From positions 32,761,229-32,825,228 of the forward strand of contig CM049314.1 in NCBI GenBank assembly GCA_026874595.1: DNA of 64,000 nucleotides. Reading direction: 5' to 3'. A program made the translations under genes and the position numbers. This document shows positions 1 to 64,000 of the stretch, one piece after another. How positions within the stretch are numbered: the stretch's first letter is position 1; every line of letters begins with the position of its first letter. Source of the DNA: Sipunculus nudus. Taxonomy: Eukaryota > Annelida > Sipuncula > Golfingiida > Sipunculidae. Below the pieces are notes generated by a model. It searched no databases and was not told the DNA's origin. It saw nothing but the letters and a program-made list of their open reading frames with translations.

Positions 1-445
1 AAGCTGTATTAAGTTATTAAGGGAAAATAACAGACTGCAAACTAATACTAGAGCAAATTGTACGGTGTATAATCTTGATAAGAGTCACAAATAAAGTTCA
101 ACTATTTTATTATGGGTCAGAAATTAATTTTAAGAACTGGACAAACTTAGAGTTACATCTACCCATTTTCATTAACACTGCACCTTACCTGATCTAATAG
201 ATGTAATCCCTTATATTATCTGGATATACCAAGAAATCACGTAATAATACGTACTTTTAGGTTGTAGAGAATACACCAAAGCATATAAAACCAGGTGACA
301 TGGATATGCCCGAAAATCTCATAGCTTCAGGCGGCAGACAGAAAATGGGTCAGCTCTCTAATGGTCCGATTCTTCCTCATTGTGTCTGCTGTATTGTGTC
401 TACGGTCATAATCTGTAAATGTCTGACGAAACGTTGATCACTTAC

Positions 446-517
446 CCGCACGATGTCTGTGAGCAACGATAGCTTGAAGGCCCAGTCCAGCTTGATATCC
501 TCGTTGTTAATGACATC
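446..517 (-). CDS. Receptor guanylate cyclase exon 9: kinase-homology domain, last exon in window
   Basis: 72 nt, phase 0/0. Acceptor acaggat with cag before 517, donor GTGCGG|gtaagt after 446. Encodes residues 592-615: DVINNEDIKLDWAFKLSLLT then DIVR. This matches 'DvlxnxdikLDWmFkxSLlxDiv' of the family. The next expected segment ('GMxYLHxS') was not found in 1-445, so the following intron runs off the window. Confidence 0.93.
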
Positions 518-3500
518 CTGTGGTTAAAACAAACTTTCTTTTATACACATTAAGTGACACCTTCCAATCCATTATGACATTAAAATTATTTCTCTAACAT
601 TGATTGTACAAATAGATATTATAACTTATGCGAGGCACTCTTCGTGGCTCGGATGGTGGCTTTCGGTATTCTGTAGGTTCTGAAAGAATCCCAAGGAAAT
701 CCACTGACCATGGACGGCCCACAACTACCTAATCCCATAGCCACGCCGGGGATCGAACACGGGTAGCCATCGGAGAGCGCCGAGCCTTTTACCCCTCTAT
801 AACGACCAGGCCCAACTGACCGGACCATGGTGCTTGGTAGTATACAGATTACTAACAAAATCGACGATTTACGCTACCACCCTAATGAAGGGTTTACATG
901 ATAAGCTGTATGTATGTATATGACGAGTATATTTATGTGTATGCGTATCATGTGCGAACTTGTTATTTAACCATCATTTTATTAATTGTTAATATGCCAA
1001 GCATAAATAACTTATGGTCAGATTGATTAAAATCATGTACGGAATGAATCAAAACATTTGCTAGGCAACTGCAGTTTTACTCTCTTTTTGTAATGATTAT
1101 TTTAACAAGTATGCCAGTGGCTGAATTTGATCAATGTGATAAACCGAACAGTTAATTTGATCAGTATGGGGAAGGCCTTAAGCTTGTTGACCATTGATTA
1201 TACAGTTTAACTGGTTAACACATTGCCGGCCCTTTGTATACAAGAAGCTATTCTTACCTCTAGACTTCTCCGGCTGCAGAACTCCATCACCAGGGACGGT
1301 CTGATGGAGTCGTTCAAGAATCCAATAAAGGGATTAATGTTCTCATGACGAAGCTCCCGCATCTGTAGTGTTCAGACGATAAATTTGACATATGCATAAA
1401 TGTTTTATGTACACACACATACACACACAGTTTATATATATATATAAATATATTCAAAGAAAGAGAAAGGTGAACAGAGATGTAGCAGATTATAGAAAGA
1501 GAGACAGAGTGCCTGATAAACAGAAAAAAGAAGGAAATGCTCAGAGGGAGAGAGAGGGAGGGAGAGAGAGGGAGAAAGAGACAGAGAGTCGGACACACAG
1601 AGATAGACAGAGAAAAAGATAGACACAAGGCTTTCAACAGGCTGGACTCAAGAATAGTACGGGGGGTCAGGTTATATTTTTGGAGAATCTGAATTTTTTT
1701 TTAGGAAAAATATCACGTTCTCATTTATGAAAATTAATCCAATACATTAGGTATTTGGCACTCTCCAGTAAATGTGGAATGGCTGCTTTAATCATTGAAC
1801 CAACGGACAGAAAGATACCTTCATTTCTGACTGGCCTCTCGGTTCCCGAAAGCTCTGTAGACAAAGCGAATGATATAGAAATAAAGACGGACAAAGAAAG
1901 CGACAGAAGAGACCGAATATCCGACGATCTGGTTTACATCAAGGAAGTCATCGTCTGTGCCTTTGAGGCGCTTGGGCAGACTGAAAATGTAATTCCAACA
2001 ACTGTTTGTTGTTCTCATCTGAAACTGTTCATGCCTGGGCAAACAGGCATGACACAAATTCACAAATCTACCCGAATGAAAAAAAAAAAGAAATATCTGG
2101 AGCATACGGGCCATTTCCTGCGTTTGTCCGGAGATCATTATTTTCTTTCACCATCAGGAGCAGCAAGTGTTGTTTAAAAGGAGCTGTTCGCTTTGAGCTG
2201 TAGAACTGATGTTGAACCATTGTCCAGGGGGACCAGTTGATATGATGTATATAGCTTGGAGTGTGCTTAATGTATAGGTTTTAACTCACACGCACACACA
2301 TTCATATACAGTGAAACATCGCCTAACGACCACCCCAGGTTAGCAACCACCTCAAATTAAAGACCACTTATTCATGGTCCCTATTCTTATACATGTTCTA
2401 AGTACTTACCAGTTTAAGGTGTGCGAGTGTCTTCGTCTTCAATTCAAATCCTTTTAGATGTAGTTCTTTCAGGAAAACAACATCTCCCTGCAAACATAAA
2501 AAAATAATAAAAAATTAACGTAAAAGAAGTGCTTTTTCCTCCAAATAATTGAAAAGAATCAGTGCAATATCATGCACTACGAGATAAATTAAATAAAGGC
2601 ACGGTTGTTCAATACTGTTTTTATGTATAAATTTTAACATTGAAACGACTGAACATTTAGTTTAATAACCATTAACACGATGGTGTTATTAGGATAATAT
2701 TCCCTGTAATAAAGCTGTGACGTCATTATGTGTCAGGAAATGTTTTCGGTTTATACATCATTTGCTATTTCTCATTGCTATCTGTTTTTTTTCATCATCA
2801 ACCTAGGTAATTGTTCTTTTACCAACCGATGGGCCTAAACCCGATCCTGTGTTCATTCATAAATGAAATATGAAATCCCCGTAGAACTACATTGTATCCT
2901 TTTAATGAAAACGACAAACTAATCCAGCATTGTAAACAGGCTTGATAATAGGTTTTGTCAGTTTCATTTTCCTTTCAGCTATGAATTTTAATGTATTATG
3001 ACAAGGACATAATGAACATTTTATCCAAACATAGAAATCTTGTATTGGTATTCAGGTTTATCATTTTGTTTTCTTTACGACGATGTAACATACTTGTATC
3101 AAAAGCGATAAACCGCAAATAGCGGAAAAGGCTGGAGGCATTGATCACCATGTTTTGCTGAAATTTTTATTCTGATGGCGCCAATAAGCAACATCAAAAC
3201 AGCACCGCCATTTATTAATACAACAAATCAAACTAGAGACACCTAATAGTTCTCATGACCATGCGCCTATCGCTCCGTCAATAAAACCCCACGTGCCTCG
3301 CATTTCCAAGAACACGACCGTGCCCGTTAATTTGCATAACAGCGTCGTTTAACATAACCTGGGGTAGTAAATCGGACGCTGAAGACTCATTTCTAGGGCA
3401 GTTGGGTAATTATTCGGGCGAGCATAGAAAAGTGACTTCCTTTTCGACGACGGTTCAAAAAAACCTTTGGCGAGCCGGACATTTTATGAGGCCCTTAGCC

Positions 3501-6500
3501 AGTTGGTTCCGGTGCAATATTTGGTAAAGTAAATTACCTGTTGCAAAGCAAGGATTCGCCTATTTCGGACGTTTTGACGACATTGTTTTAAATGTTACAT
3601 GTTGAAAAACTACGCTCCTGTAGGTATTTTGTCTATTTAATAATGTTTTCGAATGCAACCACTTATATAAGCCGAAAACATCAATCTTGGTAGAGGAAAA
3701 CGGATAATTCTTTGCAGATGGCCCAGCTATGGTACATTGTATCAATATGGGTACAAAAATGACGTCACTTAATGACGTTACATAAGTACCGATATGCAGT
3801 AGGCCGATATCATACCGTGTAACATTTCAGGATTTTATTACCGAAGCCCGGCATAATGGATAGACACCGTGACTGTGTTAGGCGGAATCATTAATCAGGC
3901 AATTTTAATTGTTAATGCCAGCGAGAAAAACTTACATTCAGTCGCGCTGTTTCTCCGAAATCTCCCAGTTCGTGTACGCTACTGATGGAGAGGGAAGGCT
4001 GCGAAGCTTTCAGCAGATCCGGCTTGTCGAACGGCATGTTCCCGCCAGCACGCGGGGACTTCAATAGAAAAAAAGAAACTTAATTCAATTTTAAAACACA
4101 AATTGATATTTTTTTCACTTTGTCCGGATATCACAATAGTTTTCTTTTGGCTTCATGAATAATGTGGTATTAAGATTAATGAGGCTAGTCTCTTGTAAAA
4201 ATTGTTTACTATCCATCTTGAAATTAGCGGATTATCAGCTTAATGGTCGCATCAGGGCTTTAGGGAAATTCGTCAGGATTACCTGGCCTTATTTATGTAT
4301 GATTTACGAGCTTCCAGCGTTTCTACAATCAGGCTACCCTTTGGAGACTAAAAGCGTTTCATGTAAATAAGCTAATAAAATCTGGCATTCTTTAAGTCAT
4401 TTTATAATGAAACCTTTCCGTATGGAGATTTAATCATCGAAGCAAATAATAATCTCATTAATATCAAGATCTTAATATCAATCATTTTATATTCATAAGA
4501 TTCTATGTAGGACAACATTTGTTATTTCATAGTGAGCTTGGTGTAATTATTCCTAAGGAGACTGGTTTTAAATGTAAATTGATTAAAGTCTAAAATGTTG
4601 CAATGGTCACGTATTATTAGCAAAAATGCCAGCTTTTGATTATTGTCAAGCCGAGGAAGGGGGAATTTTAGGAAAGGACAAGAAATATGTAAAATAACTT
4701 ATCTGGATAGACATTAATACCAACCCTTGTACCCCTGTGCTGTGCCCGACTATTTATATAAACTAAATCTTCTGCAGTCAGTATCAGCTTGTGTGGACCT
4801 CTGTGCATTTCTCTTCTGGCGAGGTACTTCCTGCAGTAAAAATAAAATGATTAATAATGGTAATTATGATAATTAATCATTTAACGGTTAAACGCCCTTA
4901 ATTATCAGGCTTCTAAGATTTCCATTCAGTTGTCTGAAGTAATAACGTAAGAGTTTGATAGAAAGCTCTTTTGATCTCTAAATATACCTTTTGATCACTT
5001 TCAGAATTAAAGCAGTTTGTAACTTTGTCTTAATATCAATTTTGGTGATATGAGGGTTGGATAAGTTGGTATACAAAGCTAAATAATATTGCTTGTGTTA
5101 CAGTATTCTAGATGTAAGTGATTTGAGACGATAAAGTTGACCCATTCTCACCTGAGCAAGATGATGAAAATAATAATACCAGCGATAAACAGTACCGAAC
5201 AGACGGCAATGACGGCCAGGACTGCAAGAGAAAACCCTGAAAAATAAAATGAATAACATAAATTGACAAAATATTCGGGGTGTTTTAAAGCATTACATCT
5301 TGGCTATCAGATTTATTTAAATTGCACCAACTAATTGTTTCTTAATTCACATATTGTTTTTACTAAACCGTTGCACTTAACCGTTCTAACGCATCGCCGC
5401 CGTAATGCCCGTTTTTTTCTAAGTATTTTTCTAAGTATGTCCCAAGCGGTCATTTTCCATATCTTCCAATAAATCAATAGCAAATTGACATTATTTCGTG
5501 AATGGGTCCATCTGAGCAGTATCTATCAGAAACAACGCCGTGTGCATCCGGCGGTAAATTCAGCCCACAACGGACCTGTAACATGCAGTAACGCGTAGGC
5601 TATAATGTTCTTGTATTCATAATTCGTGAGGTTGAAGCGATGACCTCTGTACCAAGGTGTTTCTTTAATTAAATGATCACCATATGTGTTGAGAAGATTG
5701 GATTAATCTGAATTAGGAAACACTCATTGGCTGGTGTGAAATCACATGATTTCGGCACGCTTGCCAACGAACCCTCTTCCGTCATCAGCACAACATGTAT
5801 TTTCGACCTTTTTCATTTTTATCTTAAACGAGTAAATAACGAAACCTATGAGTTTACATCATGTAGCTCCCAGTCGGACTACCTGGATTTAGAGGAAAAA
5901 TCCGATCCATATATTGACAGGGTAAAATAAATAATGATGTATTTGAATTTGTCACCTGATTTATCCCTGAAACGTCCAGCCTATTTTCTATCTCTATTAA
6001 CACTTCTACTTTAAGTTGAGCATTGATAATTACATGAACGATGAACACAGCTAGGAGCAATGACAAAAAGAGATGGATTTTGTCCGGGTCCTGTCAGAAG
6101 ATGCCGAAGGGCGGATTTTCTGAGATAAACTTTACGAAATAAATTACCGTATGTCGGATGTTACTACATTAGTTTTTATCTCTCAGAGGTTCGATGTGTC
6201 TTGGTAAACCCGGTCATGACGTTGCATAATTGATAAATAACATTTTTTTTAATGATGAAGTTGGCTTATTTTTTTCAGTTAAACCAAGTCACGCGTTTAG
6301 CAAACATATGTATAACTGCACAAAAGTGCAGTGACTGACAGACATGTAGCCGTAACTTTACTTGGTTAGTTCTCCCCTTTATCATATATCGTTCTTGCCG
6401 TTGTTACACATATTATTGATGTGCTATATACCAATTTCCAAATATATTTTGGCTGGATCCACCTTGATACACTCTAGATTCCATTTATCTTCAATTTAAA

Positions 6501-7561
6501 GGCTGTTAAAAAATTTACCTCATACATTCCAACGTGATGACTGTATTCCATTAGTTCTCAGAAATTTCAGTAACTGAATTTATGATTAACTAAGAATTTT
6601 TTATTAGTTTTCTAAATGCTCTAAAATTTATGCTCCTCATGTAGCTTTAAACGGTGTTTTATACAGCAGGTTTCTCTGGGCCAAGCAGTGGCGGATTCAG
6701 GATTTTGCTATTGGGGGGGGGGGGCACAAGGGTTAGACAACACTTTGACCCTAACTTCACCAAGCAACTGTGCAAAGAGGAACATCAAATAAAAAAAAGG
6801 GGGGGATATTAAGCGTTGACGTTGATTTGACGTACGAAAAATTCGTTTTGTCGGACCAGATAAGGGCAAACAAAAAATTTTAAAAAAGTTACCGAACACT
6901 TGTTGCAGTATAAACTGTAACAAAACTTAATGGCTTAAAAATGATACGAGTCGCGTATGAGAGTCCATTGACCAAGGGACGTACGAAGTATGCAGCTGGC
7001 AGCACAGAAAAATGCCATCTGTGCCCCCTCTTTATTCACCTATGGTACCACCACCGGGGCTCGCACTGAGCAAAGAACTGCATTCGGGCCAATGAGAGCG
7101 TGGTATCGCATTGTGCATCCAACTCCAAATTTTACGCATGCGACACCCGCTCTCGTTAGTCTGATTACACAGGTTCTTCCACAGGGCCGAGAATCATGCT
7201 TAGGATAGCAGCGGGTAAAGCGGAGGAGATCTGGTACGACTGCAGTGTATAACGTACTGCTGGTCCTGATAATAAATATCTAGCACTAACTATATATTAC
7301 ATAGCACTTAATGTGGAAACAGCTTCTCATACATCTGTATTTTCTTATGCAACAGCTCTTTTTATTTACATTAGAACTGATGATCTGCTAAAAGGCCATT
7401 TCGGCAATCCAAGGAATATGTGCAGATCACGGAGTGATGTACACGGATTGAGATGAATCGGGAGGACAAAAAACCTTGACGGCATCATTTTATAAACCTT
7501 AATGGTATTATATGCTTTCATCAGATATCGCATCCGAAACACGTTTCTTTGTAAGCAAAAC

Positions 7562-7621
<60 letters not shown>

Positions 7622-10600
7622 CTTAAAAACTCCATACTGTAATAATTTATTCCTAACGGCTGAAATCTTCACAAAATTCAGCTGTTATTCATATAAAGCT
7701 TTTTGGGGATATAAGTGTACATATACTAGTAAAGAGACGGAAGGAGAAACGGAGAAAACATGTCCTATGAAGGTCATTAGTTCTGTGACCTTCCGGCAAC
7801 TTACCTCCGCAATCGGAGTTGTCAAACGCACACGTGTCTGGGCTGGGTTTCCTGCCGTGCGGCCAGTGGATGGACTGGTTTAGAGTTATTGCCGAACTGT
7901 CGATGTCCGTCACTTCAAGTACGGGGACTAATTCCTGTAAGACGGGGTTATAATCCCACACAAAATATGTAGTCCGTACACTCCCGCTCAAGTCCGTTTG
8001 TGCTTCGCCATAGTAACCGGAAAAAGTGACGTTTTTCAGGTATTTCAATAAATCTGTTGTGTTTGGACTTTCCTGGCTCCGTTCCGTCCAGGTTTGCATA
8101 GCTAGTGACATGGCGTTATAGAGCCGGCTGTCTATATTCTGAAACAGAAAAGATCACCAGAAGTTTCATTATGGCCAAAGCGTGACGTATATCACCTCGA
8201 TAATGAATCAGCCTTGATACTCTGAAACGCTATCTAATAAAACAGCTCAAGGTACTTGAGAAGAATAAATATGGAAAGTTTGCAGGTTCTTAAATGATAA
8301 TTCCTAATAATTTAAAATTCCATATTATGTATTTATGGCGACCGACCGAAATCAGATAAGTTTACCTCGCAGCTACCGAGCTTAAATTTAAGCATTAGGT
8401 TTGGTTGAGTGACGTAAAAGAATATTTCATTAGGATCAATGGGAAGACTCATGAAGGCTTATGAGACGCGAGCTCCATTATCGTTGACCTAATAAATCGG
8501 GGAAGAGTGGCGTCAATTATCTACAAGGATGGGTGGTGGAGAGGGGATGGTGGGGGGGGGGGGGGTTGGGGTGGTGGTGGTGGTGATGACTCGCAGGCGT
8601 GGGAGGGTTATCAGACACACATACGCATATTAATATTTATATATATATATACCTTTTACTGTCCAAGTGACACATTTCAGATATATTACATTTAAGTTTT
8701 AGGTTTGAAAAATAGGGTAGTATGTTTAAAGTATAGGTAGATTCTAATCCAGGTTTATACATATAATTTTTAATAGTTAACTCAGAAATGGAACCAAAGT
8801 CTTTTATTCTGATTATGATTATATTTCATTTTCAATATGAATATTATTCTCTGAATAGCAGGGGGATGATATATTGACCATTCCGCCTTGCAAAAAAAGT
8901 GGGAGGATATATACCCCAACCCCTCCTGTATTGACGCCCCTGTCGGGAAGAAGGATTTCACAACCATAATACCATGCAAACGGACAGGTCGGTGTTTGTG
9001 GCTCGAGTCGTTCTGTTCTGTAGTTCCTCCTGCCATTTATCTATAGGCCTAAGTCCTGCATTCACAACACTACAAGGTCTACTTACAGGCCTGTAAAGGA
9101 AACAAATCTCCTTTAATTGTTTTTTTTTCGTGTTTGCTATATAGTCCGTAAAGTTGAGGGTTTACCCATTAAAGTCTGGTCAGATCTGACCAAAGTGGTT
9201 CCGATCACTATATTTGGTGTTCAACGAGAGTACATGCAACAACCCCTACATATTACGCACGATACAGTTGCGTTCACTCTGATGGGACATAAAATTTGAC
9301 TTAATATTCAGTATGTTAAAAATAAATGCACTAACTATAAAGAAATTCGGATAATTATTACCTCTATTGGCTCTTATAAGTGTTTGTTTGCAGCCTCGAA
9401 ACGCATGCGGGGAAGATTTAGGCGGGTTATTCATGAGGATCTAGGAGGGAACCATCATCTGTCAGATGATTTTTGGTTATTTGCATAGATTTCCATGTAA
9501 TTTGCATGAGATTCCCATTAGGGGTTGTGTCAAATCAGAATGAAAACTTCCCCCACAGGTGTTCGGACCACCTTGCTGAATTTAGGCTCACTGTTTAGGT
9601 TAACTAGGATGATGAACCCGCCTTCTATTAAATCCTTTATCCGTATGTGTGTCTGTTTTACCATTCATCATTTTGACCTATTGTTTTGTCGTGAATGCAG
9701 CACATACTTACTAATGGTTGACAAACTCTAGAATATGATTTATGCTGCTACAGATACACACATGTATTAACATATATGCATACATATGATAGATATAATA
9801 TAATTATACAAGGGTTTAAATAAGGCGTTTATAAACCTAAATCAAATGAATATATTCGAAAATTAATAAATATGGAAAAGGGAAATTTAGGGTAAAAAAT
9901 GTACCTGTGACGCATTTTTTGTTTTCTCAACCACGGCAGAGTGGGTACTCGAATGAGCGGAAATGATAAAAACCGCTTCCAAGACGGTAGTTGGGTCTTG
10001 GACGTTGTGATGTAGAAACCAGTTTGTATAAAAGAAAGGATTAAAAGAACTCTCTGTGGCCATGACAAAAACAGCATAATCCCCACTTGAGAGTACGTCA
10101 CTTCCGGCGAGGAGGAATGTCCTGACGTCTGATTGGTCCATCAGTAATATCACAGCTGTAAAGAAATAAAAGACACAAATGATTAGTTCAATCATTATGA
10201 TTATAATATCAGGTGAAGTTAATATGGCTCCCGGGTATCCTGCAGTCGGGCTGTATTATAGGAGCTAATATAAAATCGATGTTTGTGAGGAGTATATAAA
10301 GAAATATTCAATATTTCTTATATTTAAGGCAATGATCAATCATTGTCGAGTAGATACCGGGTTTAACCTTATTACATAGCTTAATGTACATATCTGATGT
10401 CTTTGAAGTAAGTTTTATGTTTATATCTCGCTTTACTCGCTCTCATGTTTATTTATTGCCATATATCAGGGCTACGTCTTCCACTGAACACCTTTTCTGA
10501 TGAAGAGTTTGCGTAAACGACCAGCTTCAATCAATAAACGCTTAAGCAAAATTAGAAGTAAAAGTGACATAAATTAGATCTCCCCGTGATCTCTCAGTGG

Positions 10601-12809
10601 AAATGTACCACTCAAACTGATATTTCAAAGAATATATTTGTAACAGTTTTCTTTCAAAGGAAATATTCAGATTTTTTTTTACATGATACACCTTCATTAA
10701 TGGAAAAATAATATCGAAAAATAACAATTCTTTAACTTTTAAATACATTTTGAAATTATGTGACACCAATGTTTCATATAATAAGCAGTGATTGGCGAAA
10801 TATTTATTACATTTGATAGAATGAGTTTGGCACAATGATGCATTCTCTATGTATAAGACGTGTATGCTTTTAACTATCAACATGTTTGACGGTGGGTTCA
10901 ATCTTCCTGTCAGCCAGGCTCTAGAAAGGTTGCGCTGCGAGAGATCTTTCTTCAACTGATAATTACAAGATTCGCATAGGCTCGCTTGACGCATCGAGAA
11001 AAACAAGGCTGTTGCTGTTTTTAGACTTTTCTTGCCGATCGCATTAAGGTTTGTAAACCTACACAGTTTCCGGTACAAGTGTTTTTTCTGAAACAGCATG
11101 TGAACATTTATTATTACGTTGGATTTTATTAGGCGTAATGATTTCGGTAACATTAAGTGCGTTTTAGTTTATAATTCATGAAATAACAGACAAACCGGCT
11201 TTTAAAGCAGTGTCCCGGAACACAGCTTAAAATAAAGTTTGTCTTACAGGAAGATGGTACTATCAATTGTATCTATTTTTTGGTGCCGATTCTATGACGT
11301 CATAATCATGTCGGTCATCTTTCTCCGGTGTTTATATCAATATACATGTATAGATAAATTGTGCAGCCCTGAATATGATTATGATCTAGTTTCTGGAGTC
11401 TACTGCTTTATGGTATAATAAAAAAATCGATAATAAACTAATTTATTAAATAAACTAACACACTGTAAGTACCGTGGTCTTAGAACTTCTTGACAAATTC
11501 ATAATTTTTGCTTTGTTTCTTATAAAAGACAATGGGCTTGATTGTTAATTCAACCAAATATGTTAACTTTACACTCTTTTATGTAATATGCATGAAGTAT
11601 ATGCAGTATATCTTAAGTAGTTCTGTGGAATATATATTCTCATCAAATGTTATAATAATGCCTATTCCACAATTTCATATAATGTTCTTGACCACAAAAT
11701 CCTGAAAAAAAGCTGAGCAAACTGACTGTATTAAATGATTCATATGATATGATTCATTAAAATTAATAATAATGTGGTACTCGCAATCTAATTTGTCTAG
11801 GTTAAAAAAATAAACTAGGAAGAATTTCTGATATTATATTCCTATCGTTTTTAGGTTTTCAAAAATTTATGTTAACAAACAGACTTTTTCAAAATGATTT
11901 GACAACCCAAATGTCTGTATCAAACAATCAAACAAACTGAAAATTAAATGTTTGTATTTTGAGATGAAATCGAGAAGAAAAGCGACGTTTTCGGTCCTAA
12001 ACAAAAAAGCCAGATGAAAATCCCCGACGCCTGTATTTAACAAAAGAAAAAAGAGAGGAAATTTGACGTCTATAACGAAAAGTGTAACAATATTTTACAT
12101 TTTATAATGTTTGATAATGTGATACAACGTAACAGCGCTTTACATTAAAACAGACAAGTCAAGTATTTATTTATCTGTGAAAAGGAGTCTCTCTCCTGAA
12201 AAACCCTCTTATTTTTGTATACTCTCTCTCTCTCTCTCTGCGTGTATTTAATTAATTCTGTTAAATTTGTCATAATACATTTCGCAGCTAGCGTTAAGCC
12301 TTATTGACTGATTAATCAACTTCCCGAGTACTTTGCAAGCGGTTGGTATGAAAAAATAATATTTTATCATTCCACTTTAGATAATTTAAACTGAATGAAA
12401 TAATCACTTTAGACTTCAAAGTGAAAGTTGATATACTTTCCACAAATTGCATTGTGCGATCTAATCTTATTAATGAAACCGATCGAGTGACTCTACTTGT
12501 TAATCTCTTCCGCGTTTTGAATTCCAAACAAAATATAAGACCTTCATGGAAATTTAGTCCATAAACATAATTGAAATATAAATATATAATATACATATCT
12601 ATAATATATATACATAAATATAAGTGTATATATATATATATGTATATATATGTATATATATGTATATATACATATATATACATATATATACAGCCACACC
12701 GGATATCGAAAGATCGTGGGTTCAAATCCGACCACCAGTGAACCGATTTTACTATATACGATAAACCAACATGGCCAGTCATACATCTTTCTCTCTCTCT
12801 CTCTCTCTC

Positions 12810-12874
<65 letters not shown>

Positions 12875-15800
12875 TATATACATGTACCTAATTTCTCCCT
12901 CGATGTGTGGCCATCGATCGGCAAAGTAGGCACAGGAAGCGGGCAGCGGTTACCAAAGAGAAGAGATGCCTGGTTTGGTTAGTACTTTCACATGTACTCT
13001 TTTCACTTAATTTCTCACTCGTCGCTTATTTTTTATTTAGTGCCTGTGTAAAGCGAAATCGATGAAACCGAATGGATTACCACTACAGTGCAGTTCTCTG
13101 TATGACTTTGGTTCACGACGCAGGTAGGCCTATAGTTTAGTATAAATTCATACTGAATCGCATTCACAAATACAAAAGGAGGTGAGTTTTGAATGTGACA
13201 GGAACTGGAACATGGTAATGCGAAAACCTCCATCCCGTTTACTGAATCAGAGGAAAGGACCAGTAGGGCCAAACTGTATGTGAGAATGACGGAAACCATG
13301 AGGCATTTCTATCAAGTATCTGTTAGGTTCGTCACATTTTATATGCACGGGGCTAAGAATAAAAAGAACATTAAACCGTCGTTACATCACTGGAGTGAAT
13401 GTCAAAGGTTCATTCTAAGCTAGGAATACATCCTCCCCCCCTTCCCCCCCCCCCCCCCCCCCATTGCCCTCAAGTCAATATCAGGAATCGAACCGTGAAC
13501 TCCCAGCTCTGACGTCCAGCGACTGATCCGCTTAAAGAAGATAAATCTAGTTGGGTAAAGATTTATTAACATGCGATACTACCACGAAACGTTTGAGATT
13601 TAAGAAACAATTCCTTTATTCCACCTCTTTGGGCCCCAGGTGATCAACTGGCTAAAAATGCACGAGTGTGGAATATCTGTGCGTCGGACGCAAGTAATCA
13701 GTTGTTTACACATACAGAAGCACCTTGGGATAAGCTACGTCACGGCTCATACAAGCGCACTTGAAAACGACAAAATAGCCGTAAAAATGACGACGTACTA
13801 TACCGAAGCCACTTATCCTGTTGCCACACCAGGTTTGAAATTAGCGGTAAAACTGTCATGACTAATATTTCAGATACAAGGTTTACTTTAGGATATGAAC
13901 TAAATAAGATGAAGACAGCTGACTTAAGCAACTAGATAATGCTTCCTTTTTAAACAACCTTACCAATACATCGGGCTGTTTCGCCACGGGATATTAGTAA
14001 TGTCCAATTCTGAGAGAAGGGCGACAGTCTGGCCCATTTTTCGAGGGTGCTAGCATAAAAATTAGTTTGAATAAAAAAAAAAAGATTTTGGTCCGTTTAC
14101 ATAGACACTCGAGAGACATCTTCTTCATAGCACCACAAATATAAGTGAATGGGGCATCATATATTATAGAGCAGGGTTTTAAGAACTGTATGCTCACGGA
14201 TATCTGCTGGTAAATAACCAAAACGTTTTAATTGGGATATGGATCCAATAAGTAATCATAGATATGCATTTCTTAGACGATAAGAAATCAATATCCTCGA
14301 ATTGTAATACAATGTACTGCTTTTTGTTTTGTTATAGAAATCTGATTGATATGGTATTTCTGTACTCATCCGCTCTTTTAACTTGACGAATACGTTAAAT
14401 TACAAGATATTGTTAAAATATAAAACATATGCGGCGGAGGTATTTGCGCTTTCAGAGTGCCTTTAAGTTTATCATGAAAATTCCACAACCCCATTATTAT
14501 CTCTATAGCAGCATCTTAGTCATTTCCATCATGCATTTAAGTGTTTGTTACTTTGTAAATAATTGTTAATAATGTCAAATTTTGTTAATTAGTTGCAAAT
14601 GGATGACAAAAGTAATATGCAAATTTCCGAGCATTACCTCAAACGTACAGGAGTGATTCCCAACCTAAATGCTTCTACGGGATATTAAAAAGAACGATAT
14701 GTTTATTAAATGGCAGGTATCAGATGACTGTTTCTAACAGCATAATCGGAACCCCATTGATTCTTACGCGAGGGGTGTGGGCCATGTTGTAATAAGGTTG
14801 GAACTATTTTTCCCATTGATATTGATCCGGCCACCGCTGACGAGAAAGTCAAACAGGAAATTAGATGCCAGCTGCCAAATAGTTTGTTCATTAATTCTTT
14901 ACATTCTCTTAAATAGCTTTATATAAAAAAGGCTACAATCAATATGTTTAAGTATTAGAGTCATACAGGAACTGGAGAAAACTCGAAATGTAATCAAAAT
15001 ATGATTTTGTGTTGCAGAAATATGGCCATCTCCGTATTTCTTTGAAAACCCACCGCACATTATCACATGGCATTAACGTTAACGCGTACCTCCATAGCCC
15101 GTTGTATATAATATTTCATTAACAAATATGTAGAAAATTAACATCGTGAATAATGCAGGTAGATCACACAGAAATATAACGATTAATTAAGATTGTCAAA
15201 TAAGAAATGCCAGACTTCATTGTGCTTATAGATATTATAACTTTGGCTGCTCCCTCATGCCTATATTCGCCAAGTCTTGCAGACGATTAATTTGTAAATC
15301 AAAGAACTATTGTCTTAGTTGCTCTTTCATATAACTGTAAGCATATTAGAACTACAGAGATCAAAATCTTATAGGAACAAATTATTTTGTGTGTGATGAA
15401 TTTAGTTAGATTAATTTGATTTCAGTTTTCTTGCTTTACTCGCCGGATATTATATGTAACATTCGGTCTCATATTTAATCAGCAAGTATGTACCATTGTT
15501 AGGAAATTAAAATCAGGATAAAACTGGTATATTAAATGTTACCATATCCAGTACAGTTTAATTATTTATATCACCAATGGAAATCCATGAAGGTCTGAAA
15601 GCTTTCTTAGACGCTTCGTGTCAATATACACTTTATGTATTAAGGAATATTCATTTGCATGGAATGTGATCAGTTGGTTTACCGAATAGATTATAAAATT
15701 CTTGGAAGATCAGAAAATTGTATCATGAAATGGAAATAAAGACTGATTATTTGTCACAGACATAAGATTGCCTCGGCATTTCTTTTTGAACTCATCCTTT

Positions 15801-18800
15801 TAGCCGGGAATTTATTGGTAATAACACACGTACCTGTTTCTTAACTATATATGATTTATAAAATATGTATCAAAATGTGATACAATAACATTGGTAAAAC
15901 CTGCTATATTGTCTAGTAATATTCTAGGTTCTACTTAATTTACATTATCACCACAAGGATATTGGAGGTGTGAGATCTTTTATACACGATGCGTATCAAT
16001 ATAAACGGGTATTGTTGAAGACTTAAGTTGTATAATAGAGTTTTTTTAATTACATTGTTGATCAAGTTTCTTTTATCATTATAAATGTAACTAGATGTTG
16101 TAATCGCCATGGGAACACTGGTAACCCGCCTCCGATGCCCGCGGCTGAGCGAAAATTGGGAATATGCTTTAAAGTGTACGACCTTGGAAAATTAGGTTAG
16201 GATAACAAATAAATCTCAGCTGTTAATATAGGAGACCTAGGATTAATGTTATGCCTAAAGGCAATTTTTTTTTTTTAAATCGATGGTTTTGCACCCAAAT
16301 TTTGACCTAAATATTGACATAGGAACCCAAATAAGCTAAAAAAAAAGGGGGGGGGGGGGGTTGGTGTGCCTAAATATATTGTCCATTTCTACCTGCTTAT
16401 GAATCGTGTATTAAGTCACCCATAAATATATCGTCATAAGTGCTGGCGAAGTATCACGTTGTTTTCTATATAGTTGGCTGGTTTGTCTGTTAGCAAATTT
16501 ACTCAAAATCTTATGAACGGATGAGGATGAAATCTTTGGGAAAGTTAAATGGTTAAGGTTGGATTGATATATTTTTAATTTAGAGGATTCTTTTCCATTG
16601 TAAACAGTTTTTTTTATTGCATTTTCATTATCCCGCCCGAGGACCCGGGTAAGTCTATGGTATTCGGGGTTGCCATTGTTGACCTGGTGGCGATATAATC
16701 ATTGAGATACTGAACCATTTTCTGTGATGGAAACATTTGCTGTGATGAACACATTTTCTGTGTTGAACACATTTTCTGTGATGAACACATTTTCTGTGTT
16801 GAACAGAGAAAAATGTGGTTGGAATCATGGAGAAGCTGCATCAGAAGCTTAGACCATATATTTAATTAAAAAAAAAACACAATTAAACCTTATAGGAGAG
16901 GCTTTTCGCTTATTTGCACGGCTGGAGATATTTAAAAGACAAATTATGTTTGTACATATGACGTGAATTATAACAAGGAAAAAACAAAGACACCGTACTG
17001 AGAATGATAGTTGGGGATATAATGAAAATCTTGTAGGGAATGTTACCGTGACATTTAATTAGGCCTCCACGTTAATTTAATTACTGCCCATTGTCAAGAA
17101 ACCTTTAGGTTGGCTGAACTGCATGTAAAAAAGAGAAAATCCAATATCGTGCAATGATTTTTTTTTAAGAATCACTTTTCAATCGAATATGAGTTTATAA
17201 TTAAAGTGTATACATAATGCTGTTTGCATTCTGGGGAAAAAATAAACAAAATTAGTTTTTTTTTGAATTTGATAATGCAGTATTCCCATATACTTGTTAC
17301 TAGATTAGTTAAAAGGTCATGTAAAAATATATTTTAACTTTCCTTTAATACTTTAGTCTCGGATATTCCATGCTGCTAATTCCTAAACAGTCATGTTATT
17401 ACATTACTCAGAGTATTTGCTAGCATATAAGAACTGGAAATGTGCATTCTAATGAATCCAAGCTCCGCCCTTCACTTATCCGGCCAATATCGCAATGTTC
17501 ATTCATCCTTAAGTGACTACACATTTGTAGATATTCCTTGATGACTTTCCTGGGTTCGGATCATGTGCCGGATCCACACCAAGATTTAAGCGGTTCTCCA
17601 TTGGCCGATTCTTAATAGGCCCTAATGATTTCATGATGTTCCGTTCATGGTTGCGTGAGATATGTTGTGAACCTAACACATCTACACACACACCCTCACA
17701 CACACACACACGAACGGGAATGAACGCATAGCCTCCTGCTAGAGTGAATGAAACGATAAAAAAGATTGTTGAGTACAAAGCATCATGCACAAGCCGACAT
17801 TCAGCATGAACTATAGAGACTGTTAAAACAATTAAAGGTGCCCATTCACTTACCTCTTTAAAAAATTATTTGATTTCTGGCTTATTTTGTGTATATATAA
17901 ATAATCTTAGGTTAATTGTGATTGTGAAAAGTTTTTATAACGCTTTATAACGATGTATGAACTTGTTTATCAACAACATGTTTGTAAACACAGCAATGTT
18001 GACACACTGGAAAAATATGTAACCAAAAGTGGGAGGTTTCATATATGTGGAGGTAGAAAGGTCACTTGTTGCAAAACGCCATTTGCAAAGCTCTAGTACA
18101 TAAACGTCAGATGGGTGATTGGGCCCCTTTAAGTCATTAGTATAAATGCGGGTTTATATTCATATCTTTTTGTAAGTTACGCTTGTACTTCAAATATATA
18201 ATAATCTACGGTGGTGGCGCATAATTGTCAGGCAACTCCTACAGCTGTGTGTACACACCTTGGATATACCGAGTTTTCTAAGTCTTCATCTCGTGGGAGT
18301 TGGCCATGTGTGTACTGAAGGGGTAATGTTTCCCCATACACCCAAGGAATTCGACATTACTTCGCTTAGGGTCTATCAAAAACTACGCAAGAAATCTCGA
18401 CCCAGAAATCATTTCGCAATTAAGTGTTACATGCGAAATGTAAGGAATAAATCAAAAGTTGCAAACTACAATCAATACATTAGCGTTTATCTCTGGATTC
18501 CGAAAAAAACAACTTCCCCTTGCAGGCTCTGACATCCCTCTTAAATCTGTGGACAAGGGCGCTATCATCCCCAAATCGTTCCCACCGGTTTCTTCTTGAA
18601 ATATACGGATCTAATGGTCACCAAAATTTCTCTGCAAATTCTCTGGCATCTGAGTACCCTCCTCCGTATTGTATTCTGGGCCACACCGAAACCCTGACTT
18701 ACTGATCGTTTCAAAACCATTAATTGAGGCTGCCATTTTGTACCAAGACTAAAACCCGAATGTCGGAAGTCGCATGCCGGAATTGAGTGTACCGCTATGA

Positions 18801-21800
18801 TTTTAAAACAGAATCCTTGAGGACCCGCCTGAAGAAATGGGCCAATCTTACATATTATAAACATATCCTGACGGCGACGTCGGTGGCATTCGCAGTGACG
18901 GTTTAGACAATGTTTCTATGGTGATTTATTTATAAACGATTTCGGGTGCATATAAAAGAGGTCTCCCAGGTACATTGTTTCCATCATTAAATTGGTATAA
19001 ATATCACAAACACTATGTTTAATGCATAGGTCTTCTACCGCAGACCTAACCAACCACGATTAGAATTCATGTGGATGTTTTATCTAATGCTATATTATTG
19101 CCGTAGACCAACGGACCTGCAACCTCTCGACGGGACAGGATGCGCTCCAATTCAATCGCAGATGGGGCAGAGTTTAAATTGTTCTTAGGTTACAGATCAA
19201 TTTCCCCAACCAGACAGACCGCGGGACGATTTGGTCTGTTTACCGAAGCTCCTTGTCCAACAACAGACCCCGCTAATTCAATGATTCCACTTAGGAACTT
19301 CCATCAGACAATTTACCATCGCACTCCTCAGTGCAGGTACTCCAATCAAACATCAATATACGAAACATGGATGGCAGGCAGCGACAGACAGCGTGCGGTG
19401 ACGGAAATCCGACCTTCTTGCGTAGTATTACCATCACTTGACTTTTATCTGGTTCATAACAGATGTTCACATGGTAAACTTATCACCTGACAGATAATCT
19501 ATATTTTGCCAGGTTCCATGGCTCGCTCCAGTTCACTCGAGAAGGCCTTTTCTTTTCCTGTATAAAGTGAGATCTAATTAAGTGTAGTCGGATAGACATT
19601 ACTTAAAACACTGAAACCAGCAGCTGTAATAGTCATTAACCGAATGTCCTTAGGTACATGCTCGACTCTATAATATATAACCGTTTTTTACTGTTCACTT
19701 TTTTACTGTTTTACTGTTTGCTTACTGATATGTCAGTTATATTATCTAGTTCACTTACTTTCTAAAATCTAATGCCCCATTCACCTAAAACCGTTTAGAT
19801 TTAGATTTGAATTCAAAAGATTGATGCAAGATGAATAAGTAATATTGAACACTAGATATATGCAGTCACAAAGTTTTCCTCTCCCCCCCCCCCGGCCAGC
19901 AATTGAGCGATAATGCGGATTTAGTTATATGTGACGTGTACGACCTTAGATATATGGTCAATGTAAAAAAAATATTTAGGGGGCATATCTATGACATATG
20001 ACTTAAGTTGTTCCCAAATTTCACCTCAGTCCACCTACCAAAATTGTTAGCCAAATATGAATATAGAAATTAACTCAACAACCCCTTTAAGCAACCCCGT
20101 CATACGGCTTTGGGCGGAGAAAACTTAATGAATTGTTCAACAGTCGGTAGAAAAACAGTGTAATTCAGGACAGTATAACATCTGAAGGGAACTTAGTAGA
20201 ATGCATACCTCCGCTAAAGGAAAACAATTTTTTGTTATATCCGCCCCTTTTCCCGGATCCGTAACTCAATTTAATAGGGACCATACCCGTAGGATCCCTG
20301 TTCAAAGTGTAGTGGAATTCAATTTAGTATTTCCTGTGACAAAAAAAAAACATGCAACAATAAGGCAAACACGGTAGAAATCATTACCTGATTGGAGAAA
20401 GAGAACGCGCCAAACGGAACGCATAAAACAAGCCGCGGTTGGAAATTTTCCGTGGCAGCACACTCTTCAGCCAAAGGTTGTTTCAGCTTAAACGAACCTC
20501 TTCCAGTCAGGTATTGATGGATAGTCGGGACTAGTTGTCTCAGCTGTTAAACTTCAAAATTTGTCATAGTTCAAGGAAACTAGTCATGCGCATCCTAACA
20601 AAATATTACTCATTTTGTAAATTCCTCAACATAAAAGTACCCAAGTTTACGTAATTTGTCCTAAAACAATCCTTATCCAAAATATTTAAACGAACATTAC
20701 GTTTTTCACTAAAGATATACCTACAACGCCAGTGTATTAAGAGTGCATTGTACGGTAGGATTCATTTACCCACAATCCCTGACCAGCAGAAGCGTTCTCC
20801 TAATGAGTCCGCTTCTGCGCAGTGTGATGACAGCACACATGCGCCTGGGTATTGCGCATGCGCCACTTTAGAAGAAGTAAACCCCTGGCTTTGGATGTAT
20901 TTGACCTGAGCTATTTTGACGAAACTTCGCAGGTGATGTCAGTGGAGGCCATTGGCGTTGTTTGGGCCTCACTGATCCCACATTCAGGCAAATTGGTTTT
21001 TGATTGCCCGACTAGACTGTTTTACAAATGAGGTAACGCGGCTCCGGCTCATGTTGACACCTGTAAGCGGCTTGTCTGTCTGATGGTGTTAATATCGCCC
21101 AGCAGACGAAACCTTGGAAAAAGTTTTAAGACAGGCTTATTTTACAGTAATTCATAATTCTTGCCCAACCCAAGGACGGATTCAGGATTTTAAATAAGGA
21201 AGAAGACTAAGAGGAAAACGTTAACAAATCTTGAAGCCTTCAAAGGTGGGATTCGGGCTGCAAATAATGGCTTAAACTCCGGGGGGTGGGGGGTGATGGG
21301 CTTTCATCAAGACGCAATACGTGATGATAATAACAATATTTAAAGTTCTTCGCCTTTATTACTTTTAATAAGGCTCTTACGAAAAATGTCTGTTCTCAGT
21401 ACTAATTAAATGTATCTATAGTGATTGATTTAAACCAAGACCAGTATTTTATCAAAATATATTTTGTGCAAAAGGAAGGTGCTTTTAACATCTATGAGCT
21501 ACAGTGAGTGACTGACTTCGTCGTGTAAAGTTGGTTAAAATGTAATATCAATAAAAATGAGTCTAACAATAACGTCTCCTAGATGCAATAAGATGGCAGT
21601 ATCCAAAATTATCCATTGTGCAAGGCATGGTAGCTGCTGTTTGAAGGAATGCATCATGCGGAGGCTTAGTGGGAATAGTCCGTGTTAGTCGTCTACTGCA
21701 CCCCTGTTCCTAGGCCTGGCTGGTGGTTGGCTTGGCTGCTTTCCAGTTTTTTTTTACTGACCTTAAGCTCTCCACTTGTTTTCCCAGTCGACTCAAGGGA

Positions 21801-24800
21801 GCTTGGCGGGGGATCTCAAAAACATCTATACTCTCTCATTAGTTTAATCCTCGGTCAGTAAAGCCTTGTACAAAACGATAGCCCCCTAACGACCTGATTA
21901 GTCTTAAGATCACAAAACCACCATATATCCATCGGCCTTTTTTGGAAGGGTTCATTTTTCTGTTTCATACATGAATTTTTTTTTTGGATAAATTATGATG
22001 AATTAATGTGGAGTGGCGGGATATGGGTCGATTAAATTTTGAGGCGGGTCTGGATTTGCGGAGGTATGCGCTTTTTGATTGCTTTGTAGTTTATAAGCTA
22101 TAGAATAGGGGCATCCACTGAAGCAAGAACTGAAAGCCTCAATCTCAAAATTGAGGAGGAGATATGCATTGGACAAAATGAAAACGATTTGTCTGAGCCC
22201 TGAGAAAATAATTTGATGGTTCTCACGCCCTGTATAGGCAGCAGACCCTCGGCGCGTCTTACGGGGATTACAGAAGGCCTGCTGGCGGGACCATAAGCTA
22301 TAGGGTCAATCAATCACGTTCACATGGACTAACCCAGTAAGAACATCTTGTCAGGCCATCTTTTGGTATATGACTAAGGGAGAGTTGTGAATTGCAAAAA
22401 TCTTGTAGAGAGCAATTTGAAAATTGGGGCTTTTATATACGGTTAGCCTGCCTTTATGGTATAAAGAACGTGTCTTAAACACACACACACATATATGGAT
22501 TGTACAACTAGTTATAATAACTAATGCAAGGCACTCTCCATAGTTCGGATAATCATGTTCGGTAGTCTGTTTAGGTGTAAGAAAAATAAGAACCAGGAGA
22601 GAACCACGTCTCATAGCCACACCGGGGTTTGGACCCGGGTCGCCAGCGGAGTGATTTTTCTAACTCGGCTGTGCAGGCCGCCTATAATATATATAGGCAT
22701 ACACTTTAAAAACAATAATTTTTTTCGGACATTGAATTTCCGGTAGAAACGGATTGATAATAAATCAAATTTAAACTTTATGATTTTATAGTTAATTGCC
22801 TTATTAAATTCAAATGAATGACTTCCATCTTCCCGTATTAAAAAATAACTTCCGTAATAAATTCCAAGATGCAAAATAATAAAAGCAGTTAGACAAATGT
22901 TTCACTTTACCTTGCTGTAAAAAAACCCATATCCATCATATTAATCAGTGGTCGATTCCCTATAATTTTTACAACATCTATATATTCGTTCGACAGAAAA
23001 AATAATTTTAGTTAATTTGACATGTATTAAATGAAAACCTGTGAATCAAGATGTTTAGAGCCTATTAATGTATTGAAAATCTAATTAGAAGTTATTGAGT
23101 TACCATGTCTTCTCGATAGCTTCATCGCCGTTATTAAGATCTGCGGAAACGGCAAAAGATTACACCAATCAAAAGAGATTGTTTCACATTTTTCCTAGCC
23201 GTGACAAACACAACTCAGTTAGGGCCCTCCTACAGAGTCGTGACACAAGCCAAATTGAGGACCGCCCTCCAAGTCCAGGCCCCCGATTACAGTCAGCAGG
23301 CAGACCGCAAGCATATTTTGGGTTATTACGGAATTTTTCATACACATGGTAGGTGCCGTTGGAGAGATAAGAAACTTATTAAAAGGTCTAGTGGGTTTAT
23401 TTGAAGTGACACGATACTTGTAAGCAATGAGGCTTTGTCAAAAATGACGCATCCTCATGGGGCCTTATAATGCGATTCTTAGGGTTAGATGTCCAGGCAC
23501 TCTGGCAGGCCAGTCATCTGGCCATAATGTTAGAGGGCCGATCTGGCGCTACATTTCTCCAGGCAGCCTGCTGTATTGACAATTGAAATTACGACACGAA
23601 TGTAAGTTTCAGGTCCAGAGGTATAGCTTTTTCTCTCTAAACATTTCAAGCGCATTCCTATCGTGGTTTAAGTTACCTATGTGTGATGGACGGTGTTAAA
23701 CTTCGATTTAAATAGGGGTTTACATCATGTACATCATGTACCTTTGTGCTATATAACTGTTCTATTGTTTTCGTACCCTTTTTTCAGGGTTATTTTGGTC
23801 AGGCTTTTGGCGCAAGGTACGCTTTGACTGATTAACGAGGTTTTGTGTACATTTTGACTGATTAACTAGGTTTTTGTGTACATTTTGATTGACTAGCGGA
23901 GCTTCATACACTTAAAAGACATGATGGATGTACGAGATTTTTACACATTTTGACAGACTGATTTGTTTTATGAAAGAGATTTAACAATTGTATTGATCAA
24001 TGAGACTATTTTAGAGACATCCTTTATCAAGAGTACGGTTCATCGGTACATGTTCATTGATTAAAGCATTATACTAGTAATTGGGGATGATCCTGGATAC
24101 TACGTTAATACAAAGCTCTAATCGTCCTGCATGGAATTTAACCTCCGACACCTGATGAAAATAAATGAACCTTTATAAATGCGCTTTGCGTAAGATCAAT
24201 ATGCGTCTGTGTGTGTTAGAGAGGGAGAGAGACAGAGAGAAGGAGAGAAGGGAAGATGGAAAGATAGGGTGAAAGTATATACAACTATTGAACTGTGGTC
24301 AGATTATTTTTCCTCCGCCGGGATGTTAACTAAAACTTTTGTCACGGTCAATCGGTCGAGTTTACAGGTGAGCTCCAGAAAAATATGCACCCCTCATACT
24401 AAGTTCGGACCCCAAAAGGAAAAAAAATATCAGTGATTTGAAAATACCTCATGCTGATTCAGATTAACATCAAAATTGATAGCAAACTATTCACCTACCC
24501 TTTCTATATATTTTATGTGATTTCTGGCTTACTCTGCGGATGTATTATTAAACCCTAGGTAATTCCTGTTGAGATAAGACTGTACAACGCTTCGGTGACA
24601 GATAAATGATCTTATTTTATTTACAAGCTGTTTGTAAACATGGTACATGCGCTTATGTGGACAAGCAAAAACCCATGACCCTGGGAATGGTTGGGTGCAT
24701 ATATCCCGGAAGGCGAAAGGACAATAGTTGCAAAACGTCATTTTGCAAAATTGCATTTCGTCTAATTTGTCGCGGAATGCTCTTTTTGATAAGACTGTTT

Positions 24801-27598
24801 TAGCGGACCACCCCCTCATGTTATAAACACAGGGACATAAACAAAACGAACAACCTGAGGACCATGTGATCGGAGTTTTCTGGGGTTATCTTTAATTAAA
24901 CAGGCGCCGGATATCGGAATAGGCCCCTTGAATGGATTGCTCTTTAGGTGTTGTTCTAATCCCGTTAAAATATAATAAATATGTATTCAGAGTGTTAGGC
25001 CTAAAGTTGCAAACAGATTTTAAAAGCGGAAACTCTAATAATCACCTGGCGGAGGTATATTTATGATTGAAGGGCATGTATGATTATGAGACAGATATAG
25101 AGTAAGACAAAAATAAACAAACATTTCTAATTTTGTCTACTTGTAAGAGAGAAAACTGATATTAGACAGAGATATCGAGAAATCGAGATCGAGATCTCGA
25201 GAGAGAGAGAACATAAGGAAATAAAATGTGCGGGTCAATTTACATAGAGGTTTTCGATACATTCAGCCTATTTATGTAGCCACTAATTCATATTCTTTTT
25301 GTGACAGGAGGTTAATTTTGCTGTTCTAAAAGTATCCCTGTGGCTAACATAAAACTGACCCGCAGGGCACATGTTCCATCTGTAACCCTGGAGAAAACAA
25401 TGAGACTAGCTTCCTTAGTAACACAGCTTGCCTGGCACGTTGTAACCGCCTGCTGTTTAACAATTACACAAGAGAACTAAAGAACATGCCCGGGGCTGAG
25501 GAAGCAAGCTAACCTTACCTGGCTGCTCGGGAAGGGGTAATTGGAGGTTGACCGGGAAACATTCAAATATCGTACCATACAGGCGAGCCTCCTTTAGGAC
25601 GGCGACCCAACTTCCCTAAAGTAAATATTGATGGCCGCATGTTTTGCAGAAGAGTAAAACTAACTAAAAATTAGAAAAGTGGATGTCTAATGATAGAGCT
25701 GGACGGATTTACCGATATATCGATTCGAAATGATGCGTTACTTCGACATGGTTCGTGATATGCTTTGCATTTTGTATTGCCGTATGTAGAATACACAAAG
25801 ACAGCTAATACATAACGATACTTAAACATAAATGAATAGTAAAACTAACTGATATTTTACCCAATATTTACTTTAAGATGTTCCAAGCACATTTCTCAAG
25901 TAATTATTATTCTACGGTCAAAGTACATTGGAACTGGTTGTTTGACAATAGTGAAACAAATGTTCAAGCCTTCGGGAGAGGGGATCATATAAACATCCGG
26001 AAACTGGTGCAGGGATTCATATTGCCGGAAATAAACGAATATTATTTTATAGGTTACGGTTATCTTCTACTTGTAAACTAGTGATATAGGTCTAAATACG
26101 CCAATGAATACGGTGTCGAGACCAGAATTTGGTATATCAGTGCGACAGCGCCACCTAATAGTGACATCATAATGGTAACCACAGTTGGACTAGGTCTTCA
26201 GTCATCAACATGAATTACATTACCCTATTTCATCCGACGGTTTGCTGTAAGTGGTGTCAATTTATCTTCAGTGGTGGTGGTGAAGAAAGGGGGTGGGGGC
26301 GGCTGACTGGGAGTGGGAGGGAAAAAATATCTCAGATTTATAAACACACGTGTATGTGTATAAATATGTGTATACGCCTTTTAGTGTCAGTTTAACGTAT
26401 TTCAAATATAAAACAGTTAAATATAAGGTTTCCGGAATTAAGGTACTATTTTTCCAGTAAAGGTTAATAGTAAACCAGGATTAGATATAATATATTTTAT
26501 AGTTAATACAGGAATGGACAAGAATTTGTAATTCTAACTATATATATCTTTCAATTCCAAATAAAATATAAAATTTATTTTTTGAATAGCAGGGGGGTGA
26601 TTACATTTACCCCCCCCCCCTTTGCTGAAAAGTGGGGATATATACCCCCATTATCCTTCTATCGACGCTCTTATATGCAGTACATATAATAACTAATTTT
26701 AAACAAGACATTAAATTGACAAATTAATGATCCAGTTATCACATACGTTCTATATCTACACACGGCGCGGGTACGATGTTGCAACTAGCAGTTCAAGTAA
26801 TATATATGCGTATGAAGGACATGGTCGGTAAGAGAATGTTTTAAAAGTTTGATATATCAGGTTTAATCTAGGTAAAAGATAGAAAAAATTACTTTGAAAG
26901 AGCTTACCTTTAGTATCTTGGAGGTAATCTGCTATTGTCCCGGGGTCAAGGGCAGAGATTGTTAATCCACAAGTCAACTCCACATAATTCCGAACCTCAA
27001 AACCATTTTCAGTTACTTCCACATATATTTCTTTGGAAAACTGCGACCATTGGTGGTCCGAGCACGTGATTAGACTGACATATTTCCACCGGAAGTGATA
27101 AAGAAATAACCGGAGTGCTGAGCAGCTTGACTTCCGGCGCGGTGACGTATAAGAGCGTATCATGTGACCACGTGACTGTTGTGATTGACAGGTCCATGAA
27201 ATGACGAGAGATTCCATTTCAGTAGAGAGGTCGTTGGTCGGTTCACACAGCGCCCGAGCCCCTGGTCCCACCATCATTAAATGGCTACTATTGCTTGTAA
27301 ACTGTAAAAATCTACTTAAAGCTTCCTTCGTTTGGCAGGTATCGATTACTTCTGATGAAAATGATGAATTACTTGTGCCATCGGTAAACTCTGATAAGGC
27401 TAAATGAATCGTCGCGGTAATGTTTGCCTCGTACGAATGTCTACATGAAACAGGAACAAATACGGGAAGATTCAAAACGGAACCAGTCACGTGATCAAAA
27501 TGTTTAAAATGCACAAGTAGAAGAACAGCAAGCAGCATGCGGTACATCCGGGTCATCTGGACTCTGACATCACGAGAAAAAGCCATGTACAGCCGCAT
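446..27598 (-). CDS. Receptor-type (membrane) guanylate cyclase, 5' nine exons; 3' end beyond window
   Basis: Membrane receptor that would convert GTP to cGMP in response to an extracellular ligand or other stimulus. Nine exons joined with consistent phases give 615 residues. Residues about 20-40 form a signal peptide (hydrophobic core LLAVLLLV). Residues 41-426 form a ligand-binding (ANF_receptor-like) ectodomain with GPGARALCEP at 111-120, N-glycosylation sequons, and the juxtamembrane cysteine pair DTCAFDNSDC typical of the family. Residues 427-453 are the single membrane span. Residues about 455-615 are the juxtamembrane segment and start of the kinase-homology domain (GDVVFLKEL, MRELRHENINPFIGF, DVINNEDIKLDW). 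The DIKLDW-type segment is closest in my memory to GUCY2-like and invertebrate orphan receptors, so no symbol is assigned. The remaining kinase-homology, coiled-coil and cyclase domains are missing only because the window ends. Ligand unknown. Exon coordinates are listed separately. Confidence 0.93.
605..813 (-). mobile_element. tRNA-derived SINE, copy A (in receptor intron 8)
   Basis: Read on the minus strand, it starts with a tRNA-like head. GGGCCTGGTCGTTATAGAGG provides the A-box region and GTGTTCGATCCCCGG the B-box. A body of about 130 bp follows, ending in TTATAATATCTATTTGTACA at 605. Shares head, body and the TGTACAAATAG... terminus with copies at 22501 and 57194, all in the same orientation. 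Confidence 0.7.
1258..1362 (-). CDS. Receptor guanylate cyclase exon 8: kinase-homology domain, helix C to hinge
   Basis: 105 nt, phase 0/0. Acceptor cactacag before 1362, donor CTAGAG|gtaaga after 1258. Encodes residues 557-591: MRELRHENINPFIGFLND, then SIRPSLVMEFCSRRSLE. 'LRHENxxxFxG' followed by 'xEyCxRGSL' is the signature stretch of receptor guanylate cyclase kinase-homology domains. The usual RGSL is RRSL here, a conservative-looking change at the hinge. Confidence 0.93.
1543..1620 (+). repeat. GA-rich simple repeat in receptor intron 7
   Basis: GAGGGAGAGAGAGGGAGGGA-type tract. Open frames on both strands here are simple-repeat artefacts. Confidence 0.9.
2310..2390 (+). repeat. Lone terminus of the CAGTGAA..AACGACC MITE family
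   Basis: TACAGTGAAACATCGCCTAA then CGACCACCCCAGGTTAGC matches the outer MITE ends at 29174. No partner terminus was seen. It lies 20 bp from receptor exon 7. Confidence 0.4.
2410..2487 (-). CDS. Receptor guanylate cyclase exon 7: kinase-homology domain, beta3 region
   Basis: 78 nt, phase 0/0. Acceptor ttgcag before 2487, donor AAACTG|gtaagt after 2410. Encodes residues 531-556 (GDVVFLKELHLKGFELKTKT, then LAHLKL). K537 in VFLKEL aligns with the ATP-site lysine position of kinase-like folds. The segment parallels 'GdwVWLKkf' of GUCY2-type cyclases. Confidence 0.9.
3150..3465. promoter_or_regulatory. Enhancer-like block in receptor intron 6
   Basis: A dense, non-repetitive, GC-balanced stretch in AT-rich surroundings. 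It contains ATTTGCAT-type octamer sequence (TTAATTTGCATAACAG), GGCGCCAATAAG, CACGTG and several AATTA/ATTA homeodomain-type sites. No open frame or splice logic explains it. Regulatory role is inferred from composition only. Confidence 0.3.
3936..4058 (-). CDS. Receptor guanylate cyclase exon 6: linker into kinase-homology domain
   Basis: 123 nt, phase 0 on both sides. Acceptor tttctattgaag before 4058, donor GAAT|gtaagt after 3936. Encodes residues 490-530: a Pro/Ser-rich linker (SPRAGGNMPFDKPDLLKASQ) then SLSISSVHELGDFGETARLN. The end leads directly into GDVVFLKEL of exon 7, the usual 'yxGdxVxlK' beginning of the pseudokinase fold. Confidence 0.88.
4725..4830 (-). CDS. Receptor guanylate cyclase exon 5: juxtamembrane segment
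   Basis: Acceptor tttttactgcag before 4830; the first G completes Arg454. Encodes residues 455-489, KYLARREMHRGPHKL then ILTAEDLVYINSRAQHRGTR, matching the family's 'LTxDDLxFIN' segment after the basic stop-transfer stretch. The 3' end is uncertain. ACAAGG|gttggt (4725) preserves the frame into exon 6 but is a weak donor. GATAA|gttatt (4699) reads on for eight more complete codons but leaves two bases and breaks the frame of exon 6. Boundary confidence is lower than for the other exons. Confidence 0.8.
5152..5236 (-). CDS. Receptor guanylate cyclase exon 4: transmembrane helix
   Basis: Only 85 nt. Acceptor tttttcag before 5236, donor CTCAG|gtgaga after 5152. GG completes Gly426 left by exon 3. 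The exon then encodes 27 almost entirely hydrophobic residues (427-453, starting FSLAVLAVIAVCSVLF and ending FIILL) and leaves AG to begin Arg454. An exon coding little more than the membrane span, with both phases matching, strongly supports the model. Confidence 0.93.
6686..6740 (+). repeat. hAT-like terminus fragment
   Basis: CAGTGGCGGATTCAGGATTT followed by a G-run is a typical hAT-type left end, distinct from the GCGTCAA family. No matching right end or 8-bp duplication was found nearby. Similar GGATTCAGGATTTT and CAAATCCTGTATCCGCCCCTG ends occur at 21178 and 58832. Confidence 0.4.
7564..7619. repeat. (AT)n microsatellite in receptor intron 3
   Basis: About 28 perfect AT units. It immediately precedes unique sequence leading to receptor exon 3. 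Confidence 0.95.
7805..8138 (-). CDS. Receptor guanylate cyclase exon 3: C-terminal ectodomain up to the membrane
   Basis: Acceptor is ctgtttcag before 8138 and donor TGCGGAG|gtaagt follows 7805. Phase 0 in, phase 1 out; residues 315-425 plus one base. It starts NIDSRLYNAMSLAMQTW, the family helix 'SRLYDAvmlyA', continues through a beta-rich part with NTT, NVT and NQS sequons (GYYGEAQTDLSGSVRTTYFVWDYN), and ends with IHWPHGRKPSPDTCAFDNSDCG. That last segment is the juxtamembrane tryptophan and double-cysteine motif of receptor guanylate cyclases. Confidence 0.92.
8506..8942 (+). mobile_element. hAT-type MITE copy 1 (in receptor intron 2)
   Basis: Ends AGTGGCGTCAATTAT and TATTGACGCCCCTG, matching the intact copy at 47043. 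Flanked by TCGGGGAAG on the left and TCGGGAAG on the right, an 8-bp duplication with one extra G. Internal sequence contains G-runs and TGGTGG repeats and no transposase. GGCCTAAGTCCTG-type sequence beyond the right end is unrelated. Confidence 0.65.
9479..9507. promoter_or_regulatory. Paired POU octamers in receptor intron 2
   Basis: Two perfect ATTTGCAT octamers at 9479-9486 and 9500-9507, starts 21 bp apart (two helical turns). A CTGTCAGATGA Meis/Pbx-like site lies 20 bp upstream. POU binding to ATTTGCAT is established; function here is inferred. Confidence 0.35.
9905..10155 (-). CDS. Receptor guanylate cyclase exon 2: ligand-binding domain
   Basis: Acceptor is tttctttacag before 10155 and donor CACAG|gtacat follows 9905. 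Begins with CT (completing Ala231) and ends in phase 0 after residue 314. The protein VILLMDQSDVRTFLLAGSD followed by GDYAVFVM matches the typical second-lobe strand and helix ('vvilc...r.ll..A......gdYvff'). NAS sequon near the end. Both splice phases fit their neighbours exactly. Confidence 0.9.
10542..11153 (-). other. 203-codon open frame in receptor intron 1, unexplained
   Basis: An unusually long open stretch for such AT-rich DNA (stop codons are expected roughly every 14 codons). Starts MLPKSLRLIKSNVIINVHML. Rich in Lys, Leu, Asn and Ser with clustered Cys/His (NASLCQTHSIKCNKYFANHC). No family recognised, no repeat match within the window. Lies 390 bp 5' of receptor exon 2 on the same strand. 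May be chance, a decayed transposon frame, or a small intronic gene. Confidence 0.2.
12600..12871. repeat. Compound microsatellite (TATA/TGTA, CT, TA, GA)
   Basis: TGTATATA units (12600-12690), then after a tRNA-like fragment, (CT)n 12788-12812, (TA)n 12815-12842 and (GA)n 12843-12871. The CT and GA tracts flank the TA tract and can fold into a hairpin. Confidence 0.9.
12690..12760 (+). repeat. tRNA-like fragment between microsatellites
   Basis: GATCGTGGGTTCAAATCCGA has a good B-box, but the 5' side is lost in a TATA/TGTATA microsatellite (12600-12690) and the 3' side meets CT/TA/GA tracts (12788-12871). Likely a SINE remnant whose flanks were replaced by simple repeats. Confidence 0.35.
13480..13545 (-). 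repeat. tRNA-like SINE head fragment
   Basis: Minus-strand sequence contains GGATCAGTCGCTGGACGTCA then CACGGTTCGATTCCTGA, with A-box- and B-box-like blocks at tRNA spacing. A poly-C run (13441-13462) sits next to it. It lacks the anticodon-arm pairing expected of a functional tRNA, so it is called a SINE remnant. Confidence 0.45.
16476..16600 (+). repeat. Dispersed repeat family R2, copy 1 (short)
   Basis: TGGCTGGTTTGTCTGTTAGC, ACTCAAAATCTTATGAACGG and GATGAAATCTTTGGGAAAG are the family's 5' blocks. The GATCCGGATC block is missing. Confidence 0.45.
16716..16805 (-). repeat. 18-bp tandem repeat, five copies
   Basis: CATTTTCTGTGATGAACA and its TGTGTTG variant repeat every 18 bp. Because 18 is a multiple of three, the minus strand reads as a repeated six-residue unit (KMCSTQ/KMCSSQ). 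No other coding evidence. Confidence 0.85.
17455..17725 (-). repeat. Dispersed repeat family R1, copy 1
   Basis: Shared blocks on the plus strand: TCCGGCCAATATCGCAATGTTCATTC, CGGATCATGTGCCGGATCCA, TTGCGTGAGATATGTTGTGA, then a CACACA tract and GGAATGAACGCATA. The same blocks in the same order occur at 28640 and 57800, and inverted at 44365. No inverted termini or coding sequence recognised. Confidence 0.6.
17836..18128 (+). mobile_element. TTAA-flanked (piggyBac-like) MITE, 293 bp
   Basis: Flanked by TTAA on both sides (17832-17835 and 18129-18132). The left end is AGGTGCCCATTCAC and the reverse of the right end is AGGGGCCCAATCACCC, giving a 14-16 bp imperfect inverted repeat. The interior (TGATTTCTGGCTTATT, GTTGCAAAACGCCATTTGC) recurs at 24480-24790 and, inverted, at 41100-41395. 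No transposase. TTAA duplication is the hallmark of the piggyBac superfamily. Confidence 0.7.
20388..20424 (-). CDS. Candidate alternative first coding exon of the receptor gene
   Basis: On the minus strand an ATG at 20424 opens MRSVWRVLFLQS and reaches the donor CAATCAG|gtaatg at 20388 in phase 1. That is the phase needed to join receptor exon 2 (G + CT = Ala). A TGCGCATGCGCC palindrome (NRF1-type) lies about 430 bp upstream at 20853-20864. The product would lack the signal peptide exon and the N-terminal lobe. A one-in-three phase match can be chance, so this is only a candidate. Confidence 0.25.
22501..22683 (-). mobile_element. tRNA-derived SINE, copy B (in receptor intron 1)
   Basis: Same family as the element at 605-813. 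On the plus strand it reads TGTACAACTAGTTATAATAA, then GCAAGGCACTCTCCATAGTTCGG, the body, and the degenerate head GCCACACCGGGGTTTGGACC. The B-box is mutated (GGTCCAAACC), so this is an older copy. Confidence 0.65.
23818..23893 (+). repeat. Tandem repeat of about 31 bp, 2.5 copies
   Basis: TTTGACTGATTAACGAGGTTTTGTGTACATTTTGACTGATTAACTAGG pattern: the unit TTTGACTGATTAACGAGG plus TTTTGTGTACA is repeated with one decayed third copy (TTTTGATTGACTAGCGGAGC). Confidence 0.8.
24480..24800 (+). repeat. Diverged relative of the TTAA-type MITE
   Basis: Shares CTATTCACCTACC near the left, TGATTTCTGGCTTACT, a TTTGTAAACA block and TTGCAAAACGTCATTTTGC with the element at 17836-18128. Terminal repeats are eroded. 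Confidence 0.5.
25519..25615 (-). CDS. Orphan exon candidate inside receptor intron 1
   Basis: Excellent splice signals: acceptor atatttactttag before 25615 and donor CCAG|gtaagg after 25519. Only one of three frames is open: GSWVAVLKEARLYGTIFECF then PVNLQLPLPEQP, starting phase 0 and ending with one base. It cannot follow receptor exon 1 in frame (phase 1 into this exon meets a TGA). It could precede exon 2, belong to another minus-strand transcript, or act as a poison exon. The product is not recognised. Confidence 0.35.
26250..26671 (+). mobile_element. hAT-type MITE copy 2, diverged (near receptor exon 1)
   Basis: Aligns with the copies at 8506 and 47043: AGTGGTGTCAATTTATCTTC at the left, then a TGGTGG-rich part, AATAGCAGGGGGGTGAT and GTGGGGATATATACCCCC near the right end, and a decayed terminus TATCGACGCTCTTA. 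No clear target duplication, so an old copy. It ends about 240 bp from the receptor exon 1 donor. Confidence 0.55.
26908..27598 (-). CDS. Receptor guanylate cyclase exon 1: signal peptide and N-terminal ligand-binding lobe
   Basis: Encodes residues 1-230 plus one base (phase 1). The first Met of the open frame is used; Met15, Met18 or Met21 would put the start nearer the hydrophobic core LLAVLLLV (21-30) and are equally plausible. Sequons are at N59 (NIT), N77 (NSS) and N103 (NSS). GPGARALCEP (111-120) followed by ISWTC places C118 and C137 as the likely conserved disulfide. LRLFLYHFRWKYVSLI (162-177) matches the family's 'LLxHFxWxxVxLI' segment. The exon ends ACTAAAG|gtaagc at 26908, and the next exon supplies CT to complete an Ala codon. 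The open frame reads on into the intron to 26756. Confidence 0.92.
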
Positions 27599-27627
27599 CG
27601 TCTTGGTAACAGCCCCTACATGCTGGA

Positions 27628-27635
27628 TGACGTCA
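27628..27635. promoter_or_regulatory. Perfect CRE (TGACGTCA) just upstream of the receptor start codon
   Basis: The palindrome TGACGTCA lies 30 bp upstream of the first Met of the receptor gene. CREB/ATF binding to this octamer is established. Whether it is in the promoter or in transcribed leader is not visible, and no TATA box is obvious nearby. Confidence 0.45.
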
Positions 27636-28639
27636 CATCACATGTCTATACGTTCAACTCAGCTGGGGGTTGGGACTGGCAGGGTTTTACGGGCAGTCAG
27701 CTGGTGTCCCTTGCTGGGCTGTTTGATTTGAGCAGCGTCAGCCGAAGCTCTCGTAAGTCTCGTTGCCAACGCGCCATTTGGAAAATCTTTTAGTTATTGT
27801 TAAGCCACGTTCAATTCTGTCTGTATACATTGTCATCAATGGCCACCGTCACAAGAAATGCCTCATCAACGAAGTCTTCAAAACGTGCCTGGAACGAAAA
27901 TGACAGATTTAAATGACAGTTACATAGTTATCAAAGCTTAACAATGCAGTTATGGAAACCTCGCCAGTGAAGGGCCCGGCGTATCGTCATCCGAGACCGT
28001 CTGGAGTATGCGTCTGACTCAAGGGATCATTCATGGCTTGTCTTTAGCTATTAAATCCAGGACCGGTGTTACGAACAGATGTAACCTTGTCAGGATCTAC
28101 CCGTTATACCATCGATTGTAGCAATTAATGCAGAAGGGCGTTGAAACTTATGAAGACAGACTGTCATGTTCACTTGTATATATGGTGTAATTCTTTCTTT
28201 ATTTCTAAATATAATGAGAGTCGGCCTTGAACTTTAACTTGTTTACCGTGCACCATGTGGGTACGTGGGGGTGTGTTATGAAACAGCAGGTATAATTAGG
28301 ATAAAACATTATGTCATATCGTGAGAGTCTGGTATCACATTTAGACTTATAATTAAACCCGTGGGTTGAAATAATCCACCATTAGGCGAACAGATACAAT
28401 GCCGGCATTGTTTATATAGAGAACCAAAGTTATAATCTAAAGAATGCTTCCGCGGGGGTGTTCATTCTGGTTGACTTTGAGATATAGGAAGTATGACACG
28501 ATGCTCACACATCCTGCTTTTTTCTCTCTAATTGTTCTAAATTTTGAAGAAGAGACCAACGTGGACCCGTGATTCTTTCTGCGACTTCCCTAATTTTGTA
28601 TGATGTATGCCACACTGATTTTATAACGCAAAACTAGAA

Positions 28640-28985
28640 ATCTGCATTCTAAGGAATGCAAGCCTCCGCCATGCGGAATGTCCGTTTTTGTGGGATACTC
28701 CCGAAACCCTGTTTGCATTTACCTATTCGGCCCATATTTCTAGGTTCATTCGTGCATAAGTGACTCTACATTTGTGAATTTTAATGTTCCTAAATCCGGA
28801 TCATGTGTCACATCACACCAAAATCTAATCTATCCGTCATTTGGACATTTGGGAAATGTCCTGAAAATATCATGAGATTATTTTAAAGATAACGTGACTT
28901 ATGCCGTGAACAAACAAACAAACACACCCCCCCCACCCCCACCCCCCACACACACACAAATACAAAACACACACGTACGGGGAGA
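28640..28985 (-). repeat. Dispersed repeat family R1, copy 2
   Basis: Contains GGTTCATTCGTGCATAAGTG, CCGGATCATGTGTCACATC and GTGACTTATGCCGTGAAC, then C-runs and a CA tract, matching copy 1. The region 27740-28640 before it shows only unique AT-rich sequence. Confidence 0.55.
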
Positions 28986-29173
28986 CAATTAAAAACATGA
29001 AGCTCATCACCATGTATAAATTGATTGAATAATTGCGTGCGTGCCTGAAAGTGTGCTTCTATGAGATTTTGATAATTACAGGGTTAAGCATAAAATGTTC
29101 CAGTTTTAAAATTAAATGCATCTTAAATGTACAGAAGGTGGTATAGAAAGAAGAGGACCACTGACAGGAGTAC

Positions 29174-30357
29174 AGTGAACCCCCGCTAAAACGACCATCT
29201 GCGGGACAAGAGAAAGTGGCCGTGTTGGCGAGGTGTTCGTGTCAGCTGCAGGATCATATTGCACAACCAAATTTTTAGCCTTATGCTAAAATGAGTTTTT
29301 AGCCCAAAGAATATTTAAACCCAAAAACGTTATTTTCTCAGTAATGATGTTACTTAAAAAACACGCACACTAATGAGCAAGTACAGTAAAATCTCTTTTG
29401 TGTCGAAGCCGAAGGGACTGGTGAATTTACCTCGACACAGTTATTCGTTACTCGACAACCGATATTCATTATATTCAACCTTCTTCAGCCTTGATTATTA
29501 TCGATTAATGCTGCACATGTAAAGGGGCCTATATTATATAGTTCTCACTAATATAACAACACAAATTTTATTATAAATTTATTTATTAATAATACAAAAA
29601 AACATACGTAACACCAAGAATAGGATTCGGTAAATTTAGAAAGTGAAAAAGAGCCCATACATGTATTTAAGCACAGAAAATCATCAGGTGATTGGCTCAG
29701 ATCATTTTGAGTTTGAAGCATCAGATCTTTTTAAAAAAAAGGCACTAACAGTCTTTTCGAACAAATGCGTTGCCGGCGAGAGAAGAGAGGCACGTTCATG
29801 AGTGACTAATTGGCAACGGACCAGGTGTGTAAACCATCGCGCTTGATGAGTAAGATCCTTGCCGGTACTAATTACGTATAACTGGTGATCACGACCAAAT
29901 CACTTTTAACGGGCCGTGCACACCTGTTATTCAAACATTCAAGCGACACAACTTCGAGTTAAGCGATCGAAATACTAGCTGGGGGCCATCAAAACACCTC
30001 TAAACAACAGGCTTTTCGACACATCCGAGCTCGACACAAAAGGAGTTAAATTAATAGTAATGTTTTTATTGTTTTTTTTTTTGCAGGAACTCGACAATCG
30101 CCTTCGACACAAGCGGGAAATTGGACTTAACCGAGTTCGACACAAAGAGGTTTCACTGTAATTCATATGTTTATTTACAAATAAATTTATATAATGCAGG
30201 GATTCATTTGATGGTCGTACCCGTCTGTTCGTCAAAGCACGGTGGTCATGTTTGGGGGACACTTTTATGATGATTTACGTTAGATTAGTCCGAGCCAAAA
30301 AAAAAAGAAAAAAAATATGTCGTCTTAAAGGGGTAGTCGTCAGGGGAGTTTTCACTG
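29174..30357. mobile_element. Outer TA-type MITE interrupted by the inner element
   Basis: Left end CAGTGAACCCCCGCTAAAAC then GACCATCTGCGGGAC; the reverse of the right end reads CAGTGAAAACTCCCCTGACG then ACTACCCC. Both are flanked by TA. Internal GTGGCCGTG / GTGGTCATG blocks face each other. The 775-bp element at 29384-30158 lies inside. A lone terminus of the same type (CAGTGAAACATCGCCTAACG) is at 2310. Confidence 0.5.
29384..30158. mobile_element. TA-flanked MITE with TIRs, 775 bp (inner element)
   Basis: TA on both sides (29382-29383, 30159-30160). Left end CAGTAAAATCTCTTTTGTGT and reverse of right end CAGTGAAACCTCTTTGTGTC form about 24-bp imperfect inverted repeats. The interior carries many copies of TCGACACA/TCGACAA near both ends (29402, 29439, 29455, 30017, 30031, 30090, 30105, 30137). 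No transposase. TA duplication with CAGT ends fits Tc1/mariner/pogo-type non-autonomous elements. Confidence 0.7.
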
Positions 30358-31369
30358 TATATTACATTCTGTTCCCACTTGCAAACAGTCGAAATAAGAA
30401 AATAAGAAAAAAAGTTAATTCGAGAGATCTGCATTTGGTGAGAGTATCAGGGTTGATTATAAATGGAACAGGAAGTTTATTCAAGACCAAGAATACAACG
30501 GTTACCATATCACAAAGAGAGAAGACAACCTAAAACTCGGCATCCCTTAACTCGTCACTGGGCCGCAAGTGTTTATTATTTAATGATACAATGACCGTAA
30601 ATTGAACATTCATGAATATTTAGAAAACCTGAGCATGTCTTAAAATGACACGCTTTTTATTCATGTAACAGTGGGGCTTAATACTCGTCAAATAAATAAT
30701 GCATGCAAGATTCCAATATGTCGCCGTTGGGAGCCTAAATGGCACCTAAATGTCGATAACATTGTTTTGTATGCTGTTTGTAAAAGTATACATTTTCAGA
30801 CCCATGCACTTCTTAGCTGATAAACGGTACAGGCTTGTTTGGAATGCTGTCTTTATTTCGAGGAATTCCTTCTTAAAAGTGTCGTGTAAATTCACAATGT
30901 TATATCATTCATCTATAAATCCTTAAATTGTATCCTAACAGGGTCATACCATAGAAACCATGTTCTGCCAGTCAACCTCTCATAATAAATACAGTATTCA
31001 GCTGGTGTAACTAATTTTACTGACTGCAGAAAGAAAAACTAAGACTTGCACAGGTTTAATTATTATTATTTAACATTTGTATAGAGCTATCCACTTAAAA
31101 TTTTAAAGTAATTGCACAATGACATAATGGGCTAAACTAATTATATGAGATGAAAAATACATATAACATTTTAAAATAAAAGATTGAATCAATCAATTAA
31201 ACATGGAGTTTGAATTATATGTCTTATTGTTAACAAAGTGAGAACTATTTTGAGTCGTTATATTTTAATGTCCATTAGAATATTACACTGCACGGTTGTT
31301 ATATAATATACCAATACATATACCTGTCTCTGTCCTGGTGAGTTTTCTCATATCGAGGGGGCGGGTGTT

Positions 31370-31610
31370 ATGTTTAGCCGGCGTTGGTTTGTTGGTTTGT
31401 CTGTATGTTGTCTGTAAACACATTACTTAAAAGTTATTAACGGATTTTAATGAAATTTCAGGAGAGCTCGACAATGATAAAAGGAACAATAGTTCCTTTA
31501 TAGTTCGGGGGTGATCCAGATCGCCATCTGGATTCAGAAATTGCTGCATTTCTGACAATTTGATATGCCGGCAATGAGCTGGCTTGGAGGAGAGATGCGC
31601 TCTCTGAGGG
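31370..31610 (+). repeat. Dispersed repeat family R2, copy 2
   Basis: GGTTTGTTGGTTTGTCTGTA, TTATTAACGGATTTTAATGA, GGGGTGATCCAGATCGCCAT, CTGGATTCAGAAATTGCTGC and GAGATGCGCTCTCTGAGGGC, in the same order as the copy at 43866. Short open frames here are repeat-derived. Confidence 0.55.
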
Positions 31611-32416
31611 CAAATTTTTAGTTTTCTTATGTGTACTTTCTTTGATGGTAGATCTACCCCTCCAACCGTTACTGAAAAAGACATTCATTAGGGTTGTAGT
31701 AGAACATGCCTCCAGACCTACAAGTGGAAATTTGTTAAAAGCCGTTTCACTACTCCCGTTTCTTGTTTGTGTTTACACATTTTATAGAGCGCTATTTTCA
31801 AAATTCTCGTTCTTAGGACAAAATTAGTTCAACTGGGTCAGATGAAGATTAATACGTTACCTTGTCTTAAGTCCTTGCAAAGGTATAAAACAATATATTA
31901 CCATGATTTTCATTCGGCTTATATATCCTAATCCCAGGTCAAAATATACCTAGTTTTATGAATGGCGCTATAATGGTTTACATGGCCATTGGGACGTCAC
32001 CCGAACGTCAAACCACGAGATGGACTGGACCAATGAATGTGTCTTCTCAAGAGACAGAGATAAAGACTTTAAAGACAGTTTATGTACATATTCTGTAGGC
32101 CTACATTTGAATTCACTATTATGCAAATATCTACCCCTCCAACAAATACAAATATTTACGCTTTTTCACATCTTTTGTCTTCTGAGTTTATTTTGCTAGC
32201 TAATCGATTCTAAAGAAATATTGGGGGATAAGGTGCTAGGACGTGCTATATTTACATTGCAACTCTGTTTTCTTTTGTAACTTATGTATGGCGTCTTTTG
32301 AAGTGGCCTTACATTTATATATCCCTGTAATATAGGAGAGGTATATACATTACATAAGAACATCTTGTGAAAGTTATAAGAATATAAAAGCTACTTTTAT
32401 GACAATGATGTGTATA

Positions 32417-32431
32417 TACATATATATATAA

Positions 32432-32473
<42 letters not shown>

Positions 32474-32474
32474 G
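32417..32474. repeat. (AT)n-rich microsatellite
   Basis: TATATATATAAATATATATA-type tract; open frames on both strands here are artefacts. The surrounding 31830-33650 shows no gene. Confidence 0.9.
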
Positions 32475-34749
32475 GTTCTGTACCCAATTCCACTATCTAT
32501 GTACACCTGGTTTTTCGCGATATTTCTTTAAAATTTATTTTGTTTGCTACTACATATTAGTTTTTATCAAAGGAGTTAATAAGGCGATTTATGATGGTAT
32601 AGATAAGTATGAAGTAAATATATTTACTTTGAGACGCTTGGCGACGTTGACCTGTCTAGAGAGAGCGGCAAAAAAGATGATGTCATTTCCAGTGGCTATA
32701 TCACTGTTTATCCATGTAATATAGAAGGGACGTATGTGTGATGCAACAAAAGTATGACGTTTAAATAAAATGGTGACGTCAAATGGGTATGGTTTTAGAT
32801 CGTTAGCTTAGGTCGTCACAGAAATGTCGTTATACCGCACATCTGTTCAGAATTGTTTCTTTCTGTATCAAGCGTATGGAATCCATTCTAATTTTATTTA
32901 TTTTGCTGTTAGATAATCACCACATTTGTCTGATTTGATTCTCAGGCAAATAAAAGTAAGCTTTAGTGCATTGTATAAAAATTGTCGCGGAGAAACAGAT
33001 TGACAGGGGCAGTTGAATGGAGTTAAGTGCAAGATAGTCAGCTTATAACACATCAAAGTTTCAATAAAGTAAAAGGTTGTTCTGAATAAAGGGTTCTATG
33101 CTAACATAATGGCATACGTTTTGCAGGCCTGTTATACAAAACTGTCTCAAAATCATAAACGCAGGAGAGTTAGGGACTGTTTAAAATATGCTCTGTTAAA
33201 CTGAAAAAAGTCTACTGCACAAGAATCGTTGGTTGTTTTTATTTACCTTATTTATATTTACTCTTAATCTAGCCTTGACATTGTTGTGTTCATTGTTCAT
33301 GCAATGCCAATGACTGATCATGGCTAAAAAAATAATGCACTGCCAGTAATCATAAACAAAGGACATTCTTACGGACTTCTACGTCCCTGTACAGAACTAT
33401 GGTCACCATGGAGACACATAAAAAACTTGTTTACAACTAGCTGATAGCATTCATCAACTGTAACCGTAGCTAAAGTATTCATAAGCACCAAGTGCCTGCT
33501 CCATCACGTTTGTAACTCTAGGGTTATTTTTAAACCATTTATTTTAAAACCCCAAACAACTAAAACATTCAATATGTATGTGTTCTTGCTCATTCCATCG
33601 TATTTATATCACCAGGCTTATATATATAAATCATATACAAAAAATGTTTTGTGCAAAAACATTCAGTATTTATATGCACAATAACTCATAAAACTGCCTG
33701 TGATCATGGTAAACATTCCACTGGTATATACTACTGTACTCTGCGTCGCATCATGTGGGTTTGTCCAGGAGGGATGTGGGTGGATGGAATCTATTCATAT
33801 ATTAATGTCCGGAAATCACCTGGGTCCTCCGTAAGTCATCTCACGAATCCATCAATGCATACAGTCAACTCCCTCCTAATAGCCAGCATCCTTGGTCTGC
33901 ATCAGCAGGCTGGAGGCTCAGACTGCCAGCAACGAATGCAGCACTGCCCATAGGAACACGCTCTGACAGTGCATTTTTAAAATATTATCTGTAAGTATTT
34001 TATAACTAACCTTGTGTCTTCCATTGAATAGTTTGATCAAATGAGTGATCATCCAAACAGAAAAAAAGATGTAAATCTACCGGTTTCGATAGATTTAATA
34101 ATTTTCCATTTTACTTGGCAATTTCATAACCTTCTTACAGATTCATTAGCATTTATTACTTTGCTTTATGACTTCTCGATTAAATACCAAAAGTATTGAT
34201 TTTTTACCACCATGAGTATTTACTCTTCTTTCAAATATTTCCACAGCAGCACTTTCACTGGTTTTGTCTACTCATTTGTACTTAATTATACAATACATGA
34301 AACGATAGCCAATTTAGTTTTTATAACATACTTCAAATCTGAACAATAAGTTAGACTTTACTTTGTTAGAAAATCAATTTTTCTTCATGACTGTCTGTAA
34401 AGTTCAGAATATTTTTATCACATACTTTTCAAAATACAAGTATAAGGTCTCATAGGGGCGTGAACCCAGAAGTATAATCAAAGTGATGGATCCGATCGGC
34501 TCGGGAATACATGAAAAAGGGTGTCAGGCAATAAAAAACCCATAGAATTTATATTTATAAAGTGAAAACGGAGAGCTTGTCGATTTGACTTTGAAAAAAG
34601 TAGATAAGCCATTTCATCCGCTATATCGAATTTGTACTTTAAATTAAATACCAGTCTAGCTTATTAATATTATTGAAATCGGCCAAATTCACCACAATTA
34701 TAAAAAGCACGATTAAGCTTGATGTTAAATCGTAAATAGCTTAAATCAG

Positions 34750-35250
34750 GCCAAGCAAATGACAAAAGGCAACCCTGACCTCTGTTTCCGTGGAAATGAC
34801 CTTGTCATGTCACTCCTGACCTGAGGACGTGTTGGTCACGTGGTACAGACTGAGGGCGTTTTACAACCAGCGTCCTTGTCTGGAGGTGACAGGTCGTATG
34901 GCTGGTTAATGAAGGAGGGCCAGGAGATTTGGAGGCCGTTCAATCGAACATTGATATAAGACGGAGAATAAACCATCAAGATTAAACGTCTCTGGGGAGC
35001 CAAATCGAATCCGCATTACGACTGATGGGTCGTCCGTGTTGGAAACGGCCTCTCGATTAACCTTTTGACAGTTGGTGGGAAACTAGACGCCTCTCTGACA
35101 ACATACAAGGATCTCGGCAAGCTGGGGTCAGTGATTGGTAGACGCTGCAAACAGGTTGGAAATCCAAACACTCGCAATCAGAATCTCGGCTCCCCGCTAC
35201 CGCTGTGTCAACGACTCCTTCTGATATGTCTGGAGAAAATTTAAAATACA
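34750..35250. promoter_or_regulatory. Enhancer-like block
   Basis: Unique, GC-balanced sequence with several GGTCA/TGACC half-sites (CTGACCTCTG, ATGACCTTGTCATG, CTGACCTGAGG, TTGGTCACGTGG), TGACAG and TAAT sites, in an AT-rich intergenic region. No coherent exon. Assignment rests on composition and motif density only. Confidence 0.3.
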
Positions 35251-35615
35251 AAGAATTGAACCCCTCCGGTGACTCAGTGGCCTAATGGGGAGATCATATA
35301 GAATCTCGAAAAATAGCGCTTTTGTCGTAACGACATGCGGATTATTTCTAGAACCGTGAAATTAAAACCTGCCATCCAACAGGCTTAAAAATAACGTATC
35401 ATATACAATACAGAAGCTGATCCAAAGAGGGGATCAGGTCACCCCCCCCCCCCCTCCATTTTCAGCAGCCGCAACCTGTCTTTCAAGGAGTTAGGAGCAT
35501 TTTTTGCGGCCTGGACCCCTTTTCCTGGACCTGAAGATTAATCCTGCTAGGCTGTTCCCCTCCGTTTTTTTTCAATTCTGGATCCGCCCCAATACTCTCC
35601 GTGTGGTAACCTTCA

Positions 35616-35619
<4 letters not shown>

Positions 35620-35702
<83 letters not shown>
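35620..35702. repeat. (AT)n microsatellite
   Basis: Two long AT blocks separated by GTGTGT. Just upstream is a hAT-like end (CAATTCTGGATCCGCCCC, about 35574). Confidence 0.9.
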
Positions 35703-35704
<2 letters not shown>

Positions 35705-36329
35705 CCATGAAGCTACGTGTGTTATCCCAATGTCATGTGTCAAAAACACCTTTACCCATAAACGCCAATATTATCCTATGACATATACCCGTAAAAGCAC
35801 ACACGTTGCTAATGTAAACCGAAGGACAAACTGACTTACAAAACCTTCATATATGCTGCGTTACCATTTCATTATCGATTTACAAGGGATTCGCCTATGT
35901 TTAGTAATTATTTTCGAATACCTCAACGCAACTGATGTCGTGATATAGGAAATCTGGTTAAAAAACTAATATCATTTCACTCAGCTATATACATGTTTTT
36001 GGGTTTGTCTTTTATGTTGAACCCACAGGGGGCATGAATGAATATACTCTCCTGTCTAGACAAATATATAGAGCGATTATAAAGCATTCCCAGGTGAAAT
36101 TTCTTCATAAGATTTCCTGTCTGCCACCTGTGTCTCTTTTGCTCGTGACAGTGTGTGTGGGGGATTCTTAAGGGAACCCAGTTGTAAAGGGTATTTTATG
36201 TTCCTAAAAGTCTTTTTCTACAGTGTTAGGGGAAAAATAATATTCAAACAGTAAATCAACCTTTTCAACAAAGATTGGATCGGCGCGACGCAGGCCTTTC
36301 TCATCCGGTCTATGATCTTATCTAAACCA

Positions 36330-36400
36330 AAGAGAGAGAGAGAGAGAGACAGAGAGACAGAGACAGAGACAGAGGCAGAAGGACAGGAAGGTAGACAGAC
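36330..36400. repeat. GA/ACAG simple repeat
   Basis: AGAGAGAGAGAGAGACAGAG-type tract grading into GACAGACAG. The 35760-36330 stretch before it shows nothing supportable. Confidence 0.85.
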
Positions 36401-38581
36401 AGTCAGAGAAATCAAAAGATAGAGTAGGAACAAATTCAAGGGCCATATTAGAGTATATTCTCAGTTAAATATTTATATTGAATCATAATTTTAAAGTCAT
36501 CAGACTAAAACTTAAAATCTGTGTCAGCGAGAAATATGACGGCTTGTTCTAATCACCTGCACCCTGTCCCAAGACTGACAATAAAGACGTACTATTTAAT
36601 TCAGACGGAACACTTTTTTCAGTTTATATATTCTACAGGAGTCAGTCCTTTTTTTTCTTTATAACATAAGTTATGTATTTTCACAACTAACTATTTAATG
36701 AACCCACACGCAACATCTACAAGAAACCATTCAATATTCTTCAAAATCCTATTTGAATTTTTCATAAAATACATACAATGCCAACAAATTAAAATATGAC
36801 GAATCTTCACTCTTATAGTGCTTATCACTTTCAGCTATTTTCATTTCTTTTAGCTTTTTATATTTACCTACTTATATCTAACTCCATCTTCTTGAATTAA
36901 AGAAATTTGCGTAGCATTGGTTACAAAATTGTTCACAAATCGGCCCTTTCTACTTTTGAACAAGTAAAGTGCTTCCTTGCGGTTTTGTATTCAGTAAGGC
37001 ACAAGTGAAGGTGATAAAACATTTGTTTTAAAAATGGACAAAATGACATCATTTTTGAGGGCAGTATTTACGATACCGAAGCTGATGACATGTGTCGGGG
37101 ATAATGAATTACATGAGAGCCTGAAAACACGGGGACCCGGGGAAGAAGGAGGAATTAAATATAACGCTTGACATCAAACCCCGGTAACTCCCGTGTGAGG
37201 AACACGGAAACGCCGAAATTGTATTGATAATTTATTGTTCCTGCTGCAGCCGTTCATCTCTCTCCGGAATGCAGTAGAACTCTGGTCATATTTTAGTCCG
37301 GGAAATGAGCAGGTGTACGGGAAGTCATCAATAGTTGCGTCTATAATAAGCGACCTCGGGGTGTGACGGAAACTGGATGCCCAGCTTTGGATATCCTGTG
37401 CTGCAGGTTTGCCGTAAAAGAGAACCACTCTTTCTATAGAAAGTCACAAAATAGCACCCTTGCCTGTATAGTATACAAGCTGTTTGTCAACGGTATTCTG
37501 CAAAGAAAAGGACATTGCTGCAAAGGAACTGGCTTCGTTACTAACGAAAGTAAAGGCTATGAAAAATGGAGTCCTTAAAGTCACTATTCTTCATTTAGGT
37601 CGCCCACGTAATTTCAACTTACGTCGCCGGGCAACAAGCGCGATATCACGGGGCGGCTTATTCCGATCTCCTTCGGGCAAACAGCTGGAAAATTACTTTG
37701 ACCATTAGTCACATCGCCACGATAATCTTTTTCATTTTGACCCACGCAAGATTTATGTAAGCCAGAAACTATATGCCTTCCGACATGTGTTTTATTAAGT
37801 GATGCTTTATATGTTTCATACATTTTATTCCTTTGTCGACGAAAAAAATTCGTTCCCTTGTTATACTCCAGGTTGTCGGAAGAGTATTTGAATATTTGAA
37901 TAAACGTTTCAGAACATACACCGCCATATATAAAGAATATCCCTGCAATGGGGAAATCTGAAGGTATAATTATTTATACAAAACCAACGTTTGAGTTGCA
38001 CTTGTTTTATTGTAAGACTCTTTTCACAAAAGGAAGACATTCTTATTTGGAGAAAATGACACCTTACACAACTCAAAACAGTTGATAGAATTTCATACTT
38101 AATCGTCCCTTGAACTGCATATAGATTTGTTGGTATATTTTTCACCAAAAGACACTCTTATATATAGAAAATTATCTGAATCTATCTGAATGTGGTTGGG
38201 ATATTACTCTTTACCAATATGAGCTAAAGAGGTGCGGATAGGACCGCTTGGACCGGTCTGGGCCATCAATTTTGCGCTGGACCGAACAGGACCGGCAACA
38301 CAAGATACCGGACCCCCTACTCATGGACCGAGCGTTCCGCACCGCTTCTTCTGAAATTTAATGATTTGTGCTATTGTTGAACTGTTTTCATGTGATAGGT
38401 TTCAACCTGCAACACTTGTTTTCAGCAAAGTGCTCGCGTCTGTTGGTAGCTTATAAGTAAAGACTCCTTACCACAACGAATTTACCATAACCACTTGCAC
38501 ATATTATATCGCGCAAGATGTTCTAGCTAGATTGCACATAGAATTTCATGGGGTTGGTGGGGTTCAGCTGGTTTATTTACT

Positions 38582-38617
<36 letters not shown>
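38582..38617. repeat. (TAA)n microsatellite
   Basis: About 12 units of TAA directly adjoining the GTCGTAGG minisatellite. Confidence 0.95.
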
Positions 38618-38618
<1 letters not shown>

Positions 38619-38625
38619 TCGCCAG

Positions 38626-38800
38626 GTGACGTGGCTTGTCGTAGGTGCTGTCGTAGGCTGTCGCTATGTGACGTGGGTTATCGTATGTGCTGTCGTAGGC
38701 TGTCGCCAGGTGACGTGGGTTGTCATAGATGCTGTCGTAGGCTGTCACTAGGTGACGTGGGTTATCGTTGGTGCTGTCGTGGGCTGTTGTTACGTGATAC
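38626..38800. repeat. 42-bp minisatellite, four copies
   Basis: The unit starting GTGACGTGG recurs at 38626, 38668, 38710 and 38752 with an exact 42-bp period, then a degenerate copy near 38794. Each unit contains GCTGTCGTAGGCTGTCGC. Both strands are open because 42 is a multiple of three; on the minus strand the repeat reads HLATAYDSTYDNPR. Looser GTCGTAGGTTGTCG-type sequence continues to about 39070. Confidence 0.9.
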
Positions 38801-40229
38801 AGGTGCACCCTTGTCTCTGGCTCCTCACATAGCACAGGGTCGAGGCTCGTCAAAGCTTGTCGCGGATGGACGTAGCTTTAATTCTGGTGTCGTCGGTTGT
38901 CGCCAGTGGTCGTAAGTTGTCGAAGATCTGGTCGTAGGTTGTCGTAGGTGATTCTCCTCTGTCGCGGCGATTGTGTCGCCGGTTGTCGGCTGCTTTTCGT
39001 AGCTTGACGTCTCATAAGCGTCAATCTGTTGTAGCTTGTCGTAGACTTTGTCGTAGCGGGGGTCCTGTCACCTGCCACCTAAGTGGGAAAGCCCTATAAT
39101 GAGTCAATTTCGCATTCACATACACGAGATGACATTTCCATATTCTCACTACAGAATCAATGTTACAGTGAATCCACTATAAGGATATTGATGACTTAAC
39201 ATGGTTTATTTCAAGCCTTCAGGACTCACTTATTTTTTCCCAGGGACCATCTTGTTCGCCTGAAGCATCCTCGGCCGCCGTCTTGCAGCGTCAACAAAGA
39301 CAGCCGAAAATAAGGAACGAATCTCCGTTAATCTGGTAATTAATCTAATCAATACTTACAGCTTCTCAGGAGCATCATGTTTTATAATGGAAACAGATGT
39401 AATACTGCTTTACAGAAAGAAACAAACCACGGAGTGGATTTCATCCCTTTTTAAGGTGCCTTAATCCTTCCTAGGTTTAAATTCCTATCATAAAAAGCGG
39501 AATTTGCCGAGTCAGCAGACACATGGATGGTCTACCGTGAAGTTTAATAATAACAACCGGCTTGTCTGAGGCGCAGGTTTAGATTAACGAATATATGTGC
39601 GGAATACGTAAGCGCCGAACTATGGGCATGAAAGAGCGCACCCCTCCGCCAGATCACGTCTTTAACACTTACAAGTTACGGTCTATCAGCTGTCTATTGA
39701 GAAATATTCAGTTTCAGTCCATCAACATCTAGATTTATTTGGTATACGTGCAAAGAGCACAAACGTTTATCCTTAATTTGCGTCTTGATCAAATTCAATC
39801 CAAATATTTGATTGATTAAAATTAGTAAAATTTAATAATATTTTCTTCAGTTAACCCTACATGAATGGCACACGACGCGACAGAAAGACAATCCTTTTTG
39901 CAAGAATAATGAGAATTAGATGTTCGTAATCGCAATACACGGGAATGATACACAGTACGACATGCAACCTTAGAATATTAGGTTATCACAATTGTCCGTG
40001 ATTCCAATTTATATATGTCTTGTTTACAGTCAAGCGCAAGATGAAAAAAATTCCATTTATGAATGCAATGAAGTTGCGAATAAATATGCAGGCCATGTAT
40101 ATTTTTCATATAAACACGTTACTGACAAGTATTTTTACTGGTTTAGCGTTCAGGAAAGGACAGAGGGTTGTTTATATAGTTGAGTAAACACTGTTAAGCA
40201 AGTTTCTGTAACAATGGGGATGCCGGCGC

Positions 40230-40540
40230 GGTGTCGCAAAACGATCGCTGGAAGTCCCCCCCCCTCCAGGCTCGCCACTGAGCGGTAGTGGGGAACCCGT
40301 CTATAGAGTGTACGACCATGGAAATTAGATCAAACTAAAAATAAAAATCAGATGTAATTCTGTGACCTATGATAAATGTTGTTCCCAAAGCTAAGTATTT
40401 TAAAATGAGCCACATGTGGGACCTAGCACAACACGAACAGATGGAGAGAGAAAAAAAGAAAGAACATTATAATCGGTGGTGTTGTACAAATTATTAATGA
40501 AGAAATAAACTCATCAACGCCTTTAAACCTCCTCTTAATT
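40230..40540 (+). repeat. Dispersed repeat family R3, three copies (others 16110-16380, 19880-20110)
   Basis: Shared features: a C-run, then CACTGAGCGGTAGTGGGG-type sequence, AGTGTACGACC(T/A)TGGA, GACCTATGATAAATGTTGTTCCC, and near the end AACTCATCAACGCCTTTAAAC. Copies at 16110 and 19880 are diverged. Termini not defined. Confidence 0.45.
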
Positions 40541-41099
40541 CAGGGGAGGTTTAATGAACTGAAGTACATACAGAATGGTTTTGTTAGGTTGTATTATGAA
40601 GGGCTACAGGACACGTTGCCACGTTTCAAGATAGTAGGTGCGAGGGTGAACGTATGGGACGCGATATCCTTGTCATATCCTGGACGTAGACTCTCATCAA
40701 TCTCTGAATATAAAACCCCATGACACGTAAAAGGATTTGTATGTTACATTCCTCCAGGGACCTAGGAGGAGACAGACCCTTTCCTGGCCCACCAAGCCTT
40801 TTAATGTTAAACGTTTTCTTTAAATGATAAAAAAAACTGTGCAAGTACATAATATTTGTATACAAATAAGAGTTCCATTCTAAGCAACACAAGATAGGAT
40901 CACAAATTCATGCCCAGTGCCTTTTAACTACTTAACATTTGTGTGTATTAATAAAGGAGCCCATTAGCTAACTGACCTTTATAAACTAAAGGTAATCCCT
41001 TGAAGTTTTTATAGAAATAGGCCAGAAAACGTGGATATCATCTAACACAGGCTGCTTGTTTTGTTTATTTCAACGCGTTTATAATATGTTGGGGCCCGC

Positions 41100-41395
41100 A
41101 AAATAATCAAAACAAATTCAACAAGGGCATCTGGTGCAAGTCAGATAAGCCAAAACTTTGCAAAAGTGACCTTTCTACCTCCGCATATATGCAACCTGCA
41201 ACCTTAGGTTACATGTTTTCCAGTTTGAAAACATTGTTGTGTTTACCAACATGTTGTTGATAAATAGTTTATACATCCTTCACGAAGGGCTTACAACTGT
41301 CACAACTAAAATCACCCTTAAATCATTAATATATACACAGATGAAGCCAGAAATCACATATATTATATTTCAAAAGGTAGGTGAATGGGTATCTT
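41100..41395 (-). repeat. Relative of the TTAA-type MITE, minus orientation
   Basis: The reverse complement reads ATACCCATTCACCTACC, then GTGATTTCTGGCTTCATC, TTTAAGGGTGATTTTAG and AACATGTTGGTAAACACAAC, matching the 17836-18128 element in order. A further terminus of the same family faces it at 41688. Confidence 0.5.
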
Positions 41396-41614
41396 TGAAT
41401 CAATATGTGGTCTATGTCGTATTCCGTGTACCGTGCTGTATGCAAGGTTTAGACGTCACTGTACAGTTACGACTTTGACCAAGATCAGCGTTTTCAATCA
41501 CGCTTCGACGAAGGAGGTCTATAGGTACGATACGCAATTTGGAAATTCACGGGACTTAGACAGTTTTCTTCTAGATCATCGGCAACAGAGTAAAACTGGA
41601 CGCTTGTTGCGGGT

Positions 41615-41683
41615 ATAACGTAGCCCAGTAGTTACAGTGCTGCGCATCCAAGGATGGTTCCCGGTTCAAATCCCGGCACATCC
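41615..41683 (+). repeat. tRNA-like SINE head abutting a TTAA-type element
   Basis: TAGCCCAGTAGTTACAGTGC gives an A-box and CCCGGTTCAAATCCCGGC gives a B-box with a near-complete T-arm (one mismatch). No acceptor stem pairs with the 3' side, so this is not called as a tRNA gene. One base past its end (41684-41687) lies TTAA followed by AGGGGCCTAATCACC, the terminus of the TTAA-type family. Confidence 0.5.
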
Positions 41684-41687
41684 TTAA

Positions 41688-41890
41688 AGGGGCCTAATCA
41701 CCTATAAAGCATGTTGAATCAACACGAAGAATAGCTTCTTCTTTTTAAAATAACTTTGTACCTGCCAAAATATTGCCCTGAAACTGCTTGCTTAACCCTG
41801 TAAACGAGTGTTAAAACAGTGGACCGGGCGCGATCACAGGTGTCAGCATAAACAGAGGGACTGTGCATCGTTGAACCAAAACACCTGCCA
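41688..41890 (+). repeat. 5' portion of a further TTAA-type element
   Basis: Starts with TTAA|AGGGGCCTAATCACCTA, the family terminus. The matching right end was not found, so the element is truncated or diverged. It begins immediately after the tRNA-like head at 41615-41683. Confidence 0.4.
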
Positions 41891-43865
41891 ATTATGAAAT
41901 GCCTATACTGACCCGGTCCAAAATATGTAATACATGTTCCCGTTGGCTGAAAAATCGCGTGTTGCGGCTAACAATCATACTTCCGGTGACGCGGCCTTTT
42001 AACGGTAAACAGACACACCTAGACTGTGTTTTCAAACACGCAGAAATATAACAAGGTGTTAAATGCGAGGTACTGAGACTGGGTTCTGGGATGGTTGTGC
42101 TGGGAAACTTTCGTATAAAGCAAAAATGAACTGATAGTGTAAAAGAATAGGCATAATATTGCCTCTGATTATGTCCCTTTGAAAACAAAATGATGAAATA
42201 TCGATAGATTTTCTATAATGTCTTAACGACAGGTTTTGACTTCTAGGTCATTCCAAGCACCGTGGATAACCAATCTGAAGTTGAGAAGAATGATACTATG
42301 TCGTCCATATCGCATTGTTATATTCCTACTGAATTAAGAGACCGTGTCACCAAAAGGAAACCGAGTTATCATTTGTCCGATAACTTGTACATCAAAGTGA
42401 TAATTACGCGAAGGCCACACATACAAAATTATTCGTCTGCGGACTCTGCGAACAATCAGATTGGTGTATTCGGCGATTTTTTCCCCGTATTTTGTCTTTA
42501 CTGGTTGCCAGTTTGCCTAGAAAATACAAAATAATGCTTCATTACTTGAATAGGTATAAATTATCAACACCAAATTTTAGTCCATTTCCATACCTTTCGA
42601 AATTTGTTATGTAAACGGTGCCTTAGCAGAAATAAGCAACATTACAAAGGACCTGGTAATCATTTAAAATGTTTAGATTTAAAATATGCCAAGTCCTTCA
42701 GAGGAAAATTTATCATAATTCCAGGTGGGGATTTTGCAAAAATTAAAGGTGCTTGTGACCTTTGCTATAAAACATTTTGGTCCCAGTACTCTCAATAATA
42801 TCTGATTTCTCATATTTTATAGCAGTTGTTGGCTTGTCAACTTTTTCTTGCGTCCTCGATTCTGACATTTGCGGCCCCTAGGAGACGGCCCTCTTCCAAG
42901 ATGGTTATGATTAAGGACCGCGGGAGGCGTCCTTGCCTGGCAGCGTGGGTTCAGAACCACACCCATGAGATTATGAAGATTGGTTTCTTCTCTTGTTTAT
43001 GCAGGTGGTTCAATTGAGTTTCAAAGCAAAAGTGCACAGAGACTTTACTAAATCCTTCCTGAGCCAAAGTCCTTTTTTTTCTTTTCATGCAGTTGTGTTG
43101 CTTTGAACATAATCCCTCCTTTAATCTCAAACCAAATTGCCATGTTAATGCAAATTACAAAACAAGAAGAATGGTGGCTGTTCACAAGGGGTGGTAGATA
43201 AGTTAATGGACATGAAGAGTTTGGTCTCCGGTGTCTGCCATATTGATGGAGATCAAAGCTCGTTTGATGAATTTGCATTTTGTCATCAACATCGAACGTC
43301 ATCACTTATTAGAATCACTAATTATAGAAGACGTGTGTATCACGCTTATACTGGTCTTGAGATCGATACACACTTCCATATTGAACTTGAGCACAGGTTT
43401 TGTCAAAAAATCATTTCATTATACCAAACATGTTTTAATTTTCATATTAGGCCCTCATATTCCGTGCTCATAATAACAAAAGTCCTCTATTATCAAAGAG
43501 CAAAACATAAAAACCTAACCATCCTCATTGGTATTATAGCATTAAAATTATGGAATTTACAGCAGTGATGTACCCAATATCTTTTACATCTAAGTTCAAA
43601 CTAATATATACTCCTACTATACGTAGTGCTAAAAAGGTTGCTGACCGTGTGCCCGACGAAAGAAAAATGCATAGTGTGGTTTAGTTCATATTCGTGAGGG
43701 TAAATTTTCTCAATTTTTATTTTTTTTTTTAGTGTTTTGCGAGGGTTCTCTACACGCAGTTACCCACACAGGGCATATATATTATTATATGGTTATATAA
43801 TGTTTGTAAGTTTTTGTTTATTATCGCTAGATCTGCCGTTGTTCAATACCTATGCCAAGGAGCGG

Positions 43866-44100
43866 AGGTTCTGTTTTTGCAGGGGTTGGTTTGTCTGTCT
43901 GTCTATTAGCAATATTACTCAAAAAGCTATTAATGGGTTTTGATAAAATTTACAGGGTATTTCGAACAATAAACAACTGATTTAGTTTCGTGGTGATCCG
44001 GATCACCATATGGATCAAGAAATTTTTTATATGCCAAAAAGCCAAAATGAGGGTAATGAGCTGCCCTGGCGGAGGGCTGCGCCTTCTGAGCGCTTTTCTG
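43866..44100 (+). repeat. Dispersed repeat family R2, copy 3 (most complete)
   Basis: GGGGTTGGTTTGTCTGTCTG, AAAAAGCTATTAATGGGTTT, CGTGGTGATCCGGATCACCA, TATGGATCAAGAAATTTTTT and GGAGGGCTGCGCCTTCTGAG. A further 5' fragment (GGGGTTGGTTTGTCTGTCTG) starts at 44289, directly before repeat R1. This class of repeat is widespread in marine invertebrate genomes as far as I recall; no encoded product is known to me. Confidence 0.55.
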
Positions 44101-44364
44101 GTTACATCATTCTTTTGCAAACTGGTCTTCCACTGTAACAGGCATATGTGATGTACATGACATGCCAATGTTGGTATAAACAATATTTTATTGATATTAT
44201 ATCATTTAGGACTGGAAAACAATGCGTAGCCATATAAAAATTCCTCTTCTGATATATACATGAAAACACGTGATACAATTCTGGTTTGAAGGGGTTGGTT
44301 TGTCTGTCTGTGTGTCTATTAGTATTTTTTTGCCAATGTTTCTATAGCATGAATACTACACACT

Positions 44365-44665
44365 ATTCACCAGCGTGGATGAGGCGTCTTTTTGCCTCCA
44401 CCGGGAGGATATATTTTCATTCCCGTCCGTGTGATTGTATGTGTGTTGTTCAGAGCCTGACTCACGCAGTTATGAACGGATACACACCGAATGTTCAAAG
44501 AATTTCAGGAATAAGCCAATGAAGAATCGACCAAATTCTGCTGTTGATCCGCCACATGATCCGGATCCAGGAATGTCATCTATGAATATTTATAAAACAC
44601 ACGTACGAACCTATGCATTTGGGCCAAAAAAAGTGAATGTCGGAGGCGTGCATTCATCAGAACGA
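44365..44665 (+). repeat. Dispersed repeat family R1, copy 3 (plus orientation)
   Basis: CCACCGGGAGGATATATTTT, CACGCAGTTATGAACGGATA, CCACATGATCCGGATCCAGG and GTCGGAGGCGTGCATTC match the reverse complement of copies at 17455, 28640 and 57800. Open frames crossing it are repeat-derived. Confidence 0.55.
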
Positions 44666-44779
44666 GGATTTCTAGTTCACAATTGGTTATTTTCCGCGAA
44701 ATTTCCATTTCGCAAATATCGCAAATTTTAAAACCTCGCAAACAAAAAGCCAAACACAGGTGATCTATATCTTATGATT

Positions 44780-45200
44780 TCGGCTCTGCCAGAGCCATCA
44801 ATAATTGTACGGAGCTACCTGCATTGATCAATCCATCGATCTGTCAATAAAGCAACCATATCTGTCACTTCGGGCTTATTGATGACGCTCACGAGTATCC
44901 TTTAAATCATCTAACAAATCCGTGCAGTGCTGTTGACACTGCGTTGCTGTGATCGGCCGGTGCTGAATGTCGACACTGCTCCCCTACTCAAGTCATGGCA
45001 CAGCTGCAGAATTCTCGCCCAATAAAACGTTTTACGTCAATCGGACTTGAAACATTACCCTCTTGAAATGTCAAACAGGGAAGACCAAAGGTTACCTCGC
45101 GGCTCGCCCGGATTATCTGTCCGAGTATTTCTTCACCACAGAGATGTCAATTATCCCCGGAGTCTGAGTAAAAGTCACGGTAATAGTGCCTGGTATGATA
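44780..45200. promoter_or_regulatory. Enhancer-like block
   Basis: Unique sequence with closely packed sites: CCATCAATAATTG, TTGATCAATCCATCGATCTG, GTCAATAAAGC, AAATCATCTAAC, CAGCTG and TTTTACGTCAATCG. A minus-strand acceptor/donor pair (TTACTCAG at 45177 side; GCGAG|gtaacc at 45097) encloses only 16 codons before a stop, so coding is not supported. Confidence 0.3.
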
Positions 45201-47042
45201 TACGCTGATACCCTCCAAGTACACGCCTTTTACATCAGACTTAAAGAAGAAAACTCCATTACCATTAAAGGAGATGCATAAAATACAAGACTTCTTACTT
45301 GTAAATTCTTCTTCACATAAATTCCTTTTTATTCATCCATTTATTATATTTTATTCATTATATTTTATTCAAACCGTATATTAGGAGTTAACTGTTTTTT
45401 ATGATGCCTATTCATTTAACCTTTCGGGCACTTATATTGTAACTTAAATGTTACTTTTATATATTCTTTGACCAAGGTTAAAGAAAAATCATTCTGCTAT
45501 TTATGTTAATATTAACATTTATTTTTATGTTTGAGTCATTTTTGAAGGTACTTTTACTTTAGTTTCTCTATTTAAAATGAGAGTATGAAAAATATACAAT
45601 GATCCCCCGCTAGCTAAGGTGTGGCTCCCTAGTTCACGTGGTGTTGGGCATTAACGTGATTCCGCCAAGTGATCAGCCGGATCAAGAAAGTCGGTCGTCT
45701 TGGTGGATTTGTCCGTTAAGTCCCGCCATTCGGAAGGGATTAATCAGATAACTAGTTTCTTGTGCTACTAATTTGGTATTCTTGACGGGATTACGGAAAT
45801 TTAAATTTAAAATTTTATTTCGATGAAATAATTTTCCTATAATTCACGATGAGGGCATGGTCACTAAAGCGTTTTGTTACGGTATCTTCTCTGCGGCTAC
45901 TGGGCGGGGTCCAGTTGCCCCTAAAATGTCTCCATAGATAGATTTGCGTCTTTGAACTGTTCTTGGAGTACACCTGTCGGATTCTCGTTGCCTTTCCAAA
46001 TCGAAATAATTAATTCCGTAATCCTAAGTACCCCAATGCTTACATACGTTAAAACACTGAAATATCGCAAATCGGATTTCGGAATTCATAGCGCACAGGT
46101 ACACTTCTGCATTTAAAAACAATTATAATAGAAATTGGGTTGTTTTTTAAAACAGCTTCTGTAATAACATCAGAAGCAGACAAAACTGTATGCTGTTTAT
46201 ATATACTCCTACAGAAAACATATTTATACCTTCCATGCACTTTGTTTTGTCCCCATAGTTTATATAGTGAATCTACGTAATGTTTGAAATTAAAGTGTAA
46301 TCGTAAAAATATGAGAATTTACATTAATATGTTAATTTAGGCATTTAGGCAGTTTTCCATCTGTTTTTTTTTTCACATAAGGCCTTTTGTTAAGTCTAGG
46401 TAAATCCTGGATATCTTTTCATTTGTTCAGTGTTCTTAAACATTTTTTTTATTTCTAATACCAATACTTTTTTATTTCTAAAGGAAGAAAAATACCGAAT
46501 AAGTCTTTATTGATTTAAGGTAAACATAACGATAAGCGTAAGGGTAAACAAAGCACATAAAGTTTGATTAAGCACAGGGCTTGACTTACCAATGCCCATG
46601 GAAGTCAAATTTACTTTCTCCTACCTTAGCGCCCGGCACCTTTAGTGAAGAATTCCCACCCTCCTACAGAAAGCCTGGTATTCCTCGAAATTACCGGGAA
46701 CACGTCGGTAGAATGACGACGTGCCGGCTCACTGGAAACGGCACTGGGAGTGGCAGGGTGGGTATCTGGCAAGAGAATATGCTATCGCAACGATTGCAGA
46801 AGCGGCGAAAATTGAGTTATGTTAATTAAGATCAGCGGCGGAGGCCTGAGAGCAGATACTGGGCGTTACTACCCTGGAAGCATCTGAACTGCGTGGCTTA
46901 GTGCCTCAGGCTGACACTGCAGTGACAGGTCCGAAGGAAATGGAACAGTTACAGACTTATATGACATTCACACTAACCAAAGATATATAGTATTATACAC
47001 CAGTTATTATGAAGATACAGCCGTGCATCATACAATTTAAAG

Positions 47043-47104
47043 CAGTGGCGTCAATTTTTCTTCCAGGGTGGGGGGGATGATTCGCCGACATCCCCCCTAA
47101 CATA

Positions 47105-47147
<43 letters not shown>

Positions 47148-47181
47148 ACACACACCTTTTTGGCGCCTGTGTGACACATTT

Positions 47182-47244
<63 letters not shown>

Positions 47245-47515
47245 TTAATCACATTTCAAATATATTTCAATATAATATTTTACAGTAAACTCATAAATGG
47301 AGCATGTCTATATTCTATTCAAACCTATTTTTCATTTACAATATATTTATATATATATATATATATACATATATATATTTAAATATATATATATATATAT
47401 ATATAATTCTCTGAAAAGTGGGGGGGGGGATGATAACATTGACCATGCCCCCCCCTTGCCAAAAAGTGGGGGGGGGGGGATATATACCCCCATCCCCCCT
47501 ATATTGACGCCCCTG
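47043..47515 (+). mobile_element. hAT-type MITE copy 3 with perfect 8-bp target duplication
   Basis: Starts CAGTGGCGTCAATTTTTC and ends TATATTGACGCCCCTG, so the inverted termini CAGTGGCGTCAA / CAGGGGCGTCAA match at 11 of 12. ATTTAAAG is present on both sides (47035-47042 and 47516-47523), the 8-bp duplication expected of hAT transposition. The interior is mostly (AT)n and G/C runs with no coding capacity, so it is non-autonomous. Confidence 0.85.
47104..47405. repeat. (AT)n blocks inside the hAT-type MITE
   Basis: Three AT tracts (47106-47150, 47187-47242, 47343-47405) that expanded within the element at 47043-47515. Open frames here are artefacts. Confidence 0.9.
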
Positions 47516-47646
47516 ATTTAAAGAATTACATGACTGCTTAGACAAATGAAATTTATATGAATAGTTTACTTTAACTTGGTAGATGCAGCTATTACCAATT
47601 AATATTTAATCTTTTCCCTGTTTATATAAAAAAATCGGCATAGATA

Positions 47647-48000
47647 AGGCCAAAAAAAAAATAAAAGGTATGGTTCTCAGGTACCGCCCGCATCAGTTTT
47701 AAACCCCCGCATCAAAAATTTTTATTTTGATTTTCAATAGAAACTTACCAATTTTGAGCTTCAGCTGCTCGGACATTTCTTTCAAGAAGATAAATCATAC
47801 AATTTCCTTTATTATATAGTGCTCTATATTATAGTGCTCTTGTTTAGCAAAATAAATGTGTTTTTATCATGCTTTTCCCTAAAAATTGACATTTTTATCG
47901 AAGCATACCAAAAAAACTAAAAATAAAAAAACCGCCCGCCCGCACTGATTTCTGATAAAAAGTGCCTGAGAACCATACCTTTTTTTTTTTATTTTGGCCT
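47647..48000. mobile_element. Inverted-repeat element, about 350 bp, with long TIRs
   Basis: The left end has AGGCCAAAA, an A-tract and AAGGTATGGTTCTCAGG; the right end is its reverse complement (CCTGAGAACCATACCTTTTT then ATTTTGGCCT). About 35 bp pair, with small A-tract length differences. GC-rich ACCGCCCGC blocks sit just inside both ends. No coding capacity and no clear target duplication. Transposon superfamily not assigned. Confidence 0.65.
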
Positions 48001-49989
48001 AATGTCTTATTATTAAATGATATGTACTCCTTTCGTCTCTCCTCGAACAGACACACATCAACACAGTGACATAAAACTTTATGATCCCTATATGCGTCGT
48101 CTTTTAATACACAAACCAAAACGCCATCTTTAAAATCGGCTTATTATGCTTAAAGCCAGGATTGAAAAATTATATTAATATTATAATTAAATAGGTTTTT
48201 TTTAAATCTATTTATACATATTCATTTTGGAACAGGAGGAATAAATTAATATTGCGAAAGATACGAATGTTATAAGAAAAGCTCTGTTGCATAATTGGTT
48301 TCGTGTAATGGATCCCAGTAGTTGCTTCCTGTTATGCTTAGTTTTCAGGTCAATGACATTGACTTCAATTTACCACTGCGTTTTTGCAGAGCATAATTAA
48401 ACCTGGGTAATCCCACAAGAATGAGGACATTTATAATAAACCATTGTCATTAGATAATCCTTTGAGCATTACCGGAATCTGGTCCTTGAAACTTATAACT
48501 TATAATCCCTTGAAAAACTCTTAAATATAATATCATTTTGAATGGTGATGCTTGTTACTAATACATATTTTATGTTAAAGCAGCCGTCTCCGTTTGTATA
48601 TAGAACGTGTATCTTTAGTGTCCTGTATGCTTCCTTTCACGACCTACTAGTTTTTCATTTTTCGACTTTAAGAAGGCCATATATACCCTACAGTTAAACT
48701 ACTCTAACTGGGCTCAAAGGCATGCCGAAAAGCATATCGAAAAACCACCTTTTAGTCCAATAATTGACATGTCGGATTTTTTGGGCAGACACAGGAATAT
48801 AGAATATGGGACTCAACACCAAGACACAGGTAAATCAGAGTTCTGTGGAAGTGAAAGTAGACACAATACGTAACTAGAGAATGGGGACCCGTTGGGTCCC
48901 GTTGAAGAAGAAGGGTATATTGCCGCGTTTTGTGTCCTAAGACCCGTTGGGTAGTGAGCTCTCCAGATTCGTAAGGTAGCAACATCTGGTGCTCGATACA
49001 GAACAAATAATATTAATGTATTTGTGGTAATATGCCAAGGGGAAGGTGAGCAATGGCGAGGTGGAGAGCGGTGTGATGTTGTGCGACAGACCTGAGATGT
49101 CATGCTGCTGGGAATTCAATTGTGTGCAAGTGGAAGGGCCACATTGGTGTGTATTCTGTAAGTTAGGGCGTCTGACTGACGTTGGTAGCAAATCAGGCCT
49201 ACTGTCATGGTCTGTTTCTGCGGGTTTTCTAGGACAAACAAACAAACAGACAGGACAATTTCAGTAGTATATAGAAAAATAGATAGATAGATCCTAGCAT
49301 GCACGGGAATATTGAAGATAACGGTACAAGACGAAAGTCTAAATATTATTCTATTTCCCCGATTAGTATCCTAAAGGCAGGGTGTGCGATCTCCAAGCTG
49401 CCGTCAAAACACTGATTTGGGCCCGAATCTCCCCATGTAAAAATTCACGAAAATATAAAGTACATGTTTTTTTTCATCTGTTAAGGACGCGCGTGTGAAA
49501 GTGTGGCAAATAACATTATTTATTCGTCCTATTGATGCTAATTTGCAGTAAATCACATTCATTTCGGTAAATGAATGAGCTGTCTCGAACGTGTCTCAAA
49601 TTCTACTTTTCAAGCAAAAATTATTTTTGAAATAATAAAACATCATGCATATAATTTCAAAAATTCCAATTATTCCTTAAAATAAAAATTTTGAAGAGCC
49701 TATGAATCTTAATAAAAATTTTGCTGACTGCGTAAAATCATAAACAGAATGTCTTCTTATCTAGTGATATTTTTTAAAGAATAAATGAGCGCAGAACGGC
49801 ATTGCGATGTTAGGGGTGGAGCCTATCAGTTCATTGCTCGGTCACTGTATTTTTGGGGCCACTGGGCTATTGCAAGATACCATGGCCTAACATGGGAAAA
49901 ACTAATCACTGCCAGGCCTAGCAACTTTTTCGTAAAATCATATTTATTTGAATGAACCTGTGGGCTGCTTGTAGTATATCAGTACAGAT

Positions 49990-50400
49990 AGCAGAGCCCC
50001 TGACAGCCAATAACATGCGGAATTCACCGCCCCGAGAAATAGAGCAGGGCAGAATTTGATATTAATTGCCAGGTCATCTGATTAAAATCACCCATTGACG
50101 CTAATATGCGGAGTTCTGATGTATTTATATGTAGACCCGGACGTAAGTCGCGCCGCGCCCCATTCTCTCTCTGACAAGCAATCGCAGATAATCATTAAAA
50201 ATGGCGCCGCCGCTCCCCTTGGCCTCGTTCTGAAACACACTGTTCACCGAAACCTGCATTTCATACAATTTATGATTCGCCCGATCACCATTGGGCATCT
50301 ATCTGTTTTGTGCTATTTTCTTTTTCTTTCTAAACCCATATCATTTCCACTGTTTTTAAAATCTTACGTCCCAGGACGCAGCCACATTCAGAGTTAGAAT
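49990..50400. promoter_or_regulatory. Enhancer-like block
   Basis: Unique GC-balanced sequence containing CTGACAGCCAATAACATGCG, TTGATATTAATTGCCAGGTC, ATCTGATTAAAATCACCCAT, AATCGCAGATAATCATT and AAAATGGCGCCGCCGC. The last includes AAAATGGCG (YY1-like core). Multiple ATTA sites suggest homeodomain input. The 100-codon frame at 50095-50397 has no supporting splice or family evidence. Confidence 0.35.
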
Positions 50401-50789
50401 ATTTATGGTTGGTGGTGCGAATTTCCAGCCACGTGTAATTGTAAAGTTATTTGTTTTCTTAATGAATATATTCATGTACACACTATCTGGCACAGGACAA
50501 CGTAACACATTCATTTGGTGACAATGAAAAATTCTCTCTTTCTCTCTCCGATACGCTCACACATACATACGCTAGGTATATATACATTTATTGATATATT
50601 TGCGTGTTGGTGCAAGTGTTCATGTTTACACAAGTGTGTGTAACCACATATATTATATTTTAAGTTAAGTTCATTGGGCAGTTAAACTCTAAAGTCAACA
50701 TGGTAACCTGATACTTCTGGTCTGGCCTCGAACTGAAGTTAACCAGGGTCATGTGAGACTGAACCGAAGATGTTCACGTCACATCTGCA

Positions 50790-50960
50790 TATAGGAAGGC
50801 GCCAAACGGGCAGATGCTGAATGAAGCCATGCATTCATTTCCCGTCATCTCTCTGAATAATTCATCAGTTCTTGCAGATGTTATTCATTAGCTGGAGTTT
50901 CATACATCCTGTATTAATAGCAGTTGACTGCGTTTCTTTTCCAAATAACATGTCTGCCTG
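50790..50960. promoter_or_regulatory. Short enhancer-like block
   Basis: TGAATGAAGCCATGCATTCA, CTGAATAATTCATCAG, TTATTCATTAGCTGG and TATTAATAGC occur within 170 bp of otherwise unique sequence. Homeodomain/POU-like site density is the only evidence. Confidence 0.25.
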
Positions 50961-51054
50961 CTTGCTTGGTGATCCCTGAAAATGACATTTTAATTGAAAA
51001 TATTATTTTCTTATTTCAATTTGCTTCAATTAAACATTACTTTTATTAATATTG

Positions 51055-51112
51055 TGCTGTTGTTGTTGTTGTTACTATTATTATTATGTTATTATTATTA
51101 TTATTTTCTTCT
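51055..51112. repeat. TTG/TTA trinucleotide repeat
   Basis: GTTGTTGTTGTTGTTACTAT then TTATTATTATTATTATT. No gene within 50960-51850; a G-run follows at 51523-51536. Confidence 0.85.
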
Positions 51113-51839
51113 TGTTCGGGTTTTAATTAATATCATATAATCTTGAAAATACGTGTAATCATAGGACTGTCAACCATATCGCACTACACATATGACAATC
51201 TTAGGTTCATGTTCTCAACAAATTCATATATGTAAATGTAATATACCGATTAATCAAATACTTTCGATACCCTCGTTCATTTTTATCATTCAAACCTTTA
51301 AAGTAAATGCTTTTAAAAACTTCTTATGGATGCTTTTGGACGTCATAAATAAATGCTGCTTGAACTGCTGAACTTGATATAAGTATTCCGCATTCCAGAG
51401 AGGCTGGTCACAAAGTGTGTACATATCAAGCATTTTTTAAAATAATTTATGTCAAGGAAGTTAACGATTGTGACTTATTTTTCAGTAATATAAGCCAAAA
51501 CTATATATATCTGAGTGTGTGTGTGGGGGGGGGGGGATGCAGTGGTCAACTATCTGAGTGGTGGCTATGATATATTTTATATGATAAGGTATATAAAAAG
51601 CCTCACCCAACAATCAATTTAATATATCACAAGTCATTTGGCTCCACCTGGACCAATGGGAGTGTCAGACAAATGATGGATTAGAAAAATAAGGAAGTAG
51701 ATTGTGAGTTAACTCGGTCCACCTGTGGAAAGAACTGTGGGTGTTTTTTAAGATGTTGCGTAAATATACCTAGCACTTAGGCCGTACATTACTAGTAGCT
51801 GAGGTACAGCACTAATGGCTTAATACAAAAGATGAAAGT

Positions 51840-52300
51840 ACCCATACTGATAAATTAATCAGGGGAGCCGTTATTTATACATTTAGACCACTTGCTTACA
51901 CGATTCTAATGAGGTCCTGATGACAGGGCGCTAATGCGCTTGCGTAATTAATTCTTGATGTGCATCATCAATTAGTTGCCTATGAGACCGCGGCCGCACG
52001 CAAAACAAGTCCTCGGAACTCTTACAAACGCTCTCCCTCATGGGTTTTGACAAATCTCCGCCTGTTTCGTTAGTCCCATCGAAAAGCTAATTATTCTTTC
52101 CGGGGCTATGGTTGACAGGAAAACGTCACCATTTTCTTCACGGCCGCCCGGATAACAGTTCTCTCGGATGGAAAATAAGCTGCCTGTTGTCAAGGCCTGA
52201 CATCATTTATCATTTAATTTATATGAACCCCGGGAGGAAATGTATTACTTTCTAAGATTTAATCAACCACTCCCTCCCTTTGGAGTTCCGGTCATACCTT
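51840..52300. promoter_or_regulatory. Enhancer-like block with TAATTA palindromes
   Basis: Unique sequence with GTTATTTATAC, CGATTCTAATGAGG, GGGCGCTAATGCGCTTGCGT, AATTAATTCTTG, CATCATCAATTAGTTG, GAGACCGCGGCCGCACG and AAGCTAATTATTC. GC-rich tracts alternate with TAATTA sites as in deeply conserved developmental enhancers. Conservation itself cannot be seen here. Confidence 0.35.
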
Positions 52301-52420
52301 TCCCTTAGGAATGCCTTCATCAACCACTAGCTGTGAATATGTCTTGCTTTAAAGTAACGCAGTTGCATCGAAAGATCTCCCTCTGTCTTCGACTCTGTAA
52401 CCTTTTCTTTCTCTGGACAG

Positions 52421-52526
52421 GGGGACCAAGGAATTGTCCAAGTGACGGCCAGGTATACAGACAGGATTGGGTAACCTTTGGTTGGCGCACACGGTGGACC
52501 CGGCCACAGGACAAATGTCGACAGAC
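52421..52526 (+). CDS. Orphan exon candidate, unrecognised product
   Basis: A long pyrimidine tract and acceptor (ttttctttctctggacag) precede 52421; donor CAGAC|gtaagc follows 52526. One frame is open over the 106 nt: GPRNCPSDGQVYRQDWVTFG then WRTRWTRPQDKCRQ, rich in Trp and with two Cys. No neighbouring exon was found to join it to. It lies just downstream of an enhancer-like block (51840-52300). Confidence 0.25.
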
Positions 52527-53699
52527 GTAAGCAGCAATTTTGAAAGCAGAGAACATGTTATTATGTAGTATACTGGAAAATATATACCAGCCTTAAAATC
52601 TTAGAGTCTGCCGTTATATGCATGGTGATCAAAGCGTTTTTACTATATTAAGCCTGCAGAAATAGTATTCCCAACATGTGACTTATTTTTTTTTCTTAAG
52701 ACGATTCTACGATTGCCTGTCTTGGTATTTAATAAGAACGTGACGACGACGGAAAAAGTCCAAACATGATTAGCCTTGCATGACTGAAATTCTTCTGAGC
52801 TATAAACAATCCGTATATCATAAAATAGAAAAATATATGAACTTGTCAAAGATTACACTACCAGGAAAGCTACCTATAACGATTGTATTGTACATTGTAC
52901 CAAGAAGCAAGCTGTAAATTTTCCGCGAAAAGAACAAATGCTGCGGCAGGGAAGTAAATAAAAATCGGAACACTGGATTTATTAATCCACATTCAGCACC
53001 TGTCGAACATAATTTTCGTTTTCTATTATCTTGACCAGCACAACCCAAAAGTCATAGAACAAATGTCAGGCTTGAAACATTTTTTTACAGGAAGAATAAA
53101 CTTTATGGGGTTGTTCCAAATGTAACTGCGAATACCACACAGTCCTGATGTGGCCAGGATGATATAATCTATTTATGAGGCACGTTGCATGGTCCTTTCT
53201 TTTCTGCCCCGTCCGTGCTATATACCATGTGTGTGTTATCAAATATTAAGGCGGAACTGACACAACCTGTCACTCATTACGTAACAAACGTGTCACTTAA
53301 CCCGGGTAAAAAATCCATACACTCATTAATGCTTGCATCGTCCTTCATCAAAAGACCGGCAGAGATAAAATATTGATACCTTATATAGTGTCAGCTAGCT
53401 GATGGCACACTCGCAAATAAACCATCATGCATGCGTAGCTAGAGTGTTCTAAGAGCGGTGTAATCAGATCCTTTTGGCTTTTTTTTCAAATGAAGGATTC
53501 AGATTTATGAATATATAATTATGCACATATGTTTCGGTGGATGCAAACATGGAGGGGTGTCATAGTGCATACTTATTATGAAACCATCCGAAAAGTCAAT
53601 TTCCTGCCATGCTGTGGCTAAATGTTGTATCTTGCTTCAAATTAGTTGATAATCTTAATAGTCTTAAACAGTTTGTCAAATCCACTAGCTTTACGTAAT

Positions 53700-53985
53700 A
53701 GAGACTGACCGGCTTCAGTGGAACATTTGTAGAGCACAGGGCCCAAAGGGCGGAGTTCGTGAGTTTGAATTTCAGCAGAGGCGATGAGATTTTTTTACGG
53801 TCGGTCTCTACCCAGTCTTAATTGTAAGGCCGTGCCAAACGGCCAGGTTTCCCTCACAAACAAGTACTCCTTTCAAGGCTTCCATTGTGATTTGACACAG
53901 CAATGGGGGGGGGGGTGCGAATACTCACACAGGGCCCGCAGGTGCAGTAGTCACCAGGCTTGGTTTACACCAAGATATTAAATGA
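53700..53985 (+). repeat. Probable SINE with tRNA-like head
   Basis: TTCAGTGGAACATTTGTAGAGC resembles an A-box region and GTGAGTTTGAATTTCAGC a decayed B-box about 40 bp later. They are followed by a body of about 200 bp containing GGTTTCCCTCACAAACAAG and a G-run. Seen once in this window, so the family assignment is tentative. Confidence 0.35.
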
Positions 53986-55857
53986 GAGAAAGCGTGTGAT
54001 ACTGCCCTGTCTGGTAGTTAGAAACTGGAAAAGAACTCTGCAGATGTTTATATACTTAGTTAGCTAGCATTAAAAAGGAGGCGGTTATCTCCAACAAGAG
54101 ATACAGTATATAGCACCTTAAAAATCAAACTGGACCAACTTTTAATGATAGGATATTAAAAATGAGCTTGCCTCATTCTGTCCTAAAATTGATGCGACTT
54201 TTCATTTTATTTCATAAACAAATTTAATGGAAATATTCGTTATCAATACTTTAGTAAATGACATGATCACAGAAAAATATCATGTTCTGCAAGTTGCATA
54301 CACAGGTCTGTTTTTTAACACTCAATTTACGCTGTTTGCCGCTAATTCCGTACCACTGTAAGTAGAAATAGGAACCTCAAAATATGCAAAAATTTGCCAG
54401 GTGAAGCAGGTATGATTAGACTACCAAAGCATTTCTGGCGTTTTTGATTATGCTTTTCCCAGAATTATTCGTCTGGTACATGTTCCTGATGTGTTATTCT
54501 CGGCATATCGACAACCTGGTCTAAAGCTAACATAATCATGAGTCCAGAACTTCCAATTTATGTTCAGCAAGTGTATTCCGTGTTTAAATCACATATATGC
54601 CTTCTAAATGGATCGGATACTACGTATATTTTTACGTGTATACCTTGTACAGTTCACATGTATTAATTTATGTCTCAATTATATAACATAATAAACCTAC
54701 ATATATATGTTTATTTATAGTCTCTCCCCTAGAATATGTGTGCTTTAAGATGTTGACAGTGTCTCTTGCACGACATATTATGATATTGCTTAATAAATCA
54801 CGACGGAATTATTTTCACCTTTAAAATAATAAGACGTTATGAGCATCACGCTCTGGCTTTAAATAGGCCTTTCGCATGCTAACAAGTAAACGTACGATTA
54901 TTACATGCGTTTGTCGTGATAAAGTGAGCAACTAATGACGGGAGCTTAAAAATTTACGAGCCGCCTACAGACACCGTAGATGCGAGCGGTATATTGGACA
55001 TACTCCGTGGATTTCGTGTACAGTCTACATGCATGTCACTCTAGCTCTTCTCCGGGGGTTTGGTGAAGAGCAGGCTATTAAGTTCTGTCGGTGAGTTAAG
55101 TAACATGTATTGAACAAGCCCTCTGTATATATAAAGTGGGAAACTTGATCAAAGCCGCGGCTGATTGACAATGAACCCGGGATGACGTTCCGTGTATGAG
55201 GAGAGAGGGACACAACCCCTCGCCGCCGGCAGCCGATTGATCAAGCCCCGGGGGTAGGGGAATACAGTGCCCCGGGGAAAAGGGGCTGTCCGTTATCAGC
55301 TCCTTGGCGGGAGGACCTTTGACACGGTGAAAACAATAACATTGATATCGTTTGTCTTGATACTCACGCTGGACCAGATGTGGCTTCAAATGCATTTCCA
55401 TTTGAATTTGAAATGCAAGCATTAAACTTTTTGATTTGCGATTCGAATGCAAGTGCAGTTCTTAACTGCTATTGTACAATAATAATCACAAAAAGTCTTC
55501 ATTAAGATCCATTAAAAATAATATATTTTAATAATACATTCAATCAAGAATAGTTTAAGTAGCTCCATGTTATAAGTTTACAACAACAATATATACACGT
55601 GTCTTTATATGAGGTGCCACAATAGATTCAAGATTGTAATTTTTAATTATGTTTGCAATTCATCACATATGCCTCTACATTTGTTTCTTTTGAAAACGTA
55701 TACTTGCATTTATTTACACAAAACCTCAGCTTTACCCTTATGTGACCTGAACATTATAATGGACAAGAATCTAACATTTGAAAACTGACATCCATTAACA
55801 AATACGAAATATAATGCGTTTTTAAACCACTTTTCCGGTTCAGATGATGGAAGATGT

Positions 55858-56628
55858 TGTTACAGGTGCCATTTTTATTGTGTGACATTGGCGTAACTCG
55901 TGTTGTAGCGGCCTCGCCTGGCCGCATGTTGCACTTTATATTTAATCCGTACTGGTTGAACTCTCGTTGTCATGCTAGCTTGGGGCTTTCTTGCCTTGCC
56001 GAGACGGGTCGGCTCACGGTTGAACCCTGGCATGTAGATACACAGTGTTCTTTGTTCTAGTATATTCTTTGAGCGTGTTTATTATGTTAGGTTCTTTAGA
56101 TTGTTCGAGAAATGGAAAATTCTCGGCTTGAGGTGAAAAGTTATATAAAGAGGCTGTGTTTTAGAGCCGAGGGAGAGGTGAGAGAATATTCCAGCGGACA
56201 CAGGAGCTTGTATGTCAGTTTGTGGGACCTATTGCGATAAACGCGGCAATTATAGATTTTCTTTAGATTTTCTTCTGGAAATGTGACGAATCTTATTTGG
56301 TCTTCAGTTTACTTTCGGGATTGTTAAAAGAGCTTTACATTCGACTGTTATTCTCCGAGAGAATTTGTGTGAACTGTTGGTCCGGCTTATACATTTTAAA
56401 GAACTTGTCGCTGTGACAGTGGTGGTATCCAGGTACTGTGCACTTTGTTTATTAGGCTGTGTGATTATACTGATTTGCTGTTATATTGTTGTTGTACTGA
56501 GTAATTGTATTGATTTAGTGTATTGTAATGTTAGGGTTGTTTTAAGAATAAATTATAGTTATTTGTTAACAAACAACACTGACTTCTTTATTCATTCCCC
56601 TAAACATTTTACGCTGCCTAGTGTAACA
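55858..56628 (+). mobile_element. Probable solo LTR (771 bp), Gypsy-like ends
   Basis: Begins TGTTACAGGTGCC and ends CTAGTGTAACA, giving the TG..CA ends with TGTTACA/TGTAACA inversion common in invertebrate Gypsy LTRs. Internal order fits an LTR: a TATA box (TTATATAAAG, 56141-56150), a GC-richer stretch, then AATAAA (56547-56552) and a T/G-rich tail. No coding region or second LTR nearby, and flanking 5-bp target copies do not match, so it is a solo or damaged copy. The 108-codon open frame at 56365-56691 lies across it and is not considered a gene. Confidence 0.5.
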
Positions 56629-57193
56629 GAATCTGATTTTTTTTATCTCCATTACAAAATTTATGTTCATCACGCATACGTGATCTGTTGATATTAGGTT
56701 TCGTGAAAATGTTGAAAAGGCAATCATCTATTTTAATAATTAACTATTTTTTTACCATGAATTCCTTGCACTACAAAACACCTCTGATGGTACACACAAA
56801 CAAGCATATACACAAACATTGGTTTTTATGTAATTCTCACGCATATATACGCATGTGGGTTTTAAGCTAAAGAAGAATAATATATTTTCTTACAAAATGA
56901 ACTTCAGCTAGCTATAAAATCTGGTCATAACGTTCGTTTTAAAGGACAGGTCAGGTTAAATAAAAAAAAAAATAAGCATTTGATATGCAGAAGAATTGTA
57001 GTAGATATGTTTAGAAGTGACGTGGCATTCGCCCAGGAAACTGATTCTCATAAATCAGACTGGTTGAAGACACAAAGACACGAAAACATACAACGCCAGG
57101 AAGGAGTGGGTTTCCTTAATATAATTAAAATTTTATCTATCTAATATGTTGATTGACATGTCTTAGTCATAAACTTATTCTTTTCACATGGAC

Positions 57194-57396
57194 CGTACAA
57201 ATAGTTATTATACTCAGATGGTGGCGTAGACTGCAGAGGTCGAAGAAACAGAAAACCCGGAGAAAACCACCGGCTGGTGACGGGCCGCTATATATACAAC
57301 CCTCTCTTATAGCCACGCCGGGGATCGAACCCGGGTCTCCGGCGGAGTGGTTTACCCCTCGATTGTCCAGGCCCCTATTACCCCTCGACCGTCCAG
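57194..57396 (-). mobile_element. tRNA-derived SINE, copy C (intergenic)
   Basis: Best-preserved head of the family. On the minus strand GGGTTCGATCCCCGGCGTGG is an intact B-box/T-arm, and the body contains GGTTTTCTCCGGGTTTTCTG. Bases 57350-57396 repeat the 5' edge (TTTACCCCTCGA..GTCCAGGCCCCT twice), a short duplication at the insertion edge. Confidence 0.72.
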
Positions 57397-57799
57397 GCCC
57401 CTAAATACCTGACTTAAACCAATGGCTAATAAACTGAAAAAAACACACATTCTAAATGTTTCTCTTACATATTGATATTTCTAAGACTTGAGAAGGAAGA
57501 GTATGTTTCCCATATGTTTAAAGATAAGCAAAACTGAAGGAAAGCACGCACTTTTTTAATTAGAGATATTTACATGAACGACAAGAAGAAACATTGTTCA
57601 TCACTAAAAGAGGCATTTGTTTTAAGTTATTCATCAAAGGAGAAAACGGTGAAAAAGTAAGATACGGCATAGCTCATATAGCTAAATAAGTTTCAAAAAC
57701 GCTGTGCGAACACATCGGACACCGCAACTCCCAGTGCCTGGCTCTCGACCGTGACCTGAACAGGTGGCCAGTCACACTGATAAGGTGGGACCATCTCTG

Positions 57800-58060
57800 C
57801 ATTCACTTATTTTTTGGCCCATATTCCAAGGTTCATTTGTGCATGAGTGAATTTGTGAACATCTTGGTTGACTCTGGACCAACACTAACTCTAATCGATT
57901 CTTCCTTGGGCCATTCCCGAAATTTGCCCTGAACATTTTATGAGATTTCGTTCATGATTGCTTGAGGTATGTTGTGACCAAACTTACTCACACACAAACA
58001 AACACACACACACGCAAAAGGAATGAACGCATATCCTCATGGATGAGGCAAAGAAACGAC
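57800..58060 (-). repeat. Dispersed repeat family R1, copy 4
   Basis: Contains CCATATTCCAAGGTTCATTT, CATTTTATGAGATTTCGTTC, GCTTGAGGTATGTTGTGACC, a CACACACA tract and GGAATGAACGCATATCCTC, as in copy 1. The region 57400-57800 is otherwise unremarkable. Confidence 0.55.
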
Positions 58061-59334
58061 TTGCTTGTAAAAGATTGATAGCTTAAAATTCAAGACAAAT
58101 AACGAAGCTTTTATATGTAGATACGGCGTATAATATCGCTGATGGGAAGGACATCTATCTTCTCAGTCCAAGCACGTTTCCATTAACTCGGTGTCTGATA
58201 TATTATCCTCGAGGTACAGTAATCTTAAGTACAATCCTGACACAATATTCAAGGCACGGATTTCAGAAATGACATATACCACATGTAGCACTGACTGTAA
58301 TACATAGGTTTATATTCCATATACCTTGCATTATTATAACCCGGTTCACAAACTGATATGCAATTTACCTTGCAAGATTTATTGGGCCCTCGTTGCCCAT
58401 TTACCTGCTCTCTTGTCTTTATCTCTACAATATTTTATACAGACTAGCTCATTCAAAGCAACTGGCAATTTTTGCTTTAAACGTTTTCGATGGTGTCGTT
58501 ACTTTACAACATTATTTGTAGACAGTTCAGACAAACAGAAGTGATATATGTTTTAGTATTAAGTACTTATCAGTTAAAGTCAGACAGTTTTTTTTCAATT
58601 AATCAGGGATTTGCTGTTTCTGTTTCAACCCTTTTAGACCTGAAATAATCTGGTAAATCTGAAAATGAAAAGTTAATAACGACAAATGGAGGCGAATTTT
58701 GTACCATGATGCATTTCAAACTACCCCTGTTTGCGCTACCGCCTAATGTTCATAGTTGTTACACTATGTGAGGGGGACCACTCCCCCCCCCCTCTCTTCC
58801 CGCTTCTGCGCTCTCCCGCCTCCCTTATTTTCAAATCCTGTATCCGCCCCTGATTTACACACGTTAACATCAAGCAGAACAAAGGACCAGAGCTTGATTG
58901 CTTGATTCTTTTTGTGTATGTTTTGTTTGCGCCTTAAATTATCTAGAAAACAATTACCAGAGGGAAAGGTCATTTGTAAAACTGGTAAATTACATTGTAG
59001 TTTGACACTAATCAAGAACGTCATGTAATGAAGCTTTTGAGGGGGAAAATGTTTTCATACTTTGGTGTACCGTGCTGAAGCGGCATTGACTTTACGTATG
59101 CGCGGGCGGCCGCTTCATCTGCACTAGGAAGAGGTCTCTGAAGGACCTTCTGCAATAACAGGACACATTTTCCCACGAAAGATAACTCGAAGTATCCTTA
59201 CTAAATAATTTTATGATTGTATATTCATGCATTATTTCACTTTATGTGTGATCTCCATAAAGTTGTGTTCTATATAACTATTTACTTCGGTAATATGAAA
59301 AATTAATAAGAAGACAGATACATAAAACAGGATA

Positions 59335-59505
59335 AATACAAACTGAAGAAATACAGAGGAGACCCAATGCAAACGAATGAAATATAGAGAAGAGACCCAA
59401 TACAAACATAAAGAAATACAGAAGAGACCCAATATAAACAAGAGATATACAGAAGAGACCCAATACAAACTATTGAAATACAGAAAAGACCCAATACAAA
59501 CAAAA
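59335..59505 (-). repeat. 32-bp tandem repeat, about five copies
   Basis: GAGACCCAATACAAACATAA then AGAAATACAGAA repeats every 31-33 bp. On the minus strand all three frames stay open and read as repeats (for example YWVSSVYLLF, ILGLFCIS), giving overlapping false frames up to 158 codons. Confidence 0.9.
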
Positions 59506-59599
59506 CTAGACGACCAGAGGTCGAACGCTTGCCGGAAGTTGAAATGACAGACAGATGGACAGACAGAACATATTGTGGGTTTTCTATTATTTGAATGAC

Positions 59600-60600
59600 C
59601 CTCAGCGTTTGCTGAGAAGTTGTGGCCTGTAAAATGACATATCAGACAAAACAACGAGGAAGCAGACAAAGCTGACCACAAAAGACTAACAGACAAACAT
59701 ACTGACACATCTGTGATAACAGATTACCAGACAAAAGTGCCGAAGGTAAAGAAGAGCAAAATTAGCGATGGTTTATGTAGATAAGGTTTATAATTTTGGA
59801 GATATGGCCAAAACATGATATGTTGGGGAGGTGAAGGTGCAGCGCCCCCTAGTGGCTAAATGAAAAATCTGTTTTGAGATATTAGTGAAACACATAAGAT
59901 GTACCAGTTTTAAAAGGATTCCTGAAAAAAAAACTGTGGCCTGTAGAATGCTATATATGAGACGCAAGAACCAGCAAGTAGGCGGATTTGAGGACAACTG
60001 ACAAACAGACAGACACACTGACAAAGTCATACAAGAATGAGACCAGATGACATTACTAGGTCATGGAGAAGACTCAGGGAAAGAAAATAAGCCATAGTTT
60101 CTGTAATTGAGGCTTTGGGTTTTAGAGATATGGTCAATATAATGATATGTGTGTGAGGGTCAGGTGCAGCGCCACCTAGCGGCCATATCCGGAAAATGAA
60201 AAAAAAATTGTGAGAAAATATAACATGCATCAGTTTTCAAATGCTTCTTTAAAAACTGTGGCCTGTAGAATGCTATATGCGAGACGCAAGAATCAGCAAG
60301 CAGCCAAATTTGAGGACAACTGACAAACAGACGGACACACTGACAAAGTGACACAAGATTGAGACCAGATGACATTATCAGTTTATGGAGAAGACTCAGA
60401 GGGAAAAAAATAAGCTATAGTTTATGTAATTGAGCTTTGGGTTTTAGAGATATGGCCAATGTAATGATATGTGTGTGAGGGTCGTATGCAGCGCCCCCTA
60501 GCAGCAATATTCAAAAAATGAAAAAACCATTTCGAGATACTAGTGTAGGACTTATGATATGTCAGTTTCAAAATGATTCCTGCAATAATGTGGCCTTTGG
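59600..60600. repeat. Mosaic array module P: about 324-bp tandem units, three copies
   Basis: AGATATGG(C/T)CAA...ATGATATG recurs at 59800, 60126 and 60448 (spacings 326 and 322). Each unit holds a CGCC(C/A)CCTAG block, a TTTTGAGATA-type block, GTGGCCTGTAGAATGCTATA, and GACAACTGACAAACAGAC with CACTGACAAAGT. The first half-unit begins at 59622. Confidence 0.85.
59841..59856 (-). promoter_or_regulatory. CTCF-like core in module P (first of five)
   Basis: AGCGCCCCCTAGTGGC, reverse GCCACTAGGGGGCGCT, matches the established CTCF core CCACNAGGGGGCGC. Equivalent positions in other units: 60168-60184, 60490-60505, 63153-63167 (ACGCCCCCTGGTGGC) and 63615-63630 (ACGCCCCCTGGCGGCC). All five point the same way. 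Binding is inferred from sequence match only. Confidence 0.45.
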
Positions 60601-60945
60601 CGCAAGATGAATGAAATCTCGAAATATCTCTATTCACGAGATATTTTACGAGATACTGCAAGACTTGTAATAAAATCTTGTAGTACTAGTTGAATGCTAC
60701 CTGATGCAAAAAACTAGGTCTCTCTAGCTTTAACACTGACAAAGTTAGAAAAATAAGACCCCTTAATTTCGAATATCATGACTTTTCCCCCAAAATTTAT
60801 AACCATGGTTACGGCAAATTTGAGTCAGCTACACACCAGATGACAGGCCTTGGAATGACAATTAAAATGAGCTATTGTTGAAGTAGATACAACTAATAGT
60901 CACAAAGATATGAAGAAAAAACCGTTTTGAGAAGTTTTGATGACC
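60600..60945. repeat. Mosaic array modules S' and T
   Basis: S' (60605-60720) has ATCTCG...CGAGATATTTTACGAGATAC and AAAAAACTAGGTCTCTCTAGC, a diverged relative of the 149-bp satellite. T (60760-60940) has CCCCCAAAATTTATAACCAT, GGTTACGGCAAATTTGAGTC and TGAAGTAGATACAAC. T recurs at 62940, 63440 and 63720. Confidence 0.7.
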
Positions 60946-61915
60946 TTGACCTTGACCTTTCACTTATTTTGACCAAAAACAATAAGGCACCTAGAATTTT
61001 GGTTGTTTATCATCCCTAAAAGTTTCAAGGTGATTGTGGCAAAATTGTGGCCAGGAGAGTGATGACAAACAAACAAATGAGGTTGATACGACCATATTTG
61101 ACCAAGTGATGAAGAAAAGAAAATTTCGAGGTTTTTCGATGACCTTGTCCTTGACCTATATTGACGAAAAACGATAGAGCACCTTGCATTTTATTTTTTC
61201 GTCATCTCTGTAAGTTTCAAGGTGATTGCGGCAAAACTGTGGCTTGTAGTGTCGTAAATGTGAGACAGAACAACAAGGCCGTTGACAAAATTGACAACAA
61301 CAGAGGAACAGACAGACATACTGACAAGGTGACACATGGCCAGCAAAGGTTGAGCACCCTTTGATATGGGGAATGGAAAGACGAACAAAATGAGGTAAGA
61401 ATGAGGTTGATACGACAATTTGTGACAAAGTTTTGAGGAAAATACGGTTTCGAGGTTTTTTGAGGGTCTTGACCTTGACCTTTGACCTATTTTAATAAAA
61501 AACAAAAGACTGCCTAGAATTTTGCTTGTCCATCATCTCTAAAAGTTTCAAGATTATTGCTGCAAAACTATGGCCTGTAGTGTCGTAAATGTCCGAAAGA
61601 ACAACAAGGCCGTTGACAAAATTGACAACAACCCTGAAACAGACAGACATACTGACAAGGTGACACAAGGCCAACAAAGGATCATCATACCAGGATATGG
61701 GCAATGGAAAGACGAACAAAATGAGGTAAGAATGAGGTTGATACGACAATTTTTAACCAAGTTATGAGGAAAATAAAATTTTGAGGTTTTTTGATGACCT
61801 TGACCTTAACCGTTTACCTTCATTAACCAAAAACAATAGGGCACCTAGAAATTTAATTCTCCATCATCTCTGAAAGTTTCAAGGTGATTGTGGCAAAATT
61901 GTGGCCAGGAGAGTG
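60941..61915. repeat. Mosaic array module Q: CCTTGACC units, four copies
   Basis: Units begin TGACCTTGACCTTGACC-like at 60941, 61140, 61469 and 61795 (the last three about 327 bp apart; the first is short). Each continues CCAAAAACAATAGGGCACCT, AGTTTCAAGGTGATTGTGGC and GTGGCCTGTAGTGTCGTAAA. The latter half (GACAACAACAGAGGAACAGACAG.. type) is homologous to module P. A fifth copy starts at 63897. Confidence 0.85.
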
Positions 61916-61922
61916 CAGACAG

Positions 61923-61960
<38 letters not shown>

Positions 61961-61988
61961 GGACAGACAGACAGTCAGACAAACAGAC
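61915..61988. repeat. (CAGA)n microsatellite
   Basis: CAGACAGACAGACGGACAGA tract ending module Q. Minus-strand frames reading VCLSVCLSVC are artefacts. Confidence 0.95.
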
Positions 61989-62005
61989 ATACGCAACTGA
62001 GCAAT

Positions 62006-62036
62006 ATGCTTGCCGAAATCTTTGATTCCGGCAAGC
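62006..62036 (+). repeat. Perfect 9-bp stem-loop between modules Q and S
   Basis: TGCTTGCCG and CGGCAAGCA pair perfectly around a 13-nt loop, followed closely by AACTAG. A hairpin shortly before CTAG resembles the 3' end of Helitron-type elements, but the base after CTAG is C rather than the usual T, so this is suggestive only. Confidence 0.5.
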
Positions 62037-62040
62037 AACT

Positions 62041-62870
62041 AGCTGCAAAAGTCGCGGTGTTATCAGCAGTTACGTGAAATCATGTTTTTTTTCTCGCTTG
62101 ACGAGATATAGTACGAGATTTGGCAAGACGAGCAGTTTTATTATGTCAAGACGGCCAAACGTTACGAAATGGCGAAAACTAGATCCGTCTAGCTGTAAAA
62201 GTCGCCGAGTTATAAGCATTTCCGTGTACTCTCGTGTTTTCTCGTTTGACGAGATATGGTGCAGGATTTGGCCAGTCTTGTAGATTTGTCATATCAAACT
62301 CTCTAAATGTTACGAAATGGCGAAAACTACATCTGTCTAGCTGTAAAAGTTGCCGAGTTATTAGCATTTCTGTGAAATCTCCTTTTTTTATCGTTTGACG
62401 AGATATGGTGCGAGATTTGGCCAGTCTTGCAGGTTTGTCATGTCAAGCCGTCCAAATGTTAATGAATGCCAAAAACTAGACCTGTCTAGCCGTGAAAGTC
62501 GCCGACTTATATGCATTTCTGTGAAATCTCGTTTTTCCACATTTGACCAGATGTAGTGCGAGATTTCGCCAAGTATCGCAGTTTTACTATGTCAAGTTGG
62601 CCAAATGTTACCAAATGCCAAAAACTAGATCTGAGTAGCTGTAAAAGTCGCCTAGTTATAAGCATTTCCATGATATCTCGTTTTTTTCTCGCTTGACGAG
62701 ATATGGTGCGAGATTTGGCCTGATTTCTTTTCTGGCGTGTCAAGCTGGTCATATGTTATGAAATGCCGAAAACTAGACCTGTGTAGCTGTAAAAGTCGCC
62801 GAGTTATAAGCATTTCCGTGAAATCTCGGTTTTTCTCGTTTGACGATTAACCGAGCGAAATTTGACGAGA
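62041..62870. repeat. 149-bp satellite (module S), about 5.5 copies
   Basis: AGCTGTAAAAGTCGCCGAGT and variants recur at 62041, 62191, 62339, 62488, 62637 and 62785 (spacings 148-150). Each unit carries GTGAAATCTCGTTTTT, CTCGTTTGACGAGATATGGT, GCGAGATTTGGCC and AAAAACTAGACCTGTCT. ATCTCG/CGAGAT inversions allow a hairpin in every unit. Not coding. Confidence 0.92.
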
Positions 62871-62939
62871 CTTGCAATTGAATGACTTATAACCAAGGGG
62901 AAGCAGCCTTATGCAAAAAACTAGACCCTTGAAACATAA

Positions 62940-64000
62940 ATATTAACCGAGATAGAAGCCAAAAACTGCATATTTTCAGATCGTCAAGTTTAACCCACAA
63001 ATTTGGTAACCATGGTAACGGCAGCACAAAGCTACATGTGCGGAGGAATAAGCCAATGTTCCTAGTTTAAGATACAACGATAAAAATTGTGCCATGTTTA
63101 AAATTATTGTAGATATTGCAGAAAAATGATATGTGTTAGTGTTTCAGGTACCACGCCCCCTGGTGGCTATTTCCAAAAAATGAATATATTAAGATATTAA
63201 TATAAAGATATTTATAAATAACACAAAATATATCAATTTCAAAGCCATTGTTAAAAAAATGCAACCTGTAGGTCATATTTAATGAAATCTCGAAGACTCT
63301 CGTTTGACGAGAAACGGTGCGAGATTTTGCAAGATTTTTGATTGGATCACCGAGAGCTCACCAAGGGCTACAAGATGCAAAAAAATTGACCTCTCCAGCA
63401 TAAAAGTTAGAGTTAGAAGCTGAAAACTGCATATTTTCAAAATTCAAAAGTTTTACCCCAAAAATAGAGAAATCTGGCAATAGCGCACTTTGGCACCTAT
63501 GCGCAAAAATAAGCCCATGGTACCCAGTTGAAGGTGCTGTGATGGAAATGGCCCAATGTTTAATAGTTCTGGAGGTATAGCACCAAAACAAATTTTCATG
63601 TTTTTTCATCTGCAACGCCCCCTGGCGGCCATTTCCAAAATCTGAAAAAACAATTTCGAGATATTCTTGTGTTACATAAAATATCTCAGAATCAGTACGA
63701 TTGCTGCAAATTTGAAAAATATCAGGAAATTCCATGATTTCTCCCCGAAATTGCGTAACCATGGTAACAGCAAATTTAAGTAAGCTACATGTCAAAAGAA
63801 AGGCCAGGTGATGACGAAATAAATGAGATATTGCAGAAGTGGATAAGCCTATTTATGGCGAAGTTATAGTGCAAAAACCGTTAACCATACCTGTCGTGAC
63901 CTTGACCTTGACCTTTGACCTATTTTAACCAAAAACAATAGGGCACCTAGAAATTATGTTTTTCATCATCCCTGTAAGTTTCAAGGTGATTGTGGCAAAA
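62940..64000. repeat. Mosaic array continuation: T, P, S, T, P, T, Q modules to the window edge
   Basis: Order: T at 62940-63060, P-like at 63105-63260, S-like at 63285-63330 (CTCGTTTGACGAGAAACGGT), T-like at 63365-63560, P-like at 63565-63710, T-like at 63720-63890, Q from 63897 to 64000. A 145-codon minus-strand frame (63358-63795) crosses several modules and is a repeat artefact. The array continues past the window. Confidence 0.8.
63006..63019. promoter_or_regulatory. RFX X-box in module T
   Basis: GTAACCATGGTAAC fits the X-box consensus GTNRCC(N)RGYAAC with a 2-bp spacer. The identical 14-mer recurs at 63755-63768; a diverged palindrome TAACCATGGTTA is at 60800-60811. RFX occupancy is inference. 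Confidence 0.4.

Follow-up and report, generated by a model that had tools for sequence, protein, structure and literature searches.

The tandem array in the 64-kb window (the whole stretch of DNA analysed here) is a composite of tandem and truncated non-autonomous Helentron elements of the HINE/Pearl type. From its modules and their copies elsewhere in the genome we propose, with a probability of roughly 0.65, that predicted CTCF-binding sites are spread, in oriented clusters, by a Helentron-type element.

Results

CTCF-like cores of the array

Five P modules lie in the window in one common orientation, each with a 19-bp core whose CTCF-like motif reads on the minus strand, as follows.

59747..59947, minus strand: module P1
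59840..59858, minus strand: CTCF-like core 1, in module P1; 27.2 bits
60073..60269, minus strand: module P2
60167..60185, minus strand: CTCF-like core 2, in module P2; 25.1 bits
60397..60602, minus strand: module P3
60489..60507, minus strand: CTCF-like core 3, in module P3, degenerate; 15.1 bits
63073..63272, minus strand: module P4, within a neighbouring end-truncated element copy
63151..63169, minus strand: CTCF-like core 4, in module P4; 22.2 bits; includes the 15-mer with 3,245 occurrences genome-wide
63533..63724, minus strand: module P5
63613..63631, minus strand: CTCF-like core 5, in module P5; 23.1 bits

Scores refer to the JASPAR CTCF matrix MA0139.1, with a maximum of 30.8 bits. An earlier note on this DNA had claimed five CTCF-like cores of the same orientation, and these are indeed present, being the five best matches to the matrix across 64 kb and covering all 19 of its positions. 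Scoring against shuffled DNA agrees, with four matches of at least 18 bits in 64 kb versus a mean of 0.07 and a maximum of 1 in 60 dinucleotide shuffles. Two details had to be corrected, namely, the shared block, which is (G/A)CGCC(C/A)CCT(A/G)G and does not start with (A/C)CGCC, and the two copies quoted as best, since the top scores belong to the copies at 59840 (27.2 bits) and 60167 (25.1 bits). The statement that every copy keeps the core holds in that all five are matched, but the one at 60489 matches weakly (15.1 bits), because a position that is nearly invariant in CTCF sites has changed from C to T.

The array runs 6.6 kb beyond the window, to about G000:C9:32,831,793, and this part adds five cores of 20.9-26.4 bits in unchanged orientation. 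The whole array therefore holds ten cores in a single orientation, nine of them at no less than 20 bits; in the 10 kb after it, neither a module nor a site of 14 bits was found.

Anatomy of the element

The P modules belong to an element with defined ends, whose parts, together with the remaining modules of the window, are the following.

59506..62040, minus strand: copy of a HINE (non-autonomous Helentron), with its 5' end near 62038 and its 3' end near 59506
62024..62038, minus strand: 5' (left-flank) subTIR, with GCTTGCCGGAA at 62026-62036
62006..62020, minus strand: complement (IR) of the 5' subTIR, its hairpin partner
61916..61989, minus strand: GTCT microsatellite (GTCT/GTCC) of the left flank, after the IR; CAGA on the plus strand
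60879..61899, minus strand: four D modules and, between them, two Q modules; D has TGACCTTGACCTTGACC or a variant of it
59527..59537, minus strand: 3' subTIR, 11 bp, exact inverted copy of the 5' subTIR
59511..59523, minus strand: 3' palindrome CGACC-TCT-GGTCG, then CTAG and T-rich DNA
62036..62879, minus strand: 148-bp S tandem repeat, belonging to the neighbouring element copy
63730..64000, minus strand: modules N and D, next to the edge of the window; beyond it the array goes on, with a right end 69 bp past the edge

This is the anatomy of a HINE. First, 7 bp separate the 5' subTIR (62036-62026) from the complementary IR (62018-62008), within the 1-12 bp of these elements. Second, a microsatellite follows the IR, and the satellite-like internal tandem repeats keep a fixed orientation. 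Third, the 3' subTIR is followed by a palindrome. An 11-bp inverted subTIR match between both edges is expected 0.005 times by chance, and the combination of subTIR, complement, inverted subTIR and palindrome occurs once on both strands of the 64 kb and in none of 60 shuffles (three without the palindrome). In a survey of element ends that left out loci L001-L008, the palindrome was present in 16 of 25 right-end-like rows, several of the other nine being left-end arms read on the opposite strand, and the outer stem pair of the 16 palindromic ends was C-G in nine and T-A in seven, that is, of compensating types. T-rich DNA follows many right ends. Searches with the DNA against Rfam and plasmid and phage DNA, together with a tRNA scan, gave no match, and neither did three pattern searches, two of viral contigs and one of prokaryote genomes.

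The earlier note had called the array satellite-like, and its tandem modules of 148, 322 and 331 bp are what a conventional tandem satellite, as opposed to a mobile element, would contain. However, such a satellite is contradicted by the defined left and right ends, by occurrence at dispersed places on both strands of contig 1, and by more than 3,000 left-end hairpins genome-wide (3,118 matches to the pattern in 1.43 Gb, none for the reversed control). We dropped the plain-satellite reading because of the element ends, and regard it as hardly credible.

Genome-wide copies and their orientation

The genome-wide repeat search suggested earlier revealed an abundant element family with thousands of copies, the exact 15-bp core alone occurring 3,245 times in 1.43 Gb, with zero occurrences of its reversed control. 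At 17 of 18 isolated core loci, chosen among 100 listed places of the exact core, the P module was accompanied by other element modules. An element end was likewise found at 17 of the 18, as a left end at 14 and otherwise as a right end with palindrome at three; at L025 neither a left end nor a palindromic right end was found.

Copies were also sought independently of the core. In 200 kb of randomly placed DNA (the first 20 of 60 drawn stretches), a search that masked the core yielded 14 copies, and 11 of these carry a site scoring 17 bits or more, counted when it had the predicted orientation and lay inside the match or at most 80 bases away. The same 200 kb holds 24 sites of at least 16 bits, versus none for the reversed matrix. 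Outside arrays CTCF-like sites are only weakly in excess: 249 kb contained nine that scored at least 16 bits, where 60 column-shuffled matrices gave a mean of 1.7 and a maximum of 15.

Where exact cores among the 100 listed places have a neighbour no more than 5 kb away, the two share one strand in 51 of 52 cases, and clusters of 14, 14, 11 and 10 cores, each nearly all on one strand, are found; the median over the 36 spacings below 1.6 kb is 1,282 bp. An example of a large array is C1:43,580,719-43,604,023. Such clusters and their spacing could suit arrays exapted by the host as one-way cohesin barriers, by analogy with the Dxz4 macrosatellite, which shows that a CTCF array of one polarity can work in this way (PMC6985041). 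Nevertheless, a shared orientation is what tandem copies are expected to have and adds nothing of its own to a case for directionality, and CTCF-dependent loop extrusion is described in a 2025 survey as so far unobserved outside vertebrates (PMC12221973). Because tandem duplication yields a single orientation, the agreement of all five window cores, correctly noted earlier, is not enough to indicate a directional role, and we consider such host insulators unlikely.

Conservation of the core

In the five window copies, identity over seven cross pairs is 0.78 in the core versus 0.58 in the flanks (fixed-position permutation, P ~0.006). Within the same copies the core is not significantly the best 15-bp window of its module (P 0.19), information at variable core columns is not significantly lower (P 0.13), and boxes in modules S, D and Q are conserved comparably to the P core. 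A neutral-decay simulation returned P values from 0.0003 to 0.45, and it lends weak support only, because its outcome hinges on the assumed rate and ancestor.

A larger set was drawn from 73 copies that spanned the core, with L001-L008 left out. Dropping the 17 in L011-L028 that carried the exact 15-mer by which the locus had been chosen, and losing one to length or N, gave 55 aligned copies; removal of three D-type matches without a P core left 52, and dereplication at 92% flank identity or more left 30. These show 2.50 changes per core column versus 3.74 per flank column (P 0.006), so that change in the core is reduced by roughly one third relative to its flanks, a modest constraint. Changes tend toward those CTCF positions that carry little information (rho -0.43; P 0.04 in a one-sided permutation and 0.08 in a two-sided test), and the core variants observed are milder than those unobserved (P 0.016). 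Four of 138 contiguous flank windows equal the core in conservation, and eight of the 30 copies are without a 17-bit core, three of them because the core is gapped. Thus, the earlier claim that the core is conserved over its flanks survives in both the window and the 30 copies, but not in the best-window test.

Part of this could be expected of a passive passenger, that is, a CTCF-like sequence spread by transposition and tandem amplification, silenced and unbound, whose conservation would reflect recent spread. Abundant repeats are often methylated and silenced, which could block CTCF. Some arrays are recent amplifications, given that L005 is 95% self-identical when shifted by 1,269 bp, and both the comparable conservation of other module boxes in the window and the reduction of change by only about one third point the same way. 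Against this, the core is mostly retained in the R variant and in dereplicated copies that have diverged, its changes tend to lie at positions that CTCF tolerates, and chance would very rarely produce a 27-bit site (p 2e-10 per position). We therefore judge mere passengers to be improbable, at about the level of the host insulators above.

Host CTCF

The genome encodes a CTCF orthologue (G000:C11:67037728-67038510), which matches a CTCF query with 303.5 bits, versus 154.5 for the next zinc-finger match. Its best PDB match is named Transcriptional repressor CTCF (E 2.8e-95), and the helices of its fingers 3-5 are nearly those of human CTCF. As judged from sequence, host CTCF most likely binds intact P cores, and we propose that this binding is why the core has changed less than the remainder of the module. 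Alternatively, the core may owe its retention to some other DNA-binding protein, such as another zinc-finger factor or a Helentron-partner protein: the CTCF query has 453 matches in the genome, which has many zinc-finger genes, and the oyster work discusses satellite motifs recognised by transposase-related proteins (PMC7492417). However, the match spans 19 CTCF matrix positions and the host fingers keep their nearly human helices, which makes another protein less probable than either of the alternatives weighed above.

Discussion

The proposal that a Helentron-type element disperses predicted CTCF sites can be put as follows. In the array, members of a HINE-type Helentron family, some whole and some truncated, would follow one another head to tail, with the satellite-like modules inside the element, and the P modules would place a full-length predicted CTCF sequence on its sense strand. 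Rolling-circle transposition, a mechanism suggested by family membership, would scatter the elements, and tandem read-through would build arrays, so that each insertion or array would bring one to many predicted CTCF sites in fixed orientation. The earlier suggestion that a repeat seeds CTCF sites is favoured insofar as the cores are of high quality, repeat-borne and better kept than their surroundings, and an orthologue is present, but the margin of conservation is modest.

It is tempting to go further and speculate that HINE insertions, in their thousands, and HINE arrays that resemble macrosatellites act as oriented, multi-site CTCF clusters that stop cohesin, invertebrate folding having been rewired by a Helentron family. 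We hold this to be rather unlikely, if marginally less so than the passengers. If true, there would be a lineage with repeat-made directional boundaries, and CTCF-dependent extrusion barriers outside vertebrates; the element, in turn, may gain by using CTCF to remain in open chromatin. In the annelid Dimorphilus, CTCF motifs are mostly at promoters with no clear directional arrangement, and the authors doubt an architectural role for CTCF (PMC7854359). With a clear CTCF orthologue and with CTCF-like sites that the element carries in their thousands, often in oriented clusters, this genome provides a ready-made test case of whether such clusters serve as one-way barriers and whether they were built by a rolling-circle-type transposon.

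Our literature search found no paper joining Helentrons with CTCF, nor, by title and the start of the abstract, CTCF sites on Helitrons; among the titles listed for CTCF with molluscs, satellites, transposable elements or tandem repeats there was no such case, and the literal core string returned no paper. In mammals, mobile elements spread CTCF sites, and SINE B2 and other retrotransposons reportedly carry them, according to work by Schmidt from 2012. The likeness lies in a mobile element dispersing CTCF sites, which here are predicted, whereas SINE B2 is a mammalian retrotransposon and the present family consists of DNA elements of the Helentron type, whose arrays often hold several sites.

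The closest structural relatives are the non-autonomous Helentrons Cg_HINE and Pearl of bivalves, which share the 5' subTIR of 11-12 bp with a complementary IR 1-12 bp away, the GTCY microsatellite, the satellite-like tandem repeats in fixed orientation, and the 3' subTIR followed by a palindrome, and perhaps, to judge from the T-rich DNA after many right ends, a T-rich target (PMC7492417). The parts of that source consulted do not mention a CTCF-like core, and the present array differs in mixing several module types and in having whole elements in tandem. The placozoan Mutator TIR motif is likewise transposon-borne and lies at chromatin loop anchors in a non-vertebrate, but it belongs to another transposon, and CTCF is absent from non-bilaterians (PMC12221973). 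The ISX Helitron of Drosophila miranda is a case of a Helitron family dispersing a motif bound by a chromatin complex, in that instance the dosage compensation complex and not CTCF (PMC6598467). Finally, DXZ4/Dxz4 resembles the present arrays in that its CTCF sites are in tandem and all point the same way; it is a single locus on the mammalian X, where both binding and contacts have been proven (PMC6985041), whereas here a dispersed mobile family carries predicted sites.

CTCF-like cores in the window array

A family of elements with Helentron-type ends carries CTCF-type sequences, both dispersed and in tandem, in the CTCF-encoding genome of Sipunculus nudus. As the earlier note had claimed, the final 4.5 kb of the window holds five P modules in identical orientation. 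Their CTCF-like cores, in P1 to P5 (at 59840, 60167, 60489, 63151 and 63613), score 27.2, 25.1, 15.1, 22.2 and 23.1 bits, respectively, against the vertebrate CTCF matrix, JASPAR MA0139.1, and are the five best matches across 64 kb. Four of the cores reach at least 18 bits, versus a mean of 0.07 such hits in 60 dinucleotide shuffles; the 27.2-bit score has p = 2e-10 per position under an independent-base model. Since the P copies are related, a chance origin needs one lucky ancestor rather than five. The core block as first described had one wrong letter, and the core of P3 is a weak match.

It had also been claimed that the module is much more diverged than its core in the copies at 63153 and 63615. 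At the fixed position this holds, as identity over seven cross pairs of diverged window copies is 78% in the core versus 58% in the flanks (P about 0.006), but when the core is ranked against every other 15-bp window of the P module it is unexceptional (P 0.19). Boxes in the other modules, S, D and Q, are comparably conserved. Among the five window copies, information is not significantly lower at the core columns that vary (P 0.13); an equal number of changes at random places would make scores fall further (P 0.006); and neutral-decay simulation gave P from 0.0003 to 0.45, varying with the rate and ancestor chosen. Judged from these five copies only, the case for constraint on the core is weak to moderate.

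The cores belong to elements of non-autonomous Helentron type

P and D units have their first part (Q) and 3' end in common and differ most in the middle, which carries the CTCF-like core in P and TGACCTTGACCTTGACC or a variant in D. Part of the array forms a block with features of a non-autonomous Helentron (HINE):

about 62038 to 59506, minus strand: HINE copy, with, in order, a subterminal repeat of 11 bp, the complement of this repeat 7 bp on, a GTCT microsatellite, modules, the inverted 11-mer and a palindrome

The palindrome is followed by CTAG and then T-rich DNA. Scanned on both strands, the 64 kb show these four end features (repeat, complement, inverted repeat, palindrome) together at this place alone; 60 shuffles never show all four, and give three matches once the palindrome is dropped from the pattern. 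A 31-bp tandem repeat (5.4 copies, 59335-59505) adjoins the 3' end. D modules carry TCAAGGTCA (60941-60955, 61470-61478, 61795-61803, 63897-63911), an extended half-site for nuclear receptors of the ERR/SF1 type; exact copies number six on one strand versus 0.47 expected in the window. The features of the block match those listed for oyster HINEs in PMC7492417, and the element type resembles bivalve ones.

The stretch with P4, P5 and S is bounded by the left end at 62036 and the right end of the next copy, 69 bp beyond the window in the flanking locus L009. Between these it has no left-end hairpin or right end of its own, and is therefore a truncated copy. Its S/left-end junction (AGCTAG then TTGCTTGCC) recurs at two other loci, L015 and L021. 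The array extends to L009 position 6565, where it ends, with five further cores in L009 (22.2, 22.3, 20.9, 26.4 and 24.5 bits).

Genome-wide distribution

The window lies at G000:C9:32761229-32825228 in a 1.43 Gb genome. Away from the array, on its minus strand at 26756-27637, it has a 293-aa open frame containing an ANF_receptor ligand-binding domain (PF01094, E 3.4e-12), which is probably a receptor-gene exon. A genome-wide search like the one suggested in the earlier note, here made with the P4 core 15-mer, recovered 3,245 exact copies, with none for the reversed control and about 0.2 expected from base composition. The 100 copies listed all lie on contig 1 and fall into 41 clusters, 15 of which hold two or more cores; neighbouring cores within 5 kb share a strand in 51 of 52 pairs, and the median of the 36 spacings under 1.6 kb is 1,282 bp. 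At seven loci (L002-L008) whole elements follow one another in tandem, each about 1.27 kb long; a unit typically has one core and a left-end hairpin, which is doubled in some units. L005 shifted by 1,269 bp is 95% identical to itself. Of 18 isolated places picked from the same 100, 17 were P modules with S, N or D modules around them. The exception, an exact 15-mer inside a 24.3-bit site (L025:1449-1467) outside any element module, is a candidate for a different type of CTCF site.

The left-end pattern has 3,118 genome matches, doubled hairpins being counted twice (control 0). Sixteen right ends have the palindrome, with stem CGACC/GGTCG in nine and TGACC/GGTCA in seven, a compensating change; nine more right-end-like sequences lack it, several being arms of left ends.

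Unselected and dereplicated copies

Core-masked queries were run on twenty 10-kb stretches of contigs C1-C9, which were the first 20 in a random draw of 60 places. They found 14 P copies, confined to two stretches. In 11 of these copies a site with the predicted orientation scores at least 17 bits, and in 10 at least 22. Altogether, the 200 kb contain 18 sites of at least 18 bits, 10 in P, four in R and four elsewhere, and none with the reversed matrix. The core of R, a relative of P, has changes that the CTCF matrix tolerates:

L044:8736, 9361, 9954 and L048:9073, oriented as P copies of the same stretch: P relative R, core TAGCC(G/C)CCAGATGGC(G/A)CTG

The R copies in L044 are spaced by about 600 bp. 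Several R copies have half a core only.

In the proposed comparison of substitutions, made over 30 dereplicated P and R copies, parsimony gives 2.50 changes per column in the core versus 3.74 in the flanks (P 0.006). Of 138 contiguous flank windows, 4 change as little as the core. Core changes lean to low-information matrix positions (rho -0.43; P 0.04 by one-sided permutation, 0.08 by a two-sided test), and observed variants are milder than unobserved ones (P 0.016). Median score is 22.2 bits over 27 ungapped cores (3 of 30 are gapped); 19 of 30 copies reach at least 20 bits and 22 at least 17. These tests support a moderate constraint on the core.

The host encodes a CTCF orthologue

Using human CTCF fingers as query, we found one clear orthologue (C11:67037728-67038510; 303.5 bits, 56% identity, within a 989-aa open frame), the next zinc-finger match scoring 154.5 bits. 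The top PDB match of this protein is a 7w1m chain named Transcriptional repressor CTCF (E 2.8e-95), a human protein. Helices of fingers 3, 4 and 5 read TTSGELVR, VELSKLKR and PDTYKLKR, compared with VTSGELVR, VEVSKLKR and RDTYKLKR in human CTCF; fingers 6 onward diverge more. The query had 453 zinc-finger matches in total, and the many on C16 among those listed suggest a large zinc-finger gene cluster there. Outside arrays, 249 kb contain nine sites of at least 16 bits; 60 column-shuffled matrices find 1.7 on average and up to 15, which makes an excess only suggestive.

Possible chromatin role and known systems

Going by family membership, the elements would spread by rolling circle; the host CTCF probably binds their cores. 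By analogy, such binding is plausible in a non-vertebrate bilaterian; an architectural role is less certain. In vertebrates, the strand of a CTCF site sets the side on which extrusion is stopped. If bound cores block cohesin, the minus-strand sites of the window would be expected to halt extrusion from the left. An oriented tandem array able to stop extrusion directionally is described for the Dxz4 macrosatellite (PMC6985041). Boundaries in the squid Euprymna are enriched for a CTCF-like motif (PMC9023564), and non-bilaterians lack CTCF (PMC12221973).

In this superfamily whole elements can form tandem repeats whose inner copies are often truncated at the 3' end (PMC7492417); three inner copies in L009 nevertheless retain right ends. 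Mammals are known to have CTCF sites carried by mobile elements, and a Helitron spreads a chromatin-complex motif in Drosophila miranda (both PMC6598467); placozoans have a Mutator-borne loop-anchor motif (PMC12221973). No report of Helentron-borne CTCF sites was found in the literature searched.
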